Assembly (NCBI RefSeq): GCF_025602895.1
Contig: NW_026516324.1
Location: forward strand, 1-64,000
Length of the DNA: 64,000 nucleotides
Source of the DNA: Polychytrium aggregatum
Taxonomy: Eukaryota > Chytridiomycota > Chytridiomycetes > Polychytriales
Direction: 5' to 3'
The translations under genes were made by a program, and so were the position numbers. The notes under the pieces are model-generated. The model saw nothing but the letters and a program-made list of their open reading frames with translations, did not search any database and was not told where the DNA came from. Shown here piece by piece: positions 1-64,000 of this stretch. Each line of letters starts with the position of its first letter. Within the stretch, counting starts at the first letter, position 1.

Positions 1-480
1 CATCGTGGGTGCGAACCTCAGGCAGGGCTCCCAGATCGGGATGAAAAGCGTATTTGCGAAACAGAGGATCAGAGCACACCTGCCACTGCCTCTCCGGGTT
101 TGTCCCCGCCTCCTGCTCAGACATAACGGCGCTTCCGCCACTCAGCACAATGGCTCGGGCCGACGTCGCAAGGACGTGCTGGTGATTGGGGCTTCATGTG
201 ACTTGGGCGATTGGCACTGCCAGGCAAGCGCTCGACAGGATGATTGACCAAGGCCGAGTGCGATGCGCAAGGTGGAGGCGGCGAGGACCAATTTCGTGCG
301 CATCCTGCATCCCGCACATCTTTTGCATCCATCCATTTTCCGGCATCCGCCAGCCAGCGATACCAGCATCTCCAGATTGGCCGGTCTTGTCGCTTTGGAG
401 GGCTCTGTTCTGCGCCATTCCATCAACGCACACACATCGAGCCAGCAACACAGTATACTCTTACTTCTACCACACACACC
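1..480. other. Upstream region of the ODAD3 gene, no gene seen
   Basis: This stretch contains only short open frames on both strands with no recognisable protein. It lies immediately upstream of the first ODAD3 methionine and presumably holds its promoter and 5' leader. No clear TATA box is visible. Confidence 0.5.
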
Positions 481-3478
481 ATGAGGCAACTGGACAAGGC
501 AAATGCAGTCGATGAGGAGCTACACGACCTCAAGCTGCGGTTTGAGCTGCTAGGTTCGAGACACTGCTGCACTTTCGTCTCCGTGGCTGCCGCCGTCTCG
601 TCGGCTACCAAGTAACCCACGCACTTGACTGCTCCCGCTCGTGCTGACGGCTTCCCACGCCCTGCCTGCCTGCCTGCTCACTTGTTCCGAATCGGCTGGC
701 GCAGAGGGTGACAGAAAGGCGTACTATGAAACCAGCCAGTGGGCCATTCGGCAGAACAAGGAGGAGATCAGCACCATGCGGATGCAGAACCGCGAGCTCT
801 GTGATGCCATAGCGAAGCTGAAGAAGGTCAGTTCCTCCGAGCCGCAGAGATGTATATCCGCGCGCCGACCGCTCGGCTCGACACCGCACCCCCCCCGCAG
901 CGAGAGGGTTCCACATTCCGTACTGCACGTCCCCACATGCAGCACCATATTTCACATTTCACATTTCGCATTTCACATGCCACGGCCGCTCCGTTGTTTC
1001 TGACATACCACTGGCGCTCCAGAATGAAATCGAAAACAACTGCAATCGACTAACAATGACGGAACTAGAAAAGTTTGACCACCGAATATGCGAAATCCAT
1101 AAAAAATACGACGAGCTGCAGGCCGAGGCCAGGATGAAGGAGGAGCGTCTGCGGGAAATGCGGGACCAGATGGCCGACCTGCGTCGAGAGGCTGAGATCG
1201 TCAAGTCCAATCTGAGAGACTCGCCGCAGGCAAAGGTGCGGTTGATTGATGAACTTGGTCGTTGGTCATCGACGATGCAGTCGCTATGGAGCGGCGACAA
1301 GTGGATAACGATGATTGATGTCCCGCAGGAGATTCGCATGCTCGAGAACCGCTTGGACAAAGCCATGATCAAATACAACGAAGCACAGTCGATCCGCAAG
1401 ACATACGAGCAGATCGTCAAGCGACTGCAGGACGAGCGCCTCACCTTTGATAATCAGCTCGCCAACTTTGAAAAGCTGCTCAAGGCCAAGAAGCAGGACG
1501 CCTTTGAGCTCGAGATGATGTCGCGCGATGCCAATCATGCAAAGGAGGTCGCCAAGGCAAGTTGTCGACCGGCTTGACGGGAGAGACTGATGAAACAGCA
1601 CTCGGTCATGCGAGCTGGGTGCTCCGCCGACCGAAACGCCAGGAGGCACCGTTTGGATCGGTGCAGCAATCGCGCTTGCGACACCGATGCATTGTGGCTA
1701 GTGATGCCGCAATGTCATGAGCGCACGGTGTTGGAACTGAAGAGACGGTTTTAATCGGGTTTGATTTGATACTCTCCAGGCCGAGCTTGCTCGATTCGAA
1801 CAGCAGATCGGCGAGGAGAGGAAGCAGCGCGAGAAGGAGCTCCAGTCTCGGCGTGAGCTGGTGAAGCAAAAGCTGGAAGTGAACGACAAACTGGATCGCA
1901 AGGTAAGATGCTGCAGCCACATGGAAGGGGTGAATGAGGATGTGCCGAGCAGGCAAAGACTCGCCCACATGGGCGCCGACGCGGCCCCAGAAGACCTAAT
2001 GTACAGCACGCCGAATTGATATGCGATTTGCACGGGAGACTTACACTCACAATGCGCACCGAAAGGCGTTCCTCATAGACGAGCCAACCGATCTCGGCAA
2101 CAACGCAGACTCGTCCAAGGACCAGTACGACGAGGTCAAAGAACGCAAGCTCACAGAGTACGAGGAGACGATGCGGCTGATCAAAGAGGCGACCGGCGTC
2201 TCGGACATCAACGAGGTGATTGCAAAGTTCCAATCCCAAGGCGACACCAACAAGCACCTGACCCAGCTGAGGATGAGCAAAGAAGGCCGCATCGAGGAGC
2301 TCAGAGTCAAGAAGCAGCAGGTGCTCGGAGAGTTTGAGGAACTAAAGTACTCTGGCGAGGCCAAGCATGCCCACGCCAAGCACCTCATCAAGGAGTTTGA
2401 GGACCACCTGCGAGAAGCGCAAGAGCGGTGCGCAGATGCAAAGTCAAAGTACGAGCGCGTGGCAAAGCTGCTCAACAACACAAAGTCCGGCATCCAGCAT
2501 CTCTTTGACAAGCTGGATGTCATTGCAAAGGTATGAGCCGAGATGAGCCGGCGAGGGCTTTCCACCGGCGCCCGATTGCATGATGCGCTGTGAGCAGACT
2601 CGCTGGGTTGGCGCATACTCCAGCAATCGGTACCTTGGATTGATGCTGGCTCGATTGTCTACAGGTCGAAAAGTCAGAGAAGATCCCAATGTCAGACGAA
2701 ACCGTGGGCACGATTCTGGAGGCGTGCATTCAAAAACTGGAGACACTCGCCACAGGCATGCAGGACAAGGAGCTACCCGAGGTATGGAGGGCCAGGACCA
2801 CTGGTTGATGTTTTGTTGGTAGCGGCATGGCACATTGCTTCAGCTCATGGCGGATAGGTTCGCGAACGCAGTAGTCGATGGTGACGGAGGGTTCTGGCAC
2901 AAGAGTTTGGCAGAGTGCGGCCAAGTGTGCATGGCTTGTGATGGCGACGCTGACTGAACCGAATGAAACTCGACAAAGCCTGCAACTACGCCGCCGGCAC
3001 AACAACAGCCCGGAGAGGTTATCAGCATCCTGCAGGTCAACCAGTCGACCTTGCCAGTGTACAACACCCGAGTCAAGATGCGTCCGGTGGAGTTCGAAGA
3101 GGAGGTTGCCGAAGGTACGGTGGAGCATTCGCGATCGGATGTGTCTGGGTGGACTGCAACGCAATCCAGTGCGACAGAATACCTGTTGCACTCGATTGTA
3201 GACAATGGGACTGGAACCATGTTCGACGAGCAAGACATACATTGGTGTTTCGTCGATACAAGGAGACATCAGCTGAAATGTGGTTGTCCCTCTCGCCGCA
3301 CGCTGACTGGTTGTGTGTTACCACCATCCCAGACGAAGAGAACGACGACGAGTACGGCGAGGTTCCAGACCGCGAGGCCATCAAGAAGCACACCACACAG
3401 ATGCTGAACGCCAGACTGAAGACCAAGCAGGCCAAGAAAGTCAAGAAGAAGAAGAGTTCGTCAAAAGACGACGAGTAG
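481..3478 (+). CDS. ODAD3: ODAD3/CCDC151-like outer dynein arm docking complex protein (multi-exon)
   Basis: Coiled-coil protein that in animals anchors outer dynein arms to the ciliary doublet microtubules and is required for their assembly. The first exon starts at ATG 481 and is joined, through an intron ending near 705, to an exon reading GDRKAYYETSQW, a hallmark stretch of the CCDC151 family. Further exons (about 1024-1234, 1330-1556, 1780-1901, 2066-2530, 2665-2781, 3035-3115, 3331-3478) encode almost continuous heptad-rich helix. The C-terminus has the family YNTR motif (YNTRVKMRPVEFEEEV), then an acidic patch, then a lysine-rich tail ending at the TAG at 3476. The intron at 1557-1779 appears to use a GC donor. 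The next gene downstream, on the same strand, is also axonemal (CCDC146). What is seen is the sequence resemblance and coiled coil; the dynein docking role is transferred from the family. Exon limits are by eye. Confidence 0.87.
1557..1779 (+). other. GC-AG intron in ODAD3
   Basis: The exon must end with the Val-Ala-Lys codons at 1556 and resume at Ala-Glu-Leu at 1780 to keep the coiled-coil frame. The donor at that point is AAG|GCAAGT, the standard GC-AG consensus, and the acceptor is CTCTCCAG. Using the nearest GT (two bases on) would break the frame. Confidence 0.65.
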
Positions 3479-4054
3479 CGACAAGGATGGGCTGGGTGCG
3501 GAGGCTGGGAATCGACGACCGACAACGGCCTCCTCTTGAGGCATGTCGCATCCTGACTGGTGCTGTTGTGGGGCAACACGGCATATCAAGGGTTCTGGCT
3601 GTGTTGGTTGTACTCTTGAAGAAGCCTTGATTGCAATACATGGATATGCATCTTTTGGATTCGGACGGGTTCAATTGCCGCTTTGCACGGGTTGGCGTGT
3701 AGTGCGCCTGCCGATGATGCATGGCCGATCACGTCTGCTCGCAGGCACAACCAGGGCCATGCGCACGCACGCATGCCAATCACAGCCCAAGCCTTTATCC
3801 TTGGGAATGTGTGTCATTCCGCTGTTCTTTGGAGGAAGCATCCGTCCTGCGCGCAAGCAAGCTGTCCACGCAAAGGGTTGAATCGACGCGAAATCGACCG
3901 CAGATATGGCAGGTCTATGTCATGCCAAGTTCCAGGCACTCAGCCAGAGGGCGGGTCAAGCGAGTTCTGGCGAATGTCCACTGCCGAACCAGCGCCTCGA
4001 CTGATCATGCACATTCCCACGCTCTTTTATCCGGGCACCGGACCGCATAGACAG

Positions 4055-7000
4055 AAACAAACCAGATACGCGCGAGACCGAGGAGCCCAATATCCTGAAT
4101 GAAGAGGACCAGGATAGTTTCTACACCGGCGGGCTCTTCAATCTCGAAATCTCGCCGGCATGGAAGTGCATCGAGGGGCTGCGTGGAAAGAAAGACATTT
4201 CCGACACCAAGTACGGAGGCTACTGCCGTGTTTTGCATTCCAGGGTCGAGTGCGCGATGGGCAGCCCTCGATCCATGCTTGGTCGGTAACAAATATGCAT
4301 TTCCCGTGGACAGAATCCTGGACCTCCAGGACAAGCTCCGGGAGCTGCACAAATTCCAGCTGTCCGAGGTGGACTTTGAAAAGCTCCTGCTGAAGAAGGT
4401 CAAGCAGCTGACCCAGGAGGTGTCGAACCAGCGCATGGAGATGGATCGCACGCACTCGAAGCAGTTTGCCAACAACTCACAAATCGGTGACCTAAAGCGC
4501 GAGCTTTTGAAGGTTCGTCCTTGAGTCTCGTGTGAACAATTCCGGGACAGCGGAGATGCGAGCTGCACGTCAAGCGAAGGATTTCACTCGGCGGTGCTCA
4601 ATGGAGCCTATGGCGCTCTCCAAGGGATGATGTGCTCATGTTGGCGGCCCGCCTCCTTCCTGTCCATACCCAGGTGCAAAATGAAGTCAACCTGGCAGCG
4701 GAACGCGAGAAGAAGCTCCGAAAGGACATTGACGACGCCAGGACACAGAAAGATGAGCTTGAGGCCGATATCGAGGAGATCCGGCGACACAAGGCCGACA
4801 TGCTGGAGCCGCAGTTGATTGCTTCAACCAAAGAACTCAAGCTGGATGTTGTGCAACGGCGGCATCAAGTTGAGAATCTGCAGAAGGATATGGAGGAGAA
4901 GGATATGACCCTCGAGGCTGTCATCAAGGAGAAGGAGCGACTGGAGGCCGAGACAGAGAAGCACTTTGTTGCGCTGGCCAAGGCGACAGAGATGCCGCAA
5001 AAGATCCTGTAAGCCGAGCAGGGACGTTTGGGAGGAGAAACCGGCATTGCCGCAAACCATGACATAAATGAGGGGGCAGAATCAACGACGTGGACTCACA
5101 GCCAACCTCACTCAGGAAACAGTCCGAGATCCTCCGTGACGCTATCGGGTCGCTGGTGATCGAGAACGTCAAGCAGACAACACTTGCACAGCAGCTGGAG
5201 AAGGAGCTCGAACGACTTCAGAAGAAGAAGAAGGTAACAGTCCTAAGCCGATTCGTGGCTGATGTTGAGCACAATGCCGTCTGGTGTCTGGCCAAGTGTG
5301 TTGGTCGAGATGGAGAGCAGACGCTGCCTCCACCCTCAAAGTCGCCTTGTGGGCTGATTGGCTACGGACTCAGGAACTGGAGGAACACAAGCTCGAGCAA
5401 GTCGCAGACTACGAACAGCGCCGAAACGAAATAGAGGAGATGGAGCGGCAGTGCAACGACATATTCAAGGGGCACGAGATGGCCAAGGATCAGCTATCGT
5501 CCCAACGGGCCGAGAAGGTGCGCCTCGAAATGGCCTTGAAGAAGGTCACCCAGGATGTAAGTTGCTCCTGGTGACTCTGGCACGCAAGCCGCATTGCGTG
5601 AGAATGGTGTCCACCGAGCGATCGAGATATACGGCCGGCACAGTAAAATAACGACACTGTCCTTTCGGATCAGTCCAAGCGAGAGCACGACATGCTTTTG
5701 CGATCAATCCGTGAGAAGGAGACCTACGTGAAGCAGTGCCGTCGACTCATCACCACCATCAACAACATCAAAATGGCGACTCCGACGATCCAGAAGCAGC
5801 ACGAGGATTTTGTCCGGGATCTGGCTTCGCACGAGCGACAGTCCGAGGAGCAGAAGGTGGAGATCACGAAGCTCAAGAAGGAGGTCGATCTGGCCATCTA
5901 TGACTTTCTGAAGCAAGAGCAGCTCGAAAAGGCCGAGGCAGACAAGCTGACGACGCAAATCCTGGACAACCGAAAGCTGGACGAGAAGCTCGACGAGGCC
6001 ATCAAGACAAGCACGGACTTGCAGCGGCAGCTCGAGACGCTGTCGATAGAGCGAGATCTCAAGGTGATTGTCGATGCAGCCGAAAAGATCAAGCATTGCG
6101 CTGCTTGCGAGAATTGCCTGCAACCCAACCAAGGCTATGCTAACCATCGTGGTTCCCCAGGCGCGAGACCTCATTCGAGTGCAAAACAAGCACAGGACCA
6201 TCAAAGAGGATCTGAACTTGAAAGAAATCGCCATTCTGGATGCCTCGAAGCGCTGCCAAGAGTCGTTGACGAGGCTGAAGGACTTTGCCGCCCTCTACGA
6301 AGTTGTGAAGAACGAGCGGAACAAATACGTAAGTGCATGCGACTGGGTGGGAAGGCGATGGCTTGAGCCGACCAAAGCTGTGGAAAATGCATACTCCCTT
6401 GGCAGAGTTGTCTGTCATTGACAGCGTTCATGTGCGTTCATGTGGCCAAACTGATTCAGCGCTAATTCAGAGCCATGCATCTGGAAACCTTCCCACACCG
6501 CCGTTGTCACTGTGCGAATCCAGCTGAATCTGACCCAGGCAACGATGCAGCGCGCTGCCGAGATGAAAGAAAAGATCAAGATCCTGTCCAACGAAATCGA
6601 GATTCTTCGACACGAGATTGTCCGGAAGGATCGCGAGCTGACTGTGGGTGCCGTGTCGTAGTCGCATTAGGCATCGACACCGATTTGATGGAGCACGGTG
6701 CGGGCTTTGAGCCCAAACATGGACAGTCATCTCTGGTGCAGGGCATGCTGATCCGGTGCTGATATTGTCGGCGACTGTTCCGGTATTCGATGGTGAATTG
6801 GACACAGAAAAAAATGCAAGAGAACACGGCGGCATATTCGCTGAGAGACACGGCGAAGAACGAGGCCAACAAGAGCCTGGCGCTGTACCGCGAGCGAAGA
6901 GGTATGGTCTGGCGTCTGCCGTGGGAACACCAACATGAAGTCTGCTGAGCTCGCTGCGGCCACATCGGATGCTGAGGCCGTTTTGGTCCACTTTCCGCTT

Positions 7001-8746
7001 TTGGCTCACTGTGAACCAACCATGTACCGAATCCGCTCGATGGAATCATCCAGACCAGATTAACCAGCACCTTTCCAAGATCGAGACTCTCAACTCGCTC
7101 ATCAACTCGGCCGAAGAGGACATGTTCCAGCTCAAGCTGCGGTACGAGGCTGCCGTCAAGGAGCGCAACGCCGTCGGCATTCATCTCCTGGACCTCAATG
7201 ATGAGCTGTGTATTCTGTACGAGCGACTCAACATGCAGGAATCGATCCAGATCAAGGGCGAGCAGTCCCTGACGGAGCTGGAGGACGAAATCCGCAAGCT
7301 CGACATCATAAAGCAAGAGGTTTACCGCAAGGTCGAGCTACTCAAGCGACGAGTCCCGCTCGTGGACGAGTTCGACAAGGAGGTGGAGAGGCTCCAGACG
7401 GAGCTTAACAGCGTCCGGGAAACCGTTGCCAAGCTCAGCGCTCAGATCGAGAGCCCCGACGATCCCAACCGATGCCGGGATCTAGGCGGAGCGGATCCGA
7501 GCCAGAAGGAGCTTCTGTCACGAATCAAGCACCTGGAGGAGCGGCTTGCTGAAAAGGAGGTAGTTGGAGCTGGCATGTCCGAATTCCGGGCCAGAGCTGG
7601 CATGTCCGAATTCCGGGCCAGAGCTGGCATGTTCGAGTTTCAAGGCTGTGACATGCAGCCGAGTGGATGACGCCCATCGCGTGATCGTGGCGGACCTGGG
7701 TGCTGACCGATGTGCATTTGGTTTCCGCCAGGAACGTATCCTCGAGAAGGACCTGATCCTCGAGGAGGTCTCGACTTTGACGAATCGACTACAGCAACAG
7801 ACGCAGGACGGACGCAGCGACTCCAACCAAATGTCACTGAAGCTCAACGAGTTGACCAAGAAGATCAAGAACGTCACCAAATCGATGATGGCGCGTGTGT
7901 CCGAGCTGTCCATGTACCAGGGCATGGCGATGAATCTGTATCAGGAGAAGAATGAGAAGGTATGGAGTTGTGCAGATGGCACGAGGGGGGTAAGAGATGG
8001 TGATGAACCATTGTGGCGGCAATGATGGTTATGGCGGTTGCGGGACATGACATCCGAGGGAATATTCTGTCCTGTTGCCTTGCCGTCATGCCGAGATCGC
8101 ATCCACGCAAACGATAGTCACTCAATCAGCTTGTGGATCTCCCGTCCCCGCGGTATAACCACAGGCAGCCCTTCTTGCCGAAGTCCAGGCTCGATTCGAG
8201 CGCGGACAAGTACCCTCGGAGGAGATCGAGAAGGAGTTCATCCGCATCGAACGAGACCGGCTGCGCCGCGAGAAGGAGCTGCAGGCCAAGATCCAAAGAC
8301 CGTACAAAGAGGGTGGATTCGTGGCGATGTAAGTGCTTGCCGAGACAAGAGTCGGCGGCGACTGCAGAATACGACTGAGCAGCAGCAATAGAGTGGAGTG
8401 GAAGATGGTGTTGCGGAGGCAGAACATGCCATGTCGTCCCAGCTGCCGAGTTGAATTCCGCTTTCGATGGTTGTGCTTCAGCGCCCTTGGCCTCTCATTA
8501 CTCACCCTGGCTCGCACTTTTGCCTCACGAACCGCATGCCACAGCGAGGACGATCAGTTCTTTGTCTACAATGGCATCCGAACCACGGCCGAGCCTCGGC
8601 CAAACGCATATGTCCCCGACAGCTCCGGTGTTGGCGAGCTCCCGATTCCCAAGCCGTATGGCGCTCATGCGCCCTACAAGCCCTCCGAGTCCGGCGCTCA
8701 GATTCGGCACTTCAAGAAACCCACGATCAAGCCGGTGGAGGTGTAG
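4055..8746 (+). CDS. CCDC146: CCDC146-like axonemal/centriolar coiled-coil protein (multi-exon; 5' end unresolved)
   Basis: Long coiled-coil protein of the CCDC146 (Chlamydomonas MBO2) family, associated with flagellar and centriolar microtubules and needed for normal motility. The first supported exon (to 4210) reads NLEISPAWKCIEGL, resembling the family N-terminal segment before the coiled coil. Exons then follow at about 4314-4512, 4671-5008, 5072-5232, 5372-5556, 5674-6062, 6161-6328, 6525-6640, 6800-6900, 7058-7560, 7732-7959, 8165-8330 and 8543-8746. The extreme C-terminus is diagnostic: RPNAYVPD, then LPIPKPYGAHAPYKPSE and a KPTIKPVEV end, closely matching animal CCDC146. The true start codon is upstream of 4055 and probably lies in a short exon between about 3880 and 4050; ATGs at 3906 and 3917 are candidates but neither joins cleanly. 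It follows ODAD3 on the same strand with a gap under 600 bp. Confidence 0.82.
7568..7648 (+). repeat. 27-bp tandem repeat in a CCDC146 intron
   Basis: Two exact and one diverged copy of a 27-base unit containing GGCATGTCCGAATTCCGGGC lie between two coding exons. The repeat frame stays open but then runs into unrelated sequence, and the exon on either side joins without it, so it is taken as intronic. Confidence 0.7.
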
Positions 8747-9132
8747 CGGAGGGGGACGAGAGCGCAGGATCAAGACACTCATGTGCATGGCACGCATGGA
8801 TATGTTGCACGCAGTCCACAGATTCTGATGGACGGATGCCCTTGTGCAAGCACATTTGTGGTCTTGAGACCGTCATCGCGATAGATAGAGACAGACAATA
8901 TGAACGGAGGACTCGACTTATCGAATCGATGATGTTTACTGAAGAAAAAAGCGAACAGGGGGGGGGGCAAGTGGCAAGAATATGAACATCAGAGGCCATC
9001 GGAGCCTCAGAGGTGGATCGGGCGAACTGTCAGAGCGCATGTGCTGCATTCCACGGCATCGCTACGGGCCGGCGGTTGTGGCCCAGTGTTGCATGCGGTG
9101 TTCTCTTGTCCTGGCAATGGCGACGGATGCTT

Positions 9133-12100
9133 CTAACGGCGTCCAGGGGGAACGTACTTGCCGGGGGTGTTGGCGGGCTTGGGCGAGTCCGAGCTGCGGG
9201 CAGGGTCCCTAGCAGGGCCACGGGGACCATCGCGAGGACCATCGCGGGGGCCATCGCGGGGGCCATCACGAGGACCATCGCGGGGGCCATCGCGGGGACC
9301 GTCTCGGAGGCTCGAGAACCGATCATCACCGCGAGGAAGGGGGTTGTTTCGACGGAGAGGCTGTGTAGAGCGACGCCAAGTGTCTGGCTCAGCAGGTGAG
9401 TCGGCCGCAGCGACAACAGGGCGACGGCCAGGGGCCGCAGGAGCGGCGGACCGTGCACCAAATCGGCTGCTGGGAGGCTCGGCGCCGCGAGAGGCCAGCT
9501 TCTCCTCCATGGCACGCTCGCGCTCCAATTGGCGCAGGCGCTGCTCCTCCAGTTTCCTATTGAGCAAGGCGGAACAGGATCCAAGGGTGAGTAAAGCGAG
9601 TCGAGCGGACCAGCATCATCCTTGCGGATATGGGATGGCTGGGGGCTGCTGGGACAAGCAATCAAAGTGCCACACATGCAGGAGAATCACCGATCGACCC
9701 ACCTTTCGCGCTCGGCCTCCTCGGCAGCAGCAGCTTCCCGGAGAGCCTGCTCTTCCGCCTCTCGTTGGGCAAGCTCCTCGGCAGCACGACGCTCCTCTTC
9801 CTCGTGGATACGGCGCTCTTCTTCCTCGCGCTCGCGCTGCTGACGCTCAGCCTCGCGTTCAGCCAGAACCTGCTCTCGTCGGGCCTCCTTCTCGAGCGCG
9901 ATCTTGGCATCGGCTTCGGCCTTGGCGGCAGAGTATTCCTTCTCGCGGACAGAGTCGATGCGTTGGCGGAAGACGTTGTAGTCGTCGAACATACGGAGCA
10001 AGCGGTCGCGCTTCTTGAGATCGGACTCGTGCTGGGATCGGGCAATGTCGAGCTGGGCCTTCGTCAGGGCATTGTGGATGGCGCGATCGGTCTTCTTCTG
10101 GTGCTCGTAGTCCTTTTCGAGCAGAGGGATCTCCTCCTTACGGAAGGCACGCTCGAGATGATCAAGATGCTTGAAGGTGGACTTGAGCTTGGTGTTGAGC
10201 TCCTTCTTCTCTTGCTCGAGCTTCTGGATCTGCAGGCGCAGCAGCTCCGAGGTGTCCATTTCGTCGACCTGCAGCGTGGTTGAGGATTAGGGAGGGAACG
10301 GTCGGCAAAAACCCATGCAAAATATATGCGGCCAAACCCATGATAACACGCAGCAAGAAGATATTAGGAGAACACTCACATCCTCGGTCTTGAGGCCCTT
10401 GGTCTCGCCAAGAATCTTCTTCTTGAGCTCGGCGTTGGCAGCATCCTCCATGGCCTTCTTGGTCTCGGCCAAGCGCTTCTCTTCGCGGATGCGGACGTCC
10501 TCTTCCATCTTGATGCGGGCAATCTCCTGCTCCTTCTGGATGCGCTGCTGGCGCTCGAGCTGGAGCTGACGCTCGCGACGGGCAACGGCCTGCTCGCGCT
10601 TCTCCTTCTTCTTCTCGATGATAAGGCGGCGCTGGACAGTGAGGTTGTGCTCCTGCTCCATGCTCTGGAGGGCAGTGACGACGGCCTGCTGGCGCTCCTG
10701 CTTCAGGCCCTCCTGGCGCTCGGGATCGATGAGGGCGACCGAGGTCTGCAGACCCTGCGAGAGGCGAGTGAGCTGGTAGCGCATCTGCTCCGAGGGCAGG
10801 GACTGATTTGACGCAGTCGATTGGGGAGACAGCACAGATGAACGAGCGCGAGGGTATTAGCATCGTTTCGTCAGCTTCAAAGGATCGCGGAAGCCGTGCA
10901 GAGACAGCGAGACACGATGCAGATTGCAGATTGCAGATTGCCATTGAAGCCACAGAATGGAGGCATACCTGGAGGCGCGGACCGGCCGAAGCAGCACCCT
11001 TCTTGGAAGCAAACAGATCGGTTTCGAAGGTGAGCGTCTGGGTCTGATGGTTGAGACGGATCGAGAGCTCGCCGTTCTTGCAGCCGTTGACGATGAACTT
11101 TTCGATGGTGTGCGAGTCAAGGCTGTAAGGAGCGGGGAAGTCGACGAGCTTGACGAGCGACTTGATCTCCATGGTGGTGTAAACCTGCGAGAGCTGCTGC
11201 AGCAGGCGGGTGAGGATGACCTGGTGGAGGGGCTTGATGTACTTGGTCAGCTCCTCGTTCTTGGCCAGGAAGGCCATGATCGGCTGGATCTTCTTGCAGA
11301 TCGACAGAGGGTGGAACTGGACCTCGAGGATGTTGTGGAGCTCGCGGAGCTCGGGGCGGACTCGAGAGAGCACGTTCTTGCCGAGCTGGGTTGGCGGACG
11401 TTGGTGCGGTGAGGCAAAGTGAAGGGCCGGTGTCAGACAAAGGCGGGAGATGGGTCAGGAACAAACCAAGTGCTGCGTGGCAGGGAGGGAGAGGCGCTCT
11501 TACCGCTTCCTTCAGCAGGCTCTCTCGGCTGGGGGCACGGGTGACGCGGAGCAGGTTGGTCAGACGCTGGGCCTTGGACTTGTTCTCGTCATCGGCTCCG
11601 CCAAGAGGGTGTGCGGTGGAGATGATGGGGACAGCCAGGGCAGAGAGCAGCACAAGGGAGGCCATGCGGGTGTGCTCCTCCTCGGGCAGGTTCTTGTTCT
11701 GGCGGACGACAGAATAGTACTTGTTCCAGGCAGCAGCGTGGAACAAAAAGTTCTCGCCAACGACAAAGATGCGAGCAAGCTTCTCGTAAAAGTTGGCCAT
11801 CATGAAGGTCTTGGGGGGCTTGGTGGACATGGCGAGGAGGTTGTGGATGTCCTCGACAGACCGGAAGGCCTCTTGCCAGAGCTCCAGGTCGGCGGCGGCG
11901 TTGAGCTGGACGAAGCGGGTGTCGAGGTGGCGCTGGAGGGTGTCGGGGTCGTTCAGGTTGATGGAGTGGCTCTGGTGAGCATACTTGGCGGCGGTAGCCA
12001 GGTGCTGGCGCAGCAGCTCGCACAGACGGCGGAACTCGGTCTTGCGAGAATACTTGAGACAGAACTCGAAGGCCTGGTTGGAGACGAACTGGTAGAGGAC

Positions 12101-13101
12101 TTCCAGGCGCGGGTTGTTGCGCAGAATGTCAAGGGCAGTGCGGTAGCCTTCCCAGAGGAACTTGAGCCAAGGAGTGACGACCTCGCGATCAGTGCGATCC
12201 TTGTTGTCCTCGCCACTGACGGTGCTGAGGATGATGGACTCGGGGGTCTCGGTGGCCTCGAGGTCATCGATGGCGCCCAGGGCGATCTTGTCGGCCTGTT
12301 TCTGGGCCTCGGTGACCTTCTCCTCGGACAGAGCAATGAACTTTTTGATGACCGTCTGTAGAAGAAGAGACGGCGTGATGGTCGAGAGTCAGGAGTTGAG
12401 GCCAAAACACAGCCTCCAGTCGCGATCAAGCACCCCGGGATGCATGCTGCCGGAATAAAGTAATAGGACATGTCTCCAAAGCAGCCGCTGGATGAAGCGA
12501 GCTGTTCCGCTCGCCCAAAGGACAGCCGAAAAGCGAGATCAAAAGACATGCCATATCGGCGGCCGGATCGGTGGCGGACTCACATCGATGGTGGTGACGG
12601 TGTTGTTCTGCGAGATGTTCTTGTACTGGTGCAAACACTCTCGGGCGACCTTGCCCTTGCGCAGGAGCACACAGAGATCGACAAACTTGAGCATGATGGG
12701 CTCAAGCAGGCTCAAGGCAGTGTTTCGGGCACGCTTGGACATGATGAACTCGTGGAGAAGCTGGAGGGCAGCGGCATTCTGGCCAACAGCGACCAGCTCT
12801 GAGGCATTGCGGTGCAAAGGGGGACAAGGGGAACCGATAATCAGCCAACAGAACAAGCGAGGGCGGAGACAGCGAGTCCGGCGGCAATGAACCGGCGAGG
12901 TACATCACATATCCCACAGGCCCAGATGACACTGAACAAGTCGATCAGCAGTCCGCGCTCGCTGCGGGTCCAAGATCGGGCGAGTTGCGTATCCCATCGA
13001 GTAGGAAAAGCATGGTGCCTGTGCAGCAGAGGCACGATCGGGAATCATGTACCTTCGGCTCTCTTGAGAGCATTTTCGGGGCGGTAGTAGGACTGAACCA
13101 T
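9133..13101 (-). CDS. EIF3A: Eukaryotic translation initiation factor 3 subunit A (multi-exon)
   Basis: Largest subunit and scaffold of eIF3, which bridges the 40S ribosome, mRNA and other initiation factors (TIF32/RPG1 in yeast). The start at 13101 gives [15 protein letters not shown], matching the family N-terminus. The next exons encode the helical repeat region, with [20 protein letters not shown] and [18 protein letters not shown] domain follows (about 11360-10985), including [17 protein letters not shown]. The C-terminal half is a long charged helix rich in Glu, Arg and Lys (about 10835-9690). The final exon (9567-9133) has seven consecutive DGPR tetrapeptides before a GKYVPPGRR end. 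These short repeats parallel the DDRGPRR-type repeats of animal eIF3a. Introns interrupt at about 13050-12805, 12592-12362, 11505-11390, 10975-10805, 10378-10270 and 9705-9560. It is convergent with CCDC146. Confidence 0.95.
9219..9307 (-). repeat. 12-bp coding repeat encoding DGPR units of eIF3a
   Basis: A 12-base unit (on the plus strand about CCATCGCGGGGG with variants) is repeated about seven times. It translates on the minus strand as DGPR tetrapeptides in the eIF3a tail. Confidence 0.85.
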
Positions 13102-15234
13102 GTTGATGAACGAGCCTTTGCTGGACGATCAAAGGACAGGCGATCTGGACGAGTTGAGAGCGAGGCGGCATCGCGGCTGTCAGAATGACAAACTCAAATG
13201 TCTCCAGAATGCCGCTGGGGGAAGATACGGAGGCGAGGAGCTGCATCCCAAAAGAAAGACGTGGAAATTCGAGCCAGACGCAGCAGGATATAGAGGCGAT
13301 GCGCTGGAGATCGTTCTATAGGCCTATCGGTGCTGCCTGGGCAGAGCGACGGCATGCGGACACTCACAAGACCTCGACGGTCGTTCCAGACGCAGTGTAG
13401 GGCGGGAGGGCAGGCCGCGAGGCGGTTCGGAGCACTTGCTTTCCTGACGGAGACCCGGCCGAGGATGTGGACAGAGGGAGAAGCAGCTGGACGGCCGCGG
13501 CACAATCGCAATGACCAAAGGAGCGAGACGCAGAAAAAAAGATTCGACGCGTCACGTGCAGGCGTGGCTTGTGGGGGAAAGGCGCAAGGGCAAGAGGAAA
13601 GGAAAAGGGGGAAGACGGCGAGGCGCAAGGGAAAAGGGCTGAGGCATGGCTTGGTTGTGTCGCAGGGGCACCACACAGCCCCTGAAAGATCCAGGACGGA
13701 GGGATGAGAGGGGGAGGGGGAGGGGGAGGAGGAGAGGAGAGGAGAGGAGAGGAGAGGAGAGGAGAGGAGAGGAGAGGGCCTGCGCCTGCACTGGCTGCGG
13801 ACATCGGCATGCACTGACCGGGTCTGTCTGTATTGACAGTCGAGTGTCTGCCGTTGCAGACGCACGAGTCTCGATCTCGACGCCGAGTTCAGCAAACGCA
13901 ACTCGATGCAGATGGAGGCGGAATCGCAAATGCAGATGCGGGTGGATTCGTACATACGCCAGTAAATGCAAGTATCCTTTGGTACTCAGTTGCAAGCACC
14001 AATATGCACCGACAAATATGCATCCGGCTGTGCTGCATCTTCGCCTGAGGGTGTCTGAACTACGACACCCGCCGAGGTGATGGCACCCAGCCTCCCCAGG
14101 CTATCTCTCGCTCGACTTTGTGCCGTTGTTCGGCTGTCTGTGTGCGACCCTTCCAAGGTTAGCCAAGACACCCAGATATCATTGAGGAGTTGTGCCAAGA
14201 GAGCGGCGTTCGTCCATCGGTGTTGTTCGGATGCGGTGCCGTTGGGCCGTGACGCCGTCGCAGCTGCCTCCAGTCGTCATTGTCAAACTTCGTCTTGACT
14301 GGAACATCCTTGGTTCCCACTGGCCGAACTACTCAAAGTGCTGGGTCCCCGGGTGGTGGCTGGATGTGTATCCCTTGCCCCACCTCCGCGGTGTGGATAG
14401 TCGCTGTGGATGACATGATGTGTGTCTTGCCGTCCAGAAACAAAGCGGCAAATGCAGGAGGGGGGGCACTTGCGTTTCGTCGGCTTTGAAATGGCACTGC
14501 GTTTGCGTTTTTCGGCACCCCCGACATCTTCGTCTCCATCACAGCCCCGTCTCCGTTCAGTTCCGGGACGTGCTTCTGATCCAACTCCAATCGCCGGATC
14601 TTGCTCTGGCCGCCGTCCCTCCTCTGCACTCATCCGGCGCATCGGCCGTTGTCAAAACCCACCCGCCTCCGTTCCTTTGCTCAGCGACGCTGCTCACCTC
14701 GCAGTCGCTAACTTCGGACGGCCTCCCGACTCTGTCGTTTCTATGCACTTCGCTCCATCTGCTCCCAAATACTCCACGGCACTCTCTCGGCTGCCTCTTT
14801 AACTGCGATCTCCCCTGACAGCTGCAGTCGCTGACGCTCAAGTCTGTCCTTCTGCATCGACAAGAACGATAACAGCAACAACAGCGGTGTTCATACGGCT
14901 GCGAACATCCTTACCTTCCTTTCGCCCACTTCGCTTCTCTTGTCGCCCACTCGGATCTCCGTCTCTATCGCTCCTGACGCCATCCCCCACCTCAGCTTTT
15001 CCTCCTCTGGCCTCCTCTCCGACTCGACCAGTTCTACACTTTCCAGACGCCCTGACCACCTGTTTGCACATCCCCAGCCCCCCCCCTTGCATTATCGGTA
15101 TTCTCATCGACCTCGCCCTCCCTCCGTCCTGACCCTTGTGCAAACTTTGCCTCCTTCCGCTGCACCGGCGGCCCATTCCTGCCCACTCCTGCCCTCTGTA
15201 CGCCCGTTTGCTTCGACTGGAGCTCTAGAACACC
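13102..15234. other. 2.1-kb intergenic region, no convincing gene
   Basis: Lies between the divergent eIF3a (-) and the cysteine-rich protein gene (+), so it should hold both promoters. Many overlapping frames are open because the DNA is GC-rich, but none shows a recognisable domain. A G-rich purine repeat sits near 13709-13777. The last 350 bases before 15235 are strongly CT-rich on the plus strand, as often seen in fungal 5' leaders. Confidence 0.55.
13709..13777 (+). repeat. GGAGA/GGGGGA purine microsatellite
   Basis: Several GGGGGA units are followed by about ten exact GGAGA pentamers; the run is pure purine on the plus strand. Confidence 0.9.
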
Positions 15235-17721
15235 ATGTTCCCTTCCTCGGGTCCATCTGCATCCTCGATCACCCCGCCGTCCTCGAGCTCGCTGCAAGTA
15301 ACTCCCCACCCCAATCTTATACCCGATGAAGGCTATGCCAGCGTCATCGCCGAGCTCACTCGGGATATCACGAGTCTGCGGCAGGCCAGTGATGTGCTTC
15401 TCGAGGAAATCAAAAAGAAGGAGATTCTTCTCGATTTCTACATCCAAAAGGAGGATCTGACCCAGCAGCGCAAGCTCCACATCGACAATGGCGTCTCCAT
15501 ACTCGGCTCCAAGATTCACCCCTGGGGCAGCTCGGCCACTGGCCCTCCCCCTTCCAACCTGATCGACCCAACCCAGCGCACCTTCCATAACCCCATGATC
15601 CCGGGCTCTCATCTCGGCTCACCGTTCGTAGATGCTGTATCGGTGCCGAAGCCGCCGCCGACACAGGATCTTGGCAGGACCGCAGGATACAGCAGCGACG
15701 GTCCGCTGGCGTCGATGCAGCACACCCATACGCAACACTCGCACACGCACAACCACCACCCGCACAGCCAGCACGGATCGAGTTCGCTGGCACGCACTCC
15801 ATCTTCGTTGCTCTCCCAGCAGCACCAGATCAAGCCCCTGATTTTCCACCAATTCCAGCCATCGGGTCAAGCGAATCCGCCCCTTGGGTCGCACATCGAA
15901 CTGGATGCCCCAGAGATGCTGTACCAGAGTCTCGACGAGACGCTGCGCTCGGGTCCGCTGTCCATCTTTTCGGTTTCAAACCTGATTCCGACACAGTTGC
16001 CGATATCGGCAGACGACCATTCGTACTTGGACCTTTCTCGCGTCGGCCACTTTGGGTCGTCCCTGCCGTCGCCATCAGATCCAAGCTCTCCCCATCCCCC
16101 AGGACCCGGCTACGATGGGTATGTTCCTTCTCCGCGTAAGCCAGATGCCGCTGTTTGGGTAGCGGCTTCGGTGCTCTCAGCCCAGCAGCCGACGAGCCAG
16201 GGCTCCTCCAGCCACTCGGAATCACCCCAGCAAACCGAACCCGAGCCCGCTCTGATCGAGTCGTCCGACGTGCTCGAGTCCCGGAAGCGCAAGAACGGCG
16301 TGGAGATTGTTGGCAGGTGCAAGAAATGCGACCGCCCGCTTGCCCACCTGCATCTGCATGGATACAATGACCCCAACAATCTGTGCAGCATCGAAATTGT
16401 CTGCCCCACCTGCGATGCTGCCTCTGCGGGCCCCGACGGCCCCGACGCCTCAGATTTGTCAAATGCCTCACAGGACTCGAAGCGCCTCAAGAAGCGGCCC
16501 AAGCGCCGCGGCTCTACCGACAGCTCTGTCCTCGACTGCTATGTGTGCAAGCGGCATATTGCCTACGGTACCATCCATGCCATCAGCCTCGACACTCCGT
16601 CGACCAAAAAGTTTGCCAAGCTCGGCAACATCAACAGCGATCCAAGCGCGAGCTCGGACGACCCCGACGGCGCAATCTTCGAGCAGCCGACAAAGACCGT
16701 GGTTCCGCCCGTCGGCGCCTTCATCACCGACGTTCTCAGCAAGACCGAGATCATATGCATCTCATGCAACAAAAAGTACCGGCTCTGCACCGACTGCGGC
16801 GGAGGCGGCAAGTGGCGCACGGGCAAGTGGCGGCCGGTCGAGATGTTCATGAAGGGCCGCAAGACCTGCAGCCTGCAGCACGGGCGTGTCGGCAACATCC
16901 CGGCCGACAGCAACCTGTGCATCCTGCCGGCGCAGAGCTCGCCCGACTCGCCTTTTGTCACCCGGGACATTATCGAAATGTACGAAAACACCATCCTCAA
17001 CACCCTCGGCACTCCTGCGATCCTGGAGAACTGCGTGCACTTTCCGACGTACGCCTCGATCCAAAACCGCATCAAGGAGCTCATCTCCGAGATCAGGCAG
17101 CAGCTCGATGACCCAGTCTCGCACGATAAGATCCGCTATCTCATAACCTGGACTGGCCATATGAACAAGGCCCGCAAGCTCAAGCGAGGCTCCAGCTCAG
17201 CCCTCTTGAACAGTGCCGACGCCGGTAGCGGCGGGGACGGTGGGCGTTCCTCGGGCTCGCCGCAAACAGCGGCCTCTGTGGCTGTTGGTGCTGTGACAGA
17301 GCGACGTATCCTCTGTTTCCAGATCCTGACGGTTTGTCTCAAGAACCAATGCGCCGAGGTCTCGCTCGGCGAAGATCTCCGGAGCGACCCCACCTATTCC
17401 AACTTCCATCGAGTGACCATGTACCAGCTACTGCAATATGCGCTCAGGGATCTTGCCAGCCGCAACCTACCGCCCATCAAATATGTGTGGCTGCCGACTC
17501 GCAGCAGCGCCACCTACTACGGGCCCTGGCTCAATGCGCTGCTCAAGGTCGGGTTCATCCCATGCGAGGAGTTCATCGAGGCGCGCCGGGCAGAGGGCAT
17601 CCATCTAGAGCCCGAGTGGTTTGTGGATGCGAGCCTGCCGCCGTCGATTGCACCGCAGTTCAGGAGCTATGTCATCAAAATAGAAGACTATCTGGTGCCC
17701 AGCGATAAGGATCCCAAGTAG
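15235..17721 (+). CDS. Uncharacterised 828-aa cysteine-rich (zinc-ribbon-like) protein with a possible acetyltransferase-like C-terminus
   Basis: A single uninterrupted 828-codon frame, unusual in a window where nearly every other gene is split. Residues 1-90 hold a short helical segment. Residues 90-350 are low-complexity Ser/Pro/His-rich, including a His-rich run near 160-180. The central part has paired cysteines: CKKC (362-365), CPTC (390-393), CYVC (435-438), CISC (508-511) and CTDC (518-521), plus a nearby GRKTCSLQHGR, suggesting two or more zinc-binding ribbons. A basic KRLKKRPKRR segment between pairs resembles a nuclear localisation signal. The last ~140 residues (LLQYALRDL, KYVWLPTRSS, YYGPWLNALLKVGF) are compatible with the second half of a GNAT acetyltransferase fold, but no clear acetyl-CoA loop is visible. 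A nuclear, chromatin-related role is inference only; I do not recognise the family. Confidence 0.85.
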   Translation: MFPSSGPSASSITPPSSSSLQVTPHPNLIPDEGYASVIAELTRDITSLRQASDVLLEEIKKKEILLDFYIQKEDLTQQRKLHIDNGVSILGSKIHPWGSSATGPPPSNLIDPTQRTFHNPMIPGSHLGSPFVDAVSVPKPPPTQDLGRTAGYSSDGPLASMQHTHTQHSHTHNHHPHSQHGSSSLARTPSSLLSQQHQIKPLIFHQFQPSGQANPPLGSHIELDAPEMLYQSLDETLRSGPLSIFSVSNLIPTQLPISADDHSYLDLSRVGHFGSSLPSPSDPSSPHPPGPGYDGYVPSPRKPDAAVWVAASVLSAQQPTSQGSSSHSESPQQTEPEPALIESSDVLESRKRKNGVEIVGRCKKCDRPLAHLHLHGYNDPNNLCSIEIVCPTCDAASAGPDGPDASDLSNASQDSKRLKKRPKRRGSTDSSVLDCYVCKRHIAYGTIHAISLDTPSTKKFAKLGNINSDPSASSDDPDGAIFEQPTKTVVPPVGAFITDVLSKTEIICISCNKKYRLCTDCGGGGKWRTGKWRPVEMFMKGRKTCSLQHGRVGNIPADSNLCILPAQSSPDSPFVTRDIIEMYENTILNTLGTPAILENCVHFPTYASIQNRIKELISEIRQQLDDPVSHDKIRYLITWTGHMNKARKLKRGSSSALLNSADAGSGGDGGRSSGSPQTAASVAVGAVTERRILCFQILTVCLKNQCAEVSLGEDLRSDPTYSNFHRVTMYQLLQYALRDLASRNLPPIKYVWLPTRSSATYYGPWLNALLKVGFIPCEEFIEARRAEGIHLEPEWFVDASLPPSIAPQFRSYVIKIEDYLVPSDKDPK

Positions 17722-18397
17722 CTGCGACCGAAACGTCTGCCGTTCACATGCGGCCTGGCTGATGAATCTGCTTCGACCCACCCTCTCCTCAACGACACTT
17801 TGCGACCTCGCTCTTCCCTCCCTCCTCCTGTCTTTTCTCTATCGCTATTCCTTGTATAAATACAATCTGAGTGATTTCCGTGTGCTTGAATGCGAGACGG
17901 ACACTGATGGCCCGATGGTCATGGGTAAGTTGAGCTTTGTACACAGACTTTATTGCCTCGTGCAACTTGATCGGCAGCGCGCTCGGCCACGGAGACGCTC
18001 AGTCCCTCCCTCATGCAGTGCGCGGGGAGGGGGAGCACAAACAGCCCGTCCATTGACAATGCAGCAGGGTTGCCGCCTCGGTCCTGGAACGTCCAGCAAT
18101 CGCCACGCCCGTCCGGAAGCAGCTTCTGAGTCATCGCGCATGTGTGTCCCCAGGGAGGGTCGGTGGGGAAGCGAGATTTACTTTCTCTTTTCCATGTTGC
18201 CGACAATGTCTGAATCATGGATGGTGGGTGATGGGTGATGGGTGATGGGTGATGGGTGATGGGTGATGGGTGATGGGTGATGGGTGATGGATGCAACAAG
18301 GTCAGTCGGTCAGCCGCCCGATAAAAGCTACCAAGGGGGGGGGAGCAGGGCTATCGCATCGATCAAGAAATGCATGACTTGTCTACCATCGAAGGCA
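17722..18397. other. Intergenic region with tandem repeat, no gene
   Basis: Lies between the converging ends of the cysteine-rich protein gene and eIF3l. It contains the heptamer repeat at about 18223 and a poly-G run near 18336. No protein-like frame is visible. Confidence 0.6.
18223..18292 (+). repeat. GGGTGAT heptamer tandem repeat
   Basis: About nine consecutive copies of the 7-base unit GGGTGAT, with slight divergence at both ends. It lies just beyond the 3' end of the eIF3l gene. Confidence 0.92.
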
Positions 18398-21300
18398 TCA
18401 CGAGACACTTGCAGTGTCTGCAACTGAATCCAAGAACAGCGATGGCGTCGGACTCACCCTCAAACTTGTTGATGTGGCGAACAAACCACTCGGCAACACG
18501 TCGGCCGACCTTGGTGTCAGCAATATGGACCATATCCTGGTTGACGTAAAAGTCCAGGTCGGAGGTGGTCACGAACTGGCCCTCGGCGAGACTACCGCTT
18601 TCCCATCGACGCTGGCGGGTCTGGTGCTTGTAGACCATCAGATGGGTGCTGTGGGAAGGAGCGCGGCGGTTACAACGTGAGCGATGGTGCCTGTGTAAAT
18701 GAACTAGACCCGGTGCCGTCGCCGTCGAGCGACTGCCAATGGGAACACCTCATCTTGCCAAAGGACACAAGGAAAAATGGGCTGAAGCTTACCCAACTTG
18801 CTCAGCAGTGACGTCCTCCAGGAAGGTTGCCAGCTTCTCGGCGTCAATGGTGGTGTAGAGCTTCAGGTACGAGCGGATGGTGGGGGCCAAGAGCTGCTGG
18901 TTGACCTGGGCCAGGAAAATCTTGAGCTGGTGGCGAGTAGGCTCCTGGAAAGACAGACAAACAAACGATGGGCGTCACTATGAGCGAGTTGGATTGAGGA
19001 CAGGCGCGAGGTGCATCCAACCACACGCACACATCCCGCACACATCGGTCATATAATCAGCAGCAGCAATCCTTACGTTCGAGATGTTGACGGCAACATC
19101 GTAGTTGGGAGCCACGGGCGAGATGAACTTGGGGCAGGCAAAGTTGAAGAGCTCATCAAAGACGGACAGAGCGTCATCGCTATGAAAGTAGTGTCACGAG
19201 GGGGAGCAGATGGTTAGTACTGACCACCCCGAGCCACGAGAAGGCGTCGTCCAGTGAACACCCTAAACAGGACTATAATGCCCGCAGAATTGCGAGCGAA
19301 GGCTGGAGGCGCGTACCCTCGTTGCATCTTGAGCATGTGCTCGCCGTACTTCTCCCTCAGGGTGCTCTGGACCTGCGACCACGAGCCAAAGGGAAGTCGG
19401 AGTTAGTTGTGGTTGCTGGTTGTTGTTTGCTGGCTGTTGGTTGTTGTTTGCTGATGCAGTTGGTCTGTGACATGCACTCATCCGGCACCCAAAGGCAGTC
19501 AGCGACTCACGTTTTCATCCACTTTCTGGGGGCACAGGGCGAGGCACATGGCCAGCAGCGCGTACATCTGCTCACTCTTCTTGGCGATCTGAAGAAAACC
19601 GACGCAGATGATCATAATCAGAAGACGTTCTCAGATCTCGACATGCGCCACACAATGGCATTCGAGATCCCAACAAGCAACGGCGTTCGGTAGAGGGCCA
19701 GTACAACTGCTGCGCCAGTATACCCGCAACGCTAGTACATATGCAGTGCAAGTACATATGCGGCGCTAGTACATATGCGGCGCTAGAACATGCGGTACAT
19801 CAAGGGACGGTTGTACTGACCACTTCGTACTGGTATGAGCGGGTGTGGTAGTGCTTCGTCCGCGAAACAAAGAGCAGGATGTGCGAGAACGACTTGATGG
19901 CATCGGCGTATCGCTTCATCATCATGTACGCAAAGCCAACATAGTAGTAGGTGGTGACGTGGCAGGCGGTAACGCGAGCGAACAGACCCTGTTGAAACGA
20001 AGCAGCAATCGGAACATTCGTCAGCGACAGCGCTGCCACCCGTCGAGGGAGTCGGACTCTGCAGTCTTGGTGCAGATGATTCCGCATGGATGATCGGCCG
20101 ACAATCCACATCGAAAGAAACACCCCCCTAAACGCACCTTCTTGTTGGGCTCGACGTTTTCCATGGTCTTCAGGGCAAGGGTGTAGTCACCAAGGAGGCA
20201 GTGGACGCGAACCAGACCAACGATCGAAAAGTATCCAAGGGTGCGGTAGAGGGGACGGGAGCCGAACTCGCCAGCGGCCTCGCTATCAACACAGAGCAAT
20301 TTAGCCTCGCAGCACCCGAAAGCACATCCTCACGAGCGCAACCACCGATCGACATGGCGACAAATCTACACTTGTGCCTCTGGCCGAGCCACCTCTGGCC
20401 CACAGACAGTGCCTGGCTAGCCGTGGCAAGTGCCGGCCCAGTTTGCATCGTTGACGCTACTCACAGCATGTCGCCACCGTGCTTGCTGACCCAGAGCTGC
20501 TCGTTGATGCGGGACTTTTGGACAAGCGAGTACAGCACGTTGAGGACGTTGTGGACATTCCAGACCTGTTTCCCGTATATCAGCGCGCGTTCAAAACCGG
20601 CAGCAACAATGGTCGCCGTGGTGGGATAGAGTCACAGTGGGCAATCAGCAAATTGCAGGGCATTGAGCAGAGGCCCGACACATCCCGATGCATCCCAAGG
20701 CATATTGTTGCGCCCACGACAGGGTTGTGTCTGCCTAAACCGCCAGCGGCAGGCGGCGACGATCCAAACAACGAACGACAGGCTGCAGATATCGTACATC
20801 AGGGCGCTCTTTCAGCAGAAGCAGCTCATGGTCGTTCTTGCTCTTGACTTTGCTGCGGTACTGGGCAAAGGACTGGAACTGATAGATAAACTCGTCGATG
20901 ATGTCCCAGAGCCACTGGTTGGGCAGCTCCAGATCGATGGGCTCGGTCGATTGGTCTGTGAGAGGATCCGCATCACATCGCAACAGAGCAGCAGGAGTCA
21001 GAGAGATGAGCGAGATGAGCGAGATGAGAGATGCCGGCGACGCGCAAAACAGCTTGGTCTTGGATAAGCCCCCAGAGCCATTCGGACAGCAGCCATAGAC
21101 GACAGCAAGACGGCGTACTGAGGATGTAGTTGAACAGATCGCAGTAGTTGGTGTACGACTCGAAGCGGTCATCGATGCTGGGCTGGAGCTTGGCATAGAT
21201 GTGGCGATAGTACAGCTCCTTGTACAGGATCAGGAAGACGGGATCTGCGAGAGCAAACGCGGCGAGGCCTTAGTGCTGTGGCCGACCGGACAGGGAAGAA

Positions 21301-21981
21301 CACATCCCTCTACGCCAAGTTGCTGAACCAAACAGTCATGCGAGGACGGCGCACCATCGTTGACGATCGGGGCGATCGAAGACGCATCGGGCCACGACGC
21401 CTTGCTGTAGAACTTCTCGGTGAGCTTGTTGAACGAGTTCTCGTAGATCGAATGCAGGTCGTAGACGGAGCGCTCGTTCAAGTTTCGGTGAAAGTAGAGA
21501 ATGAAGTTGCGGATGGTGTCGGGGATATCGGCAACAGGGGCGACCTCGGCTTTGAACCAGAGCCCAAGTGAAGACCGCGATCAGAGACAGAATTATCATC
21601 AGAATCAGCCGGGGGGGGGGCATCCGCCAGATCAAAGCCCGAGGGTGATCGAGATGATGCATGCGCCAATTCGACCAGATCCAAGGGGCGAGAGATCCCA
21701 TCGCAGGACCACGATCTACATGGCCGTCTGACATGCTGCTCCATAGACAGTGCGTTCATCCGCGGCATTCGGCATACCGTTCTCGACAAGAGGCACAAAG
21801 TCGTCATTGTAGACGGTGGGGAGCTCCACCTCGTCATGAACTTCGTCCTGCAGATGAGGGGACGGAAGTGAGTCGGTGCGTCGTCCGGATCGGCATCCAC
21901 GAAGATCGTGCGCCTGCCCCGCACACACACTGCGTCGGGCAGCCGCAGGGGGCAACGTACGTCGTCGTAGGGCTCGGCCAT
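18398..21981 (-). CDS. EIF3L: Eukaryotic translation initiation factor 3 subunit L (multi-exon)
   Basis: Non-core eIF3 subunit found in animals, plants and many fungi but absent from budding yeast. The first exon starts at 21981 (MAEPYDDV). Later exons give [20 protein letters not shown], a segment equivalent to [16 protein letters not shown], and the highly conserved [20 protein letters not shown] (about 20970-20905). These are followed by the TPR-like region with [20 protein letters not shown] (about 19985-19925) and [15 protein letters not shown]/winged-helix part follows with [14 protein letters not shown] and [18 protein letters not shown] (about 18560-18500). The final short exon after the last intron is the least certain; I place the stop at 18398-18400. 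At least ten introns are present. The gene is divergent from the HTATSF1-like gene with about 350 bp between start codons. Confidence 0.93.
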
Positions 21982-22329
21982 GGCTGCTGGTCTCGGTTCA
22001 GGCGGGCGTCTGCGGGATGCGGTCGAGTGTGGTCGAGTGTGGTCGAGTGCGGCCGGGCTGGATCGCTGTCGCTGTTCTCGCTGTCGCTGTCGCCGTGCGG
22101 TTTTGGGCGGTCGCGAAAAAAAAGTATCACGTGCGGGCGATCGATCCAGCGCGCGGCTCGATCCGGCGTGTCTCGGCTGCAGCCGGATCGAGTGTGCCGA
22201 GGCGCATTTGCCGGGACGGCTTGCCTGCCACACCAAAACCGCATTCATTCTGCTGTGCGCGACGCACTGCTTGACCACGCACCGAAACACCCTGGCGATA
22301 AGACATCTCGCCGAAAGCCGACCGCCCAG
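21982..22329. promoter_or_regulatory. Divergent promoter region of EIF3L and the HTATSF1-like gene
   Basis: A 348-bp stretch separates the two start codons, which face away from each other. It contains a TGGTCGAGTG repeat on the plus strand near 22020-22050 and an A-tract at 22117. No TATA box is obvious. That it is a shared promoter is inferred from the spacing. Confidence 0.5.
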
Positions 22330-24719
22330 ATGGAAGAGCCGCCGCAGCCTGCACCCAAGAAAGACTGGTCGCATCTCCCGACCGCCAGCTTCAACGTCGA
22401 GACAGGCACATGGTCCAAGCTCAGTAAGCGATGGCCCAAGCAACGAAACCTCGGGCCGATTCCGGCGAGCGAATGATTCTTGGGCATATGGCTTCACTGA
22501 ACCGCTGGTTTTTCGCGCAGATGACGATGGCGTCCGCTACGAATGGGACGACGACAAGCAGGCCTGGTTCCCAATGGTCAGTGGTCAGCCACAAATCCAC
22601 AGCGATCTCGCACGGCAATCGGGACGAATGATGGCCTGCTCTGGTGCCTCAATGTCTCTGGAGCATGGTGGGCCCGATCTTGTTCGCCGGCCTGCATGCT
22701 TAACCCTCTCATTTGCATCCAGTGGGACGAAACTCTGATCCAGTCACAGCAGTCGGCATACAAGATCGATGGCGTCGAGGAAGAGGTACGCCATGTCCGG
22801 GTCCAGAGCCAACCGTGAGCAATCGAGGTGGACGATCGACTCGGCTGACATTCCATGCTGCGATCTTGCAGGAACCTGCCGCCCGGCCCCGCGACAAGCG
22901 CAAAGTGGTGTATACCGGACTCGACCAAGGCGTATGTTGCCGCAGCCGCGAGTGCAGCATGTGCACACAGGCGGTCCGCTTGCTCGAGGATCCATGCCCG
23001 CAGTCCTCTCTGCGGATCCATTCTGCAGATGCCCAACGGTCATCGTCGGATGGTGATGTGTGATCGTCATGATTTTCGCCTTGTGACTCGGGCGCACTGG
23101 CCCGGCCGACCGAGCCGTCGATAACCCACTCTGATCCCCCCAACAGGACGACAGCCAACACCAGAAAAAGCCAAAGCCAGAGGCAAAGAAGCCACCAAAC
23201 ACATCCATCTACGTCACCGGGCTGCCTCCCGACACCACCGTCGACGAAATGAAGGACTCGTTTGGCAAATACGGCATCATCATGGAAGATCTGCTCACGG
23301 GCCAGCCGCGGATCAAGCTCTACAAGGACCAAAACGGCAACCTCAAGGGCGACGCCTTGGTCACATATTTCAAGGAGGAGAGTGTCGCCCTGGCCTGCAA
23401 TCTGATGGATGAGGCCGAGTTTCGGTTTGGGGAGGCGTCCAAGATTCGGGTCCAGCCGGTGAGTTCTCACGGAGCAGCTAGGCGGGCACCTTGCTGCTCA
23501 AATTCAGATCGCCTGGTCCTTACTCACCGGGAATAAGGGCTGCATTCTCGTCAAGCGAGTGCCTACACTGCATTCGTTGCTGCTGACATGTGATGCTTCC
23601 GACCTCGCATGATCCAGGCTGTGTTTGAGGCGAAAGAAAAGCAGCCGCTGACAGAGGAGCAGAAGGCTGCAGCCGAGAAGAAACGACTTGATAAGCAGCG
23701 GGCCAAGAAGCAAATGCAAAAGCTCGAAAAGTACACCCTCGATGCATTCACTCATGAGGACCCTGCCAGAGTGCCCATGGGTGCCACGACGACTTCCATA
23801 CCCCACGCTAACATGGCTGATTGTGTGCACAGGCGCCTGGATTGGTTCGACGACGAGGTCGGCAAGAAAACAGAAAAGCTTGCCAAGACCATCATTCTGA
23901 AGCACATGTTTACCCCGAAGGAGATTGAGGTATTTTCATTGCAGACTCCAGCGCCGCACAGCCGCCACGCCGGGCCAGGCAGCTCGCAGAAGTGCCGGAA
24001 CGAGCGACTCGCTGTGTAAATCGCTGTTCTGGGTGGGATTCTCGGTGGAGCCACTCACGCCAAAACTTCACCCATTTCCAGGACGACCCGACCCTCCTGC
24101 TTGATCTGAAGGACGATGTCCGCGACGAGTGCACGCTGCTGGGCGAAGTTACCAATGTGGTCCTCTACGATGTGAGTGGCCATTCTGCAAGAGACAGCCC
24201 GGCCTGGCTTGTGCTTTGACGAGGCTGTCGAGACCACCCGACAGGCGCTTGCTCCCCATGTAAGAGCAAGGGCAATCGACTGGCACTGCCTGTATGCTGA
24301 TCTACTTCGTGTTGCTCGCCTCCTCCCGGACAGAAAAGCGAGGATGGCGCCATGAGCGTCCGTTTCAAGGATGCAGAAAGCGCCGAGCTGTGCGTTGCAG
24401 TAAGTATCGGACAAGCCTGCCTGTATGATCGTGCCGCATGCAGAATCATGGCCATCGGGCTGGGGCTACGGCGCCCTGCGGTGAAGTGCCTCGATGGATC
24501 AGACCGATGCCCTCGCAGCAAGCACATTCTGTGCACGGCTAACAGCAGCTTCGCCCCCGACAGCGTATGAATGGCCGGTTCTTTGCCGGGCGCCGCATCG
24601 AAGCCTACCACTTTGACGGCAAGGAAAAGTTTGAAAAGTCCAAAACCAAGGGCGAGAGTGAGGAGGAAGAGAAGCAGCGAATCGAGGCATACGAGAAGTG
24701 GCTTGAGGACCAGCACTGA
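22330..24719 (+). CDS. HTATSF1: HTATSF1/CUS2-like U2 snRNP-associated splicing factor (multi-exon)
   Basis: RNA-binding protein of the TAT-SF1/Cus2 family, which helps fold U2 snRNA and contacts SF3b during prespliceosome assembly. The start at 22330 gives MEEPPQPAPKKDW. A segment reading RYEWDDDKQAWFP (about 22530-22575) matches the acidic YEWD-type motif of the family. RRM1 begins with SIYVTGLPPDTTVDEM (about 23203-23460). A lysine/glutamate-rich helix (AEKKRLDKQRAKKQMQKLEK) follows, then RLDWFDDE. The second, UHM-type RRM runs through ILKHMFTPKEIE, DECTLLGEVTNVVLYD and RMNGRFFAGRRIEAY, with the Arg-x-Phe-type loop expected of UHMs that bind SF3B1. The protein ends in an acidic tail at 24717-24719. 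Introns are short (about 60-160 nt). Confidence 0.9.
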
Positions 24720-24754
24720 GCAGCGCCGAGCAGCGCCGAGCAGCGCCGAGCACT
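24717..24754 (+). repeat. Decamer tandem repeat at the HTATSF1-like stop codon
   Basis: About 3.5 copies of CAGCGCCGAG directly follow the TGA codon, at the start of the 3' untranslated region. Confidence 0.85.
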
Positions 24755-24901
24755 GCAGGACATGTCCGCGGGCCCAGCATCGTGGTCCCGCCCTGCCCAT
24801 GTGCAAGAACACGCTCCGACCGCCGGCCCGCTCCGTCTGCTGGTCTTTCGTCTTGCGCCCCTCATCGTGCCCTTCTCCCATCGAGTCCGCCGTCGTCCAC
24901 C

Positions 24902-27768
24902 ATGCGTCTTTTGCATCTCTCGCATCTGCGTGCCGGTGCGATTCGCCTGGCCCAGCGACACCAGCAGAGATGTCTGGCCGTAAGCACCCAGCACACCCAG
25001 CCGATCCCATTGCCGTGACGACAGCCGCTCGGCTCTGCCATCCATCCCATTCCCGCGATGCACACATCCTCCGGCACGGCCGGCACCATCGACAGACCTC
25101 ACAGCAAGCCAGCTGGCTCGGAATAGACTCTCCGGATATGCCCTGCCCTTGCTCACTCTCCCGCCCTCGTTGATCGCAGACCCTCGGTCCGCAAATCGTT
25201 GCTGCCAAGAAGGCCATCCTCTTTCCCGGACAGGGCTCGCAGGTGGGTGAAGAGAGAGGCATACAGCCCGCAAGGGTGCGAGGCGCTGGCTTCTGCAGCC
25301 CTTGCATCCAGGCATGAATGTGTGCGCTATGCTCTCTCTTGCTGCGCTCGGCGTCAGTGGAGACCGGCAATGCTGCCCAGCATACTGACCCTGGACAACC
25401 CACACCCGCCAGTTTGTCGGTAGGTCTTGTCCTTGAGGGCCAGTGCTTGTCCCCCAAATGTATCTCGCGTTGAAGCACCGCCCGCAACAACTAGCTGACG
25501 CCGAGGTGATTCCAAGGCATGGGCAAGGATATCTATGACGAGTTTGCCGTCGCAAGGGAGGTCATCGACGAGGCCGATAGCGTCGTCGGAGGCGGCCTCA
25601 AGACTCTGATGTTCGAGGGACCACAGGTATACTGTCGCTGCTCTTTCATCCACACACCCGGCGCTACGGCTTGGCCTGCTCCCTCGAGCATGAGGGGCTC
25701 ATGCCCCGCCAGATCTGATGCGAATTCTCGTCTGGTCTGCAGCCCCAGCTCACTCTGACGAGCAACGCGCAGCCAGGTAAGGCTTGTTGGGGGCGACATC
25801 CCTCGGGTCGCTTGCAAGACGCCATCAATCCACAGATCGCTGCGACTTTCGGGTCGGCGGTTCGGAAGGGAGCAAAGTGTCCGAGGCACTGTGACCGATA
25901 GCAGTGTCCGGACTGACTGCTGCATCGCTCGGCGGAACACAACGCTTCGCTCTCTCGCTGTCCGATTTTTGAATCCAGCCATCCTTGCCCACTCAATCGC
26001 CCTCTTCCGGGTCTTGGAGGTGAGCGATCCTCACGTCAGTCCGCCACAGCCGAGCCAAGTGATAGAGATACGAGAGCACCGTATCGCACATAGCCTCGAC
26101 TCGGTCTCAACGCTGCACAGGGACACATGCTGACATATGCTGTTCTGTCTGCTGTAGAAGGAATACGGATCGCCGCTCAAGAACTGCGAATATGTCATGG
26201 GCCACAGTCTTGGAGAATAGTGCGTTTTATAGTCGCCATCGTACAAGCAGTGAGAGGAGGGATCTCGGCGCATGCACTCAGCCGCTAAAACCCCCCCGAT
26301 TGCCCCTGCAGCACGGCTCTGGTCGCGACGTCGTCTCTGAAGTAAGAGGACTGCAAATACTTGGTGTGAATATTGGGTCCCTGGCGGTGATCCCGACAGC
26401 GACTGTACAATCACAGACTCACGTCCGACTGTTTTTTCATGCTGCTCTAGACTCGAAGATGCCGTTCGATTGGTGGTACGCATGGCAATACTGACAGATG
26501 CAGAGGAGCATGAAGTCATTGATTCGCTGGTAATCGAGCGGCAGACTGAGCGGCATTGTGTGGCTGTGACAGAAACTGAGAGGAGAGACCATGCAACAAA
26601 CGACGAAGGATGTGAAGACGATCATGCAAGCCCTGGTCATCAAAGGCAACCACCTCCATGAGATCGAGGCCTTGATGGCGAAAATCCAAATCAATCTGCC
26701 TGCAGGGGAAGTGGCCGAGATCGCCAATATCAACAGGTATTGTGCTGAGAGCCTCTGCTGTCTCGAGCCGCAGCAACTGCCTTGGCGTGTGAAAAGGATG
26801 CTTTCGATTCGATCGCCACCATCATGCTCGCAGCGACAGACATGCATGGGTTTTCCACTTGTCCATGTCAACGTCCACGTTCCCATGGAATAGGAAGCTC
26901 TTCGTTCTCTGGGCACCGGAGCACATTCTAACATCTTGCCCACCACCGCTTCAGTCGCAAACAGGTTCGCTGCGTTCTGTTAACGACCTCAAACGCACCA
27001 ACAGGGACATGCACTGCCATGAACTGACTCGTGGCGTCCACTTTGCATCCCCAGATCGTGCTCAGCGGCACTGTTGATGGGATAGAAAACGCAACCTCTC
27101 TCATTCAGAGCAAGGGGTACTCTGGCCGCGCCGTGACGTTGCCCGTGTCGGCTCCGTTCCACTGCCGCTTGATGGCTCCTGCGGCCGAGTTGATGAAAAA
27201 CGCGCTGATGGCCACCAACTTCAAGCTCCCCCAAGTCGAAGTCATCTCCAACGTAACAGCGCGTCCTGTGAGTATCTCGGGGAAAGCCACCGCCGAGCTT
27301 GAGTTCGCGGTCGAGATTGCAATTCTTGGTGATTGATCGTTGGACGTAACCCTCGACTCTGAGCATCACCGACTCCCCCCTGCTAACGTCCGCCGATATT
27401 GGCAGTTTGATAATGCCGGCGAAATAGGATACCTGCTCTACCGCCAGATTGCCGAGACCGTGCAGTGGTACCGCTCCCTCCAGTATGCCTTCCACGACGA
27501 AGTGCACGAGTTTGTGTGCATCGGGCCCTCCAAAGCTCTCTCGAATCTGCTCAAGAAGGACCACCCTGAGCTGACGTCGAGGTAGGGGGCAGGAGGAGAT
27601 GGCCGCCTGATGCGGCTTTCTGGCATCGGCGGTGTTCTCACACCCAGGCCACTACAGCCCAGTTGCATGTCGTTTTCTCACAGGCATATCCACAATGCTC
27701 CCTCCAGATCCATCTGCGACATAGATGATATCCGGGCCTTTGGCAAGTTGTTGGCCGAGAGGCCTTGA
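24902..27768 (+). CDS. MCT1: Mitochondrial malonyl-CoA:ACP transacylase (multi-exon, with micro-exons)
   Basis: Transfers malonyl groups from CoA to acyl carrier protein in mitochondrial type II fatty-acid synthesis, the route that supplies lipoate precursors. The first exon (24902-24978) encodes an Arg-rich, acid-free presequence typical of mitochondrial import. The FabD-family motifs appear in order: FPGQGSQ, FVGMG, LTSNAQPAILAHS, GHSLGEY (catalytic Ser), KLRGETMQ (Arg that holds the malonyl carboxylate), NINSRKQIVLSG, APFHCRLM (catalytic His), and VHEFVCIGPSKALSNLLKK. Joining these requires a 7-nt exon at 25413-25419 and a 10-nt exon at 26955-26964. The C-terminus ends LLAERP at 27766-27768, with an AATAAA three bases after the stop. 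All catalytic residues expected for the family are present. Confidence 0.92.
25413..25419 (+). other. 7-nt micro-exon of MCT1
   Basis: The exon before it ends in GGACAGGGCTCGCAG and the exon after it begins GCATGGGCAAGG at 25517. The family motif needs Phe-Val-Gly-Met-Gly between Gln and Lys. The seven bases TTTGTCG, preceded by CCGCCAG and followed by GTAGGT, supply exactly these codons and the right phase. Confidence 0.75.
26955..26964 (+). other. 10-nt micro-exon of MCT1
   Basis: The bases TCGCAAACAG are flanked by TTCAG and GTTCGC. They join AACATCAACAG (ending near 26737) to ATCGTGCTCAGC (about 27054), giving Asn-Ser-Arg-Lys-Gln-Ile in frame, which fits the conserved N-S-x-x-Q-hydrophobic stretch of the family. 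Confidence 0.75.
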
Positions 27769-28325
27769 TCAATAAACAGCACTGCGGGGGTTCACAGAGC
27801 CGCAGCGTTTCCCTGCTGCACAAACGCAGGGCTTTCGCTGAGGACGATTGCAGGCGCTGTTTGGTCGTGGCTACGGGCTGCAGCCATAGCCATGAAGGTG
27901 GCTGATCGTTCGGGTCATGATGCCCCTCGTGGATGAGCTCGTCAATATTACGGCCTATGAACTCCAGAGTGGATCGCCCAGATTGATTTGGTCAACGATC
28001 AAATGGTCTATTGAACGCAGGCCTCCACAGGCTACATATTCGATTGCAACGAGGCAGTACCCCGTCTGTTCCCGCACCGCTCGTGGGTCTGGAGTGATCC
28101 GCTCGGAGGCAGGATCCGGGCTGGCGGGGTGAGGCGCCAGAAGCTCTCCAGAGCCATCCATTCGCAGGCCGAGTATCGAGGAGAGCGACTGGCCGATCAG
28201 AGGGGCAACCCGGGAAAGGAGGCTGTCTCTGCCGAGCCCGCTGATGCACGGGCCCGCTCTCTCTCCCTCTCTTTACCTGCTCTCCTGGGTCCGCGCCGCC
28301 ATCTGCCGGAGTCTGCTCGGCAAAA
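27769..28325. other. Intergenic region, no gene seen
   Basis: Between MCT1 and IFT46 on the same strand. It holds an AATAAA at 27771-27776, a candidate polyadenylation signal for MCT1. An open frame from 27917 on the plus strand has no recognisable similarity. Confidence 0.5.
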
Positions 28326-30926
28326 ATGGAGAATAAAAGCAAGGGCAAGGTAAATGGTAGCTTGCAGGACGCCTGGTCGCCCACGTCTGCGACCGGCCGA
28401 ATAGCCGGCCATCCCATGGATCGTGTGCCTGCCCTCCCGCGGATACTGCAGATGCTCGGTGCTTGGTAACGAGGAGCACCAGAATAGTCGCTGTGCTGCA
28501 GCGAGCCATCAGGGTGCAATGTGTTCTCGCGTGCAGCAGACAGTTGCGCTTGATGTCGTCATCTCAAGTGCTGCAGCTAGTCGACACGCTCGCTAACGTT
28601 CGCTAATATCCGTGGGCATTCGCTGATGCCTCCGACACGTCCAGAATGAGCCGGTGAAAGTGTCCAATACCTACTTCGATGAGTTGCTGGAGCTGAGCGA
28701 TGGCGAAAACGAAGGTGGAAGCCGAGGATCGCCACCGTCAGGTATTTGCTGCTGTTCTTGCACGAAGCCCGCTCCAGGGCAAGTCGAGTTCAAGATCCAC
28801 GAATCTTCATGAACATTTTGCATTCAAGGAGGGCCTATCGCGACACCTGCCATCGTCGCCATCGCCATCGCCATCGCCGCGCTGACAGGTCGACTTTTGC
28901 ATCAGAGGAGAAATCAAGAGGGGACAGTCCTCCGTCTGCGACCATGTCGGATTCCGAAGAAGAATATGACCACGACGACGACGACGAGCTCTACATCAGC
29001 GACGACAACATCATGGTGAGACTCGAGCGCGGCATCGCACCGGCTTGATATCGCGACAGACAGCCCAATGGGTTGTCGCCTCTGGGTCTCGATGGGCTGC
29101 TCAAGTCAGCGCACCGCATCCGTACTCATAAAGGCTCATTCACGCCAGAGCACCGGAATGGCATCCAAGTCGAGGAAAGATGGGATGGAAATGGGCAAGT
29201 ACTCTTCCCGAGCCGACGGAAAGCCTCAGGATCTTGTCGCGAAAGAGAACAAACCCAAAGCTGGAGGGGGTCGTGATCCTGGCAAGAAGAGGCACAAACC
29301 AAAGGAGCACGGTGATCCGGAAGGAAAACCCAAAGGCCCTCATGGGAGGAAGCAAGAGCACGACGACGACGAGGATGAGGACGAAGACGACGATGACGAT
29401 GAAGACGGCGACGAGGAAGACAACGAAGATAACGACGACAGCGAGAACGACGATCACGATGATGAGCGCGACGATGACGACGACGATCTTGTTGAAGGCT
29501 CCGCACAGAACAAAGACAAGAAGTAAGCCGAGGCTGGTACTTGCCTCTTGATGCTGAGCGTTGTGTTGAGTGTTGTGTGTTAAGTGTTGAGTGTTGTGTG
29601 TTGAGTGTTGAGTGTTGAGTGTTGAATGTTGTGTGTTGAGTGTTGAGTGCTGGGAAGTGAGCAGATATACCGACTGACAGCCCCTTCCTCACAACTCCTT
29701 CCTGACGGCTTACTCGATGCCGAAATTGCTGCATTCCCTTCGAACTGGGCGTGGAGTAGCTCTGGGATGTATGCCTCATCGGCATTCAAGGATCTGGCCG
29801 TCGGAGACGACATCAAGGAGCTGTTCCAGTACATCTCGCGGTACAAGCCGCAAGATATGGACATTGACACACTGCTCAAGCCATTCATCCCGGACTACAT
29901 CCCGTCGATCGGGGACATTGACGCCTTCATCAAGGTGTGTCTGGAGACCGAGTGCTGCACCGGGGGGACTGGACTGGATCGGCAGCAATCGCGGTTTGGT
30001 AACGCATGACGATATTCAGATCCCGCGGCCAGATCACAAGCCCGAAGCGCTGGGGTTGATGCTCCTGGATGAGCCCAACGGGAGGCAATCCGATCCCACA
30101 GGTCCGTGCATATCCGACGAGCCGAGCAGTCCAGCATGCAGCCTCATTGTCAAGAGAGTGCCGCCCGCCCTGCCGCCAGAGCACACAGCAGTCACGGAGT
30201 ATTGGGGGCTGGGGGTCGAGGCGAGACATGACCATGACCGTCTCGCACTGACACTTGCCTTCTGAACAGTGCTGGACCTCACTCTGAGGGCCGTGACCAA
30301 ATCCAGCGCACCCATCCCTCAGATCGTCCGGTCGATTGATGCAGAGACGCTGCGCACAAAGCCCAAGCGCATCGACGCCTGGATCGAGAGCGTCAAGGAG
30401 CTGCATGCCGCAAAGCCGCCTCTGTCTGTGGCGTATTCGAAGCGGATGCCGGACATTGAGGACCTGATGCAAGTTTGGCCTCCCGAGATCGAGGCAGCCG
30501 TCAGCGAGGTAGGCTTCTCGGCGGCACCGTTCATCCTGGCACAGCATCCTCTCGCATTGCGGTCATGCCTCGGTCGGCCCCCGGCAGGGCACTGCGTCTC
30601 GCTGATGGTACTCTCTCCCGCAGATCGTCTTGCCCAGCCCCGCCATCGACCTGGCGCTCCCCCTCTATGTGCAGCTCATCAACACAGTCTTGGATATCCC
30701 TGTCAGCACAGTCTCCTCCAAGCCTGGACCGCAGAGACCGTCGCAGCCGCCGCCGCAGAGCCACGCGATGCTGTCCGCCGGCGCTCAGACAATCGAGTCC
30801 CTGCATGTACTATTTACCCTGTACTCGGAGTTCAAGAACTCGCACCATTTCAAGGCGCTGCAGCGCATGTCAGGCGATTCTCAGATGGAGCTCGGGCTGG
30901 AGGGCGTGGCTCCGGCGGCCAAGTAG
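28326..30926 (+). CDS. IFT46: Intraflagellar transport protein 46 (IFT-B subunit, multi-exon)
   Basis: Core IFT-B subunit that carries outer dynein arms and other cargo along flagella. Exons as I read them: 28326-28349, 28645-28741, 28916-29015, 29134-29525, 29760-29934, 30021-30101, 30270-30508 and 30624-30926. The N-terminal half is disordered, with a very acidic Asp/Glu run encoded at about 29358-29500, as in animal IFT46. The conserved core follows: IKELFQYISRYKPQDMDID, LKPFIPDYIPSIGDIDAF, PRPDHKPEALGLMLLDEPN, IDAWIESVKELHAAKPP, MPDIEDLMQVWPPE and SLHVLFTLYSEFKNSHHF. All are hallmark segments in the right order. Relative to human IFT46 there is an insertion of about 35 residues (Pro/Gln/Ser-rich) between the DIPV and IQSLHVLF-type motifs. 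It is the third flagellar gene in the window. Confidence 0.93.
29553..29652 (+). repeat. TGTTGAG/TGTTGTG tandem repeat in an IFT46 intron
   Basis: About thirteen near-identical 7-base units (TTGAGTG with TTGTGTG variants) fill the middle of the intron between the acidic exon and the core domain. Confidence 0.9.
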
Positions 30927-31213
30927 CTAGTAGCGCAATCGTGAGCGGGGCGGACGGCCCAATGCATTGCAAGTATGCTGATCGTGCACACCAACAAAGA
31001 GATTATGCCGAGTGTGCATTGAACCGCCAGTAGATGCGAAGCGCCGCTCAATCCATTGCCATCATAGCCAATACACACACACACCACTGAAAGTGATGGC
31101 GAGATCGGTCTGTGCTTGTAAGGAGATGGTGTATTGAGAATACCAGACGAGGATCGGCCAAAGACCAGCTCGTCGCGCGGATGACGAAAGACGTGCGATA
31201 GCCACAAGCAGGT

Positions 31214-34200
31214 CTACAATTCTTCATCGTCGTCGATGCCGACCCACATCAGAGTGGAGTCGTTGTCGATCATGACAAACATGTGCTCGTAGGCCGGCAG
31301 CCGTAGCGTTTCCCAGACTTGTTCCTCGCTGTATCCCTTGGCGATGGCGCGTTCCTTGATGGCTGTAAACCGAAGGCTTCGCTTCATCGATCCATCGGCA
31401 TTCTTGGACATTTCTCTCAACAAGCCGAAGATAGCGGCCGTAGGCTCCATCGAGCGGCCACCGCCGTGACGCTGCTCCGTCAGCGAGGCTTTGGATACAT
31501 CAATCAAGCGGAGGGCTTCATCCACATCGTCGATGGCGATCTCGTCCGACTGGCGGAGACGGGCCTGGACACAGCGCCAAATGCAGAGAAAGTATCAGCG
31601 GCGTGAGATAATGAAAGCTGGGGAGGTCGAGATAGCAGTGCAATCGTGGCATGTCTAAGCTTACCAGGGCGCTGGACAGTCGAATCACACTCAGGAGCGT
31701 TCTGGCGGTGGTATACTGCAGACCCGACATCTCCCTCATCTTGCTGCGCAGATGAGCATAGGCATTGACCATGTAGTCGCCGACATTACGAGGCACCTTG
31801 GGCGAGAAGGTCTTGGCTTTGGCAATGTAGTGTCTGCGCGGTCCGGGAGCAAGCTATGAGAAACGCGATGGACACGAAGAGCAAAGCGACACGGCAAAGC
31901 GAGCAGGGTGATTCCGTCCAGCGCACCTCATCATATCGATCGACAGGAGCTCGACCTGTCGGTCTCCCGTCGGATGGACGCTGTGCATATGGACATAGGC
32001 GACGTGCTGAGCGAGTCTGCGATGCAAACGGGTTGGAGCGAAAGACGGATGAGTCGACGAGCCCGGAGCGATGCCGACAGGACTCTGAGTGTACGGCATT
32101 GGCGCCCAAATGCAGCACAGCAGCATTCCAGTCCACAAAGTTGGTCATGGACAGCACCTCAAATCGCGATCCAGATCGGGCTTGTCCAGCATCAAGAACA
32201 GCAGGTCAAATCTGCTGAGGAGAGCGGGTGGCAAGTTGATGTTTTCGGTGGCGGACTTGTAGGGGTTGTATCGCCCGAACTGAGGGTTGGCGGCAGCTAG
32301 GATCGACGTGCGGGCGTTTAGAGTGGTTGTGATGCCCGCCTGCGAGAGTCAAGGGAGGGGCCGGTCAGTCAACGTATGTCGGAGCATTACAAGTGGGAGC
32401 GGCACAAAGACATGCAGGCCGCGACAAATGCCAAGCCAAGCTTCAATCTGGTGAGCCCCATGGGCACCACGAGACAGGAGAAGAGCAATCGGCGTCCCGT
32501 ATGTGGATTTCCTGACTGTCGGCCTTGGTACTGCTGCAGTCCTCGGCAACGAATGACCAGGTCAAGTGGGACACTTGCCTTGCTGATGCTGATGGTTTGC
32601 TGTTCCATGACTTCATGGATGGCCGTGCGATCGTTCTCATCCATCTTGTCGAACTCATCGATACAGGCAATGCCGTTGTCGGCCAGGACCAGGGCGCCGC
32701 CTTCGAGGATCATCTCGTCTGTAACAGGGTCGCGGATGACACTGGCGGTCAGACCAACACCGGAGCTGCCTCTGCCCGTGGTGTAGACGCCGCGGGGCGA
32801 GATCTTGCTGATGTACTTGAGCAGCTGCGACTTGGCAACACCGGGGTCACCCATCATGCAAACGTTGATGTCGCCGCGGATCTTCATGCCGTCGCCCGTC
32901 TCCTTTTGCGCGCCGCCGATGAGGAGCAGCAGAAGCGCCTTCTTGACGTTCTCTTCGCCATAGATCTCAGGAGCGATGCTGCTAGCCATACGCTCGTACA
33001 GGTTTGGCGACTGCTTGAGCTCCTCGATCTGCTCCTCGATGGCCTCGGTTGCAGTCATGTGCGTGTACTGTTTCTTAAGCTGGACGATGTGCTGGGCTTC
33101 CAGATAGGTCTCGGTGATGAGGCCCGCTTTCAGGGCCTTGAATCCGGTGTGCGGAATAGGCAGGAAGATGCCCGATATCAGGACTGCCTCTCCGGGATTC
33201 AGAGCGCGAGTCAGGTCCTCGTAGACGTGAACGGTCATGGAGCGAGGGATGTGGCCCATAGGAACTTGGTCGGGCTGGGCGAGGCGGCACAAACGACCAC
33301 GGTGTCGTGTTAGAGAATCAGCCCATCCCCAGAGTCGCATATCAAACAGCGTCCAGGCGAAGACGGCACAGAACGCTAAGCGGCCTCGAGCAGCACCTTA
33401 CCATCTCTTGGATCTTGACCTCCTGGAATTTGAGAAAGCGCGAGGCCCGGACCTGCAGATAGAGCTTTCCCTTGTATCCGTTCTTCTTGCACTCCTCCGA
33501 GCCGCACTCGGAGAGCATCTTGAATGTCCTCGAAGTCACCTATGCACCACACGACCAAGCCCGATGGTTAGTGATGCCAGCCAGGGGGGGGCAACGAACA
33601 CAAAACACGAGAGCGCACCAAGACCGAGTCTAATCGGCGTGCGAGACCAATACGCCGGGAGGAGATCACCGAGCGCAGCCCAACCCCGCAAATGCATAAA
33701 CAGCACACACCACCATCACCCGCGCTCGTTAGGGAAGAAAGCGAGTCCCCAGATGCTCACCGGCTGGAAGTTCTCGGCGCCACAGCGATCGCAGGAATAG
33801 CAAAGAATCTGGGCTTGGGGCTTGACGTTGGTGACTCTGGTGACCATGCCCCGGACTGTGACGAGATGGCCGACGTGCTTGCCCTTGATCTCACGCACAG
33901 CCATAGCCTTGGTCTGGTCTCGGGGCTTGATGTACACGACGCTGGAGGCCGTCGGGACATTCCAGCAAGACAAGAACAGAACCGCGAGTGAATATCTTAA
34001 CAACCGGCTGGTGAGCGCCAGGACACCGCTCCGAGTAGCAGTCGAGGGCTAGGCAAGGCGAGACTAAAAGCTCAAGGAGAACATACAATCGCCGCGACAG
34101 AATGGGCGGAAGACTGCCCTCGACTGGATTGCCGAGCTGGGCCAGGTGCTGTCTGCGTTGGTAGATCAGCACATCGACCGAGTGGGAGTCGATGCTCGGC

Positions 34201-35343
34201 TGCAGATGCCATGGGCAGGATCATATGCGTCAATATATGTCAATGCTGCATCGTCGCTCTGCCAGTCAAACAGAACCGGGTTTCCAGTCACATTGCCCAC
34301 AGCCACACCGGATACAGGTGCTCGCTGGACAAAAGACAGTATCGGCTGCAGAGAGACGACACCTACCGGCTCGTTGTTCTCCGGCATGATGTTCTCGATC
34401 GCCCGCGTGAAGAGATCGGTGTAGCGGGCAGTGTTGGACTCGATGTTCTCGATGAATTCGAGGTCCGTGGGATCGTGCTGCCGGATGGGATTGGGACATG
34501 TCAAAAGCAACCAGAGGCCACAACGATCAGACAAGGCGAGAGGCAAGGCGAGAGGCAAGGCGAGAGGCAAGGCGAGAGGCAAGGCAAAGACAGCATCATA
34601 TCGCCAGGGTGAACACGAGGATCCGGGGCGTCGGTTGACGAGCGACTTACGCTGGCCACGTCATTCATATCGATGGTGATGGCGCCTCCTCGTTTCTGGG
34701 CGATCACTTTCTATGAACATCAGGCGTCGCCGGTGGTGGTGGTGGTGGTGGTGGTGGGGAGACACACAGTCAGCATGGATGTTCTCGGTCGTGCCAACAA
34801 ACAGCACTCCACTCCACTCTGCCCCGTGTTGCTCAAAGATCAAGCTCGGGCTGGGGGCCACGCGGACTTACGATATCCTCCAGATACTTGAAGTGCAGCG
34901 TCGGGGTGGCCTGGCGCTCGTGGACATTGTCGTCGACCTCGATCGTGAACTTTTGCAGAAAGTTGGTGATCTTGGCTGTAGGAAGCCCAGAAAGCAGAAG
35001 GGACGGAGGGTGTTGGTACATTCCAGCACACAGTCCAATCCGCATTCCAGCACAGAGTCCGATCCACATTCCAGCGCACATTCAGGCACCGATGACGAGG
35101 CGCTGTGGCCTCTCGCTCGACACAGATCCGCCCAGACTTTGACCAGATCTCACGGACGACTGGTGGCATCGTCCAGGCGTTCTCAGACTCGCGATCTTGG
35201 CCGCAGGCCAGGCCAGGTGCGCCGGGGTCGTAGAGCGGTCCGGACCAGGCCCTGGATTCCGGCGATCTGTCTGCAGCCTGCAGGAACGGGTCCTTACTCA
35301 GCTCCTCCTGGTAGTTGATGCGGATAGGTGCCGTCGAGGTCAT
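31214..35343 (-). CDS. MCM7: DNA replication licensing factor MCM7 (multi-exon)
   Basis: Subunit of the MCM2-7 replicative helicase. The start at 35343 ([14 protein letters not shown]) joins via a GTAAGG donor to [10 protein letters not shown], equivalent to the first helix of other MCM7 proteins. Later exons give [11 protein letters not shown], a zinc finger ([10 protein letters not shown], then [13 protein letters not shown]), [10 protein letters not shown] and [12 protein letters not shown]. The AAA+ core follows (about 33060-32580): SIAPEIYG, Walker [23 protein letters not shown], Walker B CIDEFDKM, and [19 protein letters not shown]. The next exon encodes [17 protein letters not shown] and [13 protein letters not shown] with the arginine finger. 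C-terminal exons include a winged-helix region ending at 31214. The intron at 32340-32578 appears to be GC-AG. The gene is head-to-head with MAD2. Confidence 0.95.
32340..32578 (-). other. GC-AG intron in MCM7
   Basis: The universally conserved Ser-Ile-Ser-Lys-Ala-Gly segment can be kept only if the exon ends AAG and the next starts GCGGGCATC. The donor is then AAG|GCAAGT and the acceptor CTCTCGCAG on the minus strand. Confidence 0.7.
34529..34584 (+). repeat. 12-bp tandem repeat in an MCM7 intron
   Basis: About 4.5 copies of AGGCAAGGCGAG. A short GGT microsatellite (about 34731-34757) lies in the neighbouring intron. Confidence 0.88.
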
Positions 35344-35631
35344 GCTGCCGGATCGCCTGGGATCGGTCGTCGTAGCTGCAGGGAGCGATAGAGGGGCGAG
35401 CTGGCGGCCGCCCAGAGCCGAACCGCGACCAGCCCTCAAATCGGCGCTGCGAGCCAGACATGATTTCCTTTTTCGCACAAATGATACACGTGATAAGCCG
35501 GGACGGCTCGGCGGCACATCTCGGCCAGACACAACCCTGGCAGCAACCAGGACCATCATCGAGCGGCTGCCTGTCTGCACACCATCCAACGCCGACCGCC
35601 GCTGCCGCCACAACCACCGCCGTCGCCAGCC
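35344..35631. promoter_or_regulatory. Divergent promoter region of MCM7 and MAD2
   Basis: Only 288 bp separate the opposed start codons of two cell-cycle genes. A motif ACACGTGATA (E-box-like CACGTG core) occurs near 35488. I see no MluI-box (ACGCGT) within it. Shared control is inferred from the spacing and functions. Confidence 0.5.
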
Positions 35632-37542
35632 ATGTCGCTGCAGTCCCAGAAACCCATCACCCTCCGAGGCTCGGCCCAGATCGTCGTCGAGTTCTTTGGT
35701 AAGGGCCCCGAGTGTCGCCGGATCCAAACTCGCTGTGCGCCAGCCCTCCGACTCGTCGGCATCATGGATACATGCCGGCAGCCTATCGACAGCCGCGTCC
35801 CGCCATTTTGTTTGCGACAAGCTGCCCGACGGCGGGCGACGGACCCGCAAAGCGAGCTTGCACCGGATCTTTGGTGCGGTCTGGCAGGTGGGCAGGCGGG
35901 CAGATGACTGACTGCGGTCCATCGATGCATAACTTCCCTCTCTGCAACTAGAATACGGAATCCACACCATCTTGTACCAGCGCGGAATATATCCCGCCGA
36001 AGGTAGCGTGGAGTAGCGAGCAGCCGTGATGGCCGTGTTGGTCAGACACGGCGTTCTATGCGACTCGACTGAGAGGCGCAGATGGATTTCCACAACGACG
36101 CATCACGTTCGCTGCGACGGCTATGGACTGGAGGATATGGGCTGTGGTGGCTCTGCTCGGCGTTGGCATTCAGATCCACCGCTTACTTGCTCGCCAATTC
36201 GCCCACTGGAAATCTGCGCCTGACGCGGAATGGCAAACGGCATGGCGAACGGCTCGCTGCAGACTTCAAATCCATCAAGAAGTATGGACAGACCCTCCTT
36301 GTGAACAACGACGACAATGTCAAGGCATACCTGAAGCAGATTTTGATCCAGCTCGAGAGTAAGCAGAAGCGCGAGAACGAGCTGCCGATGTGGTGATCCC
36401 GATGACCAGAGTCGCGCAACGCAGGTGCAAGCGTCGACGATGCTTGAGGCGGAGCAGGATGATGCAGCTGGATGGCGGAGCAGGATGGTGAAGCTGGATG
36501 GCGGAGCAGGATGCAGGCAGGTCGTCAGGATCAGAATGGATCGGAATGCATTGACTCGACAGGGCATCGATTCTTTTCCCTTGCAACTCACTCCCATGTT
36601 CCTCGTTGCCCTCCTTGTGGAATGCAATAGAGTGGATCATGGCCAAGACAATCAGCAAGCTGGTATTAGTGATCAGCTCCAAGGAGACCCGCGAGGTACT
36701 CGAGCGGTGGCAGTTCGACATTGACCTGGTCAAGGACGACGACATCACGACCCAGAAGAAGAGGTAAGGTGTGTCCTGCGAGGACATGCACCCAGGCGTG
36801 TTGGCGGGCGGGGGGTCTCTGCTTGCTTCGTTGATGATGGGTCTGGTGAGATCATCGGAGCTCTTTCCTGCCACCCACTGGTCCATTTGGTCCACCCATC
36901 CGATGGTCGTGCCCAGGCAGCGACATGTCCCCAAGCCTCATCGACGCAGTCCCAGTACCGAGTCGACACTCACCTCGAGACTTCCCCCCCCCCGAACAGC
37001 GGCGGCGCAAACAAAACGGAGAAGGAGATCAACATGGAGATCAGCGCGATCATGCGCAACATTACCGCTTCTGGCAGCTTCCTGCCCATGATCGACGAGC
37101 CCTGTAAGATCGATCTCTGCCCTCGACCACCCGTCGTTCCCACGCGGCTACCGTGGGCACGCGCTTGGCTGGTCCTTGGCGTGCCATCAGCCCGCCATCT
37201 GAACCGTCTGAGCCATCCGCCCACCATCTCAACCATCTGTGCACCATCTGGACACCAGCCCATCTGCCCGTCTGCCCATCTGATCTCTTTCTGAAGGAGG
37301 CGGCGCGCAGGTCCGTCTACGTCTGTGGCAGCCACTGACAAATTGTTGTCGTTCGATGTGTCTGTGGTGGCACAGGTACCTTCAATGTCCTGGCATACAC
37401 CGAGAAGGATGCCGAGGTCCCGACCACGTGGGTCGACTCGGATCCCAAGATCATCGAGAACGCCGAGCAGGTCCGTCTGAGGAGCTTCTCGACCAACATC
37501 CACAAGGTGGACTCGCTGGTGGCCTACAAGGTGGTGGACTAG
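35632..37542 (+). CDS. MAD2: Spindle assembly checkpoint protein MAD2 (HORMA domain, multi-exon)
   Basis: HORMA-domain protein that binds Cdc20 and Mad1 and delays anaphase until kinetochores are attached. Exon 1 (from 35632) encodes MSLQSQKPITLRGSAQIVVE, the expected N-terminus. A second exon (about 35950-36004) gives EYGIHTILYQRGIYPAE. A third (about 36264-36361) gives DFKSIKKYGQTLLVNNDDN and the following helix. A fourth encodes SKETREVLERWQFDIDLV, the canonical core strand (about 36684-36765). The last exons give EISAIMRNITASGSFLP and the C-terminal safety-belt segment RLRSFSTNIHKVDSLVAYKV, ending at 37542. Length and motif order match the roughly 205-aa family. Divergent partner: MCM7. 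Confidence 0.94.
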
Positions 37543-38667
37543 GGCGGCCATCGCACCGACGCTGCCTTCGACTCGGCCCGGTGCCGATGACACGACGCAA
37601 GTTGCGGCGACAGGACCGTTCGAAGACTACCGCCCAAGGATGCTCTCGACGATGCGCACCGACCCAGGCGGCGACTGTGAAGACAAACGACGCTGGATGT
37701 GGTCCTGGTAGTCTCTGCGACCGCCCGACCCTGCAACCGGCATGCTTCTGTTGCTTAGGCACATGCGCCGCACCGTGTTACGACAATACAGCAGAATGGA
37801 ACAGCCTCTGGACAGGTGGTGTGGGCCGGTGACCACACATGACAGATGCAAAGGGAAAGGCCCCATCTCGACACAGTCGCCTAGTACTGAGCCACCACAA
37901 AGCGGCTGCCCACCGGCCAGCCGGATCGCCGCTGGGGAAGAAGAGGGGGTCAAAAAAGAAAGGCGCACCGCCCGTGGCGATGGATTCGGCTGCTGCTTTG
38001 TGTCGTTCGGGCTGTGGAAACGAAGACGCGAACAGGGCAAGAGTCAGCAGAGAAGGGACATGCGCGTGACGTCGGTGGCACCGGCAGATGACCTGCCGCC
38101 ACCACAATCCAGAATCAACACGGCCCCCGCTGATGTCCTCCCCCACAGCGACAGAGCCACGACCAGCCCACCACCAACCACCCAGACCTTGTTCGGGGCC
38201 AAGGCCAATCTCTGGTGGGGCGCGGGCCAAGGTCATGCGCACGTTTCCCATGCGGCTGCTGCGTATGCGCTCGTGGATAGGCGCTGATGGGACTGCCCGA
38301 ACTGCTCTGACAAAGATGCCGACTGAGCCGCCGGTCACTGTGTGGAAGAGCTGCGTTCGGCTTACGTCGATGAGGTCCCGGGCTGAAGGATGCTGACTCT
38401 TGCCGCTGGCGCGACCCCGCGGCAGGCCGGCAGCATACGGTCAGACGGAGGCGGGCCTTGACAAGGATGGTGGAAAGAGTACATCATGGAGAGGGGGGCT
38501 GGGCGAGATCAGCAGGTCTGGAGATGCCGGGAGCGGCTGGGACGCAAAAGGAAAGGAGGAGCGGGATTGGCGGCGATGGGAAGGTCCGGGATGACGAAGG
38601 AAGGATGGTCGACGGGTGCAAAACGCAAGGACAACGACGCGGCAGGCAGGCCCGAGGGATAGATCGG

Positions 38668-38730
38668 GGCCGACATGGGTGCCGACATGGGTGCCGACAT
38701 GGGTGCCGACATGGGTGCCGACATGGGATA
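38668..38730 (+). repeat. 12-bp tandem repeat (GGTGCCGACATG)
   Basis: About five near-perfect copies of GGTGCCGACATG in intergenic DNA. Confidence 0.92.
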
Positions 38731-38862
38731 CATGGACACCAGCACCGAATGCCGACAACGCAGTAGACCGAATGCGGCCACAGCTAAAGTATCATGGCCG
38801 GGTCTCGGCGACCACGTCCGGGAAAGCAAAAGCCGCAGATGGAAGCGCCGTCGACCGAGGGA

Positions 38863-38935
38863 CAGCAGAGCAGAGCAGAACAGAGCAGCGTAGAACAAAG
38901 CAGAGTAGAACAGAACAGAGCAGAACAAAGTAATA
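38863..38935 (+). repeat. AGAGCAGAACA imperfect tandem repeat
   Basis: Purine-rich units alternating AGAGCAG, AACAG and TAGAAC run for about 70 bases. Confidence 0.75.
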
Positions 38936-39142
38936 TACCAGCGATGCAAACGGGAAAGACCGGGCAAAGATCGGCCGTGGGCTGGTGCGCTGCCGTCGAC
39001 AAGGGAGAGGCACCGCCGTTGCGGGCAGTCGAGGATCCCTCGCGGCCCTGGCTGCCCCCCCCTCCCCACACCCTGTCGATCTCGATGCCTTGGTCTCCTG
39101 CTCAGGGCGGTCGTCAGGCTGCCCGCGCCTGCTGCTCCGGGG

Positions 39143-39150
39143 TATAAATA
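39143..39150 (+). promoter_or_regulatory. TATA box of the secreted cysteine protease gene
   Basis: TATAAATA set in a GC-rich context, 143 bp before the start codon at 39293. The sequence between is CT-rich, fitting a transcribed leader. This is the clearest TATA element in the window, consistent with a regulated or highly expressed gene. Confidence 0.6.
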
Positions 39151-39292
39151 CCCTCCCTGGAGGCGCCTCCCTTCCAGTCCCCCACCACCTCGAGAGCCGC
39201 CAGCGATCTCGATACCTGACTCCCAGCCGCTTCCCACGCAGCTCCTCACTTTCTCATCCGCTACCACCACCTCTGGTCCTCCATCCGCCCCG

Positions 39293-40743
39293 ATGCTCGT
39301 CAACGCCGGCTTTGCTCTCACGGTCTTCCTCGCCCTCTCGGGTGCTGTCGAAGGCGCCCGCACCAAGAAGGGCGGCAAGTGGTCCAAGTATATGAAGTCT
39401 CTCGACAAGGTCATCGGCTCTGCCGAAAACACCGCCCGCATGTCGACCGAGGCCAAGAGCCTGTACAAGGCCTATGTCGCCAACAAGAAGGATGCCAGCT
39501 TCCAGAGCCTCGTCTCTCAGGTCAAGAACAAGACCGCCTCTAGCAAGGTTGCCGCCAAGGTGGTTGTCAACGACCAGTCCGTCAAGAACATTGCCACCCA
39601 AGTCTTTGTAAGTACTGGAGCAAATCAATGCTGAGGGGAACCGGCGAGAGGAAGCAACGGCGAGGGATCGACCCAATGGGGTCATGTCCAGCACTTGTAT
39701 CAGTCTCGTTCCCACGGAGGTGGCGCATACACATGCCGCGCTCATTCCCATGGATCCATCACTCACGTCTGTCCATGTAATCAACCCCATTCCCATACCA
39801 CAGGGAAGCAACCCCTCGGCCAAGCACATCGCTGCCACCCGCGCCGCCATGCTGCCCTCTTCGTGGGACTCCCGTAACTCGGGCTGGGTCTCCGCCGTCA
39901 AGGACCAGGGCCAGTGCGGCAGCTGCGTTGCCTTCTCCTCGGCCGCCACCGTCGAGAGTACCTTCCTGAGCCAGGGCACCACCATTGACGTCTCCGAGGC
40001 CGACATCTTCTTCTGCCTTGCCGCTGGCCAGGCCCAGTGCAGCACTGGCTGGGAGCCCGATGCGGCCGCTAGCGCCATCTCCCAGAACGGTGTCGTCACC
40101 GAGGACTGCTTCCCCTACACTGCCGGCACCGGCCAGGACCAGCAGTGCAACGACAGCAACTGCCAGCGCACCGGCGGCATCTCCGAGGCCTCGTTCGGCA
40201 GCGTCGACGAGATCAAGCAGCACATCATGACCTACGGCGCCGTCTTCACTGGCTTCACTGTCTACAGCGACTTTGACAACTGCTGCACCAACAACCAGAT
40301 CTACATGCAGCAGTCCAACCAGCAGGTTGGTGGCCACGCCGTCTCGATCGTCGGCTGGGACGAGGGCAACCAGGCCTGGCTCTGCAAGAACTCCTGGACG
40401 GCCTCCTGGGGTACCGATGGCTTGTTCTGGATCGGATACGGCCAGTGCGGCATCGGTGCCACCAGCCAGACCTTTGGCTTTGCCGTCTCGGGCAACAACC
40501 CCAACCCTCCTTCTCCCGGTCCTCCCGGCCCTCCCTCGCCCCCTCCCCCTCCTCCTCCCTCGGGCGACTGCACCAACGCTGACCCCTACAGCATTGTCTG
40601 CATCGACTCGAGCGACTTTTGGTACTGCGACCCCGGTAAGTAGCAATTCTATTGAAACAAGCTGCTGTGACTGACCCGATCGACAAGCACACCACTCCGA
40701 TCCATGACCCCCGACCTGTAAGCCGACTTGATCTGACCAACTT

Positions 40744-40784
<41 letters not shown>

Positions 40785-40861
40785 ATCCAGCTGGCCCCAT
40801 GGAGTACTCTTGCCCCGACGGCTCCTCCTGCACCGGTGACATCAACAACCCCTGCCAGTAA
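39293..40861 (+). CDS. Secreted papain-family (C1A) cysteine protease with proline-rich linker and cysteine-rich tail
   Basis: Three exons (39293-39607, 39804-40635, 40791-40861) encode about 405 residues. Residues 1-22 form a signal peptide (hydrophobic FALTVFLALSGAVEGA). Residues 23-105 are a Lys-rich, acid-poor propeptide-like region that lacks an obvious canonical I29 inhibitor signature. The catalytic domain starts near residue 122 with LPSSWDSRNSGWVSAVKDQG. It carries the active-site Cys motif QCGSCVAFS, the His motif GGHAVSIVGW and the Asn motif CKNSWTASWG, so it should be active. After the catalytic domain come about 20 Pro/Gly-rich residues and a small module with five visible cysteines (CTNADPYSIVC ... 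WYCDPG ... YSCPDGSSCTG ... NPC). This resembles small chitin-binding modules such as CBM19 but is not diagnostic. It is likely secreted and may act on substrate protein or at a wall surface. Confidence 0.9.
40744..40780 (+). repeat. CT dinucleotide microsatellite in the last protease intron
   Basis: An uninterrupted run of CT lies 10 bases before the 3' splice site. It probably doubles as an extra-long polypyrimidine tract. Confidence 0.95.
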
Positions 40862-42017
40862 ATATTCTGTGGCTCGGTGATGCCGCCTTTAGCGCCCTGC
40901 TTTCCCCCTCCACTCTCGCCCTCTGAACTCACGAAACCAAACATGCCACAAAGTCGATCTTTGTGGCATATCGCCGCTCGATAACTACCACCGTGACTCT
41001 CCCCTTGGTGTCAGATGGACAAACGCTGTTGCTCGCTGCTGTGTCTGTCCGGCTGTCCACGTCTTGTAACTTTGGTGAACTGCTATGTGCTTTAAGCCGC
41101 GCCCTCCTTTATGTACAATGGAATAAAAACCGATTCTCCACGAGGCTCATCCAGCGAGTTTCACACAGCCCTCCGTTGGCATACTCACACAGACATTGCC
41201 AATGGGAGCGGATTCAGCTGACGAGCTTGCAATGTCCCACGGTCGTCGTGGGTGTTCCTGGACCGGCAAAGGAAGGAAACGAAGGGGTCGCGCACTCGAG
41301 GGATCAGGCAGCTTGGAAGTAATTTGAAAAGGAAAGCACCAAGACAGCAGCGGTCGTGGTGTGATTTATTTGAGCAAACGTTGAGATTTGTATGGGCAAG
41401 GAGACAGACAAGCAAGAAGAAGTGGAAAAAGAAGAAAAAGTTGAGCGAATATAGTGTCGTAAAAAGGAGAAAGGGAGGGTTGAGGCGACAAAAGAGTCGC
41501 ACACCATAGGAGCGCATCGAGACGATTGCTGAATGGTACGCTGTTGAATTTCATGAGGATAGATTCTTGAGAGTGGCAATTACAGACGTCGTAACGATCC
41601 CCCTTCCCCTTTCAGGCAGAGGTGTCGAGCGAAAGGGGGCGGGGAAGTGTGGATGTAGTCGGAGAGCAGAACGACTCGTGAATCGAATACCATTGCGTCA
41701 ATTATAGGGGGGGGGAGGAAGGCAGAGCTGGAACAGGCACACCACCAACCGACGGAAAACAACGCATCACAAAACAAAAGTACATTCAAACAGAGAAGGC
41801 CGCGATGGCAGAACTGGGAAGGGGAGGGGAGACATGAGCTAGGGAGGAAACGACAGGCCGAAGGAGTCATCCCAAGCAATTCGAGTCTTGAGGACCCGTC
41901 AGGCCGGGAATGGAGGGAAACGGAGTGGGAATAATGACATAGAGGTGCGGTCTACCAGATATAATGTACCAGGGTGCAGCGAAAACGACCAGCAACAGGG
42001 AGGCGGCGCTGTCGTAT
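40862..42017. other. Convergent intergenic region, no gene seen
   Basis: Lies between the 3' ends of the protease (+) and the SH3 membrane protein (-). AATAAA at 41122-41127 is a candidate polyadenylation signal for the protease. The rest is purine-rich, with a poly-G run near 41708. Confidence 0.5.
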
Positions 42018-44267
42018 CTACAGCGTAGGAGGCGGCGAGCTGGTGGTGATCGAGGTGCGGCCCGAGATTTCGGTCGGCGAGTGCTGCGATGTGTATCCAG
42101 AGATGGCGGGCGAGTCGATGGTGCGCAGCGCGGAGAGGGGCAGGGTGCCGACGCAGTCGGTGGTCTCGTTGTGGCCCTGTCGAAAGGCAGCCGTTGCACA
42201 GGTTGAGGGGTGAGTCGAGGCAGGAAGGGAGCATCCACGAGCTGTACGAACGCCGTACCTTCATCCAGAGACAAGCGCACAAAGGCATCACCAGCCGCAA
42301 TCTCAGGCACACTTACATGTCCCCATCCGTCGTTGAAGATACTGAGCAGCACGACCATGTCGCCCACGGACAGATCGATTTCGTCGCCGCGGACAGCAGT
42401 GTACGGCTTGTCGACGACCCACTTCTTCGAAAACGCCGTCGGAGCGGGCTTGTTGATCGTCTCGACGAGGTGCTGTTCGACGGTTGTCTTTTGCTTCTCG
42501 ACCTGGGTCAGCTTCGAGCGCGAGTGTCGGTATCGGCGGTACAGGAGCGTGACCATGACGCCGATCATGATGATGGCGATCGAGACACTGACGCCGATGA
42601 TGATTTGCGTGGTCTGGAAGCTCTTGATCTGCGCCGAGGTGGCATTCTGCTTTGCGGCCTGGATTGCGTTGGTGTAGGGCGTGCAGCACCAACCGCGGGT
42701 CTGAGTTGAATCCGAGCCGGCACCGTAGATCGCGGAAGCACTGTTGTAGTCGGGATTGCAGAGATCGTGGGACGCGGCAACGTCGGGAACGTCGAAGACG
42801 ACGACGGAACGGACAAGCGAAGGAACGTAGTAGGTCGCCGTCTGGACGTATTGCATGAAGCCTGCAGGTTGCGCGGCAACGGCCAGTTGAATTGGTCAGT
42901 TGAATTGGTCAGCACACAGACATTCGAAACACAGGTGGCAATCGAGAGCAGCAAGGACAGAGGGTTAGTAGGATTCCAAGCGAGCAGACCAAGGCGATCA
43001 AATATGCTCGGCAGACATACCGCAGCTGTCGTTGTAGAGGGCCGTGTTGTTGGGGTTGCCCTGGCACAGCGTCTTGTCGGAGCCGATGGTGAAGATGTCG
43101 CCGATGCCGGGAATGCCGTCGACAGGCGACTGTCGTCCGGTGAGGGTGATGTTGCGGCAGGAGGCATCGACATAGCGGGCGCTTCTGGGGAACGAATCGC
43201 GGAGGGCGAACGTGGCGACCTTATTGCAGCTGTCGAGGGTCTTGTTGGGCGAGGGGCCGCAGTAGCTGGCCGCGCTGCTGCGTCGCACAATGGTGTGGCA
43301 AACGTGGTCGCGGAAGTAGCGGATGCGCGAGGCGAACTTGGTCTGTGGGCGGGGGAGACAAGGCAGGTTGTGTGACGGTCAGGGTGGTTCAGCCGGCACC
43401 GTTCAGCCGGGTGTGTGGGCAGAAGGGAGGAAGCAGCCAGCAGGGTTGGGCGACTGGCTTCCACCAGAAAACGCATGGATCGACGACGACGACGTATGGG
43501 CCGACGAGGCAGCAGCATCAGCAGCACGGCGGCCGAGCAGAAAGTGGGGAGATGGGAGGCGCTGCAGAGCAACAGCACATGGGCCAGTAGCAGACCAACC
43601 ACATCGAGAGGCAAAAGAAAAGACTTGCCGAGGCAAGCAAGGAGGCAGACGCCGTCCTTTCTTCCCTCGAGACGAGGCGAAGGGACGGCCTCGGTCAGCA
43701 GGTCAACTTACGGCATCGTAGCTGGCGGACGGGTTCTGGCAGACATTCTGGAAGGCCAGGAACATGGCGGAATTGGAGCCAGTCCAGTACGGGCCATTGG
43801 GATCCTCCATCATCGAGATGGCGGCGACCATCTGAGCCTCGGGCGACGGCAGCGAGAGGTTCATGATGTTGGTCTGGGTGATGTTGGAGACGATGTCGGC
43901 GTGGACATAGTAGCCGTCAAAGTCGGTACAGTAGCTGCGGTTGCATTACGGAGAGCGGGGAGGGGCAGAATCAGACACAGAAGGCGTGAGCCAGGGGGAG
44001 AAACTCGGAGGACGCTAGGCCCGCTGTCGATGTCGAGAGGGGGCAACGACGGATCGATGTGGGCAGGCGAGACGGAGCCAGCAGCCGCAGCTGTTGGGCT
44101 GCATATGGCGGCAAGGAATGACGCTCGGAATGAAAAAGCTCGGCAGACTGATTACCCATCAGGGAGCGTGGCGTTGTTGAGGATGAAGCAGTTCTTGAGG
44201 TCGGGGGTCGAGGAGCTCATTTCACATAGACCGTCAGGGTAGTTTTGGTAGTCAACGAGGTAGAAGG
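42018..44267 (-). CDS. Single-pass membrane protein with cysteine-containing ectodomain and cytoplasmic SH3 domain (5' end unresolved)
   Basis: Exons run from about 44267 down to the stop at 42018. The extracellular part has many Asn-x-Ser/Thr sites and spaced cysteines (NYPDGLCEM, LPDGYCTDFDGYY, DHVCHTIV, SYCGPSPNKTLDSCNKVA, GWCCTPYTN). A transmembrane helix (IIIGVSVSIAIIMIGVMVTLLY, about 42605-42540) is followed by basic residues. The cytoplasmic side holds an SH3 domain: KPYTAVRGDEIDLSVGDMV, then NDGWGH, joined across an intron to NETTDCVGTLPLSAL. It ends in a Ser/Thr/Pro-rich tail. The first exon, which should carry a signal peptide, is not identified; the internal Met at 44221 is probably not the start because the frame continues upstream to an acceptor near 44268. 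The topology recalls fungal membrane proteins with a terminal SH3 domain such as Sho1, but Sho1 has four membrane spans, so this is something else. Function unknown. Confidence 0.75.
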
Positions 44268-45673
44268 CTCGACAGAGCGATCACTGGTGTCAGGTGCGAC
44301 GACCGAGGGGGAGATGGAGGGGAAAGGAGGAGCGGATTGCGAAAGGTGTCTGCAAGTCCGGGCTGCTGCTTGTTTCCTGGGGAGTGGGAGGAGTGAGTGG
44401 GTTTCCGAGGGAGCGCAGAGTCGCAGACTGGGGAGAAGGAGGAAACCGGTCTCGGTCCAGACGGAGCCACAAGTCCTTGCGAAGGAAAGAGCGAGCTGCT
44501 GGTGCTGAAGAGCAAGCAGGACGATGTCGACGGAAGCGATGTGCGGCCCAGGAGGGTGGGAAGAATCCGCGGCGACAAAAGCGAGGCGGCCGAGGACGGG
44601 CGAGAGCATCCCCGGCGAGAGCAGTCGGCGAGACGGTGCAGCCAGGCATCGCCACTGTGTGTGTGGTGCTGCGCGAGCCAGCGAGAACGGCGCCGAGGGC
44701 GGCACCGAGAGAGCCAGGGCGCACACACACTGTGCAGAAAGGACAGAGAGGGGAGGACAGACAAGGCCGCGGCGTCGGCAAATGAAGCGCGGGCCATCCT
44801 CCAGGGCCGCGCAACAACCACAGCACTGTGGGACAGGCCAGGCCGGCCCCGCCGCCGCCGGCGCAGCGCCGCGTTGCCGGCGTCTGAGTGGTTGCGGCTG
44901 CGGCGGAGCGCGCGCATCACGGCAAGGAACGGCCTTGCTGCGCAGCCGCGCTAATCGCCGCGCGGGTGCGCCGCATTTGTGTGCGACGGTGCGCACCAAT
45001 GGCAGCCAGGCTGCGCGGCGCGTTGCCCCGATGCGCACAGAGGACGCAAGGGCAGCAGATGGAGCAAGGGCGCAGAAGGAAAACCCTCTGCCCTGTGCGC
45101 CACGCAGAACAGGCACACGACCAGCCGGGTGCGCGTCAGGCATCAGTGTGTGTCGGCCACAGAGACTGTGCTTCCGAGTGCTTGCAGGGACAGCTGCAAG
45201 GAGAAGGGCTGCCGCGCCACAGACGACGGTGGGGCGGCAACGTGACCGGGCTGGCACACAGGAGCCAATCCCAGCGCGGTGGGGCCACAGAGCCCTGTGT
45301 CTGGTGCAACGGGCTCACGCGGCCAAGCCAGACCAGGTTTGTTTGTCTGGCCGGCGATTGTCCTCCACCCGTCACAGCACAAGGCCCCACCCCGCGTATC
45401 ACCCAGCACGACACAGATGTCCCTGGTGGCGGCCAAGCGAGGCAGTGTGACCTGGAATGCATCACCGCGTGCTGCCAAGGGTTCGCTTCCTCTGCAAGTG
45501 AACGATGCCCGTTTCGGTCTCCATATGCTGCACAAGCTGCACATATCCGAGCTGTATTGACAGCGACGATATCGACATCGGCAAGATCGAGCTCGACTCG
45601 ACTCGACTCGATGATGTAGAAATCCATCCAGTCAGAGTCACATATCCACGCGAGCCGCGGATCATGTCCCGCG
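44268..45673. other. Very GC-rich region upstream of the SH3 protein gene
   Basis: It should contain the missing first exon and the promoter of the SH3 protein gene, and the 3' flank of the GNAT gene. Long frames are open on both strands (for example 44524-45450 on plus and 45257-44217 on minus), but they are Arg/Ala/Pro-rich composition products without domains. Confidence 0.45.
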
Positions 45674-48496
45674 TCATCGTCGGTCTCGGAAGCTGCTTGC
45701 GCCTGGCACAGACAGATATCGGCTGCTGCTACCGCTGCCGCTGCTGCTGCTGCTGCCGATGTTGTTGATGCTTGTGCTTGTGTTGCTCCGGCTCGGCGCA
45801 GATACCGAGCGCATGGTCAGCGGGAACGGCTGCAGCATCATCGGCGAGGGTGCATAGCCGCTTTCGCTCATCATGTCGTTCTCCAGCTGCATCTCAAAGG
45901 TGGTGTCAGACGAGGACGTCTGTCCTTGTGACAACGTCGAGCTGGTTCGAGTCGACAGTCCCGAGCCGGTCGACTCTCCATAGAGGAAGCTAGAGAAGCC
46001 ACCAAAGTGCGAGAAGCTGTGCGGGCCCTCGTCCAGGTCCACCATCGAGCACAGGTCGTCGTCGCTGTGCAGGTCGCTGAGCTCGTACTCATAGTACTTG
46101 GCCACAGTTGCCAGGGACAGCGGTTCGCCAATGAGCTTGGAGCTGGACCGCAGCATGCTGGGCAGCGACGCAAACTGCGGGGACGACATCAGCGATGAGC
46201 TCGGCGAGGGCGACAGGCTGGGCGGCGTGAATGTCGGCGATGGCACGCCGGATATCGACGACAGCGACGACGACAGCAACGACGCCGAGCCGTTGAACGA
46301 CGGCTGCTTCACTTGTGCGCGCCGCGGATAGATGGCAGGGCCCAAGTGGTTGTCCCGCTTCTTTGGCCGGCCCGAGACAATCGAGTATTCGATAGGGTAC
46401 TTTGTGAAAACTTGGATGTTGAAGTCCGGCGCCCCAAACGTTTCCTGGTCGCCTTGGTGGAAATACAGCGTCAGCAGCGAGTGGGGATGGCACGGCGGAA
46501 CGATCTGGAAGAACGGCTGGCTGAGGCTCCAGGCGGTTTCGTCAGATTCCATGTAGACGGCCGTCTCGGCGTCGCCCGAGTGCCATGTCGTGGAGATTTT
46601 GAGGCCTTGCTTCTGGTAGAACTCGACAGCCGAGCAGGTCGCATACAGAAAGATGGGCCTGGATCGTTCGATCGAGATCTGTTTCATGCTATGGGTGGCG
46701 GTGTCGCAGATTGACACATGCCATCGGCGGCGACGGATGGATTGTGCGTATTTCGACCACACACAAGTCCAAGGGTACGCATTGCAGTCACAGGAGTTAG
46801 TCGCTTTCTGGTCTTGGTCTTGGCCTTGGTCCGTTCCGTTCGGGCACAGCATAATATTCACAGGCAGACATGGCCCGACACTCCTACACCACAAACCATC
46901 CCAGCGAGCCACGCGACATGCGGCCATCGTGTGATCAAGCACCCACAGCCCAGCCCACCCCACCTCAGCGCGACTGCTGCTATCGCGGCAGGCCGCCGTT
47001 CTCGCCACGAGACTTACCGGTTCATCAGGAGTGAGCCGATTCCCCGCCTTTGGTAGTTTGAGGCAATAGCCAGCGTATCCACATAGACATAGCGCTTCAA
47101 GACAACGTACTTGACAACCCCCATGACTTCGTTCGTGACTTCGTCCACCACAATCTCGCACGAGAGCCCATACTCAAAGATCGAGTCCAGGGCCGACGTC
47201 GTGATGGCGATGCGGTTGAACTCATCCACCAGGAGCTGGCTCGCGGCCTCATACAGGCTGATGAGCAGGTGGCTCTTGAGCACCTCGTTCTCGTCCCGGC
47301 CATATATCCGCACGATGCGCACATGGCCCTCGGGATTGAGCGGCAGAGACTGTCCGAGAACATAGACTTGGTTTGACGGAAGTGGGATCGTCTGGTCCGG
47401 GTCGGCGTCCAGGTCGCACATGTACGAGTCGGTGATGCGCAGGTAGTTGCCATGGTTGCGCCTCGTGTTGCGGAGGCCGCGGGCCGGCGAGACTATCAGA
47501 GACACAGAGGGTCAGCAATCCATCGCAGTCATGTTCCTCCACCGACCCAATGTTGCTCCAAGAGTTCGTCCGGAGCGACTTTGAGCCAATCCGGGGGCCC
47601 TTAGTGCCCGTCCGGTTATGTACAAAGCGCCATCGATGCCACGGCTCGATGGTGCATCAAAATACCACCACAACCTCATCATTCATAACAACCCGCAAAA
47701 CACGCAACCATCCCGCTGCCGGACTGCGGCAACCTCTTGCGCGACTGACTCACTTCCACGGCCTTCCATGAGTTTGGTATTGCGATCCAGGCGGCGGCTC
47801 TCGGCTGCGCGGGCCCGTCGAATGGAGCGGAACGAGCTTGCAGAAGTGGATTTGAACTTCCCAGGGAAGAGCAGCCGCATCTTGGCCAAGGTCTTGGGAT
47901 ATTTGACAACAACTTCATCAGAAACATGGGGGGTGGGTGGGAAGCGAGAAAGTCAAGCACCCAACCTGTTAGATTCGCTGCTGTGGTTTGATTGTGCACA
48001 GCCAAACGACGACCACACCGCCAGCTGGGATCCAACAGGGCCCCGTCACTCGGCACTCCTGTCAGGACAAACACGAACCCTCGTCCGACTCGGCAAAGGA
48101 TTGAAGTTTGCTGAACAGCCGCTGGTAGACCGTTCGCGGGATGGACTGATTCGGGTCTGCGCAAGGAGACGAAGGGGACGCCGGTCATGCAAGTCGGTGG
48201 TTGTTAGCTAGACAGGTCGTCACACGTATCGATTTCAGCCGAGTACATCATTCTCTGCCGTGCCCAGGGGGTTGCCTCGTACGGGAGTGTGGGAATCGAC
48301 CCGATGGCGCCGACACTCACCGTTGGGATTGTACTGCGGAATGCCCTTGAGGAGAGGGTCGTTCATGAGCGACCGAGCCGACCGGGACTGCGACGGCGTC
48401 TTCGGGGTCGGGATCGGGATGGGGGTGGCGGAGGCAGAGCGTTGAGGGGTAGCATAAATAGGGGTATGTGTCGCTGATGAGAGTGGCTCCACAAAG
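45674..48496 (-). CDS. GNAT-fold (acetyltransferase-like) protein with long disordered tail (5' end unresolved)
   Basis: Exons from about 48496 down to 45674. An N-terminal Ser/Pro/Thr-rich part (PIPIPTPKTPSQSRSARSL) leads to IPRTVYQRLFSKLQSFAESD. A basic exon (FKSTSASSFRSIRRARAAES) follows. The next exon (about 47492-47019) contains a GNAT-like core: IVVDEVTNEVMGVVKYVVLK, then YVDTLAIASNYQRRGIGSLL, where QRRGIGSLL fits the acetyl-CoA pyrophosphate loop Q/R-x-x-G-x-G/A. The following exon continues with IERSRPIFLYATCSAVEFYQ, the usual later strand and helix with the Tyr. After an HPHSLLTLYFHQGD segment, about 260 residues are Ser-rich and disordered. The substrate is unknown. The first exon could not be assigned; the 48496 boundary is a CCTCACAG acceptor. 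Confidence 0.78.
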
Positions 48497-50728
48497 CTGT
48501 GAGGGTATGCAGGAACTGCATTTGCACGGAAGCAGAGGAGAGGGAGTGGCGGCCCAGTCGCCAACGAAGGGGAGCCGAGTACAGACACCAGAGTCGGGTC
48601 AGGGAGGCAGAGCCAAGCAGTTAAAGGAGGCAGAGTTAGTCTCCGGACGGCATGCGAGCGCCCCAGAAGAATCCGGGGGGGGGGGTACAATAAGACTGAG
48701 CAGGGCGGAGGGAGAAAAGGCAAGCACGCAGCAACGTGTGGGGAGGACCACAGCAAGACAAAGGCCCATGTCCGAGGAGCGCCGCCTGTTTGGCAAAAGC
48801 CCCCCAACGGCGATGATGATGATCGGCGGCATAATCGCACAGCGGCGTGGGAAAGATGCAGAGACGCCAGCGCCCCCGACTGCGGCTGCTGCCCGGCTGG
48901 GCACCAGGCAAGGCAGCGGGCTGAATCGGTCCCCCAGAGAAGACACTTGCACAGCCGCCCACACCAGTGGCGGCAGCAAATGATGGCGAGCGAAGACGAT
49001 GACGATGGCGACAACGGAGAGACGCTAATGGCGGCGGCGGCAACGACAACGGCAACGACAACAGCGGGGACCCTTACTTCCACGGCGTTTCGCCAGGGCA
49101 ATCTGGCGGTTGACTGCTATTCGCAGCGCATGGAGCTTGGTCCGATATTCGGGCAGGAGCTGGAAAATCTGGACGTGGGGAGCCAGCCCGCATCTGGCCC
49201 TGTTGTGCAGGTGCAAATCCGCACTGTTGACGGCATGATCACCTGTGAGGCCCCCACACCAGAGACGGCAAAGGCGATGATGGATGGTCGAAGGATGAGC
49301 GGCCATAGCGACGGTGGTCATAAGGGGGCGAGTTGTGCGAAAACGGTCCCATCGGCAATCGAGACAGCACAGACGAGGAGCAGAAGGGTCAGGATGGCAA
49401 CGGAACAAGAGAAAAAGGGAGAGGGAAGAGGATTACGGGAGAGTGCGGTATCACTCAATCGAGAGGCTAGAGCCTCTGGCAGCCGTTGCCGCTGCCGCTG
49501 CCACCGTCCGCCTTTCTTCGCCTGTCTCTCCATCCAGGTGCACTCGCTCATCAGGCGGCGTAGGACTGGGAGTCCAGAAGAGCGGCTGAGGCAAGACAAG
49601 TTCAGGGAAGGAGGGGAGGGCGAGAGAGGCAAGGCAGCAGCAGAAAAGCGCAGAATCCCGGTCCGAGGCAATACGTACACGGTCCAACGTTAAAAATGCG
49701 TTCGATGGAGACAAGATGGTAGTGGGCTTTTAGTAGCACTGCTTGCCCCGCATCATCCCCGCCCCCACGACGTATTGCAATCAAACGAAAGACACGAGCC
49801 GGGTTGTGTGAGGAGCGATATCAGAGGGTGGAGGGTGGCGGCGTCGCCGAGTCAACGACGCACGGACAGAGCAAGCGCAGAGGAAGAGCAGAGGAGGAGG
49901 AAGGCGACGGTGTGGAGAGGCAGACACGAGGAAGACCGAGGACATAGAGAGCCAAGGACCCACGATGGCGATGGAAGAGACGCAGACGGAACGAGCAGAG
50001 GTTAGTCTGGCGGAAATTGCCTGCAGAACGGTCGTCGGCGATCGAGCAGTCAGGGATGCAGCAGGAGGGCCCAGGACGAGCAGCAGAGCAAACGTTGGGG
50101 ATGACGGAGCGTCGGTCATGGAATTACGGACAGTCTTTTGGAATCAGGCACTTGCATATGTGCAGGCAGATGGTCGGCTCCCGTTTCCTCCGGGAGGAGG
50201 GTGGGAGGATGTTCATCAAACGGGAGCGGGGCGAGAAGCGCAGATGGATCGGTGGCTGGATGGGATGCTGGTATAGAAAGGGATCAAACAGATGGAGACA
50301 CGCTGGGATGCGGTAGAACAGACGGCGACGACAGCAGAGGCGATGGGCGATGGGCGATGGGTGACGGGAAGACAGAGATGCGATGATAGACGGATCGACG
50401 TGCGGATCGGTGGATGGGGGGGCTCAAATACCACGCCGGACAGGCGCCCTAATCATGTGGAGGCCCTTGCCCTTTGTGGTCAGTGCAGGTCCTTGAGGGG
50501 CGGCGTCGACTCTGCAGCAGCACAAGCGACGAAAATACAGCGTGCGTGGATATTCTGGGGGGATTGCATGTTCTGAGGGGATTGTATGTTCTGGAGGATT
50601 GTATGTTCTGGGGGGGGGTTGCCCAGGCAGGCACTCTGACGACCATCGCCCAGGACCATCTCGGTGTTCGTACGCATGACCACATCGCCACGAATGAGCA
50701 GCACATCCCGCAGGCGTCCTCGGCCTCT
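48497..50728. other. 2.2-kb region without a confident gene
   Basis: Upstream of the GNAT gene and downstream of SCO1. It probably includes the first exon(s) and leader of the GNAT gene: a good donor (GGAA|GTAAGG on the minus strand) occurs near 49073, preceded by an open minus-strand frame. Otherwise purine-rich on the plus strand with short G runs near 48677 and 50612; no domain is recognisable. Confidence 0.45.
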
Positions 50729-52183
50729 TTATTTCTGCGAATTGTACTCGGCGATGGCGTCCTTGATCTTGGCGACGACGCTCTCGGCCGTCTCTTGCTT
50801 GCCAAAGTGTGCCTGATACCGGCCGCTGGGGTCGACGAGGTAGAAGAAGATCGAGTGGTCGACCAGGTAGTCGGTCTCATCATCGTCGACGGCCTTGGGC
50901 GGGGCACTAAAGTACAGCCGGTAGGCCTTGGCAACTTTCCTGATCTGGTTGTAGGTGCCCGTCAACCCAACAAACTTGGGATGGAATTCTGGCAGAGACA
51001 CGCAGTCGGGCGGTGGACGGGACGACAGGACGGGAGGATCGGCCAAGTGGGGCATGTACCAACGGAGCTTGCGTCAGTGGGTGTACCTCGTTGCAGGGAC
51101 GACCTGTGCGGGGAGCTGTGCGTTGATGCCAGGCGCAAATCGGCACCCAGATCAATATCCTCCCACGGCTCACCTCGGATGTACTCTCGGATCGACTGGA
51201 CAGAGTCGCGCTTGGGATCGCACGAGATGAAGATGGGAACGATTTCATATGGGACGTGGTTCTCCTTCTTGTCTGTCGTCGGTGGTGGGAGATGTGCACA
51301 GGAAGCGTGAGAAATGGCGAGCGGCCGTATCGCTGGTGTCGCTGGCTCTATCGGCTGCGGAACAGTGCCGATCCACAGACAATGCCGCCAGCGATCCACA
51401 GGCAGCGTCGTCCAGAACTCATGACCAATATCGCTCAGGACCCATGGCCAATATCGCCCGGGACCCCTGTGGCAGCCACAGCCTGGCCCACCGACGGACC
51501 ACCGCAGCCGGTCCACCGGTGCTGGTCTCGCTCTGGTCCTTACCGAACAGATCGACGATGGCAGCCATCTTCTCGAGCTCCTCGGGACAGACATCGGGAC
51601 AGAAGGTGTAGCCAAAGTACAGGAGCATGTACTTGCCCCGGTAATCCATGTCGGTAACGGGGTTGCCTTCGTGGTCGACCAGCGAGAAGGGGCCGCCGAC
51701 CAGGGGCTTCCCGACGGACTGGTTCTTGGACTTTTGGCGACGCTCCTCGACCTTGAGCTTTTCGTAGTGGAACCATCCGAACAGACCCAGGCCCGACAGG
51801 CCAATGAAGCCCAGCGATCGAGCGAGCAGTTTCTGGATGGGGCGAGGCGTGTCAGAGTCAGAATGGCAACAGGGGCATAATGCAGACCCAACGTGGCCAG
51901 TATTCCATCAGGACGATGCACAGGATGCGGCGAGATGATGCTACAGGGCTAAACAGCATCATTCACACCAGCCGATCAGGTCGTTGGTTGACGCATGGTC
52001 AAGCGGTGCCGATGGCGACGATATGCAGATTGTGCGTCGGAATGGAAACTCGCAGAATCACAGACGTACGAAAAAGTCGCCCCGGCTGAGGTCAGACTTG
52101 GGACTCTCTGGCGATGCTGAAAAGGATCGGGCGAGAGGAGCACAGGCAGCACGAACGCAGGGACGAGCGAGGGCCTGGTGCAT
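50729..52183 (-). CDS. SCO1: Mitochondrial copper chaperone SCO1 (multi-exon)
   Basis: Inner-membrane thioredoxin-fold protein that delivers copper to the CuA site of cytochrome c oxidase subunit 2. The start at 52183 (MHQALARPCVRAACAPLARS) gives an Arg-rich, acid-free mitochondrial presequence. A transmembrane helix follows (LGFIGLSGLGLFGWF, about 51826-51782), then VEERRQKSKNQSVGKPLVGG. The copper-binding motif CPDVCPEELEKM lies at about 51601-51566. Next come VPIFISCDPKRDS, IREYIREFHPKFVGLTG, and the distal copper-ligand His in DYLVDHSIFFYLVDP (about 50875-50830). All three copper ligands are present. The protein ends at 50729. At least four exons; the introns at about 51535-51275 and 51175-50990 are the longest. 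Divergent from the MMACHC-like gene. Confidence 0.93.
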
Positions 52184-52986
52184 CGATGATCGCGTGAATG
52201 CGATAGGCCAGTTGCATCCGACCGAGGCGACGGCAGGGCGTATTCGCATCGGTGGATATTCGCATCGGCGGCGATTCAGATATCATCGCCATGCGTCGTT
52301 GGGAGCAAGACCACCGTTTGGGTATGGCGGATATCGTCCGAGCAGTTTCAGGTTGAGGGAACGGCAGAGTGATCAGGATAGCATCAGCACAGCATGCGAA
52401 GATTTGATCTGGAGTCTGTCCACGAGCCGGCAGAGTCGCTTGTAATGCCTGCAGGGGATCGTCGAGTGAGGCTGCCGTGCATTCGCATGATGGAGACACG
52501 GACCTGGGACTGCCTCCAGGCCGAGAGACCCGAGACTGCTCTGGATTGTCTGGCGATGGCGGTTCGCAGCATGTTGAGTCGATGGCGGGAGCCTCGAGAG
52601 ATGTGCAGCTGGGGACGGTCGAGAGATATCCGATTCGGTGCAGGATCCAGAGCGATGGTGGGCAGAGACAAAGCGATGATGAACAGAGACAGAGACGACA
52701 GAGCGATCGCGGCTGGTTTGAGTTTTTTCGGTCGCGGAAGAGTCACCAAGCATCATTATGTAAGCCTTGGAGCCGAACTGAACATGCCCTGGATCTGCAT
52801 TTGCATCTGCCCCGCATCTGCATCTGCCCTGAATCTGCATCTTTCGGAGCCCCTTGGACTGAACCCCCCGCCCACACCATTGGAATACGACAGATCTCGA
52901 CCGGCATTGGGACGACCCTCCGTTGCCTCTCCTCTGGCCACACTGTCCACCGCATCCGCACTGACCACTGCATCCGCACCTCGGCC
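52184..52986. other. Divergent intergenic region between SCO1 and the MMACHC-like gene
   Basis: About 800 bp between opposed start codons. No protein-like frame is recognised. CATCTGCMTCTGCC-type short repeats occur at about 52796-52845. It presumably holds both promoters. Confidence 0.5.
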
Positions 52987-54020
52987 ATGACTGCCGACCA
53001 ACAGCAGCAGCAGCAGCAGCACAGCTGGCAGCACATCACCGCTGCCGTCAAGCGGGATCTCGAGCCGTACGGCATTGATCTGATTGTCCCGTTCCCCGTC
53101 GAGCGCTACAACGAAGACGAGCACGCAGGCAAATATCCGCTGCCCGGCTCGACCAACCCGGCCAACACCTCGACCCTGGCCATCCTCATCGGCAACCACA
53201 AGCGCATGTGGGAGCCGTTCCTGGAATACCTCGAGGAAGACCCAGCCACGCACCTGGACAACAGCGCCCATCCGATCAACGACTTTGTACACGACCTGCT
53301 CCACAACCGCTTGAGCAAAGAGGACATTCCCGAGTTCAAGTACCGCTACCCGCACGACGAGGGCGACCGCTTCACGCACTTTCAGCGGCTGGCCCACATT
53401 GCTGGCCTGGCGTATTTCAACAGGGTATGGCTCTGTCGCTGATGGCGTGGTGTGCTGATGTCGGGGCTGATGTCGGGATGTGCTGATGTCGGGATGTGCT
53501 GATCGGATGCGGACGATCCTCGATGCCCCAACAAAATCAACTGATCGATATGTCCGATGCTTGTACGTGCCCAACCCCTTCCATGCACTCATCCATGCAC
53601 TCGTCCATGCACTCATCCATACTCATCCATGTATGCCAGACTTGCTATCTCTGCGTCTCGCCCATCTACGGGCCCTGGCTCGCTCTCCGGGCCGTCCTGG
53701 TGTTCCCTGGCATCCAGGGCCCTCCCCACCAGCCCGACTACGAGACCGTTCCGAACCCATATCCCGAGTTTGACGACACGCTGCTGCAAAAGACAAACGA
53801 GATGATGGAGCGGTACAAGGCCAACTACGAGGCCGGGTTCAAGCTCGACTGGCGCAAGCTCGTCGAGATCCGGACGCTCGTCGGCGGGTTCCTGAGCGCC
53901 GAAGATCAGAGCCTTCGCAAGTACACTGAGGAACAGCTGACGTACCACTACACCAAGAGCAAAGCTGTTCTCACCGAGGCCCTGGAGCGCCGTCGCCTGG
54001 AGCGCCTCGGATCTGCATAG
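52987..54020 (+). CDS. MMACHC: MMACHC (CblC)-like cobalamin-processing protein
   Basis: Homologue of the cytosolic protein that removes the upper ligand of vitamin B12 (decyanation or glutathione-dependent dealkylation) before delivery to methionine synthase and methylmalonyl-CoA mutase. Two exons: 52987-53424 and about 53639-54020. After a short poly-Gln start, the protein shows PYGIDLIVPFPVERYNE and YPLPGSTN. Then follow HPINDFVHDLL, RYPHDEGDRFTHFQRLAHIA with GLAYFNR, equivalent to the animal AAHVAGAAYYYQR stretch. Next come CVSPIYGPWLALRAVLVFPG, equivalent to [20 protein letters not shown] with the glutathione-contacting Arg retained, and DWRKL ... RKYTEEQLTYHY, equivalent to HWRDW ... RYSEEQKAYF. 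It is shorter than human MMACHC at the C-terminus (no Pro-rich tail). About 13 residues before the Cys segment are absent and could reflect a mis-joined intron. Presence implies B12 use in this fungus. Confidence 0.88.
53437..53508 (+). repeat. TGCTGATGTCGGGATG tandem repeat in the MMACHC intron
   Basis: About four imperfect copies of a roughly 16-base unit. Further along the same intron, ATGCACTCATCC/GTCC units repeat four times (about 53582-53632). Confidence 0.8.
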
Positions 54021-54258
54021 GGGCGGATCTGTTCGAGAGATCTGCTGGTGGGATGCGATTCCTCGAGATCGATCCAGGGTGCTGAAAGAACAACGAGACG
54101 CATTGTTTTTCGGGGTCATGAATCAAGCGATAGCCTTGGATATCCGTCCTGTCTTGGAATACGGCTTGGTTGAAACGAAACGGGGCAGCGTCCCGATTGC
54201 CATCCTGCACAGCCCGTTGAGTGTGGTCTTGGACGCATCTGGTCAATCTCCTGCCGCG

Positions 54259-54335
54259 ATCTGGATGGGTCTGGATGGGTCTGGATGGGTCTGGATGGGT
54301 CTGGATGGGTCTGGGTGGATCTGGATGGTCTGGAT
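54259..54335 (+). repeat. TCTGGATGGG decamer tandem repeat
   Basis: About six or seven copies of TCTGGATGGG, perfect at first and then diverging. Confidence 0.92.
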
Positions 54336-54884
54336 GGGATGCTGAGTGCGGTGGAGGCGGGTCCTGCTCGGCTGGAGCTTGCGTTTTCCTTTCCTTTTCC
54401 ATGGCCTGGCTGCACGTTTCCGGCAATGTCCAGGCGATGCTGCGCTGAAACGCAACAGGGATTGGCCAAGCGATGCACATGTGCTCCGCCGCTCAGCCAT
54501 GTGCAATGCAGCGCCGGGCTTGTCCACGCTTGTGCAATCCGCCATGATGAGTTTCGTTCGCTTGGTCGCTGCGATGCATTGCACACTTGCGAATTGATGC
54601 ATCTATCGACTTGCCATGTGCATCATGCCCCTGCCGATTGTTTGCTCGCTCGCGCTGGACTGCATCGCGCTATTCCCGTCCTCGCCCGCCCCAACATCGT
54701 CTCCTCGGCGCCGAGAATGCAACAAAGTCGCCAAAGATAGAGTAGCACGGGGCTTTGCAAACAAAACGCTTGCCCAACAAAGGCTCCCGGGCCAACCGCC
54801 CCCTCCTTGGCCCGTGGTCCTTGGCCCTTGGTCCTGCCGCCCGTCCCTTGCCCAGGCTCTGCCCTGCATCGCTTCGTCCACCTG

Positions 54885-54990
54885 CATTCCATCGTCCACC
54901 TGCTTTCCATCGTCCACCTGCTTTCCATCTTCCACTCGCTTTCCATCTGCCTCAGGTCCGGCTCGCTTTCCATCTGCCCCAGGTCCGGCT
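54885..54990 (+). repeat. CATCGTCCACCTGCTTTC-type repeat
   Basis: About three copies of an 18-base unit (CCATCGTCCACCTGCTTT) are followed by two copies of a longer unit, CAGGTCCGGCTCGCTTTCCA. All are pyrimidine-rich. Confidence 0.8.
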
Positions 54991-55293
54991 CGCTCGCTTC
55001 TGCCCGTCTGCCCCCCCGCCTCGCTTGCCTTTGGGCTCCCGCTGTCGGCTCGCCATCCAGCTGTAAGTTGACTCACTTTGCTCTTTCGCCGATCGAGTCC
55101 GGCTCTGTCCCTGGAATGTCCTGACGTCCTGTGACCGTGCTTTTGCTTCTGTTGCTCTGCTTCTGCTATCCCGCTCATTGGACTCGGCTGCTCCTCATAC
55201 TCGGTCCATCTGCTCATTGGACTCGGCTGCCACCGATCCAGAGCTCGCCGTTAGTCCGTCTCAAGCCACCATCCCAATCGCCGCTTCGTCAAC

Positions 55294-57151
55294 ATGAGCG
55301 CCGCTGTTTTGCATTCTCGTCCGGTTACCCCCCATCGAACCCCCACGCCTATGGGTCGCAAAGGCACACCGGCGCCGTCGGCCCCGCCTTGCGCCATCCT
55401 GCCGCTGCCCGGCTCAAACAATTCCTTCGTCAAGGGCATCCCCGGTCTCACCCCCATCACCGTCGAGGGCACCATCCTCATCCCGCCGTCCCAGACCCTC
55501 ATCACCTCCGTCACCGTCTGCTTCCACGGAGTCACCCACATTGCCATCCAGAAGCGCAAGCTCAACAAAGACGTCTACATCTACGATAAGGACTCGATCG
55601 TTCACATCAACAAGGTCGCCGTACTGGTCGACTCGCCCAGCAGCGACCAGCCCGTCGACAGCTCGTCCGTCGCCACCAGCAGCGTCATGCAGCCCATTCG
55701 CGCCCCGACAACCCCCGTCCGCATTCCCTTCAAGTTCTCCATCTCGGCCCGTCGCGCAGCCAAATTGCCGGCCTCGGCCAATGCCAACAAGGGCCCCGAC
55801 AGCGTCGCTTCGACCGTCTACTACATCGAAGCCACCGTCGTCGAGGAGGAGATCTCGTCGACCCAGCAGCTTGCCGCCGCCTTCTTGACCACTGGCACCA
55901 CTGCCAAGCCCAGCCACTCGACCTACCGCACCACACAGGTGCCCTTCCACTTTTACACCTACAACCCGCTCTATTATCCTCAACTGCTGCTGAGGGAATC
56001 CTCGGCCCACACCGAGTCGCTGAAGGACTGGTACTCTCTCGACATCGACAAGACTGTCCTGGCCTCGGGTGACACGATCCGCTTCAAGTTCCGGCTTTTC
56101 GAAGACATTGGCTTTGTGATTGTGCGGCTGGTCGAGTACCAGTCGCTGTTTCCTCGCAAAGTCGCGAGCGAAAAGTGTGCCTTCCACGGCACAACCATCT
56201 GCGACTGGGAAATGAACGGCCGAGATCTTCGCAGCGTCGAAGAGGTTGGTGTCGCAGAGCTGCGTCTCTTGCACCGAGTCCTCTGCTCGGCTCTTCGCTC
56301 TTGCGCCAAACACAAATCTGTCCCTCCCCTCTAATTCTGTGGATACAGAAAGCAAGCTCCTGCTAACATGGTCCTTGCTTCCTCTGTCGTCTGCCTTTGC
56401 ACTGCAGTTCGAGTTTCAGCTGCCGTCCATCTCCAAGCCCAGGCTCGAGCCCACAAAGCTCGTCACCCACGTCGGCCCGCTCCCACGCCGCATCCCAAAG
56501 CAGAAACGCGACCGCGATTTGGATGGCCCGCTCTCTCCCAAGACCCCGACAGCGCCCATCCCGGTGGATGAATCGGACGAGGACGACGACGAGCGGCACA
56601 AGGATCTGGATCCTCTGGATGTGTCCGAGTATCTTGGCATCGCCCCTTCGACCAAGGTCTATCACTCCAAGGACATGGTGATGCACATTTCGCACGCCAT
56701 CACCATCTTTGTCGACGACGGTACCGATCCCCAGCAGTCTGCGTACCGCTACCACACCATTCCCATTTCGATCACCTCGCCCTCGCGTGGACAGTGGGAG
56801 TCCATGCTTGACATGTACAAGGACGAAGCCATGGATGCCGTTGCCCGCCGCGAAGCGCACTCTGGTAGCGACACCAGCGGCGACGAGTGGTGGTACCCGC
56901 CCGAGACCAAGGACGAGCGGTTTGCCGAGGATGACACTGCGCAGGCCGCCATCACCCAGAGAAGCCGCCACGTCCGCAACATCAGTGTTGCGCTCTCGAG
57001 CATCTCGGCGACCGACCTGCCGCCGTACGAGTCTGACGTGCCGCCCTACGACGTCGCCACGATGGCAGCGCCTGTCGCCAAGACCACGGATGCCAAAGAA
57101 CCCGAGGCCCAGAAGGGCAAGTTTGGCTTCCTCAAGTTCTGGGGCAAGTAA
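55294..57151 (+). CDS. Arrestin-fold protein (alpha-arrestin-like) with LPxY motif
   Basis: Two exons (55294-56248 and 56408-57151). The N-terminal half has an arrestin-like layout of beta strands: GLTPITVEGTILIPPSQTLI, SVTVCFHGVTHI, VRIPFKFSI, STVYYIEATVVEEE and TTQVPFHFYTYNPLYYPQLL. The second lobe follows (DTIRFKFRLFEDIGFVIVRL, FEFQLPSISKPRLEPTKLV, YHSKDMVMHISHAITIFV). The C-terminal tail contains LPPYESDVPPYD, where LPPY fits the L/P-P-x-Y ligand of Nedd4/Rsp5-type WW domains, and ends in a Lys/Phe-rich FGFLKFWGK. Proteins of this kind recruit the ubiquitin ligase to plasma-membrane transporters for endocytosis. An acidic linker (DESDEDDDERHKDLD) separates two parts. Assignment rests on overall pattern, not on a specific orthologue. 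Confidence 0.78.
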
Positions 57152-58293
57152 TTTAGCTGCCTTGAAGCCAGGATGGTCAGCGATGGCATGCCTTGGTTTC
57201 TGTCCCGGGCCCTTCTTCCCCTCCCTCCCGTCGCCTTCCATCCATCCCATCGAGAAATCCCCGATTTTTACCCTGATGATCAAGGCGCTGCCATGCGCCG
57301 TGTACCGTGTGCCGTTTGAAGAATCGTTGGAGCAAGCTGGAACCAAAAATACGGAGTATCGGACCTCCTCCATCCACCATCACGAAAGGAGTCGCCATCC
57401 ACACACACACACCATCAAGTCATAACGCAGAACAACCTGCTCGACATTGATCGGCAACGCACTTGGCATATCCATTCAAAACCCACCGAAACAGTCTCTG
57501 CCATGGTCGAGAGAGCTCGGCGCTATACCTCCGCACAACACACACTCCTTCGAACCTCATATTCTGCTCGCCGCTGCTCTCTCGCTCGCACTTTTACTCG
57601 CCTGCTCGAACCTGATTGGGCTCGGTCTGACTTTGCTCGACCACCAAGCTTTTTTCTTCCACCTTGAGTCATCTGTCCTTGGGGGGGGGCGTAATCCAAC
57701 AATCGTCCTCCTGCGTCTGTTCTCGAGTCATGTCCATGCTCTCTGTTTTTCTGGTCAATGGTTGGACACGTTTTTTCATCTCCCTCGCTTTTCCACTCAG
57801 TGTCATGATCGATACTCTTGTTGATCTTGGGAGCGGCAAATACACTATTGCATTCCAGTGTCCAATGCCATGCAAGAACCACCGCCAAACAGAGACATTG
57901 GAATGAGGGGGGGAGGGAGGGAGGCTGTGGTGGCGAACAGCGGGTTTGCAATCGGTCGGACAGCCAGGAAGCGGTCTTGGGCACCAAACGGTTGTCTGGT
58001 TCTGGCTGCTGGCCGCTGACCGCTGGCCGCACCGATCCCGCTTTCGGGACAACAACCGCCTGCTCTGGCGCTCCCCACCGATCCGCATCGACCGCCCCCA
58101 TTCAAAGCACCAGCGCATTGTGGTACCGTCACATTCTCCTCCTCCCATTCATTCTTATCATCATCCTCGGATAGGCCATTTTATCGCGGCCGATCATTGC
58201 TCTTGCCCCACGACACAAAGTCTGTCCCCCCCCCTGCAGACCCAAGATCACACCCAGCACTTCCTCCTCCTCCTCCGTCGCATTCACAGCAAG
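57152..58293. other. Intergenic region, no gene seen
   Basis: Between the arrestin-like gene and the TBC1D7-like gene, same strand. It shows poly-G runs near 57679 and 57908 and a CT-rich leader before 58294, with no recognisable coding frame. Confidence 0.5.
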
Positions 58294-60354
58294 ATGCAGC
58301 CCAACTTTCGCAAGTTCTACTACAAGTCTCTGGGCGTCCAGACCATTCAAGCCAAGCTCTCGGTGGAAAACGTGTTCGGCGACAAGGTCCTGGGTAAGGG
58401 TGTTCAGATGCGGAACCGAGGGTCTATGTTGCGACGACCAATGGATTGAGCTTGCTGCGTTGCGATAGAAGTATGGAAGGGAGCAACTTGGGTATCGGTC
58501 ATATATCTCCACACATCTATATTTCACTCATGTATCCACGTCTCTTCGTTGGCTGCCAGATACCGAGAATCTAAGGAAGCTTTGTCTGTGGGTTCGCATC
58601 CCGCATTCGGATCGGGTTTCTGTGTGGAAGGTATTGCTCGGTAAGAATATCACTCTCGGAACCTCCCTGGCCCCTCATCTCTTTCGGCTCATGCCTTGCC
58701 ACTCACATCGCATTGTCGCGAATGAATGAACGAACGAACGAACGAATGAATGAACGAACTGACTGACGAACGCTTCATAATGGCTGCAAGGTGTCCTGCC
58801 GCTCGCCAAGGAAGCTTGGAGCGACGTCAACGAGCAACGACAGTCCCAGTTTGAGGCCCTATGGACCGCCGAGCGACTCTTGTTTTCATCAACATCGTAA
58901 GTGGACAGGAAGGTGTGGTGTTTGGGGAATAGCCTTGGGACGAGGCCTGGCTGGACCGAGATCATCGTCATTGGCTCGCATCAGCTACAAGAGTCGTCCA
59001 GCGACAATACCGGTGGCTTTCCCCGACTCAGAAACCCGGCTTTCTCAACTTTTCGCACCGCTGGCCTTTGGCATCGGGTGGGAGGTCGCCCAGTGAATCG
59101 CTCCGACAGCCGGTGCTCGATCCAGATGCGCAAGCGACCAACCTCGATGCGGCCGCACACAAGATCCATCGCATGCTGCGGCTCTACATGGCAGCGCATA
59201 GCCGGTCGCTGAGTCCGTGGATGCAGATTCCGGCGCTCTCGGACCAGTTTGTGCATGTTGCCAGAGCCTTGCTCGAGATTTGCGATCTGAGTTGCATGGA
59301 TGCGTTTTGGCTGCTCAAGGGCTTCTGGAAGGGCCTGGAAGGCGAGACCACAAAGGTAGATGAGACTTGCCCAATGCTGGAGAGAGTCCTCCCCCCCCCG
59401 TTCGACAAAATCCAAGCAATGTGCACACTGCCAATGTTCGCTGTGAAGGGAAGCTGATAGCCTGTCCCTCGCGGGTACAGGAGTCGATCGACAATCATGT
59501 CGCCGTGCTGAACTCGCTGCTCAAGACACATTGCGAGCCGCTCCATCTCCATCTCGAGATCATGGGCGGTGACTTTGCCGATATTTATGAATGGTACGAC
59601 CCGGCGTCGCTATGGTTACTCTGCTAGCATCAGCGGCAGCCCGGCATGCGTCGGATCGATTAACGCCCCCACTATCCGCCTTCAGTTGGTTCGGCACCTT
59701 GTTTGCATGCATCATTCCATCGCAGCCTCTGGAGAGGTGAGTCGCTGGATTTGAGTGAGCTACCGGGAATGAGTGAGTGTGGCTGGATTCGAGTGCAGAT
59801 ACGAGTGCCAGGAAGAAGGCGCCTGGAACCATGTCGACAAACTGCACAAGCACCAACACTGAACGAGATCGCTTCGTTCCATCGGCACACCCATTCAAAC
59901 GCAACGCCCACCTCCGGATACATCGACACGCCGATACATTTCATGTGTCTACTCGCTTTCGAATGTCCTTGGCATCCTCGTCGAGCCCTGCGCACAGTAT
60001 CTGGGATATTGTGGTCGGCGGGGCATCCGCTGTGTTTCCGTACATTGCCCTCGAGCTCCTTCTCTCGGTCAAGACTCGACTGCTCTCTTGCCGAGACGCA
60101 GCCGAAATGGTCGCTATTGTCAAAGATGTGAGTGCCCGCTGCGTTGTGAGCGCGACTGAATCGCCGTGAATATGCTGAGGAGGCAGTACTTGATTTGGTT
60201 TGTTTGCTTGACAAACAACAACTCCATCCCTCTCTCCGTACAGATCGAGAATGTCGCCGATATGGACAGCGTCGTCAATACGGCCATCGGCCACTGGGAG
60301 AAGCCCATTCTCGCCACAATGTCCAAAGACAACCGTCGAATTATAGGGTATTGA
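58294..60354 (+). CDS. TBC1D7: TBC1D7-like protein (TSC complex third subunit, TBC domain, multi-exon)
   Basis: In animals TBC1D7 stabilises the TSC1-TSC2 complex, the GTPase activator that turns Rheb off and restrains TORC1. The start at 58294 gives NFRKFYYKSLGVQTIQAKLS, matching the TBC1D7 N-terminus. Joined exons give DTENLRKLCLWVRIPHSDR and VWKVLLGVLPLAKEAW, then RRMLRLYMAAHSR-like sequence. Further exons give FWLLKGFWKGLE, NHVAVLNSLLKTHCEPLHLH, CWFGTLFACIIPSQPLESIW followed by DIVVGGASAVFPYIALELLL, and a last exon ending NRRIIGY. The DCYWITRRF-equivalent (MDAFWLLKGF) and WF...CFAGCLP-equivalent segments are in family order. The catalytic Arg and Gln fingers of active TBC GAPs are not evident, as in animal TBC1D7. 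At least eight exons. Confidence 0.88.
58721..58765 (+). repeat. GAAT/GAAC tetranucleotide repeat in a TBC1D7 intron
   Basis: About eleven tetramers mixing GAAT and GAAC, close to the 3' splice site of the intron. Confidence 0.88.
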
Positions 60355-60859
60355 GCGGCGTCGGCCCTCAATCCTTGGCCCATCATCTGTCCAAATTGCG
60401 CTTTGGTATCATTTGCTTCCACCACCCGGAATGCCGACACCCATGTATCTATGTTCACAATCAATCATACTCTTTGCCCTTTCCTTCGACACTTGCATCA
60501 CACAGCGAATCAGATAATATACGCATCGTCATTGAACAGAGGCGGTCACAGACGAGGGCCTCTGATTCTTCGAGCGCAGTGCAGGGAATTCACTCTTACC
60601 GAAGCTTGACAACAATGATCGAGAGCAGCAATGGCGGTGTGATGACGCAGCGAGAAAAATAGTCGACAAGGCTCCATGGTATCCGCTGCCTATCGCTCTC
60701 GGCTCTCTCCCTTTACCGCTATATTCAGACACCATAGCTACCATTGTAGTGTTTATAGGGTGTAATTTCGCTGGTTGACATCGTTCGGAAGCAAGCGAAT
60801 CGATTCCGAGACCACAGAGTCGAAATAGCAACGAGGCTATCTTGCTGCACCCAAATCAT
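60355..60859. other. Convergent intergenic region, no gene seen
   Basis: About 500 bp between the 3' ends of the TBC1D7-like and LRR genes. It is less GC-rich than elsewhere, and no coding frame is recognisable. Confidence 0.5.
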
Positions 60860-63784
60860 TCAGAACATGTGGACCTTTCGGCCATCTCTTTGGAAAATGG
60901 CCCCCAGTTCCTTGAACACGGGCATTTTCGTGTGGTTTTTCGGCTGCCGGACTCGGCTGAGCTTCGGCATATCGGGAAGCCCGCCAGTCGAAGCTAGATT
61001 TTGTACTTCCTTGAGGCTCAAGGTCGTGACCGAGTCCAGACTCGGAGGTAACATCGAAAAGTTGCTAAAGGTCGAATGGAGCTCGAGATACGAGACCTGC
61101 GACAGATGCGGACACTCACGCAGGGATTTGAGCCTCGACAGGCGATACGGCGGCGACACGAAGCGCAAGTCCTGGAGGGCCGGTAGAGACTGCGGAAGGC
61201 CTTGCAAGTCCTCCAGCGCTGTGGAGAGCACGAGAGCTTTGAGGCTGGGTGCGGCTGGGAACCCGACAAGCGATTTGAGCCGCACGCAGCCCCCCAGATC
61301 GAGTTCGGTTACGTGAGTCAACTCCATGGGCAGCCCCTGCAGACTCAAAAGCGAGCGCGGAAGTATAATGTGACTCAGCTGCGGTGTCTGTGGCAAGCCG
61401 TCCAGCAAGGTGATGTTGTTGCAGTCCCTCATATCAAGTCGTTCCAGCGATTCCAGCTGGACAGCTGCCATGTCTAGGCGCTCGAGACAGGGCGGGAAGG
61501 ATAGCAGACGGATCCTGGGCATGTTCGGAAGACCTCTGAGGGACGTCAATTTGAAGCAAGACTGGAGACTCAGGTTATTGACCGAATCGAGCACGGGGGG
61601 CAGTCCTTCGATAGATTTGAGGGTGCTTGGCAGATAAAGGCTCTCGAGCTTGGGCATCGTGGGAAACCCCTTGAACGATTCGAGCTTTGCACAGCCAGCC
61701 AGATCGAGCTGGTTGAGCGAAGGAAAAGTCGAGGGCAGCCCTTCGAGGTTCTTGATGGGGGCGACGAGCGAGAGATAGCAAAGCAACGGAGCGGCCGCCA
61801 TCCCCTTGAGAGACCAAAGACCCGGCGCCTCTATCGTCAGCGACTTGATCAAGTCGAGTCGATTTGGCATGAATTCGAGGGTACCGATTGATGCCGAAAG
61901 CGTGAGAGTGCTCATTCTTTCCAGCTGCACAAGTCCATTTGCCGATCGCAGTCGCGAGCAGGCCGATAGATCGAACTGCCTGGCCAAGCAGATGCATTTG
62001 GGCACTCGGTCCAGCGACTCGATTGATGCGGGAAGAACGAGAGATTCCAGCTGGAGCTTGTCTGCGCTGTACGGCGGTCCTGAGTCCTCATGTTGGCCTG
62101 CAGATTGGTCTGCACCTTTGTCCTGCCCCCTATCTTCGTCGGCGGGCAGACTCGGCGGCTGGCAGAATTCGTCCAAGCTCGACATCGACCCAGCGATCGT
62201 TAGCGAATCGAGCTTTGGCGCCAATGAAAGCGTGTCGGAGAGACCTTCAGGTCTATCCACAGTGATGTAGTTATATGCAGGCTTTCCGAGCAAGCCACAA
62301 AGTGCATCGGACCCGCTGAGCGGTAGTGTCATCCACAGCTCGCGCAAGGATGAGGCTGCAGAGCGGGAATGCTGGCCCTGGTCAGCGAGACGATTGCGTT
62401 CGCGAGATTCCTTGACGCAGTGGATCCAGTCCCAGATATCGCTGAGACGCTGGTTGGACTTTGGCAGCTTCAGTCTTATCAAACGTGGAAGCGGCGGAAG
62501 ACCCTTGAGCGACTTGAGCCGGCACGAGTCCAGCATGTCCAGAGTTCGAAGCTCCTTGAGCTCGGCTGGCATGCCGTCGAGTGATTCGATTGATCGAGGA
62601 AGTCTGAAAGATTCTAGACTCGGCAATAATGGCAGCCCGACGAGGGAGGTGAGCTGCGTGCACTCACCAAGGTCGAGCACACTGAGCGCCTCGAGATCGT
62701 GAGGAAGGATCTCGAACGTGCTGATGCTTGCTGGGAGCCTGAGCGTCGTCAGTCCAGACAACGGCGACAGCCCCTCGAGGGATGTGAGATGCGCACACGC
62801 AGAAAGATCGAGGATATCGAGTTGCTCAAGCTCCTCTAGGGGATAGCTGAGGCTGGTGAGTGAATCGGGAAGCGTCAGTCTCGTCAGGTTTGGGATCAGA
62901 GGCATGCCCTCCAAGCTCTGGATTGGATTGCCACATGCAGTCCTGACAATCGCAAGGTGGTGGATCGCGAGCAGCTCCGGCCAACCCGACAGCGATGCAA
63001 ACGAGCAATCGATAAGGGTCAGGTCGCCTGTTTCATCCGAGAGTAACAGGGCATATTCGTGCGGCAGGAGCCCAGCCGCCTGGGCTTTAGTGTGAAATGG
63101 ATGATAGTCGAAGCGAATGATCCGATAAGTTTCGCCAAAGATGGATTCGTTGGTGCATTCTCCGCACGTTGTCTCTCGCATGATATTCGATGCATCGATG
63201 AGGCGGAACTTTTGTGCGGGATCGAGGTCTTGAAGTTTCGATGGATCGATGTACGCCGTGCAGTGACAGTGATGCACCACGCTCTCTTGCATGGCTTGGT
63301 ACAAGAAGGCCGAGAGTCTTGACTTCAACGCAGGCGACCTGGCAAGGGCCCACCAAAGCTGAAGCTCCCTCTGGTACGCCTCAAGGCTTCGGGGGAGGTC
63401 ATTCTTGCGGCTGAGGAAAGAACACACTCCCTCGAGGACGGCTCTTGGGTCAATGCTCGGAACACTATCGAAGATCGACTTTGTGAGCCCCAGATGACTG
63501 TAGAGCTTGTCGATCCACTGGTTGTTGCCAACGAAGGACAGGATTCCGGCATAACGTTTGGCGAGGCAAGGGAGGCGGCTGAGGGCCGGCAGGCTGACAA
63601 CCTGGACAAAGGCCTCGTTGCAGATCAGGATGGTCAGGAGATCGTGGCTGTCGAGAGAACACTGGGTCTCGGCGTGCTCAAGCTGCGACTGCATTCGATG
63701 AAGCAGATCTGCAGGTGCGGAGTCGATCCTCGCAGATTTGACCGGAGAGGAGCGGTTGGCGGAGCGCAGCCTCTTTGGTCCCAT
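60860..63784 (-). CDS. Large leucine-rich-repeat protein of unknown function
   Basis: A single-exon frame. I place the start at the Met at 63784 (MGPKRLRSANRSS) because the 21 residues upstream are a weak leader; an earlier Met at 63847 is possible (995 aa). Residues 1-250 show no familiar domain but include HHCHCTAYID and ETTCGECTNE cysteine/histidine motifs. The rest is a regular array of leucine-rich units with a strong two-unit (about 46-residue) period: one half resembles LDLSACAHLTSLEGLSPLSG and the other LTTLRLPASISTFEILPHDL. About twelve double units are visible, interrupted near the middle by a hydrophilic insertion (about 62440-62300) and another near 62140-62080 rich in Asp, Gln and Gly. 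No signal peptide, membrane span, kinase or NB-ARC domain is visible, so it is probably an intracellular binding scaffold. I do not recognise a specific family. Confidence 0.85.
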   Translation of the reverse strand: MGPKRLRSANRSSPVKSARIDSAPADLLHRMQSQLEHAETQCSLDSHDLLTILICNEAFVQVVSLPALSRLPCLAKRYAGILSFVGNNQWIDKLYSHLGLTKSIFDSVPSIDPRAVLEGVCSFLSRKNDLPRSLEAYQRELQLWWALARSPALKSRLSAFLYQAMQESVVHHCHCTAYIDPSKLQDLDPAQKFRLIDASNIMRETTCGECTNESIFGETYRIIRFDYHPFHTKAQAAGLLPHEYALLLSDETGDLTLIDCSFASLSGWPELLAIHHLAIVRTACGNPIQSLEGMPLIPNLTRLTLPDSLTSLSYPLEELEQLDILDLSACAHLTSLEGLSPLSGLTTLRLPASISTFEILPHDLEALSVLDLGECTQLTSLVGLPLLPSLESFRLPRSIESLDGMPAELKELRTLDMLDSCRLKSLKGLPPLPRLIRLKLPKSNQRLSDIWDWIHCVKESRERNRLADQGQHSRSAASSLRELWMTLPLSGSDALCGLLGKPAYNYITVDRPEGLSDTLSLAPKLDSLTIAGSMSSLDEFCQPPSLPADEDRGQDKGADQSAGQHEDSGPPYSADKLQLESLVLPASIESLDRVPKCICLARQFDLSACSRLRSANGLVQLERMSTLTLSASIGTLEFMPNRLDLIKSLTIEAPGLWSLKGMAAAPLLCYLSLVAPIKNLEGLPSTFPSLNQLDLAGCAKLESFKGFPTMPKLESLYLPSTLKSIEGLPPVLDSVNNLSLQSCFKLTSLRGLPNMPRIRLLSFPPCLERLDMAAVQLESLERLDMRDCNNITLLDGLPQTPQLSHIILPRSLLSLQGLPMELTHVTELDLGGCVRLKSLVGFPAAPSLKALVLSTALEDLQGLPQSLPALQDLRFVSPPYRLSRLKSLRECPHLSQVSYLELHSTFSNFSMLPPSLDSVTTLSLKEVQNLASTGGLPDMPKLSRVRQPKNHTKMPVFKELGAIFQRDGRKVHMF

Positions 63785-63847
63785 CAGGAGGGGTGGGTAA
63801 CGGCAGCAGGGTGGGGAGGAGAGGCAAAGGAGGGCAAGGCCAGGCAA

Positions 63848-64000
63848 AAGAGCAGAGGAGCAAAGCAGGCGAGGAACATTCGTGGTGGGTCGTGCGGTGT
63901 GGCGGCAGGGATCCAGGGTAATCTTGTAGCTCGGATGCCGATCAAAGTCTTCGATTCATACAAGCCACACGAGCCATCTGGACAGCCTCGTCGAGCGGTC
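63848..64000. other. Window edge upstream of the LRR gene
   Basis: Presumed promoter or leader of the LRR gene; too short to show more. Confidence 0.4.

Follow-up and report, generated by a model that had tools for sequence, protein, structure and literature searches.

The locus at positions 52987 to 54020 of the window (the whole 64,000-nucleotide stretch that was analysed) raises the question of whether a fungus may encode a working cobalamin-processing protein of the MMACHC (CblC) family, and which metabolic route such a protein would serve. The gene consists of the following parts:

52987..53424, plus strand: MMACHC/CblC homologue, exon 1 (146 codons)
53425..53639, plus strand: intron, GTATGG...CCAG (215 nt, GT-AG), carrying a 16-bp tandem unit
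53640..54020, plus strand: MMACHC/CblC homologue, exon 2 and stop codon, with the conserved core CVSPIYGPWLALRAVLVFPGI followed by a divergent C-terminus

Gene model and family membership

The gene begins with an ATG at 52987 and ends with a TAG at 54018-54020, and its two exons splice to a protein of 272 aa. Among joins enumerated between donors (GT or GC, at about 53381-53480) and AG acceptors at about 53480-53700, four keep the product open to this TAG; one of the four, which removes 53425-53639, is GT-AG, and the other three have GC donors and the identical acceptor. The initial annotation had credited the gene with an intron of its own, and the 215-nt GT-AG intron bears this out. A microexon or two-intron model that would supply human residues 130-142 was sought within this intron and is not possible, because the sole AG of the intron is its last. 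Downstream of the gene, at 54260-54310, there is a short tandem run of TCTGGATGGG units.

A profile search agreed with the proposed assignment to the MMACHC family by a narrow margin: Pfam PF16690 (MMACHC) matched residues 34-174 of the spliced protein at 29.1 bits against a cut-off of 27 (E 8.9e-07), and was the only family listed by Pfam for it. A PDB sequence search gave 13 rows, headed by six MMACHC/CblC chains (E 1.6e-05 to 1.1e-04). A single designed protein (E 1e-04) was interspersed with these chains, and the highest-ranking of five lectins (E 0.002) came directly after them; the one remaining row was an MMACHC-like chain (E 0.03). NCBIfam, a library built for bacteria and archaea, gave no match to the homologue. 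When PF16690 was searched genome-wide, nothing reached threshold in the organism's own genome or in any of 14 control genomes, and we take the miss to have arisen because the exons were scored apart.

Pairwise comparison with human MMACHC gave 54 identities in 190 positions by BLASTP (28%, E 3e-12 for this single comparison) and 72 identities in 212 aligned positions by MAFFT. Fifteen human residues were checked in the MAFFT alignment, and six of them are identical (D104, H122, R161, R201, Y215 and R230) while nine are changed (R73, L75, D77, D80, Y129, G147, W203, R206 and P227); we take H122, Y129, G147 and W203 to be notable positions of the human protein. The available text of PMC10740964 names 11 of the 15 around the human glutathione pocket. 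Like human MMACHC (e.g. PDB 3SOM), the fungal protein has a core with counterparts of H122 and R161 and an identical order of motifs. Human residues 130-142 (a 13-residue gap) and the human C-terminal tail have no equivalent in the fungal protein, whose C-terminal third cannot be aligned with confidence, the alignment score being reached by 41 of 1000 shuffles and so lying within chance. The glutathione-pocket arginine R161 is kept as R163; R206 aligns on I223, with R224 adjacent, and R230 aligns on R265, both within the chance-level C-terminal alignment. As far as sequence comparison goes, the core can be assigned soundly to MMACHC, and the section of the glutathione pocket that lies in the C-terminus is not placed with confidence.

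These differences have a bearing on function, since the protein could be a relative with the CblC fold in which glutathione-dependent dealkylation has been lost; its role would then be limited to binding, reducing or storing cobalamin, with another protein carrying out the dealkylation. The low profile score (29.1 against 27), the divergent C-terminus in which two of the three glutathione-pocket arginines are not confidently placed, the nine changes among 15 checked positions and the 13-residue gap are all consistent with such a loss, and Orlowska et al. (PMC8085122), in the part available, speculate that other proteins substitute in some fungi that are without CblC. However, the counterparts of R161 and H122 are kept, the downstream partners searched for (MetH, the mutase, MMADHC, MMAA and MMAB) are all present, and a search with the spliced protein as query found no second, different MMACHC-like gene in the organism's own genome that might take over the reaction. 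We therefore regard a loss of dealkylation as unlikely. Taking the gene together with its partners, we consider it highly probable on sequence evidence that the window gene is a fungal MMACHC orthologue, which would work in a route delivering scavenged cobalamin to MetH and methylmalonyl-CoA mutase. MMACHC is the protein that receives cobalamin on entry and strips it of its upper ligand.

Partner genes and the proposed cobalamin route

The initial annotation had predicted that B12-dependent enzymes and their accessory proteins would be encoded elsewhere in the genome, and MetH, the mutase, MMADHC, MMAA and MMAB were all recovered from the assembly. Profile searches of the organism's own genome returned four MetH rows, on contigs C236 and C386, and MetH has five Pfam domains (homocysteine, pterin, both B12-binding domains and activation). 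The main MetH exon scored 1445.7 bits against full-length 9ssp (1265 aa), 399.2 and 389.9 bits against full-length 8ssc and 8g3h, and 584.8 bits against the shorter 3bul; the activation domain only was compared in 2o2k (363.2 bits) and 1msk (265.6 bits). We take 9ssp and 2o2k to be human, 8ssc, 8g3h and 3bul to be bacterial, and 1msk to come from E. coli. The NCBIfam bacterial methionine synthase model scored 1518.4 on MetH against a cut-off of 1497. Methylmalonyl-CoA mutase gave 16 rows, eight each on C106 and C358, and its B12-binding domain keeps the D-x-H-x-x-G motif. There were nine rows for MMAA/MeaB (four on each of C410 and C412, plus one on C143), four for MMAB (C112 and C151) and two for MMADHC (C386 and C236).

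The spliced MMADHC (CblD) protein matched PF10229 at 78.5 bits against a cut-off of 27; the top-ranking CblD structure gave E 1e-17 and shares GCCKV-RH--WGT with it. Cys261 and Cys262 of human MMADHC are described in the available text of PMC13376404 as the residues that load cobalamin onto methionine synthase. Full splice models were made for MMACHC and MMADHC only, the mutase, MMAA and MMAB being viewed as individual exons. Some pieces of the latter three contain in-frame stops, which lay at the edge of the piece in all four that were translated, as expected of intron read-through or of a natural stop; the frames of MetH and MMADHC are interrupted by introns only. A methylmalonyl-CoA epimerase candidate was limited to a single 35-aa piece, found on C6 and on C334; with a cut-off of 27, it scored 25 bits in the genome search and 27.7 when scanned alone. 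Because these scores are near the cut-off, and the generic Glyoxalase family scored above its own (29.0 against 20.6), the epimerase is unproven.

From these genes we propose a route in which cobalamin or a precursor would be taken up from other microbes and the MMACHC homologue, by analogy with its family, would strip off the cyano or alkyl group to leave cob(II)alamin; according to PMC13376404, in the part available, MMACHC takes part in forming cob(II)alamin. MMADHC, in which the Cys-Cys cobalt-binding motif of the human protein is kept, would accept the cobalamin and hand it on. One branch would load MetH for methionine synthesis. The other would run through MMAB and MMAA, whose roles as adenosyltransferase and GTPase are given in the available text of PMC8085122, to methylmalonyl-CoA mutase and the breakdown of propionate. 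The assembly contains genes for MMACHC, MMADHC, MetH, MMAB, MMAA and the mutase.

The suggestion that B12 is scavenged also fared well. Searches of the organism's own genome found no candidate for class II ribonucleotide reductase (1 of 14 control genomes gave one) or for CbiC, a marker of corrin synthesis (7 of 14 control genomes), and it is because of these results that we consider B12 to be probably scavenged. The B12-independent methionine synthase MetE was found once, on C24, with both MetE domains across two frames. Because MetE is present as well, the MetH branch is probably facultative; the organism may therefore use B12 without depending on it for methionine, for which B12 may not be essential.

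A genome search with the spliced protein revealed a second copy of the MMACHC homologue at C113:590982-592031, on a 757-kb contig. Its exons differ from those of the window by one base, resulting in the conservative change D127E, and its intron is 231 nt, one 16-bp unit longer than the 215 nt of the window copy; translation through the intron runs into stop codons in either copy. The window contig and C113 share two matching segments (99.5% and 99.2%) over about 9.9 kb, and between C386 and C236 the match is 99.2% and 98.2%. Because every B12 gene searched for occurs on two contigs, we infer that many loci are present as two haplotypes in the 64.7-Mb assembly. In the genome search MetE and Lys2 each came up on one contig, and the single-copy MetE (C24:112500-122400) is perhaps a collapsed haplotype.

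The presence of MetE would also be expected if MetE had replaced the cobalamin pathway and the MMACHC homologue were a decaying remnant of it. We find this improbable: the two MMACHC copies are intact and one conservative change apart, MetH and MMADHC have no interruption other than introns, the stops in the mutase, MMAA and MMAB pieces lie at a piece edge in the four examined, and the mutase branch is not one that MetE replaces.

Organism and genomic surroundings

Two matches elsewhere in the window bear on the identity of the organism:

30266-31030, plus strand: IFT46 C-terminal domain, flagellar (74.4 bits against 22.2)
822-1574, plus strand: ODAD1 coiled-coil match, flagellar (24.1 bits, below the cut-off of 27)

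Because both are matches to flagellar genes, the organism probably makes flagellated cells. Lys2 marks fungi, and elsewhere in the genome a Lys2-type alpha-aminoadipate reductase is represented on C57 by five collinear pieces of TIGR03443 that span profile positions 101-1379 of 1390. Each piece alone falls below the whole-protein cut-off of 1030, as did the matches that TIGR03443 gave in 12 of 14 control genomes; what counts is therefore the collinear span. Together, IFT46 in the window and the Lys2-type gene suggest a zoosporic fungus. Outside the Lys2 gene, 14 further stretches (on C57, C90, C91, C135, C235, C238, C335, C366, C369, C373 and C386) matched the C-terminal part of the Lys2 profile (mostly 970-1187) at 152-163 bits; we assume that they form a reductase-domain protein family, perhaps NRPS-like or fatty acyl reductases. 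The window also contains a papain-family cysteine protease (Peptidase_C1) at 39612-40640 on the plus strand (127.5 bits).

The flanks of the MMACHC homologue had been called fungal-style, which is confirmed only in part: the upstream neighbour is SCO1, and two downstream frames searched with Pfam gave no match. The gene had also been said to match the local base composition and not to be a bacterial contaminant, and both statements are supported: GC content is 0.598 over the gene span against 0.582 over the window, and the intron, the second copy and the eukaryotic genes of the window argue against contamination. Although the Pfam score is low, and bacterial sequences had been misassigned to fungi in a published survey (PMC8085122, available part), a contaminant or horizontally acquired bacterial gene is scarcely credible for an intron-bearing gene with a second copy on the 757-kb contig C113, a base composition matching its window, eIF3a, an MCM helicase and IFT46 in the same window, and no relative among 594 pattern stretches in a scan of prokaryote genome contigs (which reaches close relatives only).

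Published fungal B12 genes and the MetH-MMADHC pair

The initial annotation had described an MMACHC homologue in a fungus as unexpected, a view that is out of date because B12 genes have been reported across non-Dikarya fungi (PMC8085122). According to the available part of that study (Orlowska et al. 2021), B12-dependent enzymes occur in 50 of 59 non-Dikarya fungi and B12 genes in all non-Dikarya fungal phyla; CblC is known from 23 proteins in 20 species, MetH was found in 53, CblD in 47, and 45 genomes have both MetE and MetH. All nine fungi reported there to be without any B12-dependent enzyme belong to the Chytridiomycota. A later text (PMC10406608, available part), citing the work of Orlowska et al., places cobalamin-related genes among the families lost in early fungal evolution.

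Likened by description, the window protein resembles the fungal CblC of Orlowska et al. 2021 in Pfam family, kingdom and kinds of partner gene. Six of the eight families of that paper are clear here and the epimerase is weak, similar to the sets reported for Blastocladiomycota and for Chytridiales and Monoblepharidiales. The Blastocladiomycota have the whole set, whereas here there was no match to class II ribonucleotide reductase; the Chytridiales and Monoblepharidiales have six of the eight families, and nine other Chytridiomycota have none (PMC8085122, available part). In view of these published surveys, our finding is a correct further example of what has been published, ordinary in kind and not overturning present knowledge. 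Another zoosporic fungus is thereby credited with most of a route for B12 use, and CblC, CblD and MetH are brought together in one fungal genome that keeps MetE. The organism would suit a direct test of MetH versus MetE use and of B12 acquisition by fungi.

MetH and MMADHC are head-to-head neighbours on C386 (179268-186000) and on C236 (3800-12600), in identical order on both contigs, and the remaining B12 genes lie on different contigs. The assumed starts on C386 are:

C386:180215, minus strand: assumed MMADHC start
C386:181665, plus strand: assumed MetH start

These starts are about 1.45 kb apart, and no gene was identified between them when the gap was viewed without a profile library. By a rough, post hoc estimate (about 28 pairs from eight genes among some 10,000), the chance of one such neighbour pair is about 0.5%. 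We found no report of MetH-MMADHC adjacency in the open-licence literature, among the matches listed, or in the available part of PMC8085122. It is conceivable, and in our judgement doubtful, that the pair is functional, co-regulated and kept by selection in zoosporic fungi, and that the divergent MMACHC would be a fungal hand-over variant leaning on MMADHC and not a glutathione-dependent CblC. Beyond MMADHC, a TTGCTG run near 174760-174940 on C386 is longer than its counterpart near 206-261 on C236.
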